This document shows, piece after piece, positions 1-48,277 of a stretch of DNA of 48,277 nucleotides. Position 1 is the stretch's first letter. Each line of letters begins with the position of its first letter. Both the position numbers and the translations under genes were made by a program. The stretch is taken from contig JAQYIU010000052.1 of the NCBI GenBank assembly GCA_028721415.1, positions 1-48,277 on the forward strand, written 5' to 3'. The notes under the pieces are model-generated. The model was given only the letters and a program-made list of their open reading frames with translations. It had not been told where the DNA came from and made no database searches. This stretch comes from Lachnospiraceae bacterium. GTDB taxonomy: Bacteria; Bacillota; Clostridia; Lachnospirales; Lachnospiraceae.

Positions 1-1
1 T

Positions 2-154
2 CCAGATACACGCCTTCTGCCAAGACTCACCGATGAGGCAGATCTTCTGACCGATGCGGAAGAGGAAGAACTTCTGACTAAACTGGACGAAATCAGTGAG
101 CGTCAGCAATGTGACGTTGTCGTTGCCACGGTAAATTCGCTTTGTCACATTTAA
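2..154 (+). pseudogene. TPM-domain protein, truncated remnant
   Basis: The frame is open from the window edge to a stop at 152-154. It encodes LPRLTDEADLLTDAEEEELL followed by a segment ending CDVVVATVNSL. This resembles the start of the TPM domain (YgcG/Psb32 family, extracytoplasmic domains often followed by a membrane segment). A real TPM domain runs about 100 residues further. Here the similarity stops near base 140, and three unrelated codons (CHI) precede the stop. The upstream part of the gene lies outside the window, so its own start cannot be judged. The break coincides with the start of similarity to a different family (138-557), so I read this as a deletion or recombination scar. 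Confidence 0.55.
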
Positions 155-557
155 AGATATCAAATTTTCTTCCTGGGAACATTCTTTTGAAGCAATCAAG
201 GATGTGATAGCCAGAGAATATCGCAGACATATTTATTTGCTGGATAGTGAGACGGCAGATAATTTACGCAGATTAATGCAGGGACAGACGATTGATTCCT
301 ACATAGATACTTCTGTAATTTATCCGGAGATAAAAAATAATCCGATTACAATCTATAGTTTTTTAGTTGCAGCAGGCTATCTGAAAATTGTTAAAAAAGA
401 AGAGTTGGAAATAAAGGCAGAGGAAGCTCTGGAACAAATTGATCAAAAGAAATATTTCACAATTATGAAACAGGAAGGAATTAATAAGTTCTTAAAAATA
501 GGAATTGTTTTTCATAAAAAACAGGTGAAACTTGTAAGTGCAATATGTGAAGGGTAA
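138..557 (+). pseudogene. AAA-ATPase-like / PD-(D/E)XK family remnant with internal deletion
   Basis: The frame reads back past the first possible start (GTG 204) to about base 138 as RFVTFKDIKFSSWEHSFEAI. This looks like the end of the AAA-ATPase-like domain found in DUF1703-type proteins. It continues through the linker segment (SYIDTSVIYPEIKNNPITIYS, then SFLVAAGYL). It then jumps, near codon 70 counted from 204, straight to the C-terminal strand region (ALEQIDQKKY, FLKIGIVFHKK). From memory of the family, the roughly 100-residue nuclease core containing the D...ExK residues is missing, as is the Walker motif at the N-terminus. It is probably non-functional. A short residual protein from GTG 204 is possible, but no good ribosome site is seen. 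Confidence 0.55.
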
Positions 558-563
558 AGGTAT

Positions 564-608
564 AGAGACTGGGCTGTTTTAGTGTGACAGCCCGGTCTCT
601 TGATTTTT
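564..608. terminator. Bidirectional Rho-independent terminator
   Basis: The arms AGAGACTGGGCTGT (564-577) and ACAGCCCGGTCTCT (587-600) pair with one mismatch and are followed by a T-rich tract. It lies between the remnant above and the convergent alcohol dehydrogenase gene. Confidence 0.8.
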
Positions 609-617
609 AAAAAGCCT

Positions 618-1718
618 CTATCCGATTGCCACAGATTTTTTCAGAATGGTAATAATGCCATCCCTTGTAATTTCGAATGGATAGGTGGAAAGTTTGGAAG
701 GGTTTGCCATCATATTATCGGCGTAAAGTTCCAGTTCTTCGGCTGTAATCTGACACTTACCAAGAAGTCCGTTCAGGAAAGTACGGGAGGCCTCCAGTGA
801 ATCAAATCCAAGGAGAGAGAGTACTTTTTCCACATCTTCCGGTCTGGTTTTTGCGTAATCTTCCATATAAGCTGCCAGGAAATATCCGCAGGCTTTCCCG
901 TGGGGAACCCCATGATTATAAGTAATCTCATAGCTCAGTGCATGAGGAAGAGAAGTTCCTGTCTGAGCGATGGCCATGCCGGCAACGGTGGAGGTAAGCA
1001 TCAGAGTTTCGTAAGTTGTTTCGTCTGGCTGAGTCTCTCCTTTTAGATAAGGAATCAATGTTTTCCACATGGATAAACCGTATTCAGAAAACATATGATT
1101 GTAAATGTTTGATTTGATGTGAAGTCGACTCTCCACGAGGTGTGCAAGGGCATCTACAGCGGTATTAACCAGAAGATTGTGGCTGGCATGAGAGAGATAT
1201 CGGCCGTCCACCAGGGCAAGATCCGGATACAGATTGTAGCTGATGCTCTTTTTTGTTTTAAAAGCATGGCGGGTCAGGACGGCATTCGGAGTTACCTCGG
1301 AACCGGTACCGCAGGTAGTCGGAATCGCGGCAATTGGCAGCGCTTTGAGAGGTTTTGAAACATAAAGACAATCAGAAGTTTCTTCCGGATTGGCGATGAG
1401 CAGGGCAATGGCCTTGGCTGCATCCAGCGGGGAACCGCCACCAATTCCAATGACAAAATCGGCCTGAAATTCCTTTCCGATTTCGGCAGCTTTTGCAACG
1501 GTTTCTACCGACGGATTTTCCTCAATGTCAGAGAAAATCTGACAGGCAACAGAAGCTTCCTTTAAAACAGAAAGCACATCATCCAGAGAACCGTTGATTT
1601 TGGCGGAATGGCGTCCGGTGACGATGAAGGCCCTGGTTCCCAGAGCAAGCAATTCCTTTTTGTGGTTTTCCACACAATTCTTTTCTATAAATACATTTGT
1701 TGGAGCAAAAAAGTGCAT
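618..1718 (-). CDS. Iron-containing alcohol dehydrogenase
   Basis: This is a 366-residue member of the Fe-ADH (group III) family, which oxidises alcohols or reduces aldehydes with NAD(P). Visible landmarks are the nucleotide motif GGGSP (93-97), the TTCGTGSE segment (134-141) and the usual metal ligands D189, H193 (DALAH), H259 and H273 (HGVPHG). Length is near the family norm of about 380. The start is ATG with an AAAGGAA ribosome site. It is transcribed alone, towards the terminator at 564-608, with its own promoter at 1831-1836. The substrate cannot be read from sequence: butanol, 1,2-propanediol or other short-chain activities are all possible. It lacks the fused aldehyde dehydrogenase of AdhE. 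Confidence 0.88.
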   Translation of the reverse strand: MHFFAPTNVFIEKNCVENHKKELLALGTRAFIVTGRHSAKINGSLDDVLSVLKEASVACQIFSDIEENPSVETVAKAAEIGKEFQADFVIGIGGGSPLDAAKAIALLIANPEETSDCLYVSKPLKALPIAAIPTTCGTGSEVTPNAVLTRHAFKTKKSISYNLYPDLALVDGRYLSHASHNLLVNTAVDALAHLVESRLHIKSNIYNHMFSEYGLSMWKTLIPYLKGETQPDETTYETLMLTSTVAGMAIAQTGTSLPHALSYEITYNHGVPHGKACGYFLAAYMEDYAKTRPEDVEKVLSLLGFDSLEASRTFLNGLLGKCQITAEELELYADNMMANPSKLSTYPFEITRDGIITILKKSVAIG

Positions 1719-1760
1719 AGTTTAAAATTCCTTTCTTTATTATATGAATAGAGTCAGATT

Positions 1761-1801
1761 CAGTGAACAACACAGGATTCAGATTGTAGTGAAGTTCACT
1801 G
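1761..1801 (-). other. Hairpin in the alcohol dehydrogenase leader
   Basis: CAGTGAAC (1761-1768) and GTTCACTG (1794-1801) are exact inverted repeats separated by 25 bases. They lie between the predicted promoter and the start codon, so the leader RNA of the dehydrogenase can fold. No known riboswitch is recognised. Confidence 0.45.
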
Positions 1802-1830
1802 GACCTGCTCCCGTATTTAGGTCTTGTCTG

Positions 1831-1854
1831 ATTATAGCACAGTTTTTCTCTGTG
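1831..1854 (-). promoter_or_regulatory. Promoter of the alcohol dehydrogenase with overlapping inverted repeat
   Basis: On the minus strand there is an extended -10 (TGC then TATAAT, 1831-1839). A good -35 hexamer is not obvious. The inverted repeat CACAG-N7-CTGTG (1838-1854) sits right against the -10 and may be an operator. Confidence 0.5.
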
Positions 1855-1870
1855 AGAAATCTACTTTTTT

Positions 1871-1903
1871 ATCTCAGTAGGAGTCAAAATCTCCTACTGA
1901 GAT
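1871..1903. repeat. Perfect 13-bp inverted repeat
   Basis: ATCTCAGTAGGAG (1871-1883) and its exact complement (1891-1903) are separated by 7 bases. T residues precede it on the plus strand and no T-run follows on either strand, so it is not a standard terminator. A related CAGTAGGGG core recurs twice at 30310-30412, which suggests a dispersed intergenic element. Confidence 0.6.
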
Positions 1904-1925
1904 AAACGCTCCGCTAGGATGCGCA

Positions 1926-1971
1926 CGGATTCGAAGAGGAAATTGTCTGCTATGCAAACCGAATCCGGCGC
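1926..1971. repeat. Inverted repeat CGGATTCG / CGAATCCG
   Basis: CGGATTCG (1926-1933) pairs with CGAATCCG (1960-1967) across a 26-base loop. GCGC bases flank both arms (1921-1924 and 1968-1971), so the stem can extend imperfectly. It forms part of the 1719-2127 gene-free stretch, which otherwise holds only the promoters and the repeat at 1871-1903. Confidence 0.4.
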
Positions 1972-2029
1972 AAAGTCTCACATGCGTTCGACTTTAATTT
2001 AAACATTCAATGTTTTTCTGATTTTCAAC

Positions 2030-2057
2030 TTGAAGTATTGATGATTTATGTTATGAT
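2030..2057 (+). promoter_or_regulatory. Candidate promoter of rpe
   Basis: TTGAAG (2030-2035), a 16-bp spacer and TATGAT (2052-2057) match the sigma-A consensus reasonably. The leader to the rpe start would be about 100 nt. Confidence 0.5.
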
Positions 2058-2166
2058 AAAATAGATGCAGTATCGAAAATCAATGTGAGTATTTCGACAG
2101 TGCATTTTGTAGTATGACGATAATAGTATGTATTCAGATATCTATATAGAAAATAGAGGAAAAAAG

Positions 2167-2829
2167 ATGAATAAAAAAAAGAATAAAATATTAGCCCCAT
2201 CCATCCTGTCTGCAGATTTTGCCAATTTGGGCAGGGATGTGATTACAGCCGTGAATGCGGGGGCACAATATGTCCATATCGATGTGATGGATGGGATGTA
2301 CGTTCCACAGATTTCTTTTGGAAATCCGGTGATCAAAGCCCTTCGTCCGCTGACCGATGCGATTTTTGATGTGCATATGATGGTGGAAGAACCAGGACGG
2401 TATGTGGAAGAATTTGCTGCGCTTGGAGCGGATATCATCACGGTTCATGCGGAAGCCTGCACTCATCTTGACCGGGTGATTCAGCAGATTAAAGCCTGCG
2501 GCAAGAAGGCAGCGGTGGCACTGAATCCTGCCACATCACTCCATGTTCTGGATCATATTTTAGATCAGCTCGATATGGTGTTGATCATGACGGTCAATCC
2601 GGGTTTTGGGGGACAGAAATATATCCCATATTGTGATGAGAAGATTCGAAAACTCCGGAAGATGATTGATGAGAGAAACCTGCCGGTAACTATTCAGGTG
2701 GACGGCGGTGTCAATGCCTCCAATGTAGAACGATTAGCCGAATGCGGCGTGGATATTTTTGTCTGCGGTTCGGCTGTTTTCGGAGGTAATATAGAAGAAA
2801 ATGTAAAGGAAATCATGAGTAAGTTCTAA
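2167..2829 (+). CDS. rpe: Ribulose-phosphate 3-epimerase
   Basis: This 220-residue TIM-barrel enzyme interconverts ribulose 5-phosphate and xylulose 5-phosphate in the pentose phosphate pathway. Signature segments are APSILSADFANLG at the N-terminus, HIDVMDGMYVP (metal and catalytic His/Asp), MTVNPGFGGQ and VDGGVN near the C-terminus (phosphate binding). The frame is open from an ATG at 2128. I choose ATG 2167 because AGAGGA lies 6-7 bases upstream and the family begins at the KILAPSILS strand; the extra 13 residues would be unusual. It is the first gene of a run with mrp and ftsH (gaps of 39 and 17 bases). No pentose phosphate partner is adjacent. Confidence 0.92.
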   Translation: MNKKKNKILAPSILSADFANLGRDVITAVNAGAQYVHIDVMDGMYVPQISFGNPVIKALRPLTDAIFDVHMMVEEPGRYVEEFAALGADIITVHAEACTHLDRVIQQIKACGKKAAVALNPATSLHVLDHILDQLDMVLIMTVNPGFGGQKYIPYCDEKIRKLRKMIDERNLPVTIQVDGGVNASNVERLAECGVDIFVCGSAVFGGNIEENVKEIMSKF

Positions 2830-2868
2830 GCTTTTCCATGATTTCAGAAGAAAGAGAGGTAACATAAC

Positions 2869-3699
2869 ATGAGTGAATGTACACATGATTGCAATTCCTG
2901 TGGAGAGAGTTGCGCAGAAAGAAAGACAAGTCCGGAAGATTTCCGTGTGAAATTAAGTGCGGGAAGTTCCGTAAAGAAAGTAATTGGTGTAGTATCCGGT
3001 AAGGGTGGTGTCGGCAAATCCATGGTGACATCTCTTCTTGCCTGCGCGTCCATGCGTGAGGGGTATAAGACAGCGATCCTTGATGGAGATATTACCGGTC
3101 CTTCCATTCCGAAGGCTTTTGGTATCAAGGAGAATCTGGTAGGTAATGCTGACGGTCTGATTGTTCCGGCAACTACCACTATGGGAATTGATATGGTGTC
3201 CGTAAACCTGATGCTTGCCAATGAGACAGACCCTGTTATCTGGAGAGGTCCAGTCCTTGGCGGTGTGATCAAACAGTTTTGGGGAGAGACTCTGTGGCAT
3301 GGTATTGATTGTATGTTTATCGATATGCCTCCTGGAACAGGCGATGTTACGCTGACGATTTTCCAGTCCATTCCACTGGATGGTATTGTAATTGTGGCAT
3401 CTCCACAGGAACTGGTTGGTATGATCGTGGAAAAGGCAGTAAATATGGCAAGAATGATGCAGATTCCGATTCTTGGTCTGGTGGAGAACATGAGTTATGT
3501 GGAGTGTCCGGACTGCGGTAAGAAGATCTATGTCTTTGGCGAAAGTCATATCGACGAGATCGCAGCACAGTATAATGTGCCGGTTCTTGCAAGAATTCCG
3601 ATGGATGCCAAACTTGCGGCTGCCTGTGATGCAGGTAAGATTGAATTTGCAGAAAATGACTATATGAACGATGCCATGGAAGTAATTACAAAATTATAG
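2869..3699 (+). CDS. mrp: Mrp/NBP35-family P-loop ATPase, iron-sulfur cluster carrier
   Basis: This 276-residue Mrp/ApbC/NBP35-type protein binds and transfers 4Fe-4S clusters to apoproteins in the cytosol. It has the deviant Walker A GKGGVGKS (44-51), the Walker B-like segment CMFIDMPPGTGD and the dimer-bridging CxxC (C213, C216) that holds the shared cluster. An N-terminal cysteine cluster (C4, C8, C11, C15) resembles the extra N-terminal cluster of NBP35-type members. AGAGAGG lies 8 bases before the ATG. It sits between rpe and ftsH, probably in one transcript. A link to the hydrogenase at 42-46 kb is possible but only inferred. Confidence 0.9.
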   Translation: MSECTHDCNSCGESCAERKTSPEDFRVKLSAGSSVKKVIGVVSGKGGVGKSMVTSLLACASMREGYKTAILDGDITGPSIPKAFGIKENLVGNADGLIVPATTTMGIDMVSVNLMLANETDPVIWRGPVLGGVIKQFWGETLWHGIDCMFIDMPPGTGDVTLTIFQSIPLDGIVIVASPQELVGMIVEKAVNMARMMQIPILGLVENMSYVECPDCGKKIYVFGESHIDEIAAQYNVPVLARIPMDAKLAAACDAGKIEFAENDYMNDAMEVITKL

Positions 3700-3716
3700 G
3701 CATTGTGGAGGTATAG

Positions 3717-5711
3717 ATGAATAATAACAATCCAAATAAAGACCCCAATAAAAAGAAAAATATGAAATCCATGCTTATGACATTGCTCATCTGCCTGGGA
3801 CTTACTCTTCTTTTTACTTCGGTGATGAATCGTTATAAAAATGGGGAACAAAAAGAAATCAGTTACAGCGAGTTTATCGAGATGCTGGATAAAGGTGAGG
3901 TTGATAATGTGACCATCACCGAGACCAAAATCTTAATTGAGCCGAAGGAGCAGGAGAATCCACTGGTGAAGACGGTATATTATACTATTATCACACCGGA
4001 TTACAAGCTGGTTGATCGTCTTCTTGATGCCAAAGTCACCTTCAAAGAGAATGATAACAGCAGTTCTTCTCTTATTACCCAGATTCTGGTAGGATATATT
4101 TTGCCATTTGCTATCATTACAGCCATGTTCATATTTATGACAAGAGGTATGGGAAAAGGCGGCGGTATGCTGGGAGGTATTGGAAAGAGCAATGCTAAGG
4201 TATATGTGGAGAAGAAAACCGGCGTAACCTTTGCGGATGTGGCTGGACAGGATGAAGCCAAAGAAACGCTGACAGAGATGGTGGATTTCCTTCATAATCC
4301 GAGTAAATACATTAAGATTGGAGCAAAATTGCCGAAAGGAGCACTTTTGGTAGGCCCTCCGGGAACCGGTAAGACGCTGCTTGCCAAAGCTGTCGCAGGA
4401 GAGGCAAATGTACCGTTTTTCTCGTTAAGCGGCTCCGATTTTGTGGAAATGTTTGTCGGTGTCGGTGCATCCAGAGTGCGTGATCTGTTCAAGCAGGCAC
4501 AGTCTATGGCACCATGTATCATTTTCATTGACGAGGTGGATGCCATCGGTAAGAGCCGTGACACGGCTTATGGCGGTGGTAATGATGAGAGAGAACAGAC
4601 GTTAAATGCCCTTCTGGCAGAGATGGATGGATTCGATTCCTCCAAAGGTCTGATTATTCTGGCAGCGACCAACCGTCCGGAAGTGCTTGATAAAGCCTTG
4701 CTTCGTCCGGGTCGATTTGACAGAAGAGTAATCGTGGAACGGCCGGATCTGAAAGGTCGTGTAGAAACGCTGAAGGTTCACTCCAAAAATGTTTTGATGG
4801 ATGATTCCGTTGATTTTGACGAGATTGCATTGGCAACTTCCGGTGCTGTTGGATCAGATCTTGCCAATATGATAAATGAAGCTGCTCTGGGAGCCGTGAA
4901 GGCAGGAAGAGAAGTTGTGACTCAGAAAGATCTTCTTGAGGCAGTAGAAGTCGTTATTGCCGGAAAAGAAAAGAAAGACCGTATCCTTGGCGATGAAGAA
5001 AAGAGAATTGTCGCTTACCATGAAGTAGGACATGCGCTGACCATCGCTGTACAGAAGCATACGGAACCGGTACAGAAGATCACTATCGTTCCGAGAACCA
5101 TGGGTGCTCTCGGTTACACGATGACCATGCCGGAAGAAGAGCGTTATCTGATGAGCAAAGATCAGATGTTAAATGAACTGGTTGGGCTTTTTGGCGGCCG
5201 TGCAGCAGAAGAAGTTGTATTTAATTCTGTGACAACGGGTGCTTCCAATGATATTGAGCGGGCAACTCAAATTGCGAGAGCAATGGTAACCCAGTATGGT
5301 ATGTCCGAGACCTTTGGCCTTATGGGGCTGGAATCGGTGCAGAGCCGTTATCTGGATGGACGCCCGGTATTAAATTGTTCCGATGCTACAGAAGCGTTAA
5401 TTGATGAGGAAGTGAAAAATATCCTGAAGGATGCTTATGAGAAAGCCAAATCAATTATTCGTGAGCATAGAGAAATCATGGATGAGATTGCCGCTTTCCT
5501 GATTGAAAAAGAAACGATTACCGGCAAAGAATTTATGGAAATTTTCTCAAGAGAGAGAAAAGACAATTCTGAAACATCTTCTGAAGAGACAGTGGAAACC
5601 GTCGAAATTCCTTCCGAAGAGACAGCAGAGACAATGGAATCCTCTTCTGAAGAGACAGCGGAATCAGTCGAAGTATCAGTTGATGGAACAGTAGAAACAG
5701 AAAATATGTAG
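3717..5711 (+). CDS. ftsH: ATP-dependent zinc metalloprotease FtsH
   Basis: A 664-residue membrane AAA+ protease that degrades unstable membrane and cytosolic proteins. The order is: transmembrane helix (about 17-37), extracytoplasmic domain, second helix (about 118-140), AAA module with Walker A GPPGTGKT (213-220), Walker [12 protein letters not shown] and second region of homology ATNRPEVLD...RPGRFDRR, then the peptidase domain. The zinc site is HEVGH (H435, E436, H439), with Val where Ala is usual. [12 protein letters not shown] supplies the third ligand region. The C-terminus (about 620-664) is an acidic Ser/Glu/Thr tail with repeated SEET units, which may be a recent low-complexity extension. 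ATG follows GGAGG by 5-6 bases. Confidence 0.93.
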
Positions 5712-5724
5712 AAAATACAGAGTG

Positions 5725-5787
5725 TCAGAGTATACTCTGAATGATGCCCCGCAACGATGGAGAACCCATGCGGGGCATTCGTGTATA
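5725..5787 (+). other. Palindrome and GC-rich hairpin before uvrC
   Basis: TCAGAGTATACTCTGA (5725-5740) is a perfect 16-bp palindrome directly after ftsH. It is followed by ATGCCCCGCA (5744-5753), which pairs with TGCGGGGCAT (5769-5778). Flanking TATAC and GTATA can extend the second hairpin up to the uvrC ribosome site. No T-run follows, so termination is doubtful; a processing site or control of uvrC translation is possible. Confidence 0.5.
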
Positions 5788-5803
5788 TCAACAGGAGAAA
5801 ATT

Positions 5804-7681
5804 ATGTTTGATATTCAGGAAGAATTAAAAAAATTGCCCTCCAAGCCCGGAGTTTATCTCATGCACAATGCTCAGGATGAGATTATTTATGTGGGAAAAG
5901 CAAGAATACTTAAAAACCGCGTCCGGCAGTATTTTCAGAGCAGCTATAAAAAGAGTGTAAAAATTGAACATATGGTTTCTCATATCGCATATTTTGAATA
6001 TATCATCACGGACTCCGAATTGGAGGCGCTGGTTCTGGAATGTAATCTGATCAAAGAACATCGTCCCCATTATAATACGATGCTTAAGGATGATAAAAGT
6101 TATCCTTATATCAAGGTTACAGTGCAGGAAGATTTTCCGCGGATTTTGTTCTGCAGAAATGTGAAGAGGGATAAAGCAAAGTATTTTGGGCCTTATACCA
6201 GTGCCGGAGCGGTGAAAGAGACGATTGAATTAATGCATAAAGTCTATAAGATTCGAAATTGTAACCGGCTTTTGCCGAGAGATATCGGGAAAGAAAGACC
6301 CTGCCTTTATCATCAGATCAATCAATGTCAGGCTCCCTGCCAGGGATTTATATCAAAAGAAGAATATAGAGAAAATGTAGATCAGGCCCTTCGTTTTTTA
6401 AATGGGGATGATAAAAAAATTCTTCAGGATCTGGAAGATAAAATGAAGGCGGCGGCAGCCGAACTGGAATTTGAAGAGGCGGCAGAATACAGGGATCTCA
6501 TGGAGAGCGTGAAAAGAATTGGCGAAAAGCAGAAAATCAATCACACTGATGGAGATGACCGTGATATCATTGCTCTTGCGAAAGCAGGCGATGAGGCTGT
6601 AGTTTCCATTTTCTTTATCCGAAACGGAAAGCTTCTGGGACGAGATCATTTCCATATGACTGGCATTGGTGACAGTGAGAAAAAAGAAATTTTGATGGAC
6701 TTCATCAAGCAATTTTATGTGGGGACTCCTTTTATTCCTAAGGAGATATTGACGCAGGAGGAAATTCCGGATAAAGAGATTCTGGAGAAATGGCTTTCCG
6801 ATAAAAGGGGAGGTAAAGTTATTTTCCAGACTCCGAAAAGGGGAAGCAAGCATCAGATGATGGAACTGGCTCATAAAAATGCCCAGAATGTGCTGATAAA
6901 AGACAGTGAAAAGTTAAAGAGGGAAGAAAAAAGAACTATTGGAGCCGTTCATGAACTGGAAGAACTGCTGGGAATCCGGGGGCTGAATCGCATGGAAGCC
7001 TTTGATATTTCCAACACCAACGGATATGAAAATGTGGCATCCATGGTCGTATTTGAGAAAGGAAAAGCCCGGAGGAGCGACTACCGCAAATTTAAAATAC
7101 GCACGGTGGCAGGTCCCGATGATTATCGTTGTATGGAAGAAGCACTGGAACGGAGATTTTCCCATGGAATCCGAGAGAAGGCAGAGAGGGAAGAAAAAGG
7201 ATTGGATGCAGAACTGGGCAGTTTTACCCGGTTTCCGGATATCCTTATGATGGATGGTGGAAAAGGCCAGGTAAACGTGGCTCTTGGTGTGTTGAAACGA
7301 CTGAACCTTTCCATTCCGGTCTGCGGTATGGTGAAAGATGACTTTCACCGAACAAGAGGTCTTTACTATAATAATGAAATTATTCAGTTTCCGAAAAATT
7401 CAGAAGCCTTTCGCATGATTACCCGATTACAGGATGAGGCCCATCGCTTTGCCATAGAGTATCATAAAAGTCTGAGAAGCAAAGGGCAGGTTCACTCGGT
7501 ACTGGATGATATCAAAGGGGTTGGGCCGGCTCGACGAAAAGCCCTGATGAAGCATTTTAAAGATATCGAAAAAATACGTCAGGCCACACTGGAGGAACTG
7601 GATCAGGTGGAAGGAATCACAAAAAATGTAGCAGAGACAATCTTTGCATTTTTTCATCAAGAGGATACTTCTAAAAAATAA
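5804..7681 (+). CDS. uvrC: Excinuclease ABC subunit C
   Basis: This 625-residue nuclease makes the dual incisions of nucleotide excision repair together with UvrAB. The GIY-YIG domain is at the N-terminus ([20 protein letters not shown]). A UVR/UvrB-binding motif lies near 200-240 ([14 protein letters not shown]). The RNase H-like C-terminal endonuclease follows ([20 protein letters not shown]), and a helix-hairpin-helix pair ends the protein ([20 protein letters not shown]). The frame opens at 5741, but ATG 5804 is preceded by CAGGAG at the right distance and begins the conserved domain, so it is the start. It is separated from ftsH by a hairpin region and from hprK by 62 bases. Confidence 0.94.
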
Positions 7682-7743
7682 TATCCTATGGTACAATAAA
7701 TCATAATGGCTGTTTTTCCACGCAGCATAAAAAGGAGATTGAG

Positions 7744-8673
7744 ATGTACAAAGTTAAATTAACAGAAGTAATTAAGAAGATGGAATTAAAAAATCTGCTT
7801 CCGGATATTGACACCGACAAGATCAATATCAGTCAGTCTGCTGTAAACAGAATCGCTCTTCAGCTGGCAGGTTTTTTTGAACATTTTGATTCTGATCGTA
7901 TTCAGGTGATCGGTAATGTAGAATATGCGTATCTGGAAAAACTGGATGATGAAGATATCATTCCAATCTATGATAAAATTTTTGACTATAAGATTCCATG
8001 TATTGTTTTTTGTCGGGGACTGGAACCTTGCGATAGGATTTTGAACGCCGCAGAGAAGAAAGGGGTACCGATTCTTGTAACCAATTCATCGACTTCTGAT
8101 TTTATCGCAGAGACAGTTCGATGGCTCAGTGAACAGCTGGCACCACGCATTTCCATTCACGGTGTTTTGGTTGATGTCTATGGAGAAGGTGTGCTGATTA
8201 TGGGTGAAAGTGGTATCGGTAAGAGTGAGGCTGCCCTTGAACTGATAAGAAGAGGACACCGTCTGGTATCCGATGACGTGGTTGAGATACGAAAAGTAAG
8301 CAAAGATACTTTGATCGGAACTTCGCCGGATATCACGAGACATTTTATTGAGCTTCGGGGTATCGGTATCGTCGATGTAAAGAGTCTTTTTGGCGTGGAG
8401 AGCGTTATGCTTAATCAGAGCATTGACATGGTGATTCGTCTGGAAGACTGGAATCGAGAAGCCAATTATGACCGACTTGGTCTGGATGAAGAATATATCG
8501 AATTTCTTGGCAACAAGGTGGTATGCTATTCCATACCAATTCGTCCGGGTCGAAATCTGGCGGTGATTGTAGAATCTGCAGCCATCAACTATCGTGCGAA
8601 GAAAATGGGATACAATGCTGCACAGGAATTATATAATCGTGTGACTGGTAATTTGAAAAAAGATACCAATTAA
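7744..8673 (+). CDS. hprK: HPr kinase/phosphorylase
   Basis: This 309-residue bifunctional enzyme phosphorylates Ser46 of HPr and Crh with ATP or pyrophosphate and also removes the phosphate. It is the sensor step of carbon catabolite control in Firmicutes. Landmarks are H140 in the HG motif, Walker A GESGIGKS (154-161), the SDDVVEIRK segment and the C-terminal signature region (ELRGIGIVDVKSLFG). AAAGGAGA lies 6-8 bases before the ATG. The next gene is glucokinase, 15 bases on. A likely substrate, the HPr-like protein at 12802, is encoded 4 kb downstream. A possible extended -10 (TGG-TACAAT, 7689-7697) precedes it. Confidence 0.95.
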   Translation: MYKVKLTEVIKKMELKNLLPDIDTDKINISQSAVNRIALQLAGFFEHFDSDRIQVIGNVEYAYLEKLDDEDIIPIYDKIFDYKIPCIVFCRGLEPCDRILNAAEKKGVPILVTNSSTSDFIAETVRWLSEQLAPRISIHGVLVDVYGEGVLIMGESGIGKSEAALELIRRGHRLVSDDVVEIRKVSKDTLIGTSPDITRHFIELRGIGIVDVKSLFGVESVMLNQSIDMVIRLEDWNREANYDRLGLDEEYIEFLGNKVVCYSIPIRPGRNLAVIVESAAINYRAKKMGYNAAQELYNRVTGNLKKDTN

Positions 8674-8688
8674 TAGGGGGGAAATGTG

Positions 8689-9627
8689 ATGAAGAAATAT
8701 CTTCTCGGAGCGGATGTCGGAGGAACGACAGTAAAATTGGGACTATTTACCGTAGACGGAACACTTCTTGATAAATGGGAGATTCCGACAGATCATTCAG
8801 AAGACAGCGATATCCTTCGTGATGTGGCAGTATCCTGTGAAAAGATGATGGAGCAAAAAGGACTTTCCAAAGACGAATTTGCAGGAATTGGGCTGGGAGT
8901 ACCGGGACCGGTGCATGGGGATGGTTCGGTGGATCTCTGTGTGAATCTCGGCTGGGGAGAAAAGGCTGTGAAAGCAGATATGGAAGAACTTCTTGGAATT
9001 CCTGCAGCTGTAGGCAATGATGCGAATGTGGCAGCTCTTGGAGAGATGTGGCAGGGCGGAGCCAAAGGACATGAGAACGTTGTGATGGTGACTTTGGGAA
9101 CCGGAGTCGGCGGCGGAATCATTGTCGATGGCAAAATGATTGCCGGTGCCCATGGATATGGAGGAGAGATTGGACATATCATGATCAATACCCATGAGAC
9201 AGAGAAATGTAATTGTGGGAAATGTGGATGTCTGGAGCAGTACTGTTCTGCTACGGGAATCGTCAGAATGGCAGGCAAAAAACTCATGGAAAAAAATTGC
9301 GATACTGTACTGCAAAATATTGGCGAGCTTACTGCAAAAGATATCTTTGATGCCGCAAAAGAAGGGGATTCTTTTGCAGTGGAGATAGTGCAGGATTTTG
9401 CCAGACGATTGGCAAGAGGACTCTCCTTCATCTCTTGTGTGGTGGATCCGGATGTGTTTGTCGTCGGTGGCGGCGTATCCAAGGCAGGTACGATTATTAC
9501 AGATACGGTTCAGAAGTACTACAAAGAATGCGTTTTCGGTAATCAGAAGGAATCCTCTTTTGTGCTTGCCACACTGGGAAATGATGCCGGCATCTATGGA
9601 TGTGCCAGATTAGTTCTGTCAGAATAG
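8689..9627 (+). CDS. glcK: ROK-family glucokinase
   Basis: This 312-residue ROK kinase probably phosphorylates glucose to glucose 6-phosphate in the cytosol. The N-terminal phosphate loop is GADVGGTTVKLGLF, and the ROK zinc motif is CNCGKCGCLEQYCSATG (about 179-195). The ATP-binding segment GTGVGGG and the catalytic region VGNDANVAALGE are present. No helix-turn-helix precedes the kinase domain, so it is an enzyme rather than a ROK repressor. GTG (8686) and ATG (8689) are adjacent; ATG has the better spacing from GGGGGG at 8676-8681. It follows hprK closely, which suggests one transcript linking sugar phosphorylation and catabolite control. A terminator follows. Confidence 0.88.
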   Translation: MKKYLLGADVGGTTVKLGLFTVDGTLLDKWEIPTDHSEDSDILRDVAVSCEKMMEQKGLSKDEFAGIGLGVPGPVHGDGSVDLCVNLGWGEKAVKADMEELLGIPAAVGNDANVAALGEMWQGGAKGHENVVMVTLGTGVGGGIIVDGKMIAGAHGYGGEIGHIMINTHETEKCNCGKCGCLEQYCSATGIVRMAGKKLMEKNCDTVLQNIGELTAKDIFDAAKEGDSFAVEIVQDFARRLARGLSFISCVVDPDVFVVGGGVSKAGTIITDTVQKYYKECVFGNQKESSFVLATLGNDAGIYGCARLVLSE

Positions 9628-9713
9628 GACAAAAAATTGTAATTCCAGGTTTTTGTAGTGAAAAAAAGTGTGATAAAAAAATATACAGAACCTTAAATTT
9701 TTGGCAATTTATC

Positions 9714-9755
9714 TAAAGGGGAGCATAAAGCTCCCCCTTATTTTGTGTTTTTTAA
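9714..9755 (+). terminator. Rho-independent terminator after glcK
   Basis: AAGGGGAGC and GCTCCCCCTT pair around ATAAA and are followed by TATTTTGTGTTTTTT. It ends the hprK-glcK unit. The rest of the gap to murB (9756-9917) is AT-rich with no clear promoter; two TTGCAA words (near 9870-9890) are the only pattern. Confidence 0.85.
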
Positions 9756-9917
9756 ACATTGTGATTCTATTCGTTTTAGAGTATGATATAAGATATATAA
9801 CTACATATGGTATACAAAATAAAATATAGTTATAGTTCTCAGTTTTACTTTACCGTAAAAAAATATTTTGCAACTTTGTGATTGCAAGAAACATTACAAA
9901 AATATAGGAGATAGGAT

Positions 9918-10838
9918 ATGCTACAGGAACTTTGTTACGAATTAAAAAGCGTAATCACAGAAGGAAAAGTTTTAACGGAAGAACCGATGAGTCGCCACAC
10001 CAGTTTTCAGATTGGCGGTCCGGCAGATCTTTTTGTCCAGCCTGCAACAGGAGAAGAAGTTCGCGAGGCAATCCGTCTGGCCAAAAAAGTACAGGTTCCT
10101 TTTTTTGTGGTGGGTAATGGAAGTAATTTACTGGTATCAGATGATGGCTTTCGAGGGATGATTTTACAGATAGGTCGTAATCTTCAGGAGATTACTGTTG
10201 AAGGTAATGAGATTCATGCCGAAGCAGGTGCCTTACTCAGCAGAGTGGCAAGAACGGCATTGGAGCATGGTCTAACCGGTATGGAGTTTGCAGCCGGGAT
10301 TCCGGGTTCTCTGGGTGGTGCCGTTGCCATGAATGCCGGTGCTTATGGTGGGGAGATGAAAGATATTCTCACAGAAGTGGAAGTCCTGACACCGGAAGGA
10401 GAGAGAAAAGTTCTGACCCTGGATGAGTTGGAACTGGCTTATCGTCACAGTTGTATATTTGAAAAGAATTATATTGTTCTGAGTGCCCATCTTCATTTGG
10501 GAGAGGGAGACAAGGATGCGATCAGAAACAGAATGGATGAGCTGGCGAGAGCCAGAAGAGAGAAACAGCCTTTGGAATTTCCAAGTGCCGGAAGTACTTT
10601 TAAGCGGCCGGAAGGATATTTTGCAGGCAAGCTGATTCAGGATGCAGGATTAAAAGGATACACGGTCGGAGGAGCTCAAGTTTCCGAAAAGCACAGTGGT
10701 TTTGTAGTGAATTGTGGTGGTGCTACGGCGGAAGAGGTTCTGTTTTTGATCAGACAGGTACAAAAGAAAGTAAAGGATCAGTTTGGTGTGACCATGGAAC
10801 CGGAGGTTCGCATGGTAGGATTTACAGATCCTTTCTGA
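9918..10838 (+). CDS. murB: UDP-N-acetylenolpyruvoylglucosamine reductase
   Basis: This 306-residue FAD enzyme reduces UDP-GlcNAc-enolpyruvate with NADPH to UDP-MurNAc, the second committed step of peptidoglycan synthesis (after MurA at 27651). The FAD domain shows VGNGSNLLVSDDGF and GIPGSLGGAVAMNAGAYGGE. The catalytic region reads PSAGSTFKRP (Ser proton donor) and AGKLIQDAGLKG. The C-terminal Glu lies in the MEPEVRMVG segment. The length matches the shorter type IIb MurB. ATG follows TAGGAGATAGG. It is the first gene of murB-rapZ-whiA-HPr-like, with gaps of 18 bases to each of the next two genes. Confidence 0.93.
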   Translation: MLQELCYELKSVITEGKVLTEEPMSRHTSFQIGGPADLFVQPATGEEVREAIRLAKKVQVPFFVVGNGSNLLVSDDGFRGMILQIGRNLQEITVEGNEIHAEAGALLSRVARTALEHGLTGMEFAAGIPGSLGGAVAMNAGAYGGEMKDILTEVEVLTPEGERKVLTLDELELAYRHSCIFEKNYIVLSAHLHLGEGDKDAIRNRMDELARARREKQPLEFPSAGSTFKRPEGYFAGKLIQDAGLKGYTVGGAQVSEKHSGFVVNCGGATAEEVLFLIRQVQKKVKDQFGVTMEPEVRMVGFTDPF

Positions 10839-10856
10839 TAATAAAGAGGTGAAAAT

Positions 10857-11732
10857 GTGAGGTTTGTCATTGTTTCCGGAATGTCCGGAGCAGGAAAAAG
10901 TACCGCTCTCAATATGCTTGAGGATATGGGATTTTTTTGTGTGGACAATCTGCCGGTAGCGTTGCTGCCAAGTTTTGGTCAGATTGCATTTGACCGTAAA
11001 GTGGATGTCAATCAGGTGGCTGTCACCGTGGACATTCGTAATGGAGATCAGCTTCAGGGACTTACCAATCAGCTGGAAGTGCTGTTTGAACTGGGAATGA
11101 AATATGAGATATTATTTCTTGATGCGGATGAGAAAACGCTTGTGAAGCGTTATAAGGAGACGAGGAGAACCCATCCTCTTGCCAGAGAAGACCGCATCGA
11201 GACGGGGATTCAGCGAGAGAGGAAGATGGTATCCTTTATCCGGGAAAAAGCCGATTATATTATTGATACGACGTCCCTGCTGACAAGAGAGCTGAAACAG
11301 GAATTAGAGAAAATCTATATCAATGACGAACATTACAGTAATTTTATCATTACCATTTTGTCATTTGGATTTAAATATGGAATACCACCGGACACCGACC
11401 TGGTTTTTGATGTGAGATTTTTGCCGAATCCTTATTATGATCCGGATCTTCGGCCAATGACCGGCAACGATTCCGCCATTCAGCAATATGTGATGGCTTC
11501 CGGTGACGGACAGATTTTTCTTGATAAGCTTGAGGATATGCTGGAATTTCTGATTCCCCATTATATTGATGAAGGAAAATATCATCTCGTGGTAGGAATT
11601 GGCTGTACAGGCGGCAAACATCGTTCTGTCACCATCGCCAATGGAATATACAAAAGGCTTGGAAATCTGCCTTACAGTGTCCGGATTGAACATCGGGATA
11701 TTGAAAATGATTCCACATATAAAGGAAAATAA
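10857..11732 (+). CDS. rapZ: RapZ/YvcJ-family nucleotide-binding protein
   Basis: A 291-residue member of the RapZ (YvcJ) family. In enterobacteria RapZ is an RNase adaptor that senses glucosamine 6-phosphate; the Bacillus homologue YvcJ binds GTP/ATP and its role is less clear. Walker A is GMSGAGKS (8-15), DNLPVALLP follows, and the C-terminal family motif is IGCTGGKHRSV. The start is GTG at 10857 with AAAGAGGTG upstream. In Bacillus the order is yvcJ-yvcK-whiA-crh; here whiA follows directly after 18 bases and yvcK is absent. The association with murB suggests a link to amino-sugar or envelope metabolism (inference). Confidence 0.92.
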   Translation: MRFVIVSGMSGAGKSTALNMLEDMGFFCVDNLPVALLPSFGQIAFDRKVDVNQVAVTVDIRNGDQLQGLTNQLEVLFELGMKYEILFLDADEKTLVKRYKETRRTHPLAREDRIETGIQRERKMVSFIREKADYIIDTTSLLTRELKQELEKIYINDEHYSNFIITILSFGFKYGIPPDTDLVFDVRFLPNPYYDPDLRPMTGNDSAIQQYVMASGDGQIFLDKLEDMLEFLIPHYIDEGKYHLVVGIGCTGGKHRSVTIANGIYKRLGNLPYSVRIEHRDIENDSTYKGK

Positions 11733-11750
11733 CAGGAGGCAGATTAAGGA

Positions 11751-12704
11751 ATGTCATTTTCTTCAGAAGTGAAAGAAGAATTAACCCATCTGTCCGGTCA
11801 CGAAATGCATTGCTGTGTGGCAGAACTGGCAGCGATTATTTATTTTTCCGGTAAGATCTGCTGTTCGTCGGAAGGAGAGCGGTCGATTCAGCTTCACACG
11901 GAAAATGCAGCGGTTGCCAGAAGGTTTTATACTCTGCTGAAACATATTTTTCACTTTCAGCCGGAGGTCACCACATCACAACATGATTTCCTCAAAAAAA
12001 ATCGCATCTATATGATACAGATTGAAGACTCAAGAGAAACGCTGCAGATTCTGAAAACAGTCGGTCTGGTAAATAACCTGGGACAGATGGAAGATGATTA
12101 TTTTATCGACAATCCGGTTTTGCAGAAAACCTGTTGCAGAAGAGCATTTTTGAGAGGAGCATTTCTTTCCGTCGGTTCCATTACGGATCCGGAAAGAAAC
12201 TATCATTTTGAGTTTGCCTGTCTCAGTGACGGGAGAGCACAGCAATTAAAAGAATTAATCAGCTATTTTGGTCTGGAAGCCAAAATTGTACTCCGGAAGA
12301 AATATCATGTGGTATATCTGAAAGAAGGTGCCATGATTTCAGATATTTTGAATATAATGGAAGCACACGTATCCATGATGAAGTTTGAGAATGTCCGTAT
12401 CGTAAAAGATGTCCGGAATTCTGTGAACAGGAGGGTGAATTGCGAGGCTGCCAATATCAATAAAACCGTTTCTGCAGCCAGAAAACAGATTGAAGATATT
12501 GAATATATCAGGAATACGATTGGATTGGAGAAGCTGCCGGATAATCTACGGGAAGCTGCCTGTGCAAGGCTGGAGGAACCGGATGCCACTTTAAAGGAAC
12601 TGGGTGAGATGCTCGATCCGCCGGTAGGAAAGTCTGGAATTAACCACAGACTGAGAAAATTAAGTCAGATGGCACAGGATATCAGAGAGAATGGACGTAT
12701 CTGA
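11751..12704 (+). CDS. whiA: DNA-binding protein WhiA
   Basis: A 317-residue WhiA: an N-terminal LAGLIDADG-like homing-endonuclease fold without nuclease function, and a C-terminal helix-turn-helix. In actinomycetes it controls sporulation septation; in Bacillus it affects division and chromosome segregation. Landmarks are the N-terminal SFSSEVKEEL, the middle AFLRGAFLSVGSITDP and the C-terminal HTH region LKELGEMLDPPVGKSGINHRL. ATG is preceded by CAGGAGG. A small hairpin, ATCTGAT-TCT-ATCAGAT (12699-12715), spans the stop codon. The HPr-like gene starts 97 bases later, the same neighbour that crh is to whiA in Bacillus. Confidence 0.93.
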   Translation: MSFSSEVKEELTHLSGHEMHCCVAELAAIIYFSGKICCSSEGERSIQLHTENAAVARRFYTLLKHIFHFQPEVTTSQHDFLKKNRIYMIQIEDSRETLQILKTVGLVNNLGQMEDDYFIDNPVLQKTCCRRAFLRGAFLSVGSITDPERNYHFEFACLSDGRAQQLKELISYFGLEAKIVLRKKYHVVYLKEGAMISDILNIMEAHVSMMKFENVRIVKDVRNSVNRRVNCEAANINKTVSAARKQIEDIEYIRNTIGLEKLPDNLREAACARLEEPDATLKELGEMLDPPVGKSGINHRLRKLSQMAQDIRENGRI

Positions 12705-12801
12705 TTCTATCAGATACTAACATATATTTTAGAGCTCATTGAGCGATAATGGAAACAAGGGATTATAGTTAACATTTTAATTGGCAAACAAGGAGGAAGA
12801 C

Positions 12802-13059
12802 ATGATTACAAAAAAAATGGAAATAAAGATTCCATCAGGGCTTGATCCAAGTACGATCGCACTGTTTATTCAGACTGCCAGTCAGTACGAAAGCAGGGTA
12901 TATGTTGAGGTTGAGAACAAAAGAGTCAATGCCAAAAGCATTATGGGGATGATGACTTTAGGCTTGCCGGCAGGAGAAGAAATTACTGTGATTGCAGATG
13001 GCGCAGATGAAGAAAAAGCCATAGAACATATCAATAAATATCTGAGTAATGAAAAATAA
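12802..13059 (+). CDS. HPr-like regulatory protein lacking His15 (Crh-like)
   Basis: An 85-residue HPr fold. In HPr numbering, which fits without gaps, the PTS phospho-acceptor motif GLHARPA is replaced by GLDPSTI: His15 is Asp and Arg17 is Ser. The regulatory serine is intact (S46 in NAKSIMGMMTLG), with the hydrophobic patch used to contact CcpA. It therefore cannot carry phosphate from enzyme I but could be phosphorylated by HPr kinase (7744-8673). That is the defining property of Bacillus Crh, which also sits after whiA. A TTG at 12781 opens the frame, but AAGGAGG (12790-12796) precedes ATG 12802. Crh proper has Gln15; Asp15 might mimic a charged state. A normal HPr must be encoded elsewhere. 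Confidence 0.85.
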   Translation: MITKKMEIKIPSGLDPSTIALFIQTASQYESRVYVEVENKRVNAKSIMGMMTLGLPAGEEITVIADGADEEKAIEHINKYLSNEK

Positions 13060-13074
13060 ATAAAATTAAATGTG

Positions 13075-13125
13075 ATCAGGCAACGGCTCAAAATCATTGA
13101 TTTTGAGCCGTTGCCTGATTTTAGT
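13075..13125. terminator. Long bidirectional terminator hairpin
   Basis: A perfect 22-bp inverted repeat (13075-13096 with 13098-13119, core GGCAACGGCTC) is followed by TTTAGTT. It separates the HPr-like gene from the convergent zinc-ribbon gene. Confidence 0.85.
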
Positions 13126-13129
13126 TGAT

Positions 13130-13939
13130 TCAGTTTTCCTTTAATCCATAATAATTATAAATCAAATCTTCATCAAAGGACGTCAGAGTCCACTGTCCGT
13201 CCACAATTCCGTAGACGATGGTTCCCGTATAGTCTGTTTTGGGAGCCGCCTCTCTGGCTTCTTCATACCATTCATATAATAATTCAGAAAGATCTTGTTC
13301 TTCGTCTCCGGAAGAAAACATATAAGAGAATATTTTCTTCATATTGTCCCATAAAGAATCTTCTTCTTGCGTCTCGGTGAATCGCCTGGAAATTGTTTCC
13401 GGAATTTTTGTAAAATCAATATTTTCCGTGTGAACGGTAACCGTGCAGGAGTGATAGTCTGCCGTGATATTGGTGATTTCATAAGAGGCGGAACGAATGA
13501 TCTCACTGCAAAGGATTTCTCCGTCGATTTCAATATCACCGGCTTCCAGAATGCGTGTCCACACATTTTCGTCTAACAGTTGCTGAAACTGATCTTCAAT
13601 ATAATCAGAAACATAAGGATCCTCTTTTAAAAAATCCGGAAGATACGCCGGGTCCACAGAGGAGAAATCCATCTCATGAGCCATGGTAAAAATCTCATTA
13701 GTGGTCTGCTGGCAGTTCTTTTTGATCAGGCTAATGTAATATTGATATCCAATAATTCCTCCTGCGATGAGAATGAACATGAGAAGGAGAAGCACAAACG
13801 GCCATTTCTTTCGGGCTTTGTTCTGATGTCTGTAACGGGAAGAAACCAGTTTGTAATCGGCGTTACCTAAAGGTGTGCCACAGTGTTTACAGATGGTTTC
13901 ATTTTCGATGTATGGTCTCTGGCAATTCGGACATGTCAT
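13130..13939 (-). CDS. Membrane-anchored zinc-ribbon protein of unknown function
   Basis: A 269-residue protein in three parts. A zinc ribbon comes first (CPNC then CKHC about 14 residues later). A basic stretch and one transmembrane helix follow (about 45-67, WPFVLLLLMFILIAGGIIGY). The remainder, about 200 residues, is an acidic domain probably outside the cell, with no motif I recognise. The topology suggests a cytosolic ribbon with an external sensor or binding domain. Two ATGs are possible; GGAGG is only one base from the first (13945) and seven from the second (13939), so I choose the second. Its promoter (14031-14059) is strong. Function unknown. Confidence 0.75.
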   Translation of the reverse strand: MTCPNCQRPYIENETICKHCGTPLGNADYKLVSSRYRHQNKARKKWPFVLLLLMFILIAGGIIGYQYYISLIKKNCQQTTNEIFTMAHEMDFSSVDPAYLPDFLKEDPYVSDYIEDQFQQLLDENVWTRILEAGDIEIDGEILCSEIIRSASYEITNITADYHSCTVTVHTENIDFTKIPETISRRFTETQEEDSLWDNMKKIFSYMFSSGDEEQDLSELLYEWYEEAREAAPKTDYTGTIVYGIVDGQWTLTSFDEDLIYNYYGLKEN

Positions 13940-13985
13940 GGGCATTCCTCCTTAAATAACCGGAAGCAGATCCGGTATGATAATT

Positions 13986-14023
13986 ACGGAATCGGATCGG
14001 TTCCAGTGAAATTCTGATTCCGT
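13986..14023 (-). other. Hairpin in the zinc-ribbon gene leader
   Basis: ACGGAATC (13986-13993) pairs with GATTCCGT (14016-14023). A second small hairpin, ACCGGA/TCCGGT (13958-13975), lies just before the ribosome site. Both fall inside the predicted leader RNA. Confidence 0.35.
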
Positions 14024-14030
14024 TGACATC

Positions 14031-14059
14031 AGTATAGATACTATTCCGAAAGGTGTCAA
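14031..14059 (-). promoter_or_regulatory. Promoter of the zinc-ribbon gene
   Basis: On the minus strand: TTGACA (14054-14059), 17-bp spacer, TATACT (14031-14036). This is a near-consensus sigma-A promoter. Confidence 0.8.
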
Positions 14060-14214
14060 GATTCGGGTTTTTTTGGTTTTTCCTCAACGTTGCTTTCCTA
14101 TGCTGGGATTTGTCATCAACCAGAGTATCTTCCTACAGAGATGAATTGTCTGGACAAACAAAAAAAGAATCGTTATCATAGAAGAAATATAATACCAAAA
14201 AAGAGGAAAAGAGA

Positions 14215-15186
14215 ATGGAAAAAAGAAAAAAGCGGCTTACTTTACTGGGAATAGCAGCTCTGTTGCTATTGATTGTCGGGTGTGTCGGGCTCTTGATTTT
14301 CAGTCGAAATCGAAATAAAGAAGGGGAGCCACAAAAAAGAATCGGTGCATTGTATATGACAATGAATAACCCTTATTTTGAGGTGATCAATGAACAGGTA
14401 AAAGCGGTGGTGAAAAATAATGGCGACGTGATGATAACCCGGGATTCTGCCATGGATGCTGAGATGCAGGATCGACAGATTGAAGAGCTGATTGAAGAAG
14501 GGGTAGATGCTCTTTTAATCAATGCAGTAGATTGGAAAAATATTGGTGACAGCCTTGACAAAGCGAAGAAAGCGGGTGTTCCGATCATAGCGGTTGATAC
14601 AGAAGTTTATGATGATGATCTGGTGGATGGAACAGTGATATCGGATAACTATCATGCAGGTGAACTCTGTGCGCAGAACCTGATGATGAAACGACAATCT
14701 GGTAAAATACTATTTCTGGTCCAGAATACGAACAAATCAGCTGTGGACCGGATCCAGGGATTTAAAGATACTTTGGCAGAGTCCGGATGGGAGTATGAAA
14801 ATGTCGGTGAGCTGGAATGTCTTGGTCAGTTGGAAGTAGCTCAGCCATTGGTGGAAGAAGTGCTTCAAAGCAGGCAGGATATCGATGTGGTGATGGCATT
14901 AAATGATCCCAGCGCTCTGGGAGCCATGGCAGCTCTCGATGCAGTGGGAATGTTGTCGGATGTACTGGTATACGGTGTGGATGGCACCCCGGAGGCAAAA
15001 ACCATGATCTCCGAGCAGAAGATGACTGCAACCGCAGCCCAGTCTCCAATGAAAACCGGGGCTACAGTTGCTAGTATGCTTTATGATCTTCTTGATAAAA
15101 AGAAAATTGACAAAAAAACGGTTTTGCCGGTCACCCTCATCACCGAAGACAATATAGAGCAGTTTAGTTTGAACGGATGGGAGTAA
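14215..15186 (+). CDS. Sugar-type substrate-binding protein (type I periplasmic-binding fold), membrane-anchored
   Basis: A 323-residue protein of the RbsB/Peripla_BP_4 class that binds pentoses, hexoses or autoinducer-like sugars outside the membrane. A basic start and one hydrophobic helix (8-29) are followed by the binding domain (IGALYMTMNNPYFEVI; ligand-loop DVVMALNDPSALGAMAAL; VYGVDGTPEA). IVGC (20-23) loosely fits a lipobox, but hydrophobic residues continue past the Cys, so either a lipoprotein or an uncleaved anchor is possible. AGAGGA precedes the ATG; a TATAAT at 14188-14193 is the likely -10. No permease or ATPase gene is nearby. The kinase gene follows after 9 bases, so a sensing role is more likely than uptake (inference). 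Confidence 0.85.
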   Translation: MEKRKKRLTLLGIAALLLLIVGCVGLLIFSRNRNKEGEPQKRIGALYMTMNNPYFEVINEQVKAVVKNNGDVMITRDSAMDAEMQDRQIEELIEEGVDALLINAVDWKNIGDSLDKAKKAGVPIIAVDTEVYDDDLVDGTVISDNYHAGELCAQNLMMKRQSGKILFLVQNTNKSAVDRIQGFKDTLAESGWEYENVGELECLGQLEVAQPLVEEVLQSRQDIDVVMALNDPSALGAMAALDAVGMLSDVLVYGVDGTPEAKTMISEQKMTATAAQSPMKTGATVASMLYDLLDKKKIDKKTVLPVTLITEDNIEQFSLNGWE

Positions 15187-15195
15187 GAAGCTGTT

Positions 15196-16548
15196 ATGAA
15201 AAAAGAAAAAAATATAACATCAGAATATTATCTGAAACTGTGTTTTTGGATGATGGGTGTCTTGAATTTTATGATTGTGATCTTCCTGACATTAACGATT
15301 GTTTTGACACAGTTCCGCATTGCCAGGTCGCAGAATGCCAGTGACTTTCTGGCGAAACTTATGGTGATTCCTGAAAAACCGGGAATGCGAATCATGATTG
15401 TGATGGGATGTTATTTACTAATCTGCCTTTCCATTTACATAAAAGGAAAGTTATCCGAGGATTTTTCGGGAGAACAGAAAAACGAATGGCTGCTTTTTTT
15501 GAATGTTTTTGAGATCATACTGGTCATATTACTCATGAGCACAATTGATATGGCTTATAATGGAATTATCTTTTTTGTGGTGGCAGAAATGATTACTCAT
15601 GTGGAGAAATACTGGAGTCGGCTGGCGGTTTTATTTGCCACATTTCTCTGCTATCTGGTCTGCAGCTATGACCTTGTCACCCTGCTGTTTCCCATGAATT
15701 CTTTTGAAATCTGGGTTTCTTTTTACAGTTATAATACAGAGCGATATTTTCTGGGAATGCGAACTGCCTGCAATGTGGCAAGTCTTGTTCTATTTCTGAT
15801 CTATATTGTAATTTTGCTGGTGGAAGACCGAAAAGAAAATGAGAGGATCAAGAGTCTGAACGATCAGCTTCAGAAAGTAAATCAGCAACTTCATGAATAT
15901 GCAGAAGAAAAAGAACTGATGGGAGAGACCAGAGAACGAAATCGTCTTGCCAGAGAGATTCACGATACCTTAGGTCATATCCTGACCGGAATTTCTGTAG
16001 GAATTGATGCGGTTATGGTATTGATGGATGCCTCCCCGGAAGCGGCGAAACAGCAGCTGGAAACCATTGGTGGAATTGCCAGAAGGGGATTGAATGATGT
16101 GCGTCGTTCTGTTCGCAAGTTAAAGCCGGATGCTTTGGAACGAATGTCTCTGGAAAATGCCATTCACCAGATGATCGAGGAAATGTCCAAAGGAACCAAC
16201 ACAAAAATATACTTTGTTTCTTACATAGATAAACTTAGATTTGAAGCGGACGAAGAAGAAACGCTTTACCGTATCATTCAGGAAAGTACTACCAATGCCA
16301 TTCGACACGGAAAAGCAACGGAAATCTGGATTCGCATCAGCGAGAAAAATGAAGAGCTTATTGTTATGATCAGTGACAATGGGGTGGGGTGCAGTGAAAT
16401 TACCGAAGGTTTTGGCCTGAAGCATATGAGAGAGCGAGTAGAGCTTCTTAACGGAACTTTGTTCTGTGAGAGTATGTGCGGATTTACTGTGATCGTGAAA
16501 ATACCAATTCGAAACAGTGAGAGAAAAGGAGGAGAGGAAGATGATTAA
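15196..16548 (+). CDS. NarL-type sensor histidine kinase with multi-helix membrane domain
   Basis: A 450-residue kinase. The first 210 residues hold five or six membrane helices (about 15-39, 64-83, 99-116, 121-135, 142-168, 188-209) with only short loops, so the protein has little ligand-binding domain of its own. A coiled coil (about 212-245) leads to the HisKA_3 box REIHDTLGH with H256 as the phosphorylated residue. The HATPase domain carries the N box around IQESTTNAIRHG and the G box DNGVGC...EGFGLKHMRERV. It is flanked by the two binding-protein genes and overlaps the regulator gene by 8 bases. The lack of an external domain fits a partner-binding protein acting as input. Confidence 0.9.
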   Translation: MKKEKNITSEYYLKLCFWMMGVLNFMIVIFLTLTIVLTQFRIARSQNASDFLAKLMVIPEKPGMRIMIVMGCYLLICLSIYIKGKLSEDFSGEQKNEWLLFLNVFEIILVILLMSTIDMAYNGIIFFVVAEMITHVEKYWSRLAVLFATFLCYLVCSYDLVTLLFPMNSFEIWVSFYSYNTERYFLGMRTACNVASLVLFLIYIVILLVEDRKENERIKSLNDQLQKVNQQLHEYAEEKELMGETRERNRLAREIHDTLGHILTGISVGIDAVMVLMDASPEAAKQQLETIGGIARRGLNDVRRSVRKLKPDALERMSLENAIHQMIEEMSKGTNTKIYFVSYIDKLRFEADEEETLYRIIQESTTNAIRHGKATEIWIRISEKNEELIVMISDNGVGCSEITEGFGLKHMRERVELLNGTLFCESMCGFTVIVKIPIRNSERKGGEEDD

Positions 16549-17209
16549 AGTATTGATAGCAGATGATCAGGAACTGATCAGAGAAAGTCTGGGAATTGTT
16601 CTGGGGGCCAACTCTGATATGGAAGTGATCGGGATGGCGTCTGACGGACAGGAAGTAATTTCCATGATCAAAAAACAAAAACCGGATGTCATTTTAATGG
16701 ATATCCGTATGCCCGGAATGGATGGTGTGGAGTGTACCCGTATTGTGAAAGAAAAATATCCGGACATTTATATTATTATTTTAACAACCTTTGATGATGA
16801 TGAATATGTTTTTGGAGCACTGAAATATGGTGCCAGTGGCTATTTGCTGAAAGGGATTTCCATGAAAGACCTGGCTTCCTCTATCCGTACCGTGATCAGC
16901 GGAAGAGCAATGATCAATCCGGAAATCACAGATAAAGTGGTAAAACTGTTCAATAAGATGGCAAAAAGTAATTATTCCATTCAGGTAGAAGAAAAGCAGA
17001 CAGAAGATCTGACGAAAACGGAATGGAAGGTAATTCAGAAAATAGGCTGCGGTTTATCGAATAAAGAAATTTCCTCCGATCTGGCACTGTCGGAAGGAAC
17101 GGTGCGGAATTATTTAAGTTCCATTTTATCAAAGCTTGATCTGAGAGACCGGACGCAGCTGGCCATCTGGGCGGTACAGACGGGAACAGTCAACAGAATC
17201 TTTGATTAG
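16541..17209 (+). CDS. NarL/FixJ-family response regulator
   Basis: A 222-residue transcription regulator paired with the kinase before it. The receiver domain has the acidic pair D8/D9, phospho-acceptor D54 (ILMDIRMPGMDG), the Thr/Ser position in LTTFDD and the conserved Lys in LLKG. The C-terminal LuxR-type helix-turn-helix spans about 157-215 (LTKTEWKVIQKIGCGLSNKE, then GTVRNYLSSILSKL). ATG 16541 overlaps the kinase stop and follows AAAGGAGGAG, so translation is coupled. The frame is open a further 24 bases upstream, but those codons are the kinase tail in another frame. Targets are unknown; the palindrome before fruK (18643-18667) is a candidate site. Confidence 0.92.
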   Translation: MIKVLIADDQELIRESLGIVLGANSDMEVIGMASDGQEVISMIKKQKPDVILMDIRMPGMDGVECTRIVKEKYPDIYIIILTTFDDDEYVFGALKYGASGYLLKGISMKDLASSIRTVISGRAMINPEITDKVVKLFNKMAKSNYSIQVEEKQTEDLTKTEWKVIQKIGCGLSNKEISSDLALSEGTVRNYLSSILSKLDLRDRTQLAIWAVQTGTVNRIFD

Positions 17210-17221
17210 GAGTTATCCGTG

Positions 17222-18532
17222 ATGAAAAAAGAATTGAAAATGAAAGTGCTTTTCTTTGGAATCCTTTTTGCGGTTCTTGTGGGAATTCTGCTGTTTTATT
17301 ACAGGCCGGGTAATTCCGTTTTAAAAGTAGGGATTTTTTACGGAAGTAACTGGGAGGTACCGGGAACCGTTCATTATGATATTTTTGATCAGGCGATAGA
17401 AAAGTATAAGAAGGAATACGGAAATATTGAAATTGAATACGAAGAGGGAATTCCTTCTAAGGATTATTCGGAGTGGCTTGCCGGTAAAATTCTAGAAGGA
17501 GATGAGCCGGATGTCTATCTGGTGATGGATGAAGATTTTTATTCTCTGGTATCTGTGGGAGCTTTGAAAAATCTTGATCTGCTTTTGTCGGACGATTCGG
17601 AAGCGGATTGTAACCTTTTTTATCAATCAGCTTGTCAGGCAGGAGAATATCAGGGGAAACAGTATGCTCTTCCTATGGAATGTAATCCGACACTGATGTT
17701 TGTCAATAAGACATTGTTGAAAAAAGAGGGAATTGAAGTACCAGATCATGATTGGACCTGGGATGATTTTTATGAAATTTGCAAAGAGGTTACAAAAGAC
17801 AGTGATGGAGACGGACGTATCGATCAATTTGGATATTGTGATTACACCTGGATTCAGGCAGTCTATTCTAACGGAATCCGCCCTTTCAATGAAGATGGAA
17901 CAGAATCTTATTTTACCGATGAGCGCTTTATCGAATCCATTCAGTTTGTGAAAAAATTGCAGCAGATTAATGATAATTACCTGGTGTCTTCGAATGATTT
18001 TGACCTTGGGAAGGTAGTGTTTCGCCCATTGAGTTTTTCTGATTATCGGACATATATGCCGTATCCATGGCGAATCAAAAAATACTCGGATTTTGAATGG
18101 AATTGTATCCCGATGCCATCAGGCCCGGAAGGAGATAACATTTCTTCCATGGATGTGCTGATGGCTGGGATCAGTGCCCGAACGACAAAAACCAGAGAAG
18201 CGTGGCAATTTCTTAAAATGTTGACCATGGACGAAGAAATTCAGAGCCTGGTTTACGCAGACACTTCAGGAGCTTCCGCTCTGAAAGCCGTCTCTACTTC
18301 TCAGAAAACGATGGAACTCCTGAATAAAGATACGCCGGGCGGACAAGATATTGATATGTCACTGCTTGATCAGACTATCGAACAGGCAGTGATACCGGAA
18401 AAATTCAAAACCTACCATGAGGTCTACGAAAAAGCAGATAATGATTTATCAGCACTGCTCATGTCCGAGGACGATATCAGCACATCCATGTTCAATCTCA
18501 AAAACGAAATAGATAAAATGATTCAACCATAA
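17222..18532 (+). CDS. Family 1 extracellular solute-binding protein, membrane-anchored
   Basis: A 436-residue MalE-like (type II fold) binding protein. An N-terminal hydrophobic helix (about 9-27) contains no cysteine, so there is no lipobox and the protein is probably held by an uncleaved anchor. The mature part shows the family pattern: KVGIFYGSNWEVPG, YSEWLAGKILEGDEPDVYLVMDEDF, NPTLMFVNKTLLKKEGIEVP and the hinge segment WTWDDFYEICKEVT. GTG (17219) and ATG (17222) are adjacent; ATG is taken, 9 bases after AGGAG. It starts 12 bases after the regulator gene and lacks any permease genes. Likely the second sensory subunit of the same unit (inference), or an orphan transport component. Confidence 0.85.
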   Translation: MKKELKMKVLFFGILFAVLVGILLFYYRPGNSVLKVGIFYGSNWEVPGTVHYDIFDQAIEKYKKEYGNIEIEYEEGIPSKDYSEWLAGKILEGDEPDVYLVMDEDFYSLVSVGALKNLDLLLSDDSEADCNLFYQSACQAGEYQGKQYALPMECNPTLMFVNKTLLKKEGIEVPDHDWTWDDFYEICKEVTKDSDGDGRIDQFGYCDYTWIQAVYSNGIRPFNEDGTESYFTDERFIESIQFVKKLQQINDNYLVSSNDFDLGKVVFRPLSFSDYRTYMPYPWRIKKYSDFEWNCIPMPSGPEGDNISSMDVLMAGISARTTKTREAWQFLKMLTMDEEIQSLVYADTSGASALKAVSTSQKTMELLNKDTPGGQDIDMSLLDQTIEQAVIPEKFKTYHEVYEKADNDLSALLMSEDDISTSMFNLKNEIDKMIQP

Positions 18533-18642
18533 GTCGGGCGTTCAAAATGAAGCGCAGCTCTTAAATATAATAATAAAGTAAGCGATTCTACGCATAATAC
18601 GGTATAAACTCTCTCTGCTATAGGGGAGGGCGGATTTATGAT

Positions 18643-18667
18643 ATTTGTCATATGGCATATGACAAAT
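18643..18667 (+). promoter_or_regulatory. Palindromic operator candidate upstream of fruK
   Basis: ATTTGTCATATG (18643-18654) and its exact reverse complement (18656-18667) flank a single G: a perfect 12-bp dyad. It lies about 120 bases before the fruK start and about 58 bases before a possible start site set by TTGAGT-17-TTAGAT (18678-18706). The spacing suits an activator. A second small dyad, TGCCGAT-AG-ATCGGCA (18741-18756), lies in the leader. Confidence 0.6.
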
Positions 18668-18784
18668 TTACAGGTAATTGAGTGACATTCGTTAGATGTT
18701 TTAGATAACAGACTTTGCTAATATATAGACACAACGAACGTGCCGATAGATCGGCAGTCGAATAGAGAGAGAAGGAGTGTTACA

Positions 18785-19696
18785 ATGATGATCTATACAG
18801 TGACATTTAATCCGGCGTTGGATTACATTGTGTTTTTGGATGAGATGAAGCTGGGAGATATCAATCGGGCAACAAGGGAGTCCATTTTTTATGGTGGAAA
18901 GGGAATCAATGTTTCCACAATATTAAATACTCTTGGTTTAGAAACAACCGCCCTGGGTTTCGTGGCAGGATTTACTGGGAAGGCCATTGAAGAAGGTCTG
19001 GCATCCATGGGAATGCGTACAGAGTTCATTCATTTACCGGAAGGAAATTCTCGCATTAACGTCAAGGTAAAACACGGTGATGAGACAGAAATTAACGGTC
19101 AGGGGCCGGTTATTACCGAAGAAGCCATTGAGGAATTGTTTGCCAAGCTGGATGCTTTGACCGAAGAAGATATTCTGATTTTGGCAGGAAGTATTCCAAA
19201 CACGTTACCGGAAGATATTTACGAGAAAATCCTTGCGAGACTGGAGAAAAAAGGAATCCGGATTGCAGTGGATGCGACAAAGGATTTGCTTTTAAATGTA
19301 TTGAAATATCACCCGTTTTTGATTAAACCGAATAATCATGAACTTGGGGAAATGTTCCATACTGCGTGTAAAACCAAAGAAGATATCGAGTACTATGCAA
19401 AAGAACTTCAGAAAATGGGAGCAAGAAATGTTCTGATTTCCATGGCAGGCGACGGTGCAATCTTGATCACCGAGGAGGGTGAGACCATTCAGATGGGTAC
19501 ACCAAAGGGTAAAGTGATTAATTCTGTGGGAGCAGGTGATTCCATGGTTGCGGGATTTGTGGCAGGTTACCTGAAAAATAACAGCTATGAAGAAGCCTTA
19601 AAAACCGGAACAGCAGCCGGTAGTGCCACTGCATTTTCTGAAGGATTGGCATCCATCGAAATGATTCAGGCAATGATGGAACAGATTGAAAAATAG
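18785..19696 (+). CDS. fruK: 1-phosphofructokinase
   Basis: A 303-residue PfkB-family kinase that converts fructose 1-phosphate, the product of the fructose PTS, to fructose 1,6-bisphosphate. Landmarks are VTFNPALDYIVF at the N-terminus, GGKGINVS (sugar-binding), KPNNHELGEMF and GAGDSMVAGF with the catalytic Asp. Frame-open codons continue upstream, but ATG 18785 (with ATG 18788 next) lies 7 bases after AGGAG and begins at the family's first strand. It is followed by fruA after 19 bases. Tagatose 6-phosphate kinase is the main alternative; the fructose PTS neighbour favours fruK. The usual fruR repressor gene is missing from this operon. Confidence 0.92.
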   Translation: MMIYTVTFNPALDYIVFLDEMKLGDINRATRESIFYGGKGINVSTILNTLGLETTALGFVAGFTGKAIEEGLASMGMRTEFIHLPEGNSRINVKVKHGDETEINGQGPVITEEAIEELFAKLDALTEEDILILAGSIPNTLPEDIYEKILARLEKKGIRIAVDATKDLLLNVLKYHPFLIKPNNHELGEMFHTACKTKEDIEYYAKELQKMGARNVLISMAGDGAILITEEGETIQMGTPKGKVINSVGAGDSMVAGFVAGYLKNNSYEEALKTGTAAGSATAFSEGLASIEMIQAMMEQIEK

Positions 19697-19715
19697 AGAA
19701 GAGAAGGAGCAGATT

Positions 19716-21647
19716 ATGAGAATTGTTGATTTACTGAAAAAAGAAGCGATTATTCTTAATGCAGATGTCAGCACAAAAGAAGAAATGCTGAATCTGCTGA
19801 TTGACCTTCATAAGAAAGCCGGAAATATTTCTGATACAGAGACTTTCAAAGAAGGAATCATGAAAAGAGAATCAGAAGGGCCGACCGCAATTGCCGATGG
19901 AATTTGTATTCCACATTCTAAGAATGAAGCGGTAAAAACTCCTGGTATTGCAGCAATCACAGTACCGGCTGGTGTGGATTGTGATGCTTTGGACGGACAA
20001 AATTCCGACCTGTTTTTCATGATTGCTGCACCGGCAACAGGTGCAGATGTTCATCTGGAGGCATTATCCAGATTATCCACCATCCTGATGGATGCAGAAT
20101 TCAGAAAAAAATTACTGACAGCAAAAGATATTGATGCTTTCTTAAATGCCATTGACGCAAAAGAAACAGAAAAATACGGTGCTGAAACAGAAACAACAGA
20201 AACGAAACCTGCGAAAACAGGTTACCGTGTTCTTGCTGTAACTGCTTGTCCGACAGGAATTGCTCATACCTATATGGCAGCAGAAGCACTGGAAGAAAAA
20301 GGAAAAGAACTGGGAATTCCGGTCAAAGCAGAAACCAATGGTTCCAGCGGTGCAAAAAATGTGCTGACAGACGAAGAAATCGCTGCCTGCGACGGTATCA
20401 TCATTGCGGCAGATAAAAATGTAGAAATGGCACGTTTTGATGGAAAACCATTATTAAAAGTAAAGGTTTCTGATGGTATCCATAAATCGCAGCAGTTAAT
20501 TGAGAAAATAGTCAATGGAGAAGCTCCGGTTTATCATCATAAAGGAGCAACAGGCGCATCTTCTGAAGAGGAAGGAGAAGGCCTTGGACACCAGATTTAC
20601 AAACATCTGATGAATGGTGTATCCCATATGCTGCCATTCGTAATCGGTGGCGGTATCCTCATTGCTATTGCGTTTTTATTAGATGATTACAGTATTGACC
20701 CGAGCAACTTTGGTATGAACACACCTCTTGCAGCTTTCTTCAAAACTGCCGGTGGTGTCGCATTTAACTTCATGCTTCCAATCCTTGCGGGATACATTGC
20801 CATGAGTATTGCCGACCGTCCAGGTCTGATGGTTGGTTTCGTAGGCGGATATGTGGCAAGTTGCGGAACAACATTTGCATCCTGTTTTGACTCCAGTATC
20901 TCACCGATTTCCGGTGGATTTATCGGAGCTTTATTCGCAGGTTTCATCGCAGGTTACCTGGTACTGTTCTTAAAGAAACTTACTGAAAAATTACCTGCAG
21001 CTATGGATGGTTTAAGACCAATGCTTATTTATCCGGTGGTCGGTCTGCTGGGAATCAGCGTGATCATGTTTGCCATCAACCCATTTTTCTCCTGGTTAAA
21101 CCAGTTATTATATAATGCCCTGGAATCCCTGGGTGGAGCAAACTCCATCATCCTGGGTATCATCGTAGCCGGAATGATGTCCATCGACATGGGTGGCCCA
21201 TTTAACAAAGCAGCTTATGTATTTGGTACTGCAGCTCTTGGTTCTCAGACAGAAAGCGGATATATGATTATGGCAGCCGTTATGGTTGGCGGCATGGTAC
21301 CTCCGATTGCCATTGCAATCTCCTCCTGGCTCTTTAAAAATAAATTTACAGATAACGACCGTAAAGCAGCACCGGTAAATGCTATCATGGGACTTTGCTT
21401 CATCTCCGAAGCAGCTATCCCTTACGCAGCGGGAGATCCTCTTCATGTTATCCCATCCTGTGTTGCCGGTTCTTCAGTAGCCGGAGCGTTATCCATGGCC
21501 TTCCAGTGTACTTTAATGGCACCTCACGGTGGAGTATTCGTATTCCCTGTTGTAGGAAATCCATTCATGTATATTATCTCCTTACTGGTTGGATCCGTTG
21601 TAGGCGCCGTATTGCTGGGTATTCTCAGAAAACCGGCTGCAAAATAA
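19716..21647 (+). CDS. fruA: PTS fructose transporter subunit EIIABC
   Basis: A 643-residue permease that takes up fructose and phosphorylates it at C1. Order: EIIA domain (1-150) with active His67 in GICIPHSKN; linker; EIIB domain with active Cys178 in VTACPTGIAHTYMAAEAL; EIIC membrane domain (about 285-640) with many helices and the substrate loop region GGPFNKAAYVFG. Phosphate must come from a His15-bearing HPr, which the HPr-like protein at 12802 cannot supply. ATG follows AAGGAG by 6 bases. Translation is probably linked to fruK. Mannose-type specificity cannot be excluded but the operon favours fructose. Confidence 0.93.
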   Translation: MRIVDLLKKEAIILNADVSTKEEMLNLLIDLHKKAGNISDTETFKEGIMKRESEGPTAIADGICIPHSKNEAVKTPGIAAITVPAGVDCDALDGQNSDLFFMIAAPATGADVHLEALSRLSTILMDAEFRKKLLTAKDIDAFLNAIDAKETEKYGAETETTETKPAKTGYRVLAVTACPTGIAHTYMAAEALEEKGKELGIPVKAETNGSSGAKNVLTDEEIAACDGIIIAADKNVEMARFDGKPLLKVKVSDGIHKSQQLIEKIVNGEAPVYHHKGATGASSEEEGEGLGHQIYKHLMNGVSHMLPFVIGGGILIAIAFLLDDYSIDPSNFGMNTPLAAFFKTAGGVAFNFMLPILAGYIAMSIADRPGLMVGFVGGYVASCGTTFASCFDSSISPISGGFIGALFAGFIAGYLVLFLKKLTEKLPAAMDGLRPMLIYPVVGLLGISVIMFAINPFFSWLNQLLYNALESLGGANSIILGIIVAGMMSIDMGGPFNKAAYVFGTAALGSQTESGYMIMAAVMVGGMVPPIAIAISSWLFKNKFTDNDRKAAPVNAIMGLCFISEAAIPYAAGDPLHVIPSCVAGSSVAGALSMAFQCTLMAPHGGVFVFPVVGNPFMYIISLLVGSVVGAVLLGILRKPAAK

Positions 21648-21664
21648 AGTTTGCCGACTACATG

Positions 21665-21697
21665 AATTATGTATCTCCTCCTTTTAATACATAATTT
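21665..21697 (+). other. Hairpin directly after fruA
   Basis: AATTATGTAT (21665-21674) and ATACATAATT (21687-21696) form a 10-bp AT-only stem. The loop contains CTCCTCC, which is complementary to a ribosome binding site. TTGTGTTTGTC follows. It is a weak terminator at best; the stronger one is at 21756. Confidence 0.45.
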
Positions 21698-21755
21698 TGT
21701 GTTTGTCATAAATTGTTGGAATCCCCTATTTCGACATATAAATGCACATTTAAGC

Positions 21756-21797
21756 AAAGGCTTCGTTCTGATGACAGAGCGGAGTCTTTTGTTTTTT
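21756..21797 (+). terminator. Rho-independent terminator of the fru operon
   Basis: AAAGGCTTCG pairs with CGGAGTCTTT (two wobbles) around a 14-base loop and is followed by TGTTTTTT. Confidence 0.7.
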
Positions 21798-21800
21798 GAT

Positions 21801-21887
21801 GACAGATGCCGATTAAAGCGAGAATGGCATTGCCTGTGCTCACAGTTGGCAAAGAAAACTGCCATAACCGCTCTGTCGGCGTCTGTT
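21801..21887. repeat. Conserved hairpin element, copy A
   Basis: The left arm ACAGATGCCGA (21802-21812) pairs with TCGGCGTCTGT (21876-21886). Inner pairs are AGCG/CGCT and TGGCA/TGCCA. Its right strand (21855-21887) matches copy B (30256-30288) at 30 of 33 positions, while the left strand varies with compensating pairs. No T-run follows this copy, so it is not a simple terminator. It lies between the fru terminator and the prfC promoter. Confidence 0.65.
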
Positions 21888-21901
21888 CCAACAACAAATG
21901 C

Positions 21902-21930
21902 TTGCGAAAACAGTGAAATTATAATATATT
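21902..21930 (+). promoter_or_regulatory. Candidate promoter of prfC
   Basis: TTGCGA (21902-21907), 17-bp spacer, TATATT (21925-21930); the leader would be about 53 nt. Confidence 0.6.
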
Positions 21931-21989
21931 AGAAAATTGAGTGAAATGAATGAAATACATGAATTTATGATAATGATAGGAGAAATATC

Positions 21990-23579
21990 ATGAGCAGAAT
22001 AGAAGAAATAAAGAAGCGACGGACCTTTGCAATCATATCCCATCCCGATGCCGGAAAAACTACCTTGACAGAGAAATTTCTGTTATATGGAGGGGCCATT
22101 AATCAAGCCGGTTCCGTGAAAGGAAAAGCAACGGCAAAACATGCCGTATCCGACTGGATGGATATTGAGAAAGAGAGAGGTATCTCTGTCACATCCTCCG
22201 TTCTTCAATTTGAGTACGGCGGCTGTTGCATCAACATTCTGGATACCCCGGGACATCAGGACTTCTCAGAAGACACGTATCGTACCCTTATGGCGGCTGA
22301 CTCCGCAGTGATGGTAATCGACGCATCCAAGGGTGTGGAAGCACAGACAAGAAAGCTCTTTAAGGTCTGTGCCATGCGTCATATTCCGGTCTTTACCTTT
22401 ATTAATAAAATGGACCGAGAAGCGAGAGACATTTTTGATCTTCTGGATGAAATCGAAAAAGAACTGGGAATTCCAACCTGTCCGGTCAATTGGCCAATCG
22501 GTTCCGGAAAACAGTTTGCCGGTGTTTATGACAGAGAGACACAGAAAATTGATCTTTTTGAGGATACTATGAAGGGAACCCGTATGGGAACCATGAAAGA
22601 AATCGCTCTGGATGATTCGGAAATCAGCCAGTATGTGACAGAGGAGGCTCTGGAAACGCTGACAGAAGAAATCGAATTGTTAGATGGTGCCAGTGCAGAA
22701 TTTGATCAGGAACAGGTGGATGCCGGAGAACTTTCTCCTGTATTTTTTGGTTCCGCTCTCATGAACTTTGGTGTGGAAAATTTCCTGAATTATTTCATGA
22801 AAATGACATCTTCCCCACTGCCCCGGACTTCAGATCAAGGCATCATTGACCCGGTGGAGGAAAAAGAATTTTCTGCATTTGTTTTCAAGATTCAGGCCAA
22901 TATGAACAAAGCTCACAGAGACCGGATTGCATTCATGCGAATTTGTTCCGGAGAATTTGAGGCGGGAATGGATGCCTTCCATGTGCAGGGGGGAAAGAAA
23001 GTTCGTCTTTCCCAGCCACAGCAGATGATGGCCAGCGAAAGAAAAATGATTGAGAAAGCTTATGCCGGAGATATCATCGGAATCTTTGATCCGGGTATCT
23101 TTTCCATTGGTGATACAATTACAACTTCACCGAAAAAATATACCTATGAGGGAATTCCAACCTTTGCACCGGAGCATTTTGCAAGAGTGCGCCAGGTGAA
23201 CACCATGAAAAGAAAGCAATTTATAAAAGGAATCAACGAGATTGCGCAGGAAGGTGCCATTCAGATCTTCCAGGAATTTAACACCGGAATGGAAGAAATC
23301 ATCGTGGGTGTTGTAGGTACCCTGCAGTTTGATGTGTTGAATTATCGGCTGAAAAATGAATATAATGTAGATATTCGTTTGGAAGGGCTGCCATATGAAT
23401 ATATCCGCTGGATTGAAAATACAGATATTGATCTGGATAGATTACAGGGTACTTCGGATATGAAGAAGATTAAAGATCTGAAGGGAAGACCATTGTTACT
23501 TTTCATTAACAGTTGGAGTATCGGTATGACTTTGGAAAGAAATGAAGGACTTATCCTTTCTGAGTTTGGAAAAGCCTGA
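21990..23579 (+). CDS. prfC: Peptide chain release factor 3
   Basis: A 529-residue translational GTPase that recycles RF1 and RF2 from the ribosome after termination. G1 is HPDAGKTTLTE near the N-terminus, G2/switch includes ERGISVTSSV, G3 is DTPGHQDFSEDTYRTL and G4 is FINKMDREARD. The ISVTSS and EDTYRTL forms and the length separate RF3 from EF-G (about 690 residues) and LepA. The C-terminal domain keeps VGVVGTLQFDVLNYRL. TAGGAG lies 8 bases before the ATG. It appears to be a single-gene unit. Confidence 0.94.
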   Translation: MSRIEEIKKRRTFAIISHPDAGKTTLTEKFLLYGGAINQAGSVKGKATAKHAVSDWMDIEKERGISVTSSVLQFEYGGCCINILDTPGHQDFSEDTYRTLMAADSAVMVIDASKGVEAQTRKLFKVCAMRHIPVFTFINKMDREARDIFDLLDEIEKELGIPTCPVNWPIGSGKQFAGVYDRETQKIDLFEDTMKGTRMGTMKEIALDDSEISQYVTEEALETLTEEIELLDGASAEFDQEQVDAGELSPVFFGSALMNFGVENFLNYFMKMTSSPLPRTSDQGIIDPVEEKEFSAFVFKIQANMNKAHRDRIAFMRICSGEFEAGMDAFHVQGGKKVRLSQPQQMMASERKMIEKAYAGDIIGIFDPGIFSIGDTITTSPKKYTYEGIPTFAPEHFARVRQVNTMKRKQFIKGINEIAQEGAIQIFQEFNTGMEEIIVGVVGTLQFDVLNYRLKNEYNVDIRLEGLPYEYIRWIENTDIDLDRLQGTSDMKKIKDLKGRPLLLFINSWSIGMTLERNEGLILSEFGKA

Positions 23580-23588
23580 CGCTTTTTA

Positions 23589-23617
23589 TTGACTTTCCAC
23601 CGGCAAAAAATTATAAT
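23589..23617 (+). promoter_or_regulatory. Strong promoter in front of a gene remnant
   Basis: TTGACT (23589-23594), exactly 17 bases, TATAAT (23612-23617). It begins 10 bases after the prfC stop. Only the remnant below lies between it and the terminator at 23930, so it would produce an RNA of roughly 340 nt. Confidence 0.75.
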
Positions 23618-23639
23618 AAATATATAAATTTCGTTTTTT

Positions 23640-23917
23640 GCAAAAGTTTTTTCAAAGATGTTGATTCGAAGCGGTGGTCTCAGTCGTCGGAAGATGCGGT
23701 GGATTACCTTCTGGAAAAACTGTTTCCGGCTTCTGAACCGGGTAATCTTGAGCATCAGGCCATTGCCAGAAGATTATTTGGTGTAAAGACCTGCTATATT
23801 GAGTCATTCTTCGATGCAGTGGAAAAAGATTATATCAGTCTTGACAATTATCTGCAAAAGGCACTGGAACTTCATGTGGACAATCTTGTAAGATTGAGAA
23901 CATTATATTTGAAATAA
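23640..23917 (+). pseudogene. C-terminal remnant of a tyrosine-phosphatase-like gene
   Basis: The open frame ends with AIARRLFGVKTCYIESFFDA and a tail DYISLDNYLQKALELHVDNL. This resembles, from memory, the last 60-70 residues of IphP-type protein tyrosine phosphatases (usual form: LFGVKPEYLEAAFDEI...GSIENYLKEALGL). The catalytic P-loop (HCxxGxxR) and everything before it are absent. The frame stays open upstream through the promoter without further recognisable similarity. A weak GTG start at 23699 could give 72 residues, but its ribosome site (GGAAG) is poor. I regard it as a decayed gene whose transcript may still be made. Confidence 0.55.
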
Positions 23918-23929
23918 TCAGATAGGAGA

Positions 23930-23964
23930 AAAACCAGGATTTGCATAATTCCTGGTTTTTTCTG
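23930..23964 (+). terminator. Rho-independent terminator after the phosphatase remnant
   Basis: AACCAGGA and TCCTGGTT pair around a 10-base loop, followed by TTTTCTGT. Confidence 0.85.
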
Positions 23965-24035
23965 TAATAGAAAATATTTTACTTTTCTGACAAATGGAAA
24001 GAAATTTGACTGAACACTGACCGGGAGGTGAAAAT

Positions 24036-26180
24036 ATGAGGTTTGAAATTGGTGAGATCATGAAACAGAATCTGGTTATGGATTTGGTTTATGGGAATTC
24101 GTCGTGTCCGAAAAAACTTCTGGGCAGACATTATGTTCGGGGAGGTCAGGTGATTGCAGCCTATCATCCGGATGCGGTCAGCATGAGAGTGATTACAGAT
24201 GACGGAGAGATTTATGAGATGGATTCCGTGGAACGACTGTCCGTTTTTGCATTATTCATACCTGGACAAAACTCCTTTTCTTATCAGATAGAGATGACAT
24301 TTCAGGATGGAAATACTTTTACCAACTATAATCCTTATGATTTTCCATGTCAGATCACAAAACGGGAAGAGGAAGATTTTCAGAAAGGTTGCTGGTTGAA
24401 TTCCTATAAAAAACTGGGATGTCACCCGATGGAGATCAACGGAGTGAAAGGATTGTATTTTGCTGTGTGGGCTCCATCCGCCAAAAGAGTGAGTGTGGTC
24501 GGTAATTTTAATTTCTGGAATGGACTTATTTATCCAATGAATCGTCTGGAAAAATCGGGTATTTATGAGATTTTTCTGCCAAATGCACAGCTGAATCAGT
24601 ATTACAAATATGAGATAAAAACGACACAGGGATATATTTTGCAAAAGGCAGATCCTTATGGAATGTGTCAGGAACGTACGATTGAAAACGCATCCAAAAC
24701 TTTCGATATGTCAGAATTCCATTGGGATGACAAGATTTGGATGAAAAACAGAAAGTATAAGAATGTAAAAGAAACTCCAATGGTTGTCTACAGCTTTTCA
24801 GAAAAAGAGATGGAAAAAAAGGAAAGTATTCTGGAAGAGGATTTTACGCACATCTTGTTTAATCGAAAGAGAGAGCAGTGGGGTATAAAAGAAGATTGGG
24901 AACAGTGGAACATGAAAGAGGCCAGAGAGCATCCAACGACATTTTTTACCCCCTCTTTTTGCTCTGGTTCACCGGATTTATTCCGCCAATACATCAATGA
25001 GACACATAAAAAAGGGATCGGCGTTATCATGGAGATTTCTCCGGGATATTTTTCCAGAGAGAGTGCCGGATTGGAACGTTTTGACGGAACCATGCTCTAC
25101 GGAACCGCAGTAGAACGTATCAGGCCGAATGAAGAGAGTGCAATGTGCCGTTTCTTTTTTGAGCGGCCGGAAGTATCCAATTATCTGCTGTCCAATCTAT
25201 TATTCTGGATTCGTGAATATCACATTGACGGTTTTGTTTTTGGAGGAATTACCGATATTATTTCAACAAATAAAAACACATCTAATAATTTGAATATAAA
25301 AGGGGCGGCAATCGGAAAAACAAATGAGACAATGGGAGAAACAGGAAGGGCATTTTTAACCCGGGCGGTGGAAACCATTCGGAAAGAAGACCCTGGAGTC
25401 ATCGTTATTTCTGATGAATATGCAGAATTATCCTCGAAAGATAAAAATCTGTTTCTCGGCGAGGCGGATTTTGATTTCTACTGGAATTACAGTGTAAAGG
25501 AGAATCTGAATTCTTATCTGAGCGGAGATAAGCTTCAGAAAATGCAGGAACATTATAAGATTACACTGCCTCTCCAGAAGGCGGGACTCAGTCGTTCTTT
25601 GTTATTGCTTAATTATAAAAAGCAGGCAGTTTTTCGTCAAACTTCGATTGACAATCCTCTTTCAGATGGTTATGATATGTTATCAGAGGCAAAAATATCG
25701 TATGCATTTTTGATGGGTGTTCCTGGAAAAAAGGTTTTATCTGAGATATATGATAACAGTGAGATTCGTAACTATCTACACAGTTTGATTCGGATTTACA
25801 GAGAATATCCGGCGCTGTATGAGTATGAGAAAGATATGAAATCTTTTGAATGGGTCAATGGCATGGATGCGGTTTCTTCTGTGGTCAGTTTTATCAGAAA
25901 ATCTTCGTCCAGCAGAAATCAACTTCTTTTTATATGTAATTTCAGTTCTGACAGCATTGCAGATTATCAGGTTGGTGTTCCGCATTTTGGAAAATATGTA
26001 TTGCTCTCCAACAGCGATGCCACAGAGTTTGGCGGAGAGGGACGTTTTGTGGAACAGAGCCCGGCAGTGATGAGGGAACCATGTGATTTCAGACCGTATT
26101 CTATTGAGGTGTCATTGCCACCCAATGCTGCATTGATATTTGGATTTGGTTCCGCATTTGATGAAAGGAAAGGTGTGTGA
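24036..26180 (+). CDS. GlgB-like GH13 protein with all catalytic residues lost (pseudoenzyme)
   Basis: A 714-residue protein with glycogen-branching-enzyme architecture: an N-terminal domain (1-110), a CBM48/E-set domain (about 130-230, YFAVWAPSAKRVSVVGNFNFW), a GH13-like barrel (about 240-600) and a C-terminal beta domain. The match to GlgB is clear in GLERFDGTMLYG, RPEVSNYLLSNLLFWIREYH and GVPGKKVL. Compared with E. coli GlgB from memory, the nucleophile Asp405 is G403, Arg403 is V401, the acid Glu458 is D460, His525/Asp526 are K515/A516 and Asp335 is E333. The barrel's first strands are shortened. The frame is intact, so it is kept under selection, perhaps as a glucan-binding or regulatory protein. 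No glgA, glgC or glgP lies nearby. ATG follows GGGAGG by 7 bases. Confidence 0.82.
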   Translation: MRFEIGEIMKQNLVMDLVYGNSSCPKKLLGRHYVRGGQVIAAYHPDAVSMRVITDDGEIYEMDSVERLSVFALFIPGQNSFSYQIEMTFQDGNTFTNYNPYDFPCQITKREEEDFQKGCWLNSYKKLGCHPMEINGVKGLYFAVWAPSAKRVSVVGNFNFWNGLIYPMNRLEKSGIYEIFLPNAQLNQYYKYEIKTTQGYILQKADPYGMCQERTIENASKTFDMSEFHWDDKIWMKNRKYKNVKETPMVVYSFSEKEMEKKESILEEDFTHILFNRKREQWGIKEDWEQWNMKEAREHPTTFFTPSFCSGSPDLFRQYINETHKKGIGVIMEISPGYFSRESAGLERFDGTMLYGTAVERIRPNEESAMCRFFFERPEVSNYLLSNLLFWIREYHIDGFVFGGITDIISTNKNTSNNLNIKGAAIGKTNETMGETGRAFLTRAVETIRKEDPGVIVISDEYAELSSKDKNLFLGEADFDFYWNYSVKENLNSYLSGDKLQKMQEHYKITLPLQKAGLSRSLLLLNYKKQAVFRQTSIDNPLSDGYDMLSEAKISYAFLMGVPGKKVLSEIYDNSEIRNYLHSLIRIYREYPALYEYEKDMKSFEWVNGMDAVSSVVSFIRKSSSSRNQLLFICNFSSDSIADYQVGVPHFGKYVLLSNSDATEFGGEGRFVEQSPAVMREPCDFRPYSIEVSLPPNAALIFGFGSAFDERKGV

Positions 26181-26184
26181 AAAA

Positions 26185-26598
26185 ATGAAAGATGATTGTA
26201 TTTTTTGTAAAATCGCAACAGGAAAGATTCCGTCAGCTACAGTATATGAGGATAGCCATTTCAGAGTAATTCTGGATATCAATCCTGCTACAAAAGGACA
26301 TTGTCTGATCATTCCTAAAGAGCATTTTGATAATGTTTATGATCTGGATGGTGAGACAGCCGGCAAGCTGTTTTCGCTTGCAACCTGTATTGCCCGTGCC
26401 ATGAGAGATGCACTGGGCTGTGAGGGGATGAATATTGTACAGAACAATGGAGAGATTGCAGGACAGACGGTTCTTCATTTCCACCTTCATCTGATTCCAA
26501 GATATGAAGGAGATGGCCTGCAGCTTACATGGAAACCGAATGAAGTCGGGGAAGAAGAGCTGGAAGAGATTCGCAAGGCAATCCGCAAAGAAATTTAA
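26185..26598 (+). CDS. HIT-family hydrolase
   Basis: A 137-residue histidine-triad protein, a cytosolic nucleotidyl hydrolase or transferase probably acting on AMP-linked substrates such as adenosine phosphoramidates. The N-terminal CIFCKIATGKIPSATVYED carries the CxxC typical of the Hint branch, and the active triad reads VLHFHLHLIPRY. The frame opens 45 bases upstream inside the previous gene; ATG 26185 is chosen because it begins the family's conserved start (DDCIFCKI) and lies 4 bases after the stop of the GlgB-like gene, preceded by AAAGG. Confidence 0.92.
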   Translation: MKDDCIFCKIATGKIPSATVYEDSHFRVILDINPATKGHCLIIPKEHFDNVYDLDGETAGKLFSLATCIARAMRDALGCEGMNIVQNNGEIAGQTVLHFHLHLIPRYEGDGLQLTWKPNEVGEEELEEIRKAIRKEI

Positions 26599-26698
26599 AG
26601 ATAATTAAGATATGATTCGCGATGTGAGATACATATAAAACACTTCGCATGCAAATCTGCTACATGATTTGCGATTGAAAGATAAGAAAGGAAAGAGC

Positions 26699-27277
26699 AT
26701 GGGTAAGATTGATTTTAAACCAGGGAATATGTTATATCCGCTTCCGGCGGTACTTGTCACAGTGCGGGATAGAGAGGGAAGGGATAATATCATCACGATT
26801 GCCTGGGTGGGCACCGCCTGCACCAATCCACCCATGCTCTATATTTCTGTCCGGCCCGAACGATATTCCTATGAAGCGTTGAGGGAGACCGGAGAATTTG
26901 TGGTTAATCTGACGACGAAAGAGATGGTTAAAGCAGTCGATTTTTGCGGTGTGCGCTCGGGAAAAGATGTTGACAAATATGCGCAGACCGGGCTTCACAA
27001 AGGTGAGGCCTCAAAAGTTAATGTTTCCGTGATTGAGGAGAGTCCGGTAAACATAGAATGTAAGGTAAGAGAGATTTTGGAACTGGGTTCTCATCACATG
27101 TTCCTGGCAGATGTGGTTCATGTTACAGTAGATGAGAAATATATGGATGAGAAGGGGACTTTTCATCTCGAACGGTCGAATCCGATCGTATATTCCCACG
27201 GAACATATTTTGATATTGGAGATTCGTTGGGAACGTTTGGTTATTCTGTACGAAAGAAAAAGAAAAAAAGGAAATAA
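26699..27277 (+). CDS. Flavin reductase-like FMN-binding protein
   Basis: A 192-residue split-barrel protein of the flavin_reduct family. Members bind FMN and act as flavin reductases or flavoredoxin-like electron carriers. Features are YPLPAVLVTVRD, NIITIAWVGTACTNPPMLYI (FMN phosphate region), the Arg/Tyr segment RPERYSYE and the FVVNL strand. The C-terminus ends in a run of lysines and arginines. ATG 26699 follows GAAAGGAAAG; the open frame upstream adds ten residues with no support. It is 100 bases from the HIT gene. The GATTCGCGATG and GATTTGCGATT words between them (26606-26668) look like a small repeat. Confidence 0.85.
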   Translation: MGKIDFKPGNMLYPLPAVLVTVRDREGRDNIITIAWVGTACTNPPMLYISVRPERYSYEALRETGEFVVNLTTKEMVKAVDFCGVRSGKDVDKYAQTGLHKGEASKVNVSVIEESPVNIECKVREILELGSHHMFLADVVHVTVDEKYMDEKGTFHLERSNPIVYSHGTYFDIGDSLGTFGYSVRKKKKKRK

Positions 27278-27305
27278 ATGGATTTTACAAATTCCAAATT
27301 ATGAA

Positions 27306-27334
27306 TTTACAAATGCATGTATTCTTGTTATAAT
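27306..27334 (+). promoter_or_regulatory. Promoter of murA-metK with a long leader
   Basis: TTTACA (27306-27311), 17-bp spacer, TATAAT (27329-27334), preceded by TG. Transcription would start near 27341, giving a leader of about 310 nt. The gene-free stretch 27335-27650 holds a small hairpin (TTTCTC...GAGAGG, 27478-27495) and a TTGACA at 27427 without a fitting -10. I recognise no riboswitch there. Confidence 0.7.
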
Positions 27335-27650
27335 AAATTGATTATATTTTTGACTAAATGTGTCGAAAAGTACATATTTTGAAGATGCACGACTGGAATT
27401 CTCCGGTAGTATGTGGTAGTATATTTTTGACATGATTATTGAAACGTGAAAGCATAGGATATGTTGGTGACAGGCTGTTTCTCTTATAGAGAGGAAGGGT
27501 CTGATTTTATGAGTGGTTTGAATAGATAGTTTGGTGTAGATTGATGGGACAGCAGTGATTCATGGAACTTCAGTCGATAGAACATATCCGGATGCCTGGA
27601 TGAAGATTGTTATTAAGAAGATTAGTTTAGATTTGATATAGAGGTGCGAT

Positions 27651-28964
27651 ATGGAACAATATGTAATTAAGGGCGGTAATCCTTTGGTTGGTGAAGTTGT
27701 AATCGGTGGAGCAAAGAACGCTGCACTGGGTATTCTTGCGGCAGCAATTATGACAGATGGACAGTGTCTGATCGATAATATGCCGAATGTAAGAGATACC
27801 AATGTTTTATTGCAGGCTATGGAAGGCATTGGTGCAACTATTATCCGCAAGGGGGATAATGAAGTTCTCATCAGTGGAAAGAATATTGATTCCAGCGGAG
27901 AGTTAATTGTAGATAATGAATTTATCCGAAAAATCAGAGCTTCCTATTATCTGATAGGAGCCCTTCTTGGCAAATATAAAAAAGCACAGGTTGTATTACC
28001 AGGCGGATGTGACATCGGAAGCAGACCAATTGACCAGCATATCAAGGGATTTCGTGCTTTGGGTGCGGATGTAAAGATTGAACATGGAATGATCATTGCT
28101 GAGGCAGCAGAGCTTAGAGGAAGTCATATTTACCTTGATGTGGTATCAGTCGGTGCGACCATCAATATCATGATGGCAGCGTCCCTTGCCGTTGGCAATA
28201 CGATTATTGAGAATGCAGCAAAAGAACCACATATCGTGGATGTTGCCAATTTCTTAAACAGTATGGGGGCTAACATTAAAGGTGCCGGAACAGATGTGAT
28301 TCGTATCAAAGGAGTGGAAAGATTCCATGATACAGAATATTCTATTATTCCGGATCAGATTGAGGCAGGAACATTTATGATGGCTGCCGCAGCAACTCAT
28401 GGTGATATCCTTGTGAAGAATGTTATTCCAAAACATCTGGAAGCGATTTCAGCTAAGTTGAATGAAATCGGTGCTCAGGTGGAAGAGTCCGATGATGCGG
28501 TACGAGTTGTGGCAACTCGTCGTCTGAAACACACACAGATTAAGACTTTACCTTATCCGGGCTTTCCGACAGATATGCAGCCTCAGGTTGCCATTACACT
28601 GGGCTTATCCAAGGGAACCAGTATTATTACAGAAAGTATTTTTGAAAACCGTTTCCGCTACGTGGAAGAGATGCGCCGTATGGGTGCCAATATCAAAGTG
28701 GTGGATGGCAATACCGCAATTATTAATGGTGTAGAGAAATATACAGGAGCTACGGTGGTGACACCGGATCTTCGTGCCGGAGCTGCTCTGGTGATTGCCG
28801 GTCTGGCAGCGGAAGGTTATACCACTGTCAAAGAAATCGGTTATATCCAGAGAGGTTATGAACGTTTTGATGAGAAGCTTCGCGCTCTCGGTGGGATGAT
28901 TGAGAAAGTAGATTCTGAAAAAGAAGCAAATAAATATATATACAAAACCAGTATGGTTAAATAA
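27651..28964 (+). CDS. murA: UDP-N-acetylglucosamine 1-carboxyvinyltransferase
   Basis: A 437-residue enzyme that adds enolpyruvate from PEP to UDP-GlcNAc, the first committed step of peptidoglycan synthesis. K22 and N23 (GGAKNAAL) and the catalytic loop cysteine C120 ([15 protein letters not shown]), the residue attacked by fosfomycin, are present. The [13 protein letters not shown] segment near the C-terminus is also typical. Firmicutes often carry two paralogues (MurAA, MurAB); I cannot tell which this is. AGAGGTG precedes the ATG. metK follows after 14 bases. Confidence 0.94.
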
Positions 28965-28978
28965 GGAGAAGAACAAAA

Positions 28979-30166
28979 ATGGAAAGAGTATTATTTACAT
29001 CAGAGTCTGTAACAGAAGGACATCCGGATAAGATGTGCGATCAGGTTTCTGATGCGATTTTAGATGCATTAATGGAAAAAGATCCGATGAGTCGCGTGGC
29101 ATGTGAGACAGCTATGACAACCGGGCTGGTTCTCGTTATGGGAGAAATCACTACGAATGCTTATGTAGACATTCAGAAGATTGTCCGTGACACCGTTAAA
29201 GAAATTGGTTATACCAGAGGTAAATATGGTTTTGATGCAGATACCTGCGGTGTTGTGGTTGCCCTTGATGAGCAGTCTTCCGATATTGCCATGGGAGTAG
29301 ATAAGGCTCTGGAAGCCAAAGAAAATAAAATGTCAGATGAAGAATTGGAAGCTATCGGTGCCGGTGATCAGGGTATGATGTTTGGTTATGCCAACAACGA
29401 GACGGAAGAATATATGCCTTATCCGATTGCGCTTGCTCATAAACTGGCTCTTCAGCTTACCAAAGTGAGAAAAGATGGAACACTTCCTTACCTGAGACCG
29501 GACGGAAAAACTCAGGTTACAGTAGAATATGATGAGAACGGCAAACCGGATCGTCTCGATGCAGTGGTTCTTTCCACTCAGCATGATCCGGAAGTGACAC
29601 AGGAACAGATTCATGAAGACATTAAGAAATATGTATTTGCTCCGATTCTTCCGAAACATATGGTAGATGACGAGACGAAGTTCTTTATCAATCCAACCGG
29701 ACGTTTCGTAATCGGTGGACCTCATGGTGACAGTGGTCTTACCGGACGTAAGATTATTGTAGATACTTACGGTGGATATGCCCGTCACGGCGGCGGTGCT
29801 TTCTCTGGAAAAGACTGTACGAAAGTAGACCGTTCCGCAGCATATGCAGCAAGATATGTGGCTAAGAATATCGTAGCAGCAGGTCTCGCTGATAAATGTG
29901 AGATTCAGTTATCCTATGCCATCGGTGTGGCTAAACCTACATCTATTATGGTAGATACATTTGGAACAGGAAAACTTTCCGAAGAAAAACTGGTAGAGAT
30001 CATTCGTGAAAACTTTGATTTAAGACCAGCAGGGATCATCAAAATGCTTGATTTAAGACGCCCGATTTATAAACAGACAGCAGCTTACGGACATTTTGGA
30101 CGTAACGATCTTGATCTCCCATGGGAAAAACTGGACAAGGTCGATGATCTGAAGAAATATCTGTAG
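28979..30166 (+). CDS. metK: S-adenosylmethionine synthetase
   Basis: A 395-residue enzyme that makes S-adenosylmethionine from methionine and ATP. Signatures are [20 protein letters not shown] (N-terminal ATP/metal site), [12 protein letters not shown] and [26 protein letters not shown] precedes the ATG. It is the second gene of the murA transcript, ended by the hairpin at 30188-30293. No S-box (SAM) riboswitch is visible upstream of metK or murA. Confidence 0.96.
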
Positions 30167-30187
30167 AGTTTAAGACAGACCTTGATT

Positions 30188-30293
30188 AACAGACGCCGAC
30201 AGAGAGGATATGGCAGTCTATTCCTATTCCTTTGTTCATGGGAGGTGGGGAGAGTAAAACTGCCATAACCGCATAGTCGGCGTCTGTTTTTTG
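30188..30293 (+). terminator. Conserved hairpin element, copy B, acting as metK terminator
   Basis: AACAGACGCCGAC (30188-30200) pairs perfectly with GTCGGCGTCTGTT (30276-30288). An inner stem, TATGGCAGT (30209-30217) with ACTGCCATA (30259-30267), is separated from it by a symmetric 8x8 internal loop. TTTTTT follows the outer stem. The same element without a T-run occurs at 21801-21887. Confidence 0.75.
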
Positions 30294-30309
30294 TGCTTAT
30301 GTGTTCATC

Positions 30310-30412
30310 CCAGTAGGGGCTACCCCTTCCTCAAATGTGTGAAACATTAGGGAGGGGACTGTTCGCTTCAGTAGGGGCGAAATCCTCTTTGAGATTCGCG
30401 ATTTTAATATTT
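30310..30412. repeat. Repeat region with CAGTAGGGGC motifs and hairpin
   Basis: CAGTAGGGGC occurs twice (near 30311 and 30371). Between the copies a hairpin pairs CCCCTTCCT with AGGGAGGGG, with inner AATGT/ACATT pairs (30323-30357). The core resembles the inverted repeat at 1871-1903. Function unknown. Confidence 0.45.
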
Positions 30413-30435
30413 GCTGTTATAACAATATTTTATTG

Positions 30436-30464
30436 TTTACGAAACCGAAAAGGAATGTTATAGT
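30436..30464 (+). promoter_or_regulatory. Candidate promoter of the pantothenate operon
   Basis: TTTACG (30436-30441), 17-bp spacer, TATAGT (30459-30464). The leader to panG is about 120 nt. Confidence 0.55.
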
Positions 30465-30591
30465 GTAGTAGCAATAAAAAAAGGATGGTATTCGAGAAGA
30501 AACCATACCGTTTGCGGAACATATAAATAATGAGCTTATATCAGGCATGAATGAGACTCGGAGTGTCACTTTGCGAAAGTAAGGTGATGAT

Positions 30592-31443
30592 ATGCGAACA
30601 GGATTTATTGGCGCAGGGAAAGTAGGATGTTCTCTGGGCAAGTATTTTGCATTACATGGTCTGTGTGTTACAGGCTATTACGACGCTGATGAAAAATCAG
30701 CAAGAGAAGCAGCAGAATTTGCTGATACGAACTGGGAACAGGAACTCGATAGTTTGATCAGAAAAAGTGATGCTCTGTTTCTGACCGTACCCGACGGCCT
30801 GATTAACGATGTGTGGAATCAGATTCGGGATTTGCCGATCAAAGGTAAATTTATATGTCATTGCAGCGGTGCCTTGTCTGCAAAAGATGCCTTTCCGGGC
30901 ATAAAGGACAAGGGAGCCTTCGGATATTCCATCCACCCACTCTTTGCAGTCAGTGATAAATTTCATTCTTACAAAGAGCTTTCACACGCATATTTTACAA
31001 TTGAAGGAGATCAGGAACGCCTGGACGAGATTACCGGACTTTTTGAGTCTTTTGGGAATCAGGTGCGCCTTATCAATGCAAAAGATAAGGTAAAGTACCA
31101 TTGTGCCGCGGCAATCTGCAGCAATCATGTTATTGCCCTTATTCAGGAAAGTCTTGATCTGTTGTCAGAATGCGGATTTGATGAAAAAAGTGCCCTTTCC
31201 GCTCTGGCACCGATTGTCTCAGGAAATGTATCTCATATCCTGGGAGAGGGAACTGTAAGCAGTCTTACAGGTCCCGTGGAACGATGTGATGTGAGAACCG
31301 TAAGAAAGCATTTGCAGTGTCTTGATGAAAAAGATCAGATGCTGTATCGGCTTATCTCCGAGAAACTGGTATCTATCGGAAAAAGAAAGAATCCGGAAAG
31401 AGATTACAGTGAACTGGAGCAGACATTATCTGTAGATATGTAA
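30592..31443 (+). CDS. panG: Rossmann/DUF2520 protein, probable PanG-type ketopantoate reductase
   Basis: A 283-residue protein: an N-terminal NAD(P)-binding Rossmann domain (GFIGAGKVGCSLGKYFALHG, 4-23; then TVPDGLI) and a C-terminal helical DUF2520 domain (about 150-283, KYHCAAAICSNHVIALIQES). It is directly upstream of panB, panC, panD and coaBC, and no panE or ilvC lies in the window. PanG of Francisella, with homologues in Enterococcus and Clostridioides, is a described alternative ketopantoate reductase of this domain type. That makes reduction of ketopantoate to pantoate the likely reaction. ATG 30592 follows AAGGTGATG. The exact assignment rests on context more than on residues. Confidence 0.75.
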   Translation: MRTGFIGAGKVGCSLGKYFALHGLCVTGYYDADEKSAREAAEFADTNWEQELDSLIRKSDALFLTVPDGLINDVWNQIRDLPIKGKFICHCSGALSAKDAFPGIKDKGAFGYSIHPLFAVSDKFHSYKELSHAYFTIEGDQERLDEITGLFESFGNQVRLINAKDKVKYHCAAAICSNHVIALIQESLDLLSECGFDEKSALSALAPIVSGNVSHILGEGTVSSLTGPVERCDVRTVRKHLQCLDEKDQMLYRLISEKLVSIGKRKNPERDYSELEQTLSVDM

Positions 31444-31469
31444 AGAGAAGATTCAGGAGGTAATATATA

Positions 31470-32297
31470 ATGAAAAACACAGTCACTACATTTCGTCAAA
31501 TGAAAGAGAACCATGAAAAGATTTCCATGCTGACAGCCTATGATTATTCCACTGCTAAATTGGAAGATGAAGCAGGAGTGAATTCTATTCTTGTAGGGGA
31601 TTCTCTGGGAAATGTAGTATTGGGATACGATGATACGATCGCGGTAACGGTGGAAGATATGATTCACCATGGAAAAGCTGTGGCAAAAGGGGCAAAAAAT
31701 GCACTGGTTGTTGTGGATATGCCGTTTATGTCTTATCAGACTTCTGTTTATGATGCTGTAGTCAATGCAGGACGAATTATGAAAGAAACTCATTGTGGCG
31801 CAGTAAAGCTGGAAGGTGGTAAAATTGTATGCCCACAGATTAAGGCAATTACCGATGCTTCCATTCCGGTTGTGGCACACCTGGGTCTTACTCCACAATC
31901 CATCAATGCTTTTGGCGGATATAAAGTACAGGGAAAAACAATCGAAGCAGCACAGAAACTGCTCGATGACGCAAAAGCAGTAGAGGAAGCAGGAGCATTT
32001 GCTGTTGTTCTGGAATGCGTTCCTGCCAAGCTAGCGAAAAAAGTATCTGAATCGATCTCCATTCCGACCATCGGTATTGGTGCAGGAAATGGATGTGACG
32101 GACAGGTTCTTGTCTATGCAGACATGCTTGCCATGTTCTCCGATTTCTGTCCGAAATTTGTGAGAAAATTTGCTAATGTAGGAGAAATCATGAGACAGGC
32201 ATTTAAAGATTATGATGCTGCAGTAAAAGATTGTTCCTTCCCGGCAGAAGAACATACTTACAAAATCGATGATGAAGTGATCGAGAAATTATATTAA
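31470..32297 (+). CDS. panB: 3-methyl-2-oxobutanoate hydroxymethyltransferase
   Basis: A 275-residue TIM-barrel enzyme that makes ketopantoate from 2-oxoisovalerate and methylene-tetrahydrofolate. Characteristic stretches are [34 protein letters not shown] (metal ligands), [26 protein letters not shown] and [21 protein letters not shown] lies 9 bases before the ATG. It follows panG by 26 bases and its product is the substrate of the reductase inferred there. Confidence 0.95.
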
Positions 32298-32321
32298 TAT
32301 AAATAGATGTGACTGTTCAGA

Positions 32322-32358
32322 GCCACCTTTGCAAACACAAAATGCTGTCAAAGGTGGC
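32322..32358 (+). other. Hairpin between panB and panC
   Basis: GCCACCTTTG (32322-32331) pairs with CAAAGGTGGC (32349-32358). No T-run follows, so transcription may continue into panC; attenuation or processing is possible. A TTGACA at 32420 lacks a convincing -10. Confidence 0.55.
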
Positions 32359-32494
32359 ATATCTGATAAATAGATTTGTACAAAAAAATGCCCCTCCATG
32401 CGGGTATTCATCGCTTTTTTTGACAAATCTGTCGGAATCGGAACAGTTACAAATAGACAATCAAAAAATCTGTGATATGATAATGGAGGAAAAA

Positions 32495-33337
32495 ATGAAA
32501 ATTGCGTATACCGTTAAGGAAGTTAGAGAACAGGTAAAAGCCTGGAGAAAAGAGGGGCTCACAGTTGGTTTGGTACCAACCATGGGATATCTTCATGAAG
32601 GACATGCCAGCCTCATGAAAAAAGCAGTAGAACAAAACGACAAAGTTGTTGCCAGTGTATTTGTGAATCCAATGCAATTTGGACCGACAGAAGACCTGGA
32701 GTCTTATCCAAGAGATCTGGAAAAGGATTGCAAGCTCTGTGAATCCATTGGTGTGGATCTGGTATTCCATCCGGAACCAGAAGAAATGTATGCACCGGAC
32801 TTCTGTACCTGTGTGGACATGGATGTTTTATCTAAAACTCTTTGTGGAAAGAGCCGTCCGATCCACTTCCGCGGAGTATGTACTGTCGTGACTAAATTAT
32901 TTAACATCGTGACACCGGACAGAGCATATTTTGGACAAAAAGACGCACAGCAGCTTGCCATCATCCGCCGCATGGTTCGTGATCTCAACATGGATATTGA
33001 GATCATCGGATGCCCGATCATTCGCGAAGAAGACGGACTGGCAAAAAGCTCAAGAAATACTTACTTAAACGAAGAAGAAAGACAGGCTGCTCTCATCTTA
33101 AGCAAGGCAATCTTTGCCGGCCAGAAAATGGTAGAAGATGGAGAAAGAGACGCAGCCACAGTGAAAAAAGCAATGACAGAACTCATTGAATCAGAACCAT
33201 TAGCAAAAATTGATTATGTAGAAGTTGTAGACGGCCTCTCCATGCAGCCGGTGGAAAACATCGAAGCACCAACCCTCGTTGCCATGGCAGTCTACATCGG
33301 CAAGACAAGACTGATTGATAACTTCATATTCGAATGA
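32495..33337 (+). CDS. panC: Pantothenate synthetase
   Basis: A 280-residue enzyme that condenses pantoate with beta-alanine using ATP. The class I nucleotidyltransferase motifs are VPTMGYLHEGHASLMK (HxGH type) and KSSRNTYL (KMSKS-like). NPMQFGPTEDLESYPRD and YFGQKDAQQLAIIRRM are typical. The frame is open from 32309, but those codons have no ribosome site; TGGAGGA precedes ATG 32495 by 4-5 bases and the family starts here. A strong terminator follows. Confidence 0.95.
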   Translation: MKIAYTVKEVREQVKAWRKEGLTVGLVPTMGYLHEGHASLMKKAVEQNDKVVASVFVNPMQFGPTEDLESYPRDLEKDCKLCESIGVDLVFHPEPEEMYAPDFCTCVDMDVLSKTLCGKSRPIHFRGVCTVVTKLFNIVTPDRAYFGQKDAQQLAIIRRMVRDLNMDIEIIGCPIIREEDGLAKSSRNTYLNEEERQAALILSKAIFAGQKMVEDGERDAATVKKAMTELIESEPLAKIDYVEVVDGLSMQPVENIEAPTLVAMAVYIGKTRLIDNFIFE

Positions 33338-33344
33338 GCTGTGC

Positions 33345-33408
33345 AAAAACAGGCAAAATGACTGCGCCCATGCTTGCATGGAAGCGCAGGTAAATTTGCC
33401 TGTTTTTA
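33345..33408 (+). terminator. Compound Rho-independent terminator after panC
   Basis: AAAAACAGGCAAA (33345-33357) pairs with TTTGCCTGTTTTT (33395-33407), enclosing nested stems TGCGC/GCGCA and CCATG-CTTG-CATGG. Confidence 0.8.
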
Positions 33409-33413
33409 TAGGG

Positions 33414-33534
33414 CGAATGCCCAGATCGAGATGAAGCGAAGCGGAATCGAGATGCAAGGCTCATTCGAAGAGAATGGACGAATGCCCAGATCGAGATGAA
33501 GCGAAGCGGAATCGAGATGCAAGGCTCATTCGAA
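33414..33534. repeat. Two exact 56-bp direct repeats
   Basis: 33414-33469 and 33479-33534 are identical, separated by 9 bases (period 65). Each unit begins with CGAATG and carries CATTCG near its end, so each can fold. A hairpin, GAATAAGCC/GGCTTATTC (33532-33552), follows. The array lies between the panC terminator and panD. Confidence 0.9.
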
Positions 33535-33591
33535 TAAGCCTTATGGCTTATTCAAATATGAAGTTTGTGTGCGAAAACCAGGAGGAATAGA

Positions 33592-33984
33592 ATGCAGATT
33601 ACAATGTTAAAAGGAAAGATTCATCGTGCCACGGTAACCCAGGCAGAACTGGATTATGTAGGAAGTATTACTGTAGACGAGGAATTACTGGATGCTGCCG
33701 GAATTCGTGAATACGAGAAAGTGCAGATCGTAGATATCAACAATGGCAATCGATTTGAGACCTACACCATTGCCGGAGAAAGAGGTAGTGGTGTTATGTG
33801 TTTAAATGGTGCGGCAGCAAGATGTGTCAGCGTACATGACAAGATCATCATCATGTCCTATGCTGAGATGACACTGGAAGAATGCAAAGAATATCATCCA
33901 ACAGTTGTCTTTGTAGATGATAACAATGCAATCAGTCGCATCACTAATTATGAAAAACATGGTCGTCTGAGTGACATGGAGTAG
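33592..33984 (+). CDS. panD: Aspartate 1-decarboxylase
   Basis: A 130-residue pyruvoyl enzyme that makes beta-alanine from aspartate for pantothenate synthesis. It begins [20 protein letters not shown], and self-cleavage is expected between G24 and S25 (YVGS), with Ser25 becoming the pyruvoyl group. The region NGAAARCV is also typical. ATG 33592 follows AGGAGGA; earlier in-frame codons lack support. It is cut off from panC by a terminator and a repeat array, so panD-coaBC may be transcribed separately, although no clear promoter is seen in the repeats. Confidence 0.95.
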
Positions 33985-33994
33985 AGGAAAAGAG

Positions 33995-35194
33995 ATGCTA
34001 AAAGGGAAAACTGTCGTATTAGGAGTGACAGGCAGTATCGCTGCCTATAAAATTGCAAATCTTGCCAGTATGCTGGTGAAGAACCACTGTGATGTCCATG
34101 TGATCATGACACAGAACGCAACGAATTTTATCAATCCGATTGCTTTCGAGACTCTGACCAATCACAAATGTCTGGTAGATACCTTTGACAGGAATTTTGA
34201 GTTCCATGTGGGACATGTCTCGGTGGCACAGAAGGCAGATGTGATGATGATTGCGCCGGCTTCTGCTAATATTATCGGAAAGGTTGCCCACGGCATCGCT
34301 GATGATATGCTCAGCACGACAGTCATGGCATGTTCCGGTAAGGTGATCTTTTCACCGGCTATGAATGTGCATATGTTTGAAAATCCGATTTTGCAGGATA
34401 ATCTGAAAGCATTACGCCAATATGGATATGAAATCATTGACCCTGCGGTGGGATACCTTGCCTGTGGGGATACCGGAGCTGGAAAGATGCCGGAGCCGGA
34501 AGTATTATTTCAATACATTTTAAAAGAAATTGCCTGTGAAAAAGATCTGAAGGGACTCAATCTGATGGTGACTGCAGGTCCGACCAGAGAGGCCATTGAT
34601 CCGGTTCGTTATATCACCAATCATTCCACGGGAAAGATGGGATATGCCATTGCAAAAAGAGCCATGCTCCGCGGGGCAAATGTAACACTGGTATCCGGTC
34701 CCGTTTCCATTGACCCGGTTCCTTTCGTAAATATTGTTCCTGTTGTGTCAGCGGAAGATATGTTTCAGGCAGTAAAAGAACATTTGCCGGAAAATGATAT
34801 TTTGATTAAATCTGCTGCGGTGGCAGATTATCGCCCTCCAAAGATCAGTTCGGAGAAAATGAAGAAAAAAGATGGGGAAATGTCCATCGAACTGGAGAGA
34901 ACCACAGATATTCTCAAGTATGTGAGTGAACACAGAATCGAAGATCAGGTCATCTGTGGATTTTCCATGGAGACGCAGAATATGCTGGAGAATTCCCGAA
35001 AAAAACTGGATAAGAAAAAACTGGATATGATCGTAGCCAATAATCTGAAGGACAAAGGAGCCGGATTTGGCACAGATACCAATCTGGTGACTATTATAAC
35101 CAAAGAAGAAGAAAAATCACTGGAACTGATGTCCAAAGAAATGGTGGCAGACGAGATTTTGAATGAGATTCTAAAGATAAGAAAAAATCGATAA
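33995..35194 (+). CDS. coaBC: Bifunctional phosphopantothenoylcysteine decarboxylase / phosphopantothenate-cysteine ligase
   Basis: A 399-residue CoA-pathway enzyme. The N-terminal CoaC half is an FMN decarboxylase with GVTGSIAAYKIA, the APASANIIGK segment and PAMNVHMFENPILQDNL (catalytic Asn region). The C-terminal CoaB half, from about 190, has VTAGPTREAIDPVRYITNHS with STGKMGYAIA and SAAVADYRP. ATG 33995 lies 10 bases after the panD stop with AGAGGA before it. Panto-thenate kinase (coaA/coaX) is not in the window. Together with panG-B-C-D it covers much of the route from ketoisovalerate to phosphopantetheine. Confidence 0.95.
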   Translation: MLKGKTVVLGVTGSIAAYKIANLASMLVKNHCDVHVIMTQNATNFINPIAFETLTNHKCLVDTFDRNFEFHVGHVSVAQKADVMMIAPASANIIGKVAHGIADDMLSTTVMACSGKVIFSPAMNVHMFENPILQDNLKALRQYGYEIIDPAVGYLACGDTGAGKMPEPEVLFQYILKEIACEKDLKGLNLMVTAGPTREAIDPVRYITNHSTGKMGYAIAKRAMLRGANVTLVSGPVSIDPVPFVNIVPVVSAEDMFQAVKEHLPENDILIKSAAVADYRPPKISSEKMKKKDGEMSIELERTTDILKYVSEHRIEDQVICGFSMETQNMLENSRKKLDKKKLDMIVANNLKDKGAGFGTDTNLVTIITKEEEKSLELMSKEMVADEILNEILKIRKNR

Positions 35195-35272
35195 ATTTAA
35201 ATATCAATGAAGTTTCCCTGGAAACAGAGGAAGAATCTTATTTTCTATAAGCAGAACAATGAGGTGATACAT

Positions 35273-35986
35273 TTGCTAAGAAAGAAAAAAGTACCGATTC
35301 TATTTGAAGATGACAGTATTATTGTCTGCGAGAAACCAATTGGTATGCCGGTACAGTCAGACAATACCAGAGATATGGATCTGGAAACCTGGATGAAGCA
35401 TTACCTGTTTGAAAAACAGGAGGGAGAAGAAGAACCATATCTGGCTGTGGTACATCGTCTGGATCGTCCGGTTGGTGGATTGATGGTTCTGGCCAAAACC
35501 AGACAGGCAGCAGCGGAACTGAGTAGACAGATTCAAGAATTTGAATTTGAAAAATGTTATCAGGCAATCGTCTGTGGTCATCTTCCGGAGGAGTTCGGAA
35601 CCTTTGAAGATATGCTGTTGAAAGATGGAAAGACAAATACCACAAAAGTTGTAAAACCGGGAACCAAAGGAGCGAAAGAAGCTGTTCTTGATTATGAACT
35701 GATTGATATGATCGAGACGAAAGAAGGTGTTCTTTCATGGGTGTTGGTGATTCTTCATACAGGAAGACATCATCAGATTCGTGTGCAGTTTGCTTCCAGA
35801 GGATACGGTCTGTACGGAGATACAAAATATAATCCAATTTATCAGAAGACAAAGAAAAAGTATATGGAACTGGGGCTTTATTCTACAAGGCTGGCATTTT
35901 TTCACCCGGTCACAGGTGAAGAAATGGTATTTAAAACAGAACCGCAGGGACAGGCCTTTGATCTCATGGATGTGGAAGCATTTTGA
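35273..35986 (+). CDS. RluA-family pseudouridine synthase
   Basis: A 237-residue enzyme that isomerises uridine to pseudouridine in rRNA or tRNA. The catalytic motif is HRLDRPVGGLMVLAKT (Asp), with GRHHQIRVQFASRG and YGDTKYN downstream. No S4 domain is present, as in the short members of the family. I choose TTG 35273 because GAGGTG sits 6 bases upstream and the fold begins there; an ATG at 35207 would add 22 unsupported residues. It lies 78 bases after coaBC. The target nucleotide cannot be predicted. Confidence 0.88.
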   Translation: MLRKKKVPILFEDDSIIVCEKPIGMPVQSDNTRDMDLETWMKHYLFEKQEGEEEPYLAVVHRLDRPVGGLMVLAKTRQAAAELSRQIQEFEFEKCYQAIVCGHLPEEFGTFEDMLLKDGKTNTTKVVKPGTKGAKEAVLDYELIDMIETKEGVLSWVLVILHTGRHHQIRVQFASRGYGLYGDTKYNPIYQKTKKKYMELGLYSTRLAFFHPVTGEEMVFKTEPQGQAFDLMDVEAF

Positions 35987-36015
35987 TTGACAAATCCATG
36001 TACTTATTTTACAAT
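35987..36015 (+). promoter_or_regulatory. Strong promoter of proS
   Basis: TTGACA (35987-35992), 17-bp spacer, TACAAT (36010-36015). It starts immediately after the preceding stop codon. Confidence 0.85.
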
Positions 36016-36050
36016 AAAATGAGTGAAAACTTAGAATAATAGATATTATA

Positions 36051-36115
36051 AAAGTGGGCTTGCCCACTTTATTTGCGTGACCGTCTTCCGTCCTGAATTA
36101 TGCGTGAAACGGAAG
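36051..36115 (+). other. Two hairpins in the proS leader
   Basis: AAAGTGGGC-TT-GCCCACTTT (36051-36070) is followed by CTTCCGT/ACGGAAG (36085-36115). The first could terminate upstream transcripts weakly (ATTTG follows) or act in the leader. The leader, about 130 nt, is too short for a normal T-box and no T-box sequence is seen. Confidence 0.55.
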
Positions 36116-36151
36116 GAAGATCGTCTGGAAATTCAGGAAAGGGATTAAACT

Positions 36152-37588
36152 ATGGCGAAAGAAAAGAAACTTGTGGAGGCTATCACTCCAATGGATACTG
36201 ATTTTGCACAATGGTATACAGACGTTGTGACAAAAGCAGAATTGATTTCCTATTCTAATGTGAAGGGATGTATGATTCTTCGTCCGAGAGGCTATGCCAT
36301 CTGGGAGAATATTCAAAAAGAACTGGATAGAAGATTTAAAGAAACTGGTGTGCAAAATGTATATCTTCCGATGTTGATTCCGGAGAGTCTTTTACAGAAA
36401 GAGAAAGATCATGTGGAAGGATTTGCTCCAGAAGTTGCCTGGGTAACCCAGGGAGGACAGGAAGAACTTCAGGAGAAACTCTGTATCCGTCCTACTTCCG
36501 AAACTTTATTCTGTGACCATGTGAAGGATATCGTGCATTCACACAGAGATCTTCCAGTTGTATACAATCAGTGGTGTTCTGTACTCCGCTGGGAGAAAAC
36601 AACCCGTCCGTTCCTTCGTTCTGCAGAGTTCTTATGGCAGGAAGGACATACTTTCCATGCAACACCGGAAGAAGCAGAAGCGAGAACAGTACAGATGCTC
36701 AATGTATATGCTGACTTCTGTGAAGAGATTCTGGCAATTCCTCTGGTGAAAGGAAAGAAAACCGATAAAGAGAAATTTGCCGGTGCAGAAGCAACTTACA
36801 CCATCGAAGCTTTAATGCATGATGGAAAGGCATTACAGTCCGGTACCAGCCATAACTTTGGTTCCGGATTTGCAGAAGCTTTCGGCATTCAGTATACAAA
36901 TAAAGAGAACAAGCTGTCTCCGGTATATGAAACATCCTGGGGTATGTCTACTCGTATCATTGGTGCTATCATTATGGTTCACGGAGATGACAGCGGTCTG
37001 GTGCTGCCGCCAAGAATCGCACCGGTTCAGACTATGATCGTTCCGATTCAGCAGAAAAAAGAAGGTGTTCTCGACAAAGCATTTGAGATTCGTGATATGT
37101 TAAAGAGTAATTACTCTGTAAAAGTGGATGATTCCGATAAATCTCCGGGTTGGAAATTCAGCGAGCAGGAGATTCAGGGTATCCCAACCCGAATCGAAAT
37201 CGGACCAAAAGATATCGAGAAGAATCAGGTAGTGATCGTTCGCCGTGATACCCGTGAGAAGATCGTTACACCAATTGATGAACTTCCGGTAAGATTAGGT
37301 GAGGTTCTGGAAGAGATGCAGAAAGATATGTATGACAGAGCCAAAGCACATCTGGAAGCCAACACTCATGTGGCTCATAACTGGGATGAATTCCAGGATC
37401 TTCTGAACACAAAACAGGGCTTCATCCGTTCCATGTGGTGTGGAGAGAGAGAATGTGAGGAAGCAATCAAAGAAGAGACAGGTGCTACCACACGTTGTAT
37501 GCCTTTCCACCAGGAAAAACACGGGGATGTCTGCGTACACTGCGGTAAACCGGCAAAATGTGAGGTTTATTTCGGAAAAGCATACTAG
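36152..37588 (+). CDS. proS: Prolyl-tRNA synthetase, archaeal/eukaryotic type
   Basis: A 478-residue class II synthetase that charges tRNA-Pro. It is the short ProS type (about 480 residues) without the editing insertion found in the roughly 570-residue bacterial form. It begins with [20 protein letters not shown]; motif 2 is around [20 protein letters not shown] and motif 3 around [20 protein letters not shown]. The C-terminal zinc-type domain carries C...C and [18 protein letters not shown] at the end; the terminal Tyr is characteristic. ATG follows GGAAAGGGA. Transcribed from its own strong promoter. Confidence 0.95.
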
Positions 37589-37630
37589 TACCGCCGTCGT
37601 CTGTTTTATCATCCTCTGTTTCGACGCAAA

Positions 37631-37660
37631 AAGGCCTCCCATCATCATAGGCGGGAGGCC
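37631..37660 (-). terminator. Terminator of the phosphoglucomutase gene
   Basis: GGCCTCCC (37633-37640) and GGGAGGCC (37653-37660). On the minus strand the stem is followed by TTTTTG, so it mainly serves the gene at 37683-39365; it may also block readthrough from proS. Confidence 0.8.
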
Positions 37661-37682
37661 ATCATTAATTCAAAATTATGTA

Positions 37683-39365
37683 TTATGCAAAAAGAGGAGC
37701 AAGTGCCTCTGCCAGCGCATCCTTCTGAGCCTGTGCTTCCGCAAGGTCTTTACCTAATGTTGTGAAATAAGTTTTGATTTTCGGTTCTGTTCCGGAAGGA
37801 CGAACGATAACAGTTGCGCCACCTTCCAGAGAATATCTTAATACATTGGCAGCAGGAAGTCCTGTTGCAGCAGTATCTTTGTAATCGATGGCTTCTGTCA
37901 CTTTGTATGCACCGATTGCTGTTGGAGGCTCTTTACGAAGAGTATCCATGATTCCGTTCATCTTATCCATACCGGTAAGACCAGGGAATTCAAAACTGTC
38001 AACCTTGTTCAGGTAACGGCCGTATTCTGCATAGATTTCTTCCATACGCTGTTTCAGTGAACTTCCGATACTGCGGTAGTAAGCAGCCATTTCACAAATC
38101 AGCATGGAGCCGGCAATGGCATCTTTATCACGTACATAAGGACCTGCAAGGTATCCGTAGCTTTCTTCGAAACCGAAGATGAAACGATCAACTTCTCCAG
38201 CTTCTTCCAGACCGGCAATCTGATCACCGATCCATTTGAATCCGGTAAGAACGTTGCGCATATCAACCCCGTAATGTTCTGCGATAGCGTCTGCCAGAGG
38301 AGTGGAAACGATAGATTTCACTGCAACCGGTTTCTCAGGCATAGTTCCCTTTTCGATACGTCCTGCACAGATGTAATCCAGAAGTAAAGCGCCCATTTCA
38401 TTACCACTTACCAGTTCATAGGAACCGTCAGCACATTTCATAGCGATACCAACACGGTCAGCATCAGGGTCGGTAGCGAGCATCAGATCTGCACCGGTTT
38501 CCTGTGCCAGTTCAAGACCAAGTTTCAGAGCATCAAAGATTTCAGGGTTAGGATAGCTACAGGTTGTGAAGTATCCGCTTGGGTATTCCTGATCTTTTAC
38601 GATGGTGATATCATCGATACCGATGTCTTTTAATACCTGTGTAACAGGAACAAGACCAGCTCCGTTTAACGGGCTGTATACTAACTGAAGACCAGCAGTC
38701 TTGCAGAGACCCGGGCGAACCTGACAAGCCTCAATTGCTTTGTAAAGACCATCTTTACAGTCATCACCAACAAAACGAATCAAACCTTCTTCTACGCCCT
38801 GTGCAAAGGACATATATTTTGCCCCGGTAAGAACATCTGTCTTCTGAATCTCATCGTATACAATAGCAGCGGCATCATCTGTCATCTGGCATCCATCCGG
38901 ACCGTATGCTTTGTAGCCGTTATATTTTGCAGGGTTGTGGGATGCGGTCACCATGATACCTGCGTTACAGTTATAGTAGCGAGTTGCGAAGGATAATGCA
39001 GGAACCGGCATCAGAGCATCGTAAATACGAACATTGATTCCGTTGGCAGCTAAAACACCTGCTGCATTTTTTGCAAAAATATCGCTCTTTAAACGGCTGT
39101 CATAGCTGATGGCAACAGTCTGTGTGCCACCCTGAGTTTTTACCCAGTTAGCAAGACCCTGTGTAGCCTGGCGAACAACGTAAATGTTCATACGGTTGGT
39201 ACCTGCTCCGAGAACCCCTCTTAAACCAGCAGTTCCGAATTTAAGAGAAACGGCAAAGCGATCCTCGATTTCAGCGTCATTTCCTTCGATTTTGGCAAGC
39301 TCCGGCTTCAGATCGCAGTCTTCTAAATCTGCTGCAAGCCAGCGCTTATATTCATCCTGATACAT
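37683..39365 (-). CDS. pgcA: Phospho-sugar mutase (phosphoglucomutase/phosphomannomutase)
   Basis: A 560-residue alpha-D-phosphohexomutase interconverting glucose 1-phosphate and glucose 6-phosphate, possibly also mannose phosphates. The active serine is in MVTASHNPAKYNGYK, the metal loop is DPDADR, the sugar-binding loop is GFEESYGYL and the phosphate loop is RPSGTEPKIK. The length fits the long PgcA/PGM type, not GlmM (about 450). Start ATG with AAGGAGA upstream. It has its own promoter (39405-39433) and terminator. Glucose 1-phosphate links it to polysaccharide synthesis, but no nucleotidyltransferase is adjacent. Confidence 0.92.
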   Translation of the reverse strand: MYQDEYKRWLAADLEDCDLKPELAKIEGNDAEIEDRFAVSLKFGTAGLRGVLGAGTNRMNIYVVRQATQGLANWVKTQGGTQTVAISYDSRLKSDIFAKNAAGVLAANGINVRIYDALMPVPALSFATRYYNCNAGIMVTASHNPAKYNGYKAYGPDGCQMTDDAAAIVYDEIQKTDVLTGAKYMSFAQGVEEGLIRFVGDDCKDGLYKAIEACQVRPGLCKTAGLQLVYSPLNGAGLVPVTQVLKDIGIDDITIVKDQEYPSGYFTTCSYPNPEIFDALKLGLELAQETGADLMLATDPDADRVGIAMKCADGSYELVSGNEMGALLLDYICAGRIEKGTMPEKPVAVKSIVSTPLADAIAEHYGVDMRNVLTGFKWIGDQIAGLEEAGEVDRFIFGFEESYGYLAGPYVRDKDAIAGSMLICEMAAYYRSIGSSLKQRMEEIYAEYGRYLNKVDSFEFPGLTGMDKMNGIMDTLRKEPPTAIGAYKVTEAIDYKDTAATGLPAANVLRYSLEGGATVIVRPSGTEPKIKTYFTTLGKDLAEAQAQKDALAEALAPLFA

Positions 39366-39404
39366 TAATAGTAATCTCCTTCCATTTAGTATAGCAATGC
39401 TTAA

Positions 39405-39433
39405 ATTTTAGCACAAAAACAGCTTTTTTTCAA
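39405..39433 (-). promoter_or_regulatory. Promoter of the phosphoglucomutase gene
   Basis: On the minus strand: TTGAAA (39428-39433), 17-bp spacer, TAAAAT (39405-39410). Confidence 0.7.
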
Positions 39434-39476
39434 TAAAATGCTACCTTCAATTTGAGGGTTTTCCGGAAATTGTCTG

Positions 39477-39532
39477 ACAAAATTTTCTCTTATTTTTCGG
39501 TTAAAATCACGAAAAATAAGAGAAAATTTTGT
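39477..39532. repeat. Perfect 23-bp inverted repeat in a divergent intergenic region
   Basis: Positions 39477-39499 and 39510-39532 are exact complements around a 10-base centre; the outer arm is ACAAAATTTTC and the inner part TTTTTCG. It lies between two divergent promoters and its right end touches the -35 of the plus-strand promoter. A smaller dyad, TTGTC-T-GACAA, overlaps its left edge (39470-39480). Confidence 0.85.
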
Positions 39533-39560
39533 TGACTTTTCTGCGGGTGGATGGGATAGT
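39532..39560 (+). promoter_or_regulatory. Promoter of the parvulin gene
   Basis: TTGACT (39532-39537), 17-bp spacer, GATAGT (39555-39560). The -35 overlaps the last base of the inverted repeat. Confidence 0.65.
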
Positions 39561-39594
39561 AATGAAGTGAAAATAATCAGGAGGATATTTTATT

Positions 39595-40341
39595 ATGGAA
39601 GAAAAAGTAATTGCAATATCAGCAGGACATGAGATTACAGAAAGCGAATTTAATGAATTTGCTGCAAGAATCCCACAACAGCAGCAGGAATACATTCATA
39701 CACCGGAAGGAAGACAGCAAGCACTGACTCAGTATGCCAATTATTTCCTGTTTGAAAAACTGGGACAGGAGAAAAAATATGACGAGAGCGAGGAATATCG
39801 CAAAATTCTGGAAGGTGTGCAGAGAGAACTTTTAAGTCAGTACACTCTCACTCAGATCGTAAAAGATATTAAAGCCACCGAAGAAGAATGCCACACTTAC
39901 TATGAGGAACATAAAGACATGTTTCAAAAAGGTGCTCAGGCAAAAGCAAAACATATTTTGACAGCAACAGAAGAAGAATCTCTGAAAATTCTTGATGCTA
40001 TTCAGAAAGAAGAGAAAACTTTCGAAGAAGCAGCCAAAGAATATTCTACCTGTCCATCCGGCGCCCAGGGAGGAGATCTTGGAACCTTTGGAAGAGGTCA
40101 GATGGTTAAAGAATTTGATGAAGCAGTATTTACTGCAGAAGTGGGAAAAGTGCTCGGACCGGTAAAAACAGATTTTGGTTATCATCTGATCCGTGTTGAT
40201 GAACTTTCCGGAGATAGTATCGCTGCTTTCGAGGAAGTGGCTCCACAAATTGAACAGCAGCTCACTGCAGAGAAGCAAAATGAGGTTTATATGGCGACCA
40301 GAACAGAAGTAATTGAAAAATATGGGCTGGAATTTAAATAA
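39595..40341 (+). CDS. Parvulin-type peptidyl-prolyl isomerase
   Basis: A 248-residue protein with an N-terminal SurA-like helical region (1-115) and a PpiC/rotamase domain (about 115-210). The domain shows AKAKHILTATEE, FEEAAKEYSTCPSGAQGGDL, GTFGRGQMVKEFDEAVF and TDFGYHLIRVDE. No signal peptide or lipobox is present, so unlike PrsA it should act in the cytosol as a folding helper. ATG follows AGGAGG. It is followed by fba, with a separate -10 between them. Confidence 0.9.
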   Translation: MEEKVIAISAGHEITESEFNEFAARIPQQQQEYIHTPEGRQQALTQYANYFLFEKLGQEKKYDESEEYRKILEGVQRELLSQYTLTQIVKDIKATEEECHTYYEEHKDMFQKGAQAKAKHILTATEEESLKILDAIQKEEKTFEEAAKEYSTCPSGAQGGDLGTFGRGQMVKEFDEAVFTAEVGKVLGPVKTDFGYHLIRVDELSGDSIAAFEEVAPQIEQQLTAEKQNEVYMATRTEVIEKYGLEFK

Positions 40342-40346
40342 AACTC

Positions 40347-40375
40347 TTTCCTTTTTATGAGGATGGGGGTATAAT
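40347..40375 (+). promoter_or_regulatory. Candidate promoter of fba
   Basis: A perfect TATAAT (40370-40375) has a weak -35 (TTTCCT, 40347-40352) 17 bases upstream. Confidence 0.5.
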
Positions 40376-40452
40376 TAGCCTGTTAACTTAGGGCGATGGG
40401 AATACATCGACAACTCTGGAAACAGAATAAGATATTATGGAGGTTATTTATT

Positions 40453-41322
40453 ATGGCTTTAGTATCAGCAAAAGAAATGTTGCAGAAAGCAAAAGCAGGT
40501 CACTACGCAGTAGGTCAGTTCAACATCAACAACCTTGAGTGGACAAAGGCTATCCTGTTAACAGCAGAAGAACTGAAATCCCCGGTTATCCTTGGTGTAT
40601 CTGAAGGTGCTGGTAAGTATATGTGCGGTTACAAAACAATCGTTGGCATGGTTAACGGTATGTTAGAAGAACTGAACATTACTGTTCCTGTAGCTCTTCA
40701 CCTTGACCATGGTTCCTACGCAGGAGCTAAAGCTTGTATCGAAGCTGGATTCTCTAGCATCATGTTCGACGGATCTTCTCTTCCATTTGATGAGAACGTT
40801 GAAAAGACAAAAGAGTTAGTTGCTACATGTAACGAACTTGGAATGTCCATCGAAGCTGAAGTTGGTTCTATCGGAGGCGAAGAAGATGGTGTTGTTGGTA
40901 TGGGTGAATGTGCAGATCCGAAAGAATGTAAAGCAATCGCTGATCTTGGCGTAACAATGCTTGCAGCAGGTATCGGTAACATCCACGGAAAATATCCGGA
41001 AAACTGGGCAGGATTACAGTTTGATGTTCTGGATGACATTCAGAAATTAACAGGAGATATGCCATTAGTATTACACGGTGGTACAGGTATTCCTGATGAG
41101 ATGATTCAGAAAGCAATCAACCTTGGTGTTTCCAAGATCAATGTAAATACTGACTGTCAGTTAGTATTCGCAGAAGCTACACGTAAGTATATCGAGGAAG
41201 GTAAAGATCTTCAGGGCAAAGGATTTGACCCTCGTAAACTGTTAGCTCCTGGTACAGAAGCAATCAAAGCTAAAGTAAAAGAAAGAATGGAAGTATTTGG
41301 TTCCATCGGAAAAGCTGAATAA
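40453..41322 (+). CDS. fba: Class II fructose-bisphosphate aldolase
   Basis: A 289-residue zinc aldolase that splits fructose 1,6-bisphosphate into triose phosphates. Zinc and substrate residues lie in VALHLDHGSYA (His/Asp), EAEVGSIGGEEDG, IGNIHGKYPEN (His) and LHGGTGIPDE (His). The codon choice is that of a highly expressed gene (many aac, ggt, gtt, cca). The frame opens at 40396, but ATG 40453 is preceded by GGAGG and begins the family's ALVSAKEML start. A tagatose-bisphosphate aldolase role is the alternative. A strong terminator follows. Confidence 0.93.
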   Translation: MALVSAKEMLQKAKAGHYAVGQFNINNLEWTKAILLTAEELKSPVILGVSEGAGKYMCGYKTIVGMVNGMLEELNITVPVALHLDHGSYAGAKACIEAGFSSIMFDGSSLPFDENVEKTKELVATCNELGMSIEAEVGSIGGEEDGVVGMGECADPKECKAIADLGVTMLAAGIGNIHGKYPENWAGLQFDVLDDIQKLTGDMPLVLHGGTGIPDEMIQKAINLGVSKINVNTDCQLVFAEATRKYIEEGKDLQGKGFDPRKLLAPGTEAIKAKVKERMEVFGSIGKAE

Positions 41323-41341
41323 TTGCTGAATCAGATGATTC

Positions 41342-41382
41342 AAAAAGCCGCACAAGCGATGAGTCGCGAGTGCGGCTTTTTT
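41342..41382 (+). terminator. Rho-independent terminator of fba
   Basis: AAAAAGCCGCAC pairs with GTGCGGCTTTTT, with an inner GCGA/TCGC stem and a run of eight T. Confidence 0.95.
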
Positions 41383-41410
41383 TTCGGTATTCCAAAAGTT
41401 ATTCAAAATA

Positions 41411-41419
41411 TGGTATAAT
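41411..41419 (+). promoter_or_regulatory. Extended -10 promoter of the PHP phosphatase gene
   Basis: TGG followed by TATAAT (41414-41419). The -35 region is weak. Confidence 0.55.
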
Positions 41420-41449
41420 CCTGTCATCTTAGTGTAAGGAGAAAATATT

Positions 41450-42313
41450 ATGTATACGGATTACCACATTCATTCGGAGTTCAGCGATGATTCAAAGACA
41501 CTGATGGAAAAGCAGATTGAGAAGGCGGTTTCTCTTGGACTGGAAGAGATATGTTTTACGGAACATGTGGATTATGGAATTAAGAAAGATTGGACGGAGG
41601 ATGATATTGAATGGCGTGGCGGAGATGGAGTAGGAACCTCGATTGATGAGATGGATCCTCTTACCAATGCCAATTATCCGGAATATTTTGGGAAATTGCT
41701 TCGTATGAAGAAAATATACGGGAACAAAATTACCATTCGAAATGGATTGGAATTCGGTGTGCAGGAGCATACGATTTCGCAATATGAGAAATTGGTGGAA
41801 GACTATGGCGAGTATCTGGATTTCATTTTGCTGAGTTTCCATCAGGTAGATAATAAAGAATTCTGGAATGGCGAATTTCTGAAAGGCAAAACGCAGGAAG
41901 AATATAATATTGGTTATTACGAAGAGATGCTGCGGGTGGTTTCCCGGTTTGATAATTTCGATGTCCTTGCCCATGTAGATCTGATTTCCAGATATGATCC
42001 GGAAGGACGTTTTCCATTTGAGAAAATTAAGGGTATTCTGACGGAGATATTCCAGCTTATTATCGAAAAAGGAAAAGGAATCGAAATCAATACCTCAAGC
42101 TGGCACTATGAACTTGATGACACAATGCCAGCAAGAGATATTTTGAAACTGTATCATGATTTAGGCGGAAAGATCATAACGATGGGCAGCGATGCCCACA
42201 AGCCAGAATATATCGGGGATCATTTTGAAGACGCCAGAAATATCTTAAAAGAAATTGGTTTCACGGAAATCTACACTTTCGAAAAACATCAACCCATCGC
42301 CCATGAACTGTGA
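41450..42313 (+). CDS. hisJ: PHP-family histidinol phosphatase
   Basis: A 287-residue PHP-domain phosphatase that probably hydrolyses histidinol phosphate in histidine synthesis (HisJ/HisK type). Metal-binding motifs are DYHIHSEFSDDS (5-16), FTEHVDYG, the central DFILLSFHQVD, VLAHVDLISRYD and the C-terminal GSDAHKPEYIGDHF. AAGGAG precedes the ATG. No other his genes are near, so a different phosphoester substrate cannot be excluded. It converges on the hydrogenase operon. Confidence 0.85.
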   Translation: MYTDYHIHSEFSDDSKTLMEKQIEKAVSLGLEEICFTEHVDYGIKKDWTEDDIEWRGGDGVGTSIDEMDPLTNANYPEYFGKLLRMKKIYGNKITIRNGLEFGVQEHTISQYEKLVEDYGEYLDFILLSFHQVDNKEFWNGEFLKGKTQEEYNIGYYEEMLRVVSRFDNFDVLAHVDLISRYDPEGRFPFEKIKGILTEIFQLIIEKGKGIEINTSSWHYELDDTMPARDILKLYHDLGGKIITMGSDAHKPEYIGDHFEDARNILKEIGFTEIYTFEKHQPIAHEL

Positions 42314-42340
42314 TGAGAGGCAAGCGCCTGCTTATCATCT
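42312..42340. terminator. Weak hairpin between convergent genes
   Basis: GATGA/TCATC flank AGGC-AAGC-GCCT. No good T-run follows on either strand, so its role as terminator is uncertain. Confidence 0.3.
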
Positions 42341-42357
42341 CAGTGAGGGATTTTAAA

Positions 42358-44112
42358 TTATTTCGTGCGTTTTGGTGCCAGAGGCATATTCCATGCCGTA
42401 TGGTCGGTATGTAATAATTTATGGGCCATACGAGATAATGGTTTCTCCAGATATTCATCATAAACCCTTTTCACTTCCGGATTGTCATGGGAGAAACGGA
42501 GTTCATTCTTAGAATCCAAAAAATACAGATTTTTGGAACGAATTTCTGCCATCTCCTTGCCTTCGTGAATCGGCTGACCGCCACCGTTGACACATCCGCC
42601 CGGACAGGCCATGACTTCAACAAAGTGATAAAATACCTGACCCTTTCGGATGGCTTCAATTAGTTTGCGGGCATTGCCAAGACCGCTGACTACGGCCACC
42701 TTTACTTCCGTCCCTGCAATGTCGATGGAGGCTTCCCGCCAGCCATCCATACCTCGGATGCCGTGGAAAGCATCCGGATCCGGGTTCTCTCCGGTTGCAA
42801 GATAGTAACAGCTTCGAAGGGCTGCTTCCATCACGCCGCCTGTGGCACCGAAGATGACACCGGCACCGGAACCCTCTCCACATGGGGAGTCAAATTCGCT
42901 TTCCGGCAGGTTGAATACATCGATGTTCAGGGAACGAAGATAATTAATAAATTCACGAGTATTTAATACTACATCCACATCTGGACCGGTTCCGGTAGAA
43001 TCCATGGTTGGAAGTGCACATTCCGCTTTTTTTGCGATGCAAGGCATGATGGAAACGCTGAAAATGTTTTCCGGATCTTCATGAATTTTGTCGGCAAAAT
43101 AATTCTTTATGATGGCACCTTGCATCTGTTGTGGGGATTTGGCGGTGGACAGGCAATCAACCATATCCGGATACTGAGATTTCAGAAAACGAACCCATCC
43201 CGGACAGCAGGAAGTAAACATTGGCCATTTATACTTTTCTTTATGTTTTAAACGTTCCAGAAACTCGCTGCCTTCTTCCATAATGGTCAGATCAGCAGCA
43301 AAAGTGCTGTCAAAGACATAGTCAAATCCCATCATACGAAGAGCACCGGCAAGACGTTTTGGAGAGGCAAATTTCCGGGAAAGGTGGAAAGTTTCTGCCC
43401 AGGCGGAACGAACAGCCGGAGCAACCTGAACGACAGTTGTTTTGCCTTTGGTATTAAGAAATCCATTCTGAGAGAATACAGGACGTTTGTCATCACGGCC
43501 GGTGAGGGCGCCAACCGGACAGTGGGTGATACATTGACCGCAGAGGGCACAATCAGCCTCTTTGATATTTCTTCGGAGAGAGACATCCACGGTGGTACGG
43601 GAACCGGTTTTGGCAATATCCCAGATTTTTAAGGATTGTACTTTATCACAGATCTGAATGCATCGCATACATTTGATACATTTGCTCTCATCCCGAATCA
43701 GAGGGAAATCTGTTGGCCAGTTACTGTGAGTGATGTGCTGTTTATAGGTACCGACGCCAAATTCCAGCTCGCTGGCGATTTTCTGAAGCTGACAATTGCC
43801 GGTCCGTACGCAGGTCGGGCAGAAGCAGTTATGTTGAGACAGGATCATTTTGATATTGATTCGGCGGGCTTCCCTGACTTTTGGGGAATTGGTCAGAATT
43901 TCCATCCCTTCTTTTACGACATTATTGCAGGAGGTTACCAGACGCTCAATGCCTTTTACTTCTACCACGCATACGCGGCAGGCACCAATTTCGTTGATAT
44001 CTTTCAGATAGCAGAGACTTGGAACTGGCATTTTGGCAATTTTGCAGGCTTCCATGATCGTTGTCCCTTCTTCAACGGTAACGGGGATGTTATTAATTGT
44101 TATATTTACCAT
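42358..44112 (-). CDS. hydA: [FeFe]-hydrogenase catalytic subunit
   Basis: A 584-residue iron-only hydrogenase (2H+ + 2e- to H2). Cluster sites in order: 2Fe-2S (C34, C45, C48, C62), His-Cys4Fe cluster (H94, C98, C101, C107), two 4Fe-4S sites (C145/C148/C151/C155 and C188/C191/C194/C198), then the H-cluster motifs TSCCPGW (L1, 300-306), IMPCIAKKAE (L2) and EVMACPGGCVNGGGQP (L3, 499-514). This is the M3 layout of Clostridium CpI. The C-terminus is an ordinary small-subunit-like helix. Its ATG overlaps the upstream gene's stop by 7 bases, and the AAAGGAGG site lies within that gene. It should be a cytosolic partner of the flavoprotein. Maturases HydEFG are not in the window. Confidence 0.95.
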   Translation of the reverse strand: MVNITINNIPVTVEEGTTIMEACKIAKMPVPSLCYLKDINEIGACRVCVVEVKGIERLVTSCNNVVKEGMEILTNSPKVREARRINIKMILSQHNCFCPTCVRTGNCQLQKIASELEFGVGTYKQHITHSNWPTDFPLIRDESKCIKCMRCIQICDKVQSLKIWDIAKTGSRTTVDVSLRRNIKEADCALCGQCITHCPVGALTGRDDKRPVFSQNGFLNTKGKTTVVQVAPAVRSAWAETFHLSRKFASPKRLAGALRMMGFDYVFDSTFAADLTIMEEGSEFLERLKHKEKYKWPMFTSCCPGWVRFLKSQYPDMVDCLSTAKSPQQMQGAIIKNYFADKIHEDPENIFSVSIMPCIAKKAECALPTMDSTGTGPDVDVVLNTREFINYLRSLNIDVFNLPESEFDSPCGEGSGAGVIFGATGGVMEAALRSCYYLATGENPDPDAFHGIRGMDGWREASIDIAGTEVKVAVVSGLGNARKLIEAIRKGQVFYHFVEVMACPGGCVNGGGQPIHEGKEMAEIRSKNLYFLDSKNELRFSHDNPEVKRVYDEYLEKPLSRMAHKLLHTDHTAWNMPLAPKRTK

Positions 44113-45947
44113 TCCTCTACTCGACCTCCTTTAAATACTCCGTAGCCAAAGTGATCACAGCGCAGACAGCGATGTGCCTCCTGGGTGGCTTCTTTGCATG
44201 TCATTCCTTTCTCAACGATCTCAAAATCCTGTTTTCGCTCTGTGGTGTTTCGTTCCATCATGGTGACACGTCCGCAAGGCGATTTGTTTTCTATAATAGG
44301 ATCCGGAACTTCAACGTCACTTTCAATAATATGATTAAATCCAAGATAATTATCAATGTTGGCAGCGGCTACTTTGCCTGCTGCGATGGCACGGATGACA
44401 GTTGCCGGTCCTGTGACACAGTCCCCTCCGGAAAATACACCATCTACATTTGGTATGGAACTGTCATCGGATGCCTGAATACGTCCTCTTTTTACAGGAA
44501 GGCCTGCACGCTCAAAGGATTCTGAAACAATATCCTGTCCGATAGCTATGATGACTACATCACAAGGAATATGGATCGGTTCCTGATCAGAAGAAACAGG
44601 AGACGGACGTCCAGCGCTGATCAGACCGATAATTTTCGGATCAGCAACCATGGCAACAACTTCATTCTTTTTATTTACTTCGATTTCTTTCGGAGCGTGA
44701 AGTTCAAGAATCTCGGCTCCTTCTGCAATTGCTGCTTCAATCTCATCCTCAAGGGCAGTCATATCAGCCTTTCTTCGTCGATATAAAACACTGACATTGC
44801 TAGCCCCCAGGCGGATGGCGGATCGGGTGGCATCCATGGCAACATTTCCACCGCCGACAACGATCACATTTTTTCCAGTGAAATCTGGTTTCTTTCCATC
44901 GCCAATATCACGAAGCATTTGGACAGCGGATACGACACCTTTCGCATCTTCACCAGGAATCCCCAGTTTTTTGTCGGTATGAGCTCCAATGGCTACATAA
45001 ACGGCATCATAATTTTCTTTTAACATTTTAAAGGAAAGTTCATTATCTCCATCTCCAATGGTCGTATTTAATCTCGCTTCCACGCCGGTGGAGAGAATAT
45101 TGGCCACGTCTTCCATGAGTCGTTCTTTTGGCAGACGATAATTTGGAATCCCATAATAAAGCATTCCCCCAAGCTGATTGCGCTGTTCAAATACCGTACA
45201 CTGATGTCCCATCTGCTGGAGATAATAAGCAGCGCTTAAACCGGATGGTCCGCCGCCGATAATGGCTACTTTCTTTCCGGTAGATTCGGAACAGACCGGC
45301 GGTGGAACAATGCCGCAATGATCAGCGGCGTAACGTTTCAATCCGCGGATATTGATGGCGTCATCCACAATATTACGACGACATTTGGTCTCGCATGGAT
45401 GTTCACAGACAAGAGCACAGGCTGTGACAAATGGGTTGTCCTTGCGGATCAGGCGGACAGCGTCACTGTATCGTCCTTCTGCCACAAGAGAGATGTAACC
45501 TGGAATATCTACGCCGGCAGGACAAAGAGTGACACATGGAACCGGCTGCTCCAGATGGAAGGAACAATGTCCCTCGTTGATATGTTCAATAAAATCTTCA
45601 CGGAAACCCTCCAGTCCTTTCAAGACCATGAGACCTGCCTCGTAACCGATGGCACAGTCAGCACTGTTATAGATTACCCTTGCAGTGCGCTCAATCAGTT
45701 CCAGAGTATCCATGGTTGCTTTTCCATCCAGAACGTCTTCCAGGAGTTCTACCAGAATGCCGAGACCGATTCGGCATGGAACGCATTTTCCGCAGGTTTG
45801 AGTATGAAATAGTTTCAAAAAAGAAGCGGTCATATCTACAGGGCATAATCCGGGTGGACTTGCGATGATCCGGCGTTCCAGATCTTTGTAGAGATCATCT
45901 ACAACAGACTGAGCTTTTGTTTTTGTAATAACTTCAAGTCTACTCAT
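44106..45947 (-). CDS. NuoF-type iron-sulfur segment fused to a GltD/NfnB-like flavoprotein
   Basis: A 613-residue fusion. Residues 1-125 match the C-terminal 4Fe-4S domain of NuoF/HydB (C52, C55, C58 and C98 with 40-residue spacing), but the FMN and NADH domains that normally precede it are absent. From about 135 follows an Fer4_20-type segment (CVTLCPAGVDIPGYI; CALVCEHPCETKCRRN). After it come FAD- and NAD(P)-binding domains like those of glutamate synthase small subunit and NfnB (KKVAIIGGGPSGLSAAYYL, about 225-244; then VIVVGGGNVAMDATRSA). A final CLRCDHFG is at the C-terminus. It is the first gene of the operon with hydA and probably passes NAD(P)H electrons to it. Some classified hydrogenases are linked to glutamate-synthase-like partners; this exact fusion I cannot place. 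GGAGG precedes the ATG. Confidence 0.85.
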   Translation of the reverse strand: MSRLEVITKTKAQSVVDDLYKDLERRIIASPPGLCPVDMTASFLKLFHTQTCGKCVPCRIGLGILVELLEDVLDGKATMDTLELIERTARVIYNSADCAIGYEAGLMVLKGLEGFREDFIEHINEGHCSFHLEQPVPCVTLCPAGVDIPGYISLVAEGRYSDAVRLIRKDNPFVTACALVCEHPCETKCRRNIVDDAINIRGLKRYAADHCGIVPPPVCSESTGKKVAIIGGGPSGLSAAYYLQQMGHQCTVFEQRNQLGGMLYYGIPNYRLPKERLMEDVANILSTGVEARLNTTIGDGDNELSFKMLKENYDAVYVAIGAHTDKKLGIPGEDAKGVVSAVQMLRDIGDGKKPDFTGKNVIVVGGGNVAMDATRSAIRLGASNVSVLYRRRKADMTALEDEIEAAIAEGAEILELHAPKEIEVNKKNEVVAMVADPKIIGLISAGRPSPVSSDQEPIHIPCDVVIIAIGQDIVSESFERAGLPVKRGRIQASDDSSIPNVDGVFSGGDCVTGPATVIRAIAAGKVAAANIDNYLGFNHIIESDVEVPDPIIENKSPCGRVTMMERNTTERKQDFEIVEKGMTCKEATQEAHRCLRCDHFGYGVFKGGRVEEW

Positions 45948-46323
45948 TTTTTTCCTCCAAAATATTTTTCAATATAGCTATTGTACCTGTAAAAAAACAA
46001 TATGGATAAATAGTAACATATATGATTTCATTTGAAAAGTAAAAAGTTTAAAAAATAAATAAAAAATTAAAAAAATAATAAAAATACTTGTTGTATTAAT
46101 AAAAAATTCTTATACAAAATAAAATGCTGTACAAATCGATATATTATGATATAAAATATAAATGTATAAATAAATCTTTATACTAATGTGTGATCTTATT
46201 ATTGGCTGTAACAACGAGAAAAGCGTTTGCGTTATTATTCACAAAGAGGTATTATATTGCTAATGATAAGGAATAGATCGTAAACGTCTTTGTTCATTTA
46301 TAAAAAAGAGAGGAGTGAGGAAG
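45948..46323. other. AT-rich intergenic region
   Basis: About 375 bases, with 46030-46170 composed almost wholly of A and T. A TACAAT (minus strand, just upstream of the flavoprotein gene) may be its -10, but no fitting -35 is seen. TATTGT/ACAATA (near 45980-46005) is an imperfect dyad. The plus-strand promoter is listed separately. No small gene or RNA is evident. Confidence 0.5.
46227..46255 (+). promoter_or_regulatory. Promoter of the CpXC gene
   Basis: TTGCGT (46227-46232), 17-bp spacer, TATTAT (46250-46255). Confidence 0.6.
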
Positions 46324-46971
46324 ATGAACAGCGATACGATGACAAAAAGTGAAGTAGAAGAACTGGAGTGTCCGAAATGTGGTCACAGGCATCAATTAAA
46401 AAAATATTCTCTTATTAATGTGACGGAAAAACCGGACATGAAGGAGAAGATTCTGAAGAATCGTATTTTTTATTTTGATTGTGATCACTGTGATCTGGTC
46501 GCTCCCCTTACTTATGACAGCTATTATCTGGACAGCAAAAAGAAGCTTCTGATTCTCCTTTCTCCATCTGTAACACCGGAACTGGAAGAGGAGATGAAGA
46601 ATTGGGAGAACAGAAAAGATTTAACAAAAAGAATTGTGGATAATATCAATGATCTGAAAGAGAAAATTATGATTGCTGATAATCATCTCGATGACAGAGT
46701 CATTGAAATCATTAAAATTCAGTACCTGAGACAACTGGAAAGAGAGTTGGTCAATGATACGTTGATGAATCTTCTTTTTGATTACAGTGATCAGGGCATG
46801 TGTTTTATTGCATTCTTTGAGAAGAAAGGGATCGGAAAGATGCCTCTTTCCATGGAATATTATCATGAGATTGAGAAGAAGTATCTTTCACAGATCAAGT
46901 TTCATTCCAAAGATACATTTATGAAAGTAGATATGGAATGGGCGGGAAATATCCTGTTTAAACGGCATTAA
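46324..46971 (+). CDS. CpXC-domain protein
   Basis: A 215-residue protein with two zinc-knuckle-like pairs: ECPKCGHRH near residue 15 and FDCDHCDLVAPLTYDSYYLD near 50. This is the pattern of the CpXC domain, whose function is unknown. The rest is charged and mostly helical without motifs. AGAGGAG (46309-46315) precedes ATG 46324 by 8 bases; an in-frame GTG at 46315 falls inside the ribosome site. Its 3' end overlaps the convergent gene at 46958 by 14 bases. No enzyme residues are recognised. Confidence 0.75.
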   Translation: MNSDTMTKSEVEELECPKCGHRHQLKKYSLINVTEKPDMKEKILKNRIFYFDCDHCDLVAPLTYDSYYLDSKKKLLILLSPSVTPELEEEMKNWENRKDLTKRIVDNINDLKEKIMIADNHLDDRVIEIIKIQYLRQLERELVNDTLMNLLFDYSDQGMCFIAFFEKKGIGKMPLSMEYYHEIEKKYLSQIKFHSKDTFMKVDMEWAGNILFKRH

Positions 46972-47395
46972 GTTCCCCGAATTCCTGTTGAATCACATCT
47001 TTTACTTTCTGAATTATGATGGGAGTCATCGAAGTGAAAAAGGCATAAAGCTCCGGAATACTGCGTAACTTTACATCAATGGCGGCGTATCTTTCCATTT
47101 GATCAAAAAATACATGGATTCCTGATTGAATGATATGGATGATAAAATCAGAGGAGTAGGTGCGGGCCAGCTGAAGTTTTACTTCCTTTTCTGCTGCGAT
47201 GATTTCCAGATCCAATCTATTCCTGACTGGAAGATCAGGAAGAGTATCTGCCAGCAGAAGAGATTTATAATAACTGAGGCGGATCTGATCTTCTTCTTTG
47301 CCATAATTCTTTGTCACGATAAAATAGCGACAGATTTCAAAATACCCTTCCAGGACTTCCTTTCGCAAATAAGGTAATAATAGATCATCTTGCAT
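46958..47395 (-). CDS. Hypothetical protein (145 residues)
   Basis: Not recognised. It is an all-helical looking soluble protein with few cysteines and no signal peptide. The start ATG has AAGGGGA at a good distance. It overlaps the end of the CpXC gene tail-to-tail and is divergent from the XRE regulator gene 165-170 bases away, so the two may share control. Codon use looks like that of real genes here. Confidence 0.6.
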   Translation of the reverse strand: MQDDLLLPYLRKEVLEGYFEICRYFIVTKNYGKEEDQIRLSYYKSLLLADTLPDLPVRNRLDLEIIAAEKEVKLQLARTYSSDFIIHIIQSGIHVFFDQMERYAAIDVKLRSIPELYAFFTSMTPIIIQKVKDVIQQEFGELNAV

Positions 47396-47484
47396 GTTTT
47401 ATTCCCCTTTCTCATACTGTCTGATGATGTATTATCTGGTCAGAAAAATGTATACGACTATTTCTATAAAGAAATAATACTCCG

Positions 47485-47493
47485 TGTTATAAT
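47485..47493 (+). promoter_or_regulatory. Extended -10 promoter of the XRE gene
   Basis: TGT followed by TATAAT (47488-47493); no good -35. The leader is about 65 nt and includes the dyad below. Confidence 0.5.
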
Positions 47494-47532
47494 AATTTCA
47501 TAGGTTTTATCAGTCCAATTAAGCATAAATTA

Positions 47533-47549
47533 CTGGACATGTTGTCCAG
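47533..47549 (+). promoter_or_regulatory. Dyad overlapping the XRE ribosome site
   Basis: CTGGACATGTTGTCCAG is a perfect 7-3-7 inverted repeat. It ends within the possible ribosome site AGAGGA (47548-47553), so it could be an autoregulatory operator or an RNA hairpin limiting translation. Confidence 0.55.
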
Positions 47550-47559
47550 AGGAAAGGAG

Positions 47560-47928
47560 ATGAACAGAGTGTTTCGTGAAAATATTGGGGAAAATCTGAG
47601 GAGAATTCGAAAAGAAAATAAGGGGATGCGTGTTTCAGAGGTTGTGGATATTATTAATGAAAATGGATACGAATTATCGGTGGATACCTATTATAAGTGG
47701 GAGCGAGGAACCCGAAAGCCTCCTTGTGATGCCATACCTTACATAGCACAGGCACTGGGAATCAGTGAGCATATTATTTTTCATTTACATGAGGAAGATT
47801 GCATGGAAAATGACATGGAGTACCTGGAAGAACTGTTCATTTCCATGGAAGAGAAAGATCAGGATCTGATTGAACATCTCATTTTACGGCTTTACGAAAA
47901 TCGGAAAAGTAGTCTGAAAATTTTTTGA
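47560..47928 (+). CDS. XRE-family helix-turn-helix regulator
   Basis: A 122-residue DNA-binding protein. The N-terminal HTH_3 domain (about 5-65) reads NIGENLRRIRKENKG, then VSEVVDIINENGYELSVDTY and YKWERGTRKPP. The C-terminal 55 residues are acidic and helical (possible dimerisation part). Two starts are plausible: ATG 47560 using AGAGGA six bases upstream, or GTG 47569 using AAAGGAG nine bases upstream; I list the ATG. Targets are unknown; the dyad at 47533 and the divergent gene at 46958-47395 are candidates. Confidence 0.82.
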   Translation: MNRVFRENIGENLRRIRKENKGMRVSEVVDIINENGYELSVDTYYKWERGTRKPPCDAIPYIAQALGISEHIIFHLHEEDCMENDMEYLEELFISMEEKDQDLIEHLILRLYENRKSSLKIF

Positions 47929-47936
47929 TTTTTTCC

Positions 47937-47965
47937 TTGCGCTTATATCAGAGCTATGATATAAT
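47937..47965 (+). promoter_or_regulatory. Promoter of rpmE
   Basis: TTGCGC (47937-47942), 17-bp spacer, TATAAT (47960-47965). Confidence 0.75.
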
Positions 47966-47971
47966 GAGAAA

Positions 47972-48055
47972 GCTGTTTGAAACGATGATAATTGATCCTT
48001 GCATCAATGAGAATTATATTGTAAGGAATTTATATGATTAGAAGAGGTGAAAGAG
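47972..48055 (+). other. rpmE leader with hairpin
   Basis: A leader of about 84 nt contains ATTGAT-CCTTGC-ATCAAT (47991-48008). Autoregulatory leaders are known for L31 genes in Firmicutes; whether this fits that model cannot be judged by eye. Confidence 0.35.
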
Positions 48056-48262
48056 ATGCGTGAAGGAATCCATCCAAAATATTATCAGGCAAAGGTAGTA
48101 TGTAACTGCGGTAACGAGTTCGTTACAGGATCTACGAAAGAAGATATCCATGTAGAAATTTGTTCAAAATGTCATTCATTCTACACTGGACAGCAGAAAG
48201 CTGCAAAAGCCCGTGGACGTATTGATAAGTTCAATCGTAAATATGGCATGACTCAGAATTAA
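48056..48262 (+). CDS. rpmE: 50S ribosomal protein L31, zinc-binding type
   Basis: A 68-residue L31 starting [20 protein letters not shown]. Cysteines C16 and C18 with CSKC further on form the zinc site of the C+ form, as opposed to the zinc-free paralogue induced under zinc limitation. The C-terminus ([13 protein letters not shown]) is typical. ATG 48056 is preceded by AGAGGTG. The gene is complete; the window ends 15 bases later. Confidence 0.96.
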
Positions 48263-48277
48263 TAACCATATGGTTTT

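Follow-up and report, generated by a model that had tools for sequence, protein, structure and literature searches.

Organization of the four-gene unit

The stretch of DNA analyzed here (the window, 48,277 nucleotides, from a Lachnospiraceae bacterium) contains a histidine kinase and a response regulator flanked by two sugar-binding protein genes, upstream of fruKA, and the question was what this unit senses and which genes it controls. On the forward strand, the predicted products were, in order, BP1, an N-terminally anchored type I sugar-binding protein of the LevT type with an RbsB-like pocket (14215–15186; PF13407, 5.9e-49); a LevS-type HisKA_3 histidine kinase with about five transmembrane segments (15196–16548; HisKA_3 and HATPase_c, hydropathy, and tree); a LevR-type NarL/LuxR response regulator (16541–17209; Response_reg and GerE); and BP2, an N-terminally anchored type II sugar-binding protein of the LevQ type (17219–18532; SBP_bac_1, 8.8e-24). 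The intergenic gaps were 9, −8, and then 12 or 9 bases, depending on whether BP2 starts at ATG 17222 or GTG 17219. The predicted targets followed on the same strand, 252 bases after the end of BP2: fruK, encoding 1-phosphofructokinase (18785–19696; TIGR03828, 1.7e-105, over the cut-off), and fruA, encoding the fructose PTS EIIABC (19716–21647; PTS_EIIA_2, PTS_IIB, and PTS_EIIC; TIGR01427, 4.6e-113). There was no gene for a permease, an ATPase, or FruR within 14215–21647, and the locus thus lacked the permease and ATPase genes of an ABC transporter operon. This layout was as the original prediction had described it (gaps of 9, −8, and 12 bases, no permease or ATPase, and fruKA about 250 bases downstream without fruR), and the profile matches agreed.

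The kinase had hydrophobic segments at residues 19–37, 64–82, 99–125 (two overlapping peaks), 143–161, and 191–209, and no family match to an external sensor domain was found in it. Among the NCBIfam models, UhpB was the best match of the kinase half (4e-36), below the cut-off of that model. A kinase search of the genome contigs gave two loci. The window genome has another such cassette, at C76, with IIA-IIB-IIC genes downstream that were cut by the contig end. Searches of plasmids matched the kinase in 30 records, all of them partial and each covering less than 80% of the query, and gave nothing for BP2.

Similarity to LevQRST of Streptococcus mutans

The original prediction proposed a sensory unit with two binding proteins of different folds and one kinase, and knew only partial parallels such as XylFII-LytS. 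The first proposal was supported, but the second was not borne out: judged by homology, the four genes are a version of the LevQRST four-component system, and the reading, right in outline, is not new because LevQRST of S. mutans already has the same composition and order. According to PMC3043104, the S. mutans operon levTSRQ responds to fructose and mannose as inducers, the full response requires both LevQ and LevT, LevR binds the levD and fruA promoters, LevQ and LevT are membrane-associated, and LevS has up to five transmembrane domains, with levS mutants clustering around TM4–TM5. Operons similar to levTSRQ have been listed for Dorea longicatena and others.

Locus L104 was taken as the streptococcal levTSRQ-levDEFG locus because ssb lies next to BP1 and BP2 is followed by levDEFG-type genes (ssb-BP1-HK-RR-BP2-IIA-IIB-IIC-IID, the S. 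mutans arrangement), because of a match to the PDB 7f00 protein at 1000 bits, and because of published residue numbers, which fitted at 4 of 7 positions for LevQ (BP2, offset −4) and 3 of 4 for LevS, with no fit of three or more for LevT. The four window proteins aligned with those of L104 over nearly their full length, and identity was 35–40% (BP1, 37.8% over 325 aa; kinase, 34.6% over 437 aa; BP2, 39.6% over 434 aa), except for the regulator at 63% (62.9% over 221 aa). As in L104, two ABC-type sugar-binding proteins flank the pair in the order T-S-R-Q; as in S. mutans, the binding proteins look anchored and the kinase appears to have about five transmembrane segments, from hydropathy and lipobox search only. 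In both organisms a fructose-related uptake operon lies directly downstream, which is fruKA in the window, whereas it is levDEFG in S. mutans. No fructanase target was identified in the window system.

In XylFII-LytS, too, a binding protein feeds a sensor kinase; that system has a single binding protein and a different class of kinase. UhpB/UhpC and TorT/TorS are similar in that a separate partner lets the kinase read a solute, UhpC being a transporter homologue and TorT a single binding protein.

Conservation of gene order and neighboring operons

The conserved co-occurrence that the original prediction suggested checking was found: all four genes were present in the window order in 34 of 45 kinase loci, and the gene order is therefore conserved beyond chance. 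The kinase tree left out three of the 45 loci, which have a short kinase. A mannose-type PTS, a CUT2 ABC operon, or fruKA adjoined the unit in 38 of the 45; 23 loci were CUT2-associated and 13 had a PTS operon. The neighbors were of fructose type, namely fruKA, PTSs of the mannose/fructose/sorbose family, and CUT2 ABC genes, the last accompanied by ketose-bisphosphate aldolase, PfkB kinases, and D-lyxose isomerase. L035 and L084 were typed by hand; L061 and L101, both typed as "none", carry a CUT2 binding protein and ATPase and, further down, PTS genes with an exact dyad (described below), respectively. Permease and ATPase genes in related operons, which had been named as a finding that would speak against a sensory unit, do occur in the CUT2-associated loci, but in 17 of these 23 a BP1 preceded the kinase and another binding protein was found as well, so that BP1 is not simply the binding protein of the transporter.

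Anchoring and sugar pockets of BP1 and BP2

Both binding proteins had been described as anchored and without a convincing lipobox. Hydropathy and the lipobox search supported the anchoring, but BP1 formally has a lipobox-like IVGC at residues 20–23, embedded in a longer hydrophobic stretch; this type of string was also present in L035 and absent from L047 and L036. Some BP1 proteins of relatives resemble lipoproteins.

An alternative is that BP1 and BP2 work with ABC importers whose genes are elsewhere, the two-component pair standing between them for an unrelated reason. Both proteins belong to ABC binding-protein families, CUT2 genes adjoin the 23 relatives mentioned above, and 10 of 28 BP1 proteins have a lipobox-like string, as transport lipoproteins do, within their 45 N-terminal residues. 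Against this, the same genes accompany PTS operons, for which a binding protein is unneeded, and in a quick tree 18 of 25 presumed transporter binding proteins formed one fully supported branch with no sensor BP1 inside; the remaining seven fell outside it, and the one from L036 is actually a sensor. In addition, the lipobox string was not found in 26 of 27 BP2 proteins (the N-terminus was unseen in three of these, L039, L040, and L054) by a search that was positive for only 9 of the 14 transporter binding proteins examined, and S. mutans LevQ and LevT work in signaling (PMC3043104). We regard a role in distant importers as highly improbable.

A further alternative is that in a LevQRST-type unit one binding protein alone acts as the genuine receptor, while its partner is inhibitory or serves as a scaffold. 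The S. mutans response was abolished without LevQ and reduced without LevT (PMC3043104), and BP1 was not found before the kinase in five loci (L048, L083, L085, L087, and L098), in some of which the binding protein of the transporter may double as the sensor. However, the RbsB-type pocket positions of BP1 (N52, D128, R179, N230, D256, and Q276) were retained in all 37 sensor BP1 proteins, and a single receptor seems doubtful, though it is the most plausible of the alternatives considered here.

Promoter elements upstream of fruK

What is new here is a putative promoter code before the uptake operons beside the LevQRST cassette, consisting of a dyad TKACAWWTGTMA, 11 bp, TKACAN6AGRTGT, 19 bp, and the −10 element. 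Among the open-licence papers listed on LevQRST, no title or abstract beginning mentioned this promoter code or fruKA or CUT2 neighbors of LevQRST. In the window, on the forward strand, a putative upstream operator region (18639–18671), an aligned block in G319 and L035, contains TGATATTTGTCA (18639–18650), a wide dyad TGTCATAT-GGC-ATATGACA (18646–18664) that occurred once each in the window genome and G319, at fruK, and a half-site TGACAAATTTAC (18660–18671) exactly 23 bp before the downstream site. The putative downstream operator TGACATTCGTTAGATGT (18683–18699) overlaps the −35 position, and the predicted −10 of fruKA (TAATAT, 18719–18724) follows after 19 bp. The pattern TGACATYCRTYAGATGT was found in 3 of 397 family genomes, twice at fruK promoters of the same genus; the third match, in G386, was rejected as chance because it sits inside a coding frame that we take to be galE-like.

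Of the 26 promoters scored, 17 had the 19-bp spacing; some of the 26 were non-family promoters, and L065 and L085, whose second site was too poor, and L051, which had no room, were left out. For L083 and L104, the script chose an incorrect second-site copy. The dyad is at about −71 to −60, which matches the S. mutans fruA dyad at −72 to −59 (PMC9241797). In the window, the canonical −23 position has just a half-site, with the more complete dyad some 21 bp further upstream.

Because the consensus was derived by eye from family loci, the family p-values are circular. The family set comprised the window and the 19 of 28 other loci that gave a target region (upstream of FruK, IIAman, or cut2SBP, at least 60 bases), with L039 and L040 being near copies; regions of cut2ATP, PfkB, LyxI, IIBman, and the cassette BP1 were left out on both sides. 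Viewed afterwards, the left-out family loci L048, L061, and L063 had the exact dyad, and L052 and L056 had both sites within one mismatch. For an independent test, the consensus was fixed on the family loci, and regions were picked mechanically in non-family loci with one mismatch allowed. The dyad was found in 8 of 9 independent uptake promoters and in 5 of 80 other intergenic regions (p = 1.6e-7), and the downstream site, which was weaker, in 3 of 9 and 1 of 80 (p = 0.0028). The rule gave no region for L082, L084, L087, L099, L100, L101, and L103; by hand, L099 had a one-mismatch dyad, and there was none in the stretches inspected of L100 and L103. A full 65-bp template performed less well: it ranked just 13 of 19 family regions and 4 of 11 independent uptake regions above every control. 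The 11 regions came from 16 non-family loci, several being chosen after reading the sequence, and L086, L087, L099, L100, and L103 were left out. L097, L101, and L104 (8–9 mismatches) overlapped the best controls (7–10), and L080, L081, L098, and L102 (10–14) did not fit.

The elements support fruKA as the candidate target originally favored, but the unit could also sense a sugar without controlling fruKA, the fruK elements being read by another regulator such as a distant DeoR-type FruR or a global factor. Five DeoR-type matches were present elsewhere in the window genome, none on the contig of the window, and the close relative L036, from an assembly with a coverage of 6.8, retains the cassette with broken kinase and BP2 frames and has neither fruKA nor promoter elements beside it. 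Yet the elements accompany the cassette across three kinds of uptake operon, and upstream of 29 family fruK genes without an adjoining cassette, fetched from 75 matches outside the window genome, there were no exact dyads and no downstream sites within one mismatch. At least 12 of these 29 had a DeoR-type gene directly upstream, in the place of the cassette in the window genus. Furthermore, the HTH of the regulator was on average 72% identical in pairwise comparisons over 33 loci, the level that a conserved binding site would need. Control by another regulator is thus improbable.

Proposed function and significance

The best reading, with a probability of about 0.83, is that the unit is a LevQRST-type receptor for a fructose-type sugar that activates fruKA. 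From the gene order, the homology, the conservation of the BP1 pocket, and the promoter elements with their association with the cassette, we infer the ligand, the kinase contact, the phosphotransfer, the binding of the regulator to its sites, and the sign of control as follows. The N-termini of BP1 and BP2 would hold them at the membrane with the sugar pockets outside, where a sugar from outside the cell would bind, most likely fructose or else a closely related hexose such as mannose. Binding would alter how the two proteins contact the transmembrane bundle of the LevS-type kinase. The kinase, itself without a sensor domain, would phosphorylate the LevR-type regulator; this would bind the putative dyad and the −35-overlapping site before fruK and activate fruKA, so that the fructose PTS and 1-phosphofructokinase would be made when fructose is outside.

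It is also fairly likely that LevQRST is a plug-in receptor of fructose type across Bacillota, in which the regulator and promoter code (the dyad near −71 to −60, the second site over −35, and 19 bp to −10) are fixed and the controlled uptake system is swapped. If so, the swaps would be between a mannose-type PTS, a CUT2 ABC importer, and, in the window genus, fruKA, at which the cassette would replace the usual DeoR-type FruR. The loci examined extend a sensor known mainly from an oral streptococcus to a module present in several families and classes, and the concrete promoter code would predict LevQRST targets. Binding proteins for signaling and for transport are seen side by side, sharing one type of pocket, and the natural variants with and without BP1 before the kinase would make the role of each binding protein testable.

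The four-gene cassette, fruKA, and related loci

Reanalysis of the cassette (14215–18532) bore out the positions and gaps originally given for its four genes, which encode a type I binding protein of LevT type (BP1), a LevS-type kinase, a LevR-type regulator, and a LevQ-type binding protein (BP2), the families being as named. The downstream operon was likewise confirmed as fruKA: the 1-phosphofructokinase model TIGR03828 scored well over its cut-off, and EIIA, EIIB, and EIIC domains were all found in the PTS gene. One point alone needed amending: BP1, noted as having no convincing lipobox, has the formal lipobox IVGC, yet this string lies inside a longer hydrophobic stretch; it was not conserved in the related loci L047 and L036. 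Since a lipobox search detected a lipobox-like string in 10 of 28 BP1s, the BP1s of some relatives may be lipoproteins.

Kinase relatives were present in 25 of 397 Lachnospiraceae genomes (E ≤ 1e-60), and a kinase profile (E ≤ 1e-75) had matches in 9 genomes of the class (391 searched) and in 10 of the phylum (398 searched), the window's own genome being counted each time. Among 45 kinase loci (the window, 26 from the family search, two named assemblies, and 16 from other families), co-occurrence, which had been proposed as a check, was upheld in 34, where the four-gene set was complete and its order unchanged. Of the remaining 11, L044, L045, L080, and L086 were truncated at contig ends, L036 had broken frames, L101 was counted as incomplete because its regulator was overlooked by the gene caller, and five (L048, L083, L085, L087, and L098) had no BP1 before the kinase. 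In these five, kinase-regulator-BP2 lay close to CUT2-type ABC transporters, and in some of them the transporter's binding protein may double for transport and sensing. Neighbors across the 45 loci were CUT2 operons (23), mannose-family PTS operons (13, one assigned by hand), and fruKA (2); the contig of L035 stopped in a fruK-type promoter, and none was called in six.

A second complete cassette (1885–6181 of contig C76) followed by mannose-type PTS IIA-IIB-IIC genes to the contig end was found in the same genome, so two LevQRST-type systems coexist there. In L036 (7112–11940), a close relative of the window's cassette, the kinase frames were split and BP2 had an early stop, reflecting either decay or errors of a low-coverage assembly; neither fruKA nor the promoter elements described below adjoined this cassette.

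Kinship with LevQRST of Streptococcus mutans

LevQRST of S. mutans is described as a kinase-regulator pair between two sugar-binding proteins, with levTSRQ upstream of levDEFG and fructose or mannose as inducers; similar operons are given for streptococci, lactobacilli, Clostridium acetobutylicum, and Dorea longicatena (PMC3043104). Seryl-phosphorylated HPr is described there as participating in control of LevR-dependent genes (PMC3043104), and an HPr gene (PF00381; 12802–13059) lies just upstream of the present cassette. LevQRST itself is already a known kind of system; fruKA or CUT2 partners and a shared promoter code were not found among the titles and abstract beginnings listed in searches of open-licence literature.

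The locus L104, with the order ssb-BP1-HK-RR-BP2-IIA-IIB-IIC-IID, was taken as streptococcal because a nearby protein matched that of PDB entry 7f00 (SPRM200_0309, presumably pneumococcal) with 1000 bits. Its BP2 fitted the published LevQ residue numbers at four of seven positions (offset −4) and its kinase those of LevS at three of four (offset −3); no such agreement was obtained between its BP1 and the numbers published for LevT. The window showed 37.8, 34.6, 62.9, and 39.6% identity with L104 in BP1, kinase, regulator, and BP2, respectively. A midpoint-rooted tree built from the kinases of 42 loci (out of 45) placed the window in one fully supported group with L035 and L047, nested in a 99/98 branch with all 13 PTS-associated loci (including L104), two CUT2-associated loci, and two with no neighbor called; on the opposite side, 21 of 22 were CUT2-associated. 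The cassette is read as a receptor of LevQRST type, and its predicted target is fruKA.

Promoter elements

The BP2-fruK intergenic region contained two blocks common to the window, the same-genus genome G319, and L035. The downstream one, TGACATYCRTYAGATGT, a putative operator over the −35 position, was detected in three of the 397 family genomes, twice in a fruK promoter of the same genus and once within a coding sequence, and the putative upstream dyad, TGTCATAT-N3/4-ATATGACA, occurred once each in the window's genome and G319, both at fruK. The same two elements were seen upstream of the uptake operons of other cassettes. When scored with consensus sequences derived from those very family loci, 17 of 20 uptake regions had an exact copy of the dyad TKACAWWTGTMA, as did 3 of 154 intergenic regions outside this set; for the second site TKACAN6AGRTGT (≤1 mismatch), the counts were 13 of 20 and 0 of 154. 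A cleaner test applied the unchanged consensus and the same mechanical region rule to the 16 loci from other families; nine regions qualified. The dyad was found in 8 of 9 versus 5 of 80 control regions with ≤1 mismatch (p = 1.6e-7) and in 3 of 9 versus 1 of 80 exactly (p = 0.0028). The second site was found in 3 of 9 versus 1 of 80 with ≤1 mismatch (p = 0.0028; the L104 copy being off the canonical spacing), and in 4 of 9 versus 12 of 80 with ≤2 (p = 0.05).

The distance from the second-site end to the best −10 was exactly 19 bp in 17 of 26 scored promoters. A 65-bp template gave a mean of 5.3 mismatches in 19 family regions versus 12.9 in 140 controls, and 7.6 in eleven partly hand-picked non-family regions versus 13.4 in 74 controls; in 200 mononucleotide shuffles, the mean never fell under 11.27. 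Only four of the eleven (L082–L085) were better than every control, however, and four had no fit. At the L104 levD-type promoter, the second site, 23-bp step, and 19-bp step fitted with 8 mismatches, not better than the best control. We infer that the dyad lies at about −71 to −60, in agreement with the S. mutans fruA dyad at −72 to −59, which a later paper regards as the likely LevR target (PMC9241797).

FruK matches occurred in 72 of 130 family genomes. Of the 75 matches outside the window's own genome, 29 loci were fetched, their fruK genes having no cassette alongside; in the 1.2–1.5 kb upstream of fruK, none contained an exact dyad or a second site with ≤1 mismatch, and two (L119 and L125) had a one-mismatch dyad. 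A DeoR-type gene was immediately upstream of fruK in at least 12 of the 29 (22 same-strand upstream genes scanned).

Exact copies of TKACAWWTGTMA, without a good downstream site, were also observed upstream of PfkB genes (L054, L062, and L063) and a uvrB gene (L103), possible further regulon members. In L037 and L052, exact dyads lay ahead of the cassette, upstream of BP1, and self-regulation may occur in such relatives; upstream of BP1 in the window there was no exact dyad (best, two mismatches).

Ligand and divergence of the sensory proteins

RbsB contacts its sugar through N13, D89, R141, N190, D215, and Q235, and alignment showed their equivalents conserved in 37 of 37 sensor BP1s. RbsB R90 was replaced by T in 27 of the 37 (S or A in the remainder) and in 19 of 25 counted transporter binding proteins, one of which (from L036) is really a sensor. 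Sensors and transporters thus have a common pocket unlike that of RbsB, as expected if both bind one sugar. Cassette neighbors included aldolase, PfkB kinases, and D-lyxose isomerase, which suggests a ketohexose; we infer fructose as the simplest common ligand.

In 33 complete loci, mean pairwise identity was 66% for the regulator (72% for its HTH), 39% for the kinase (26% in the membrane half and 53% in the kinase half), 41% for BP1, and 44% for BP2. A fixed regulator with a fast-evolving membrane part is consistent with a constant promoter code and varied sensing.
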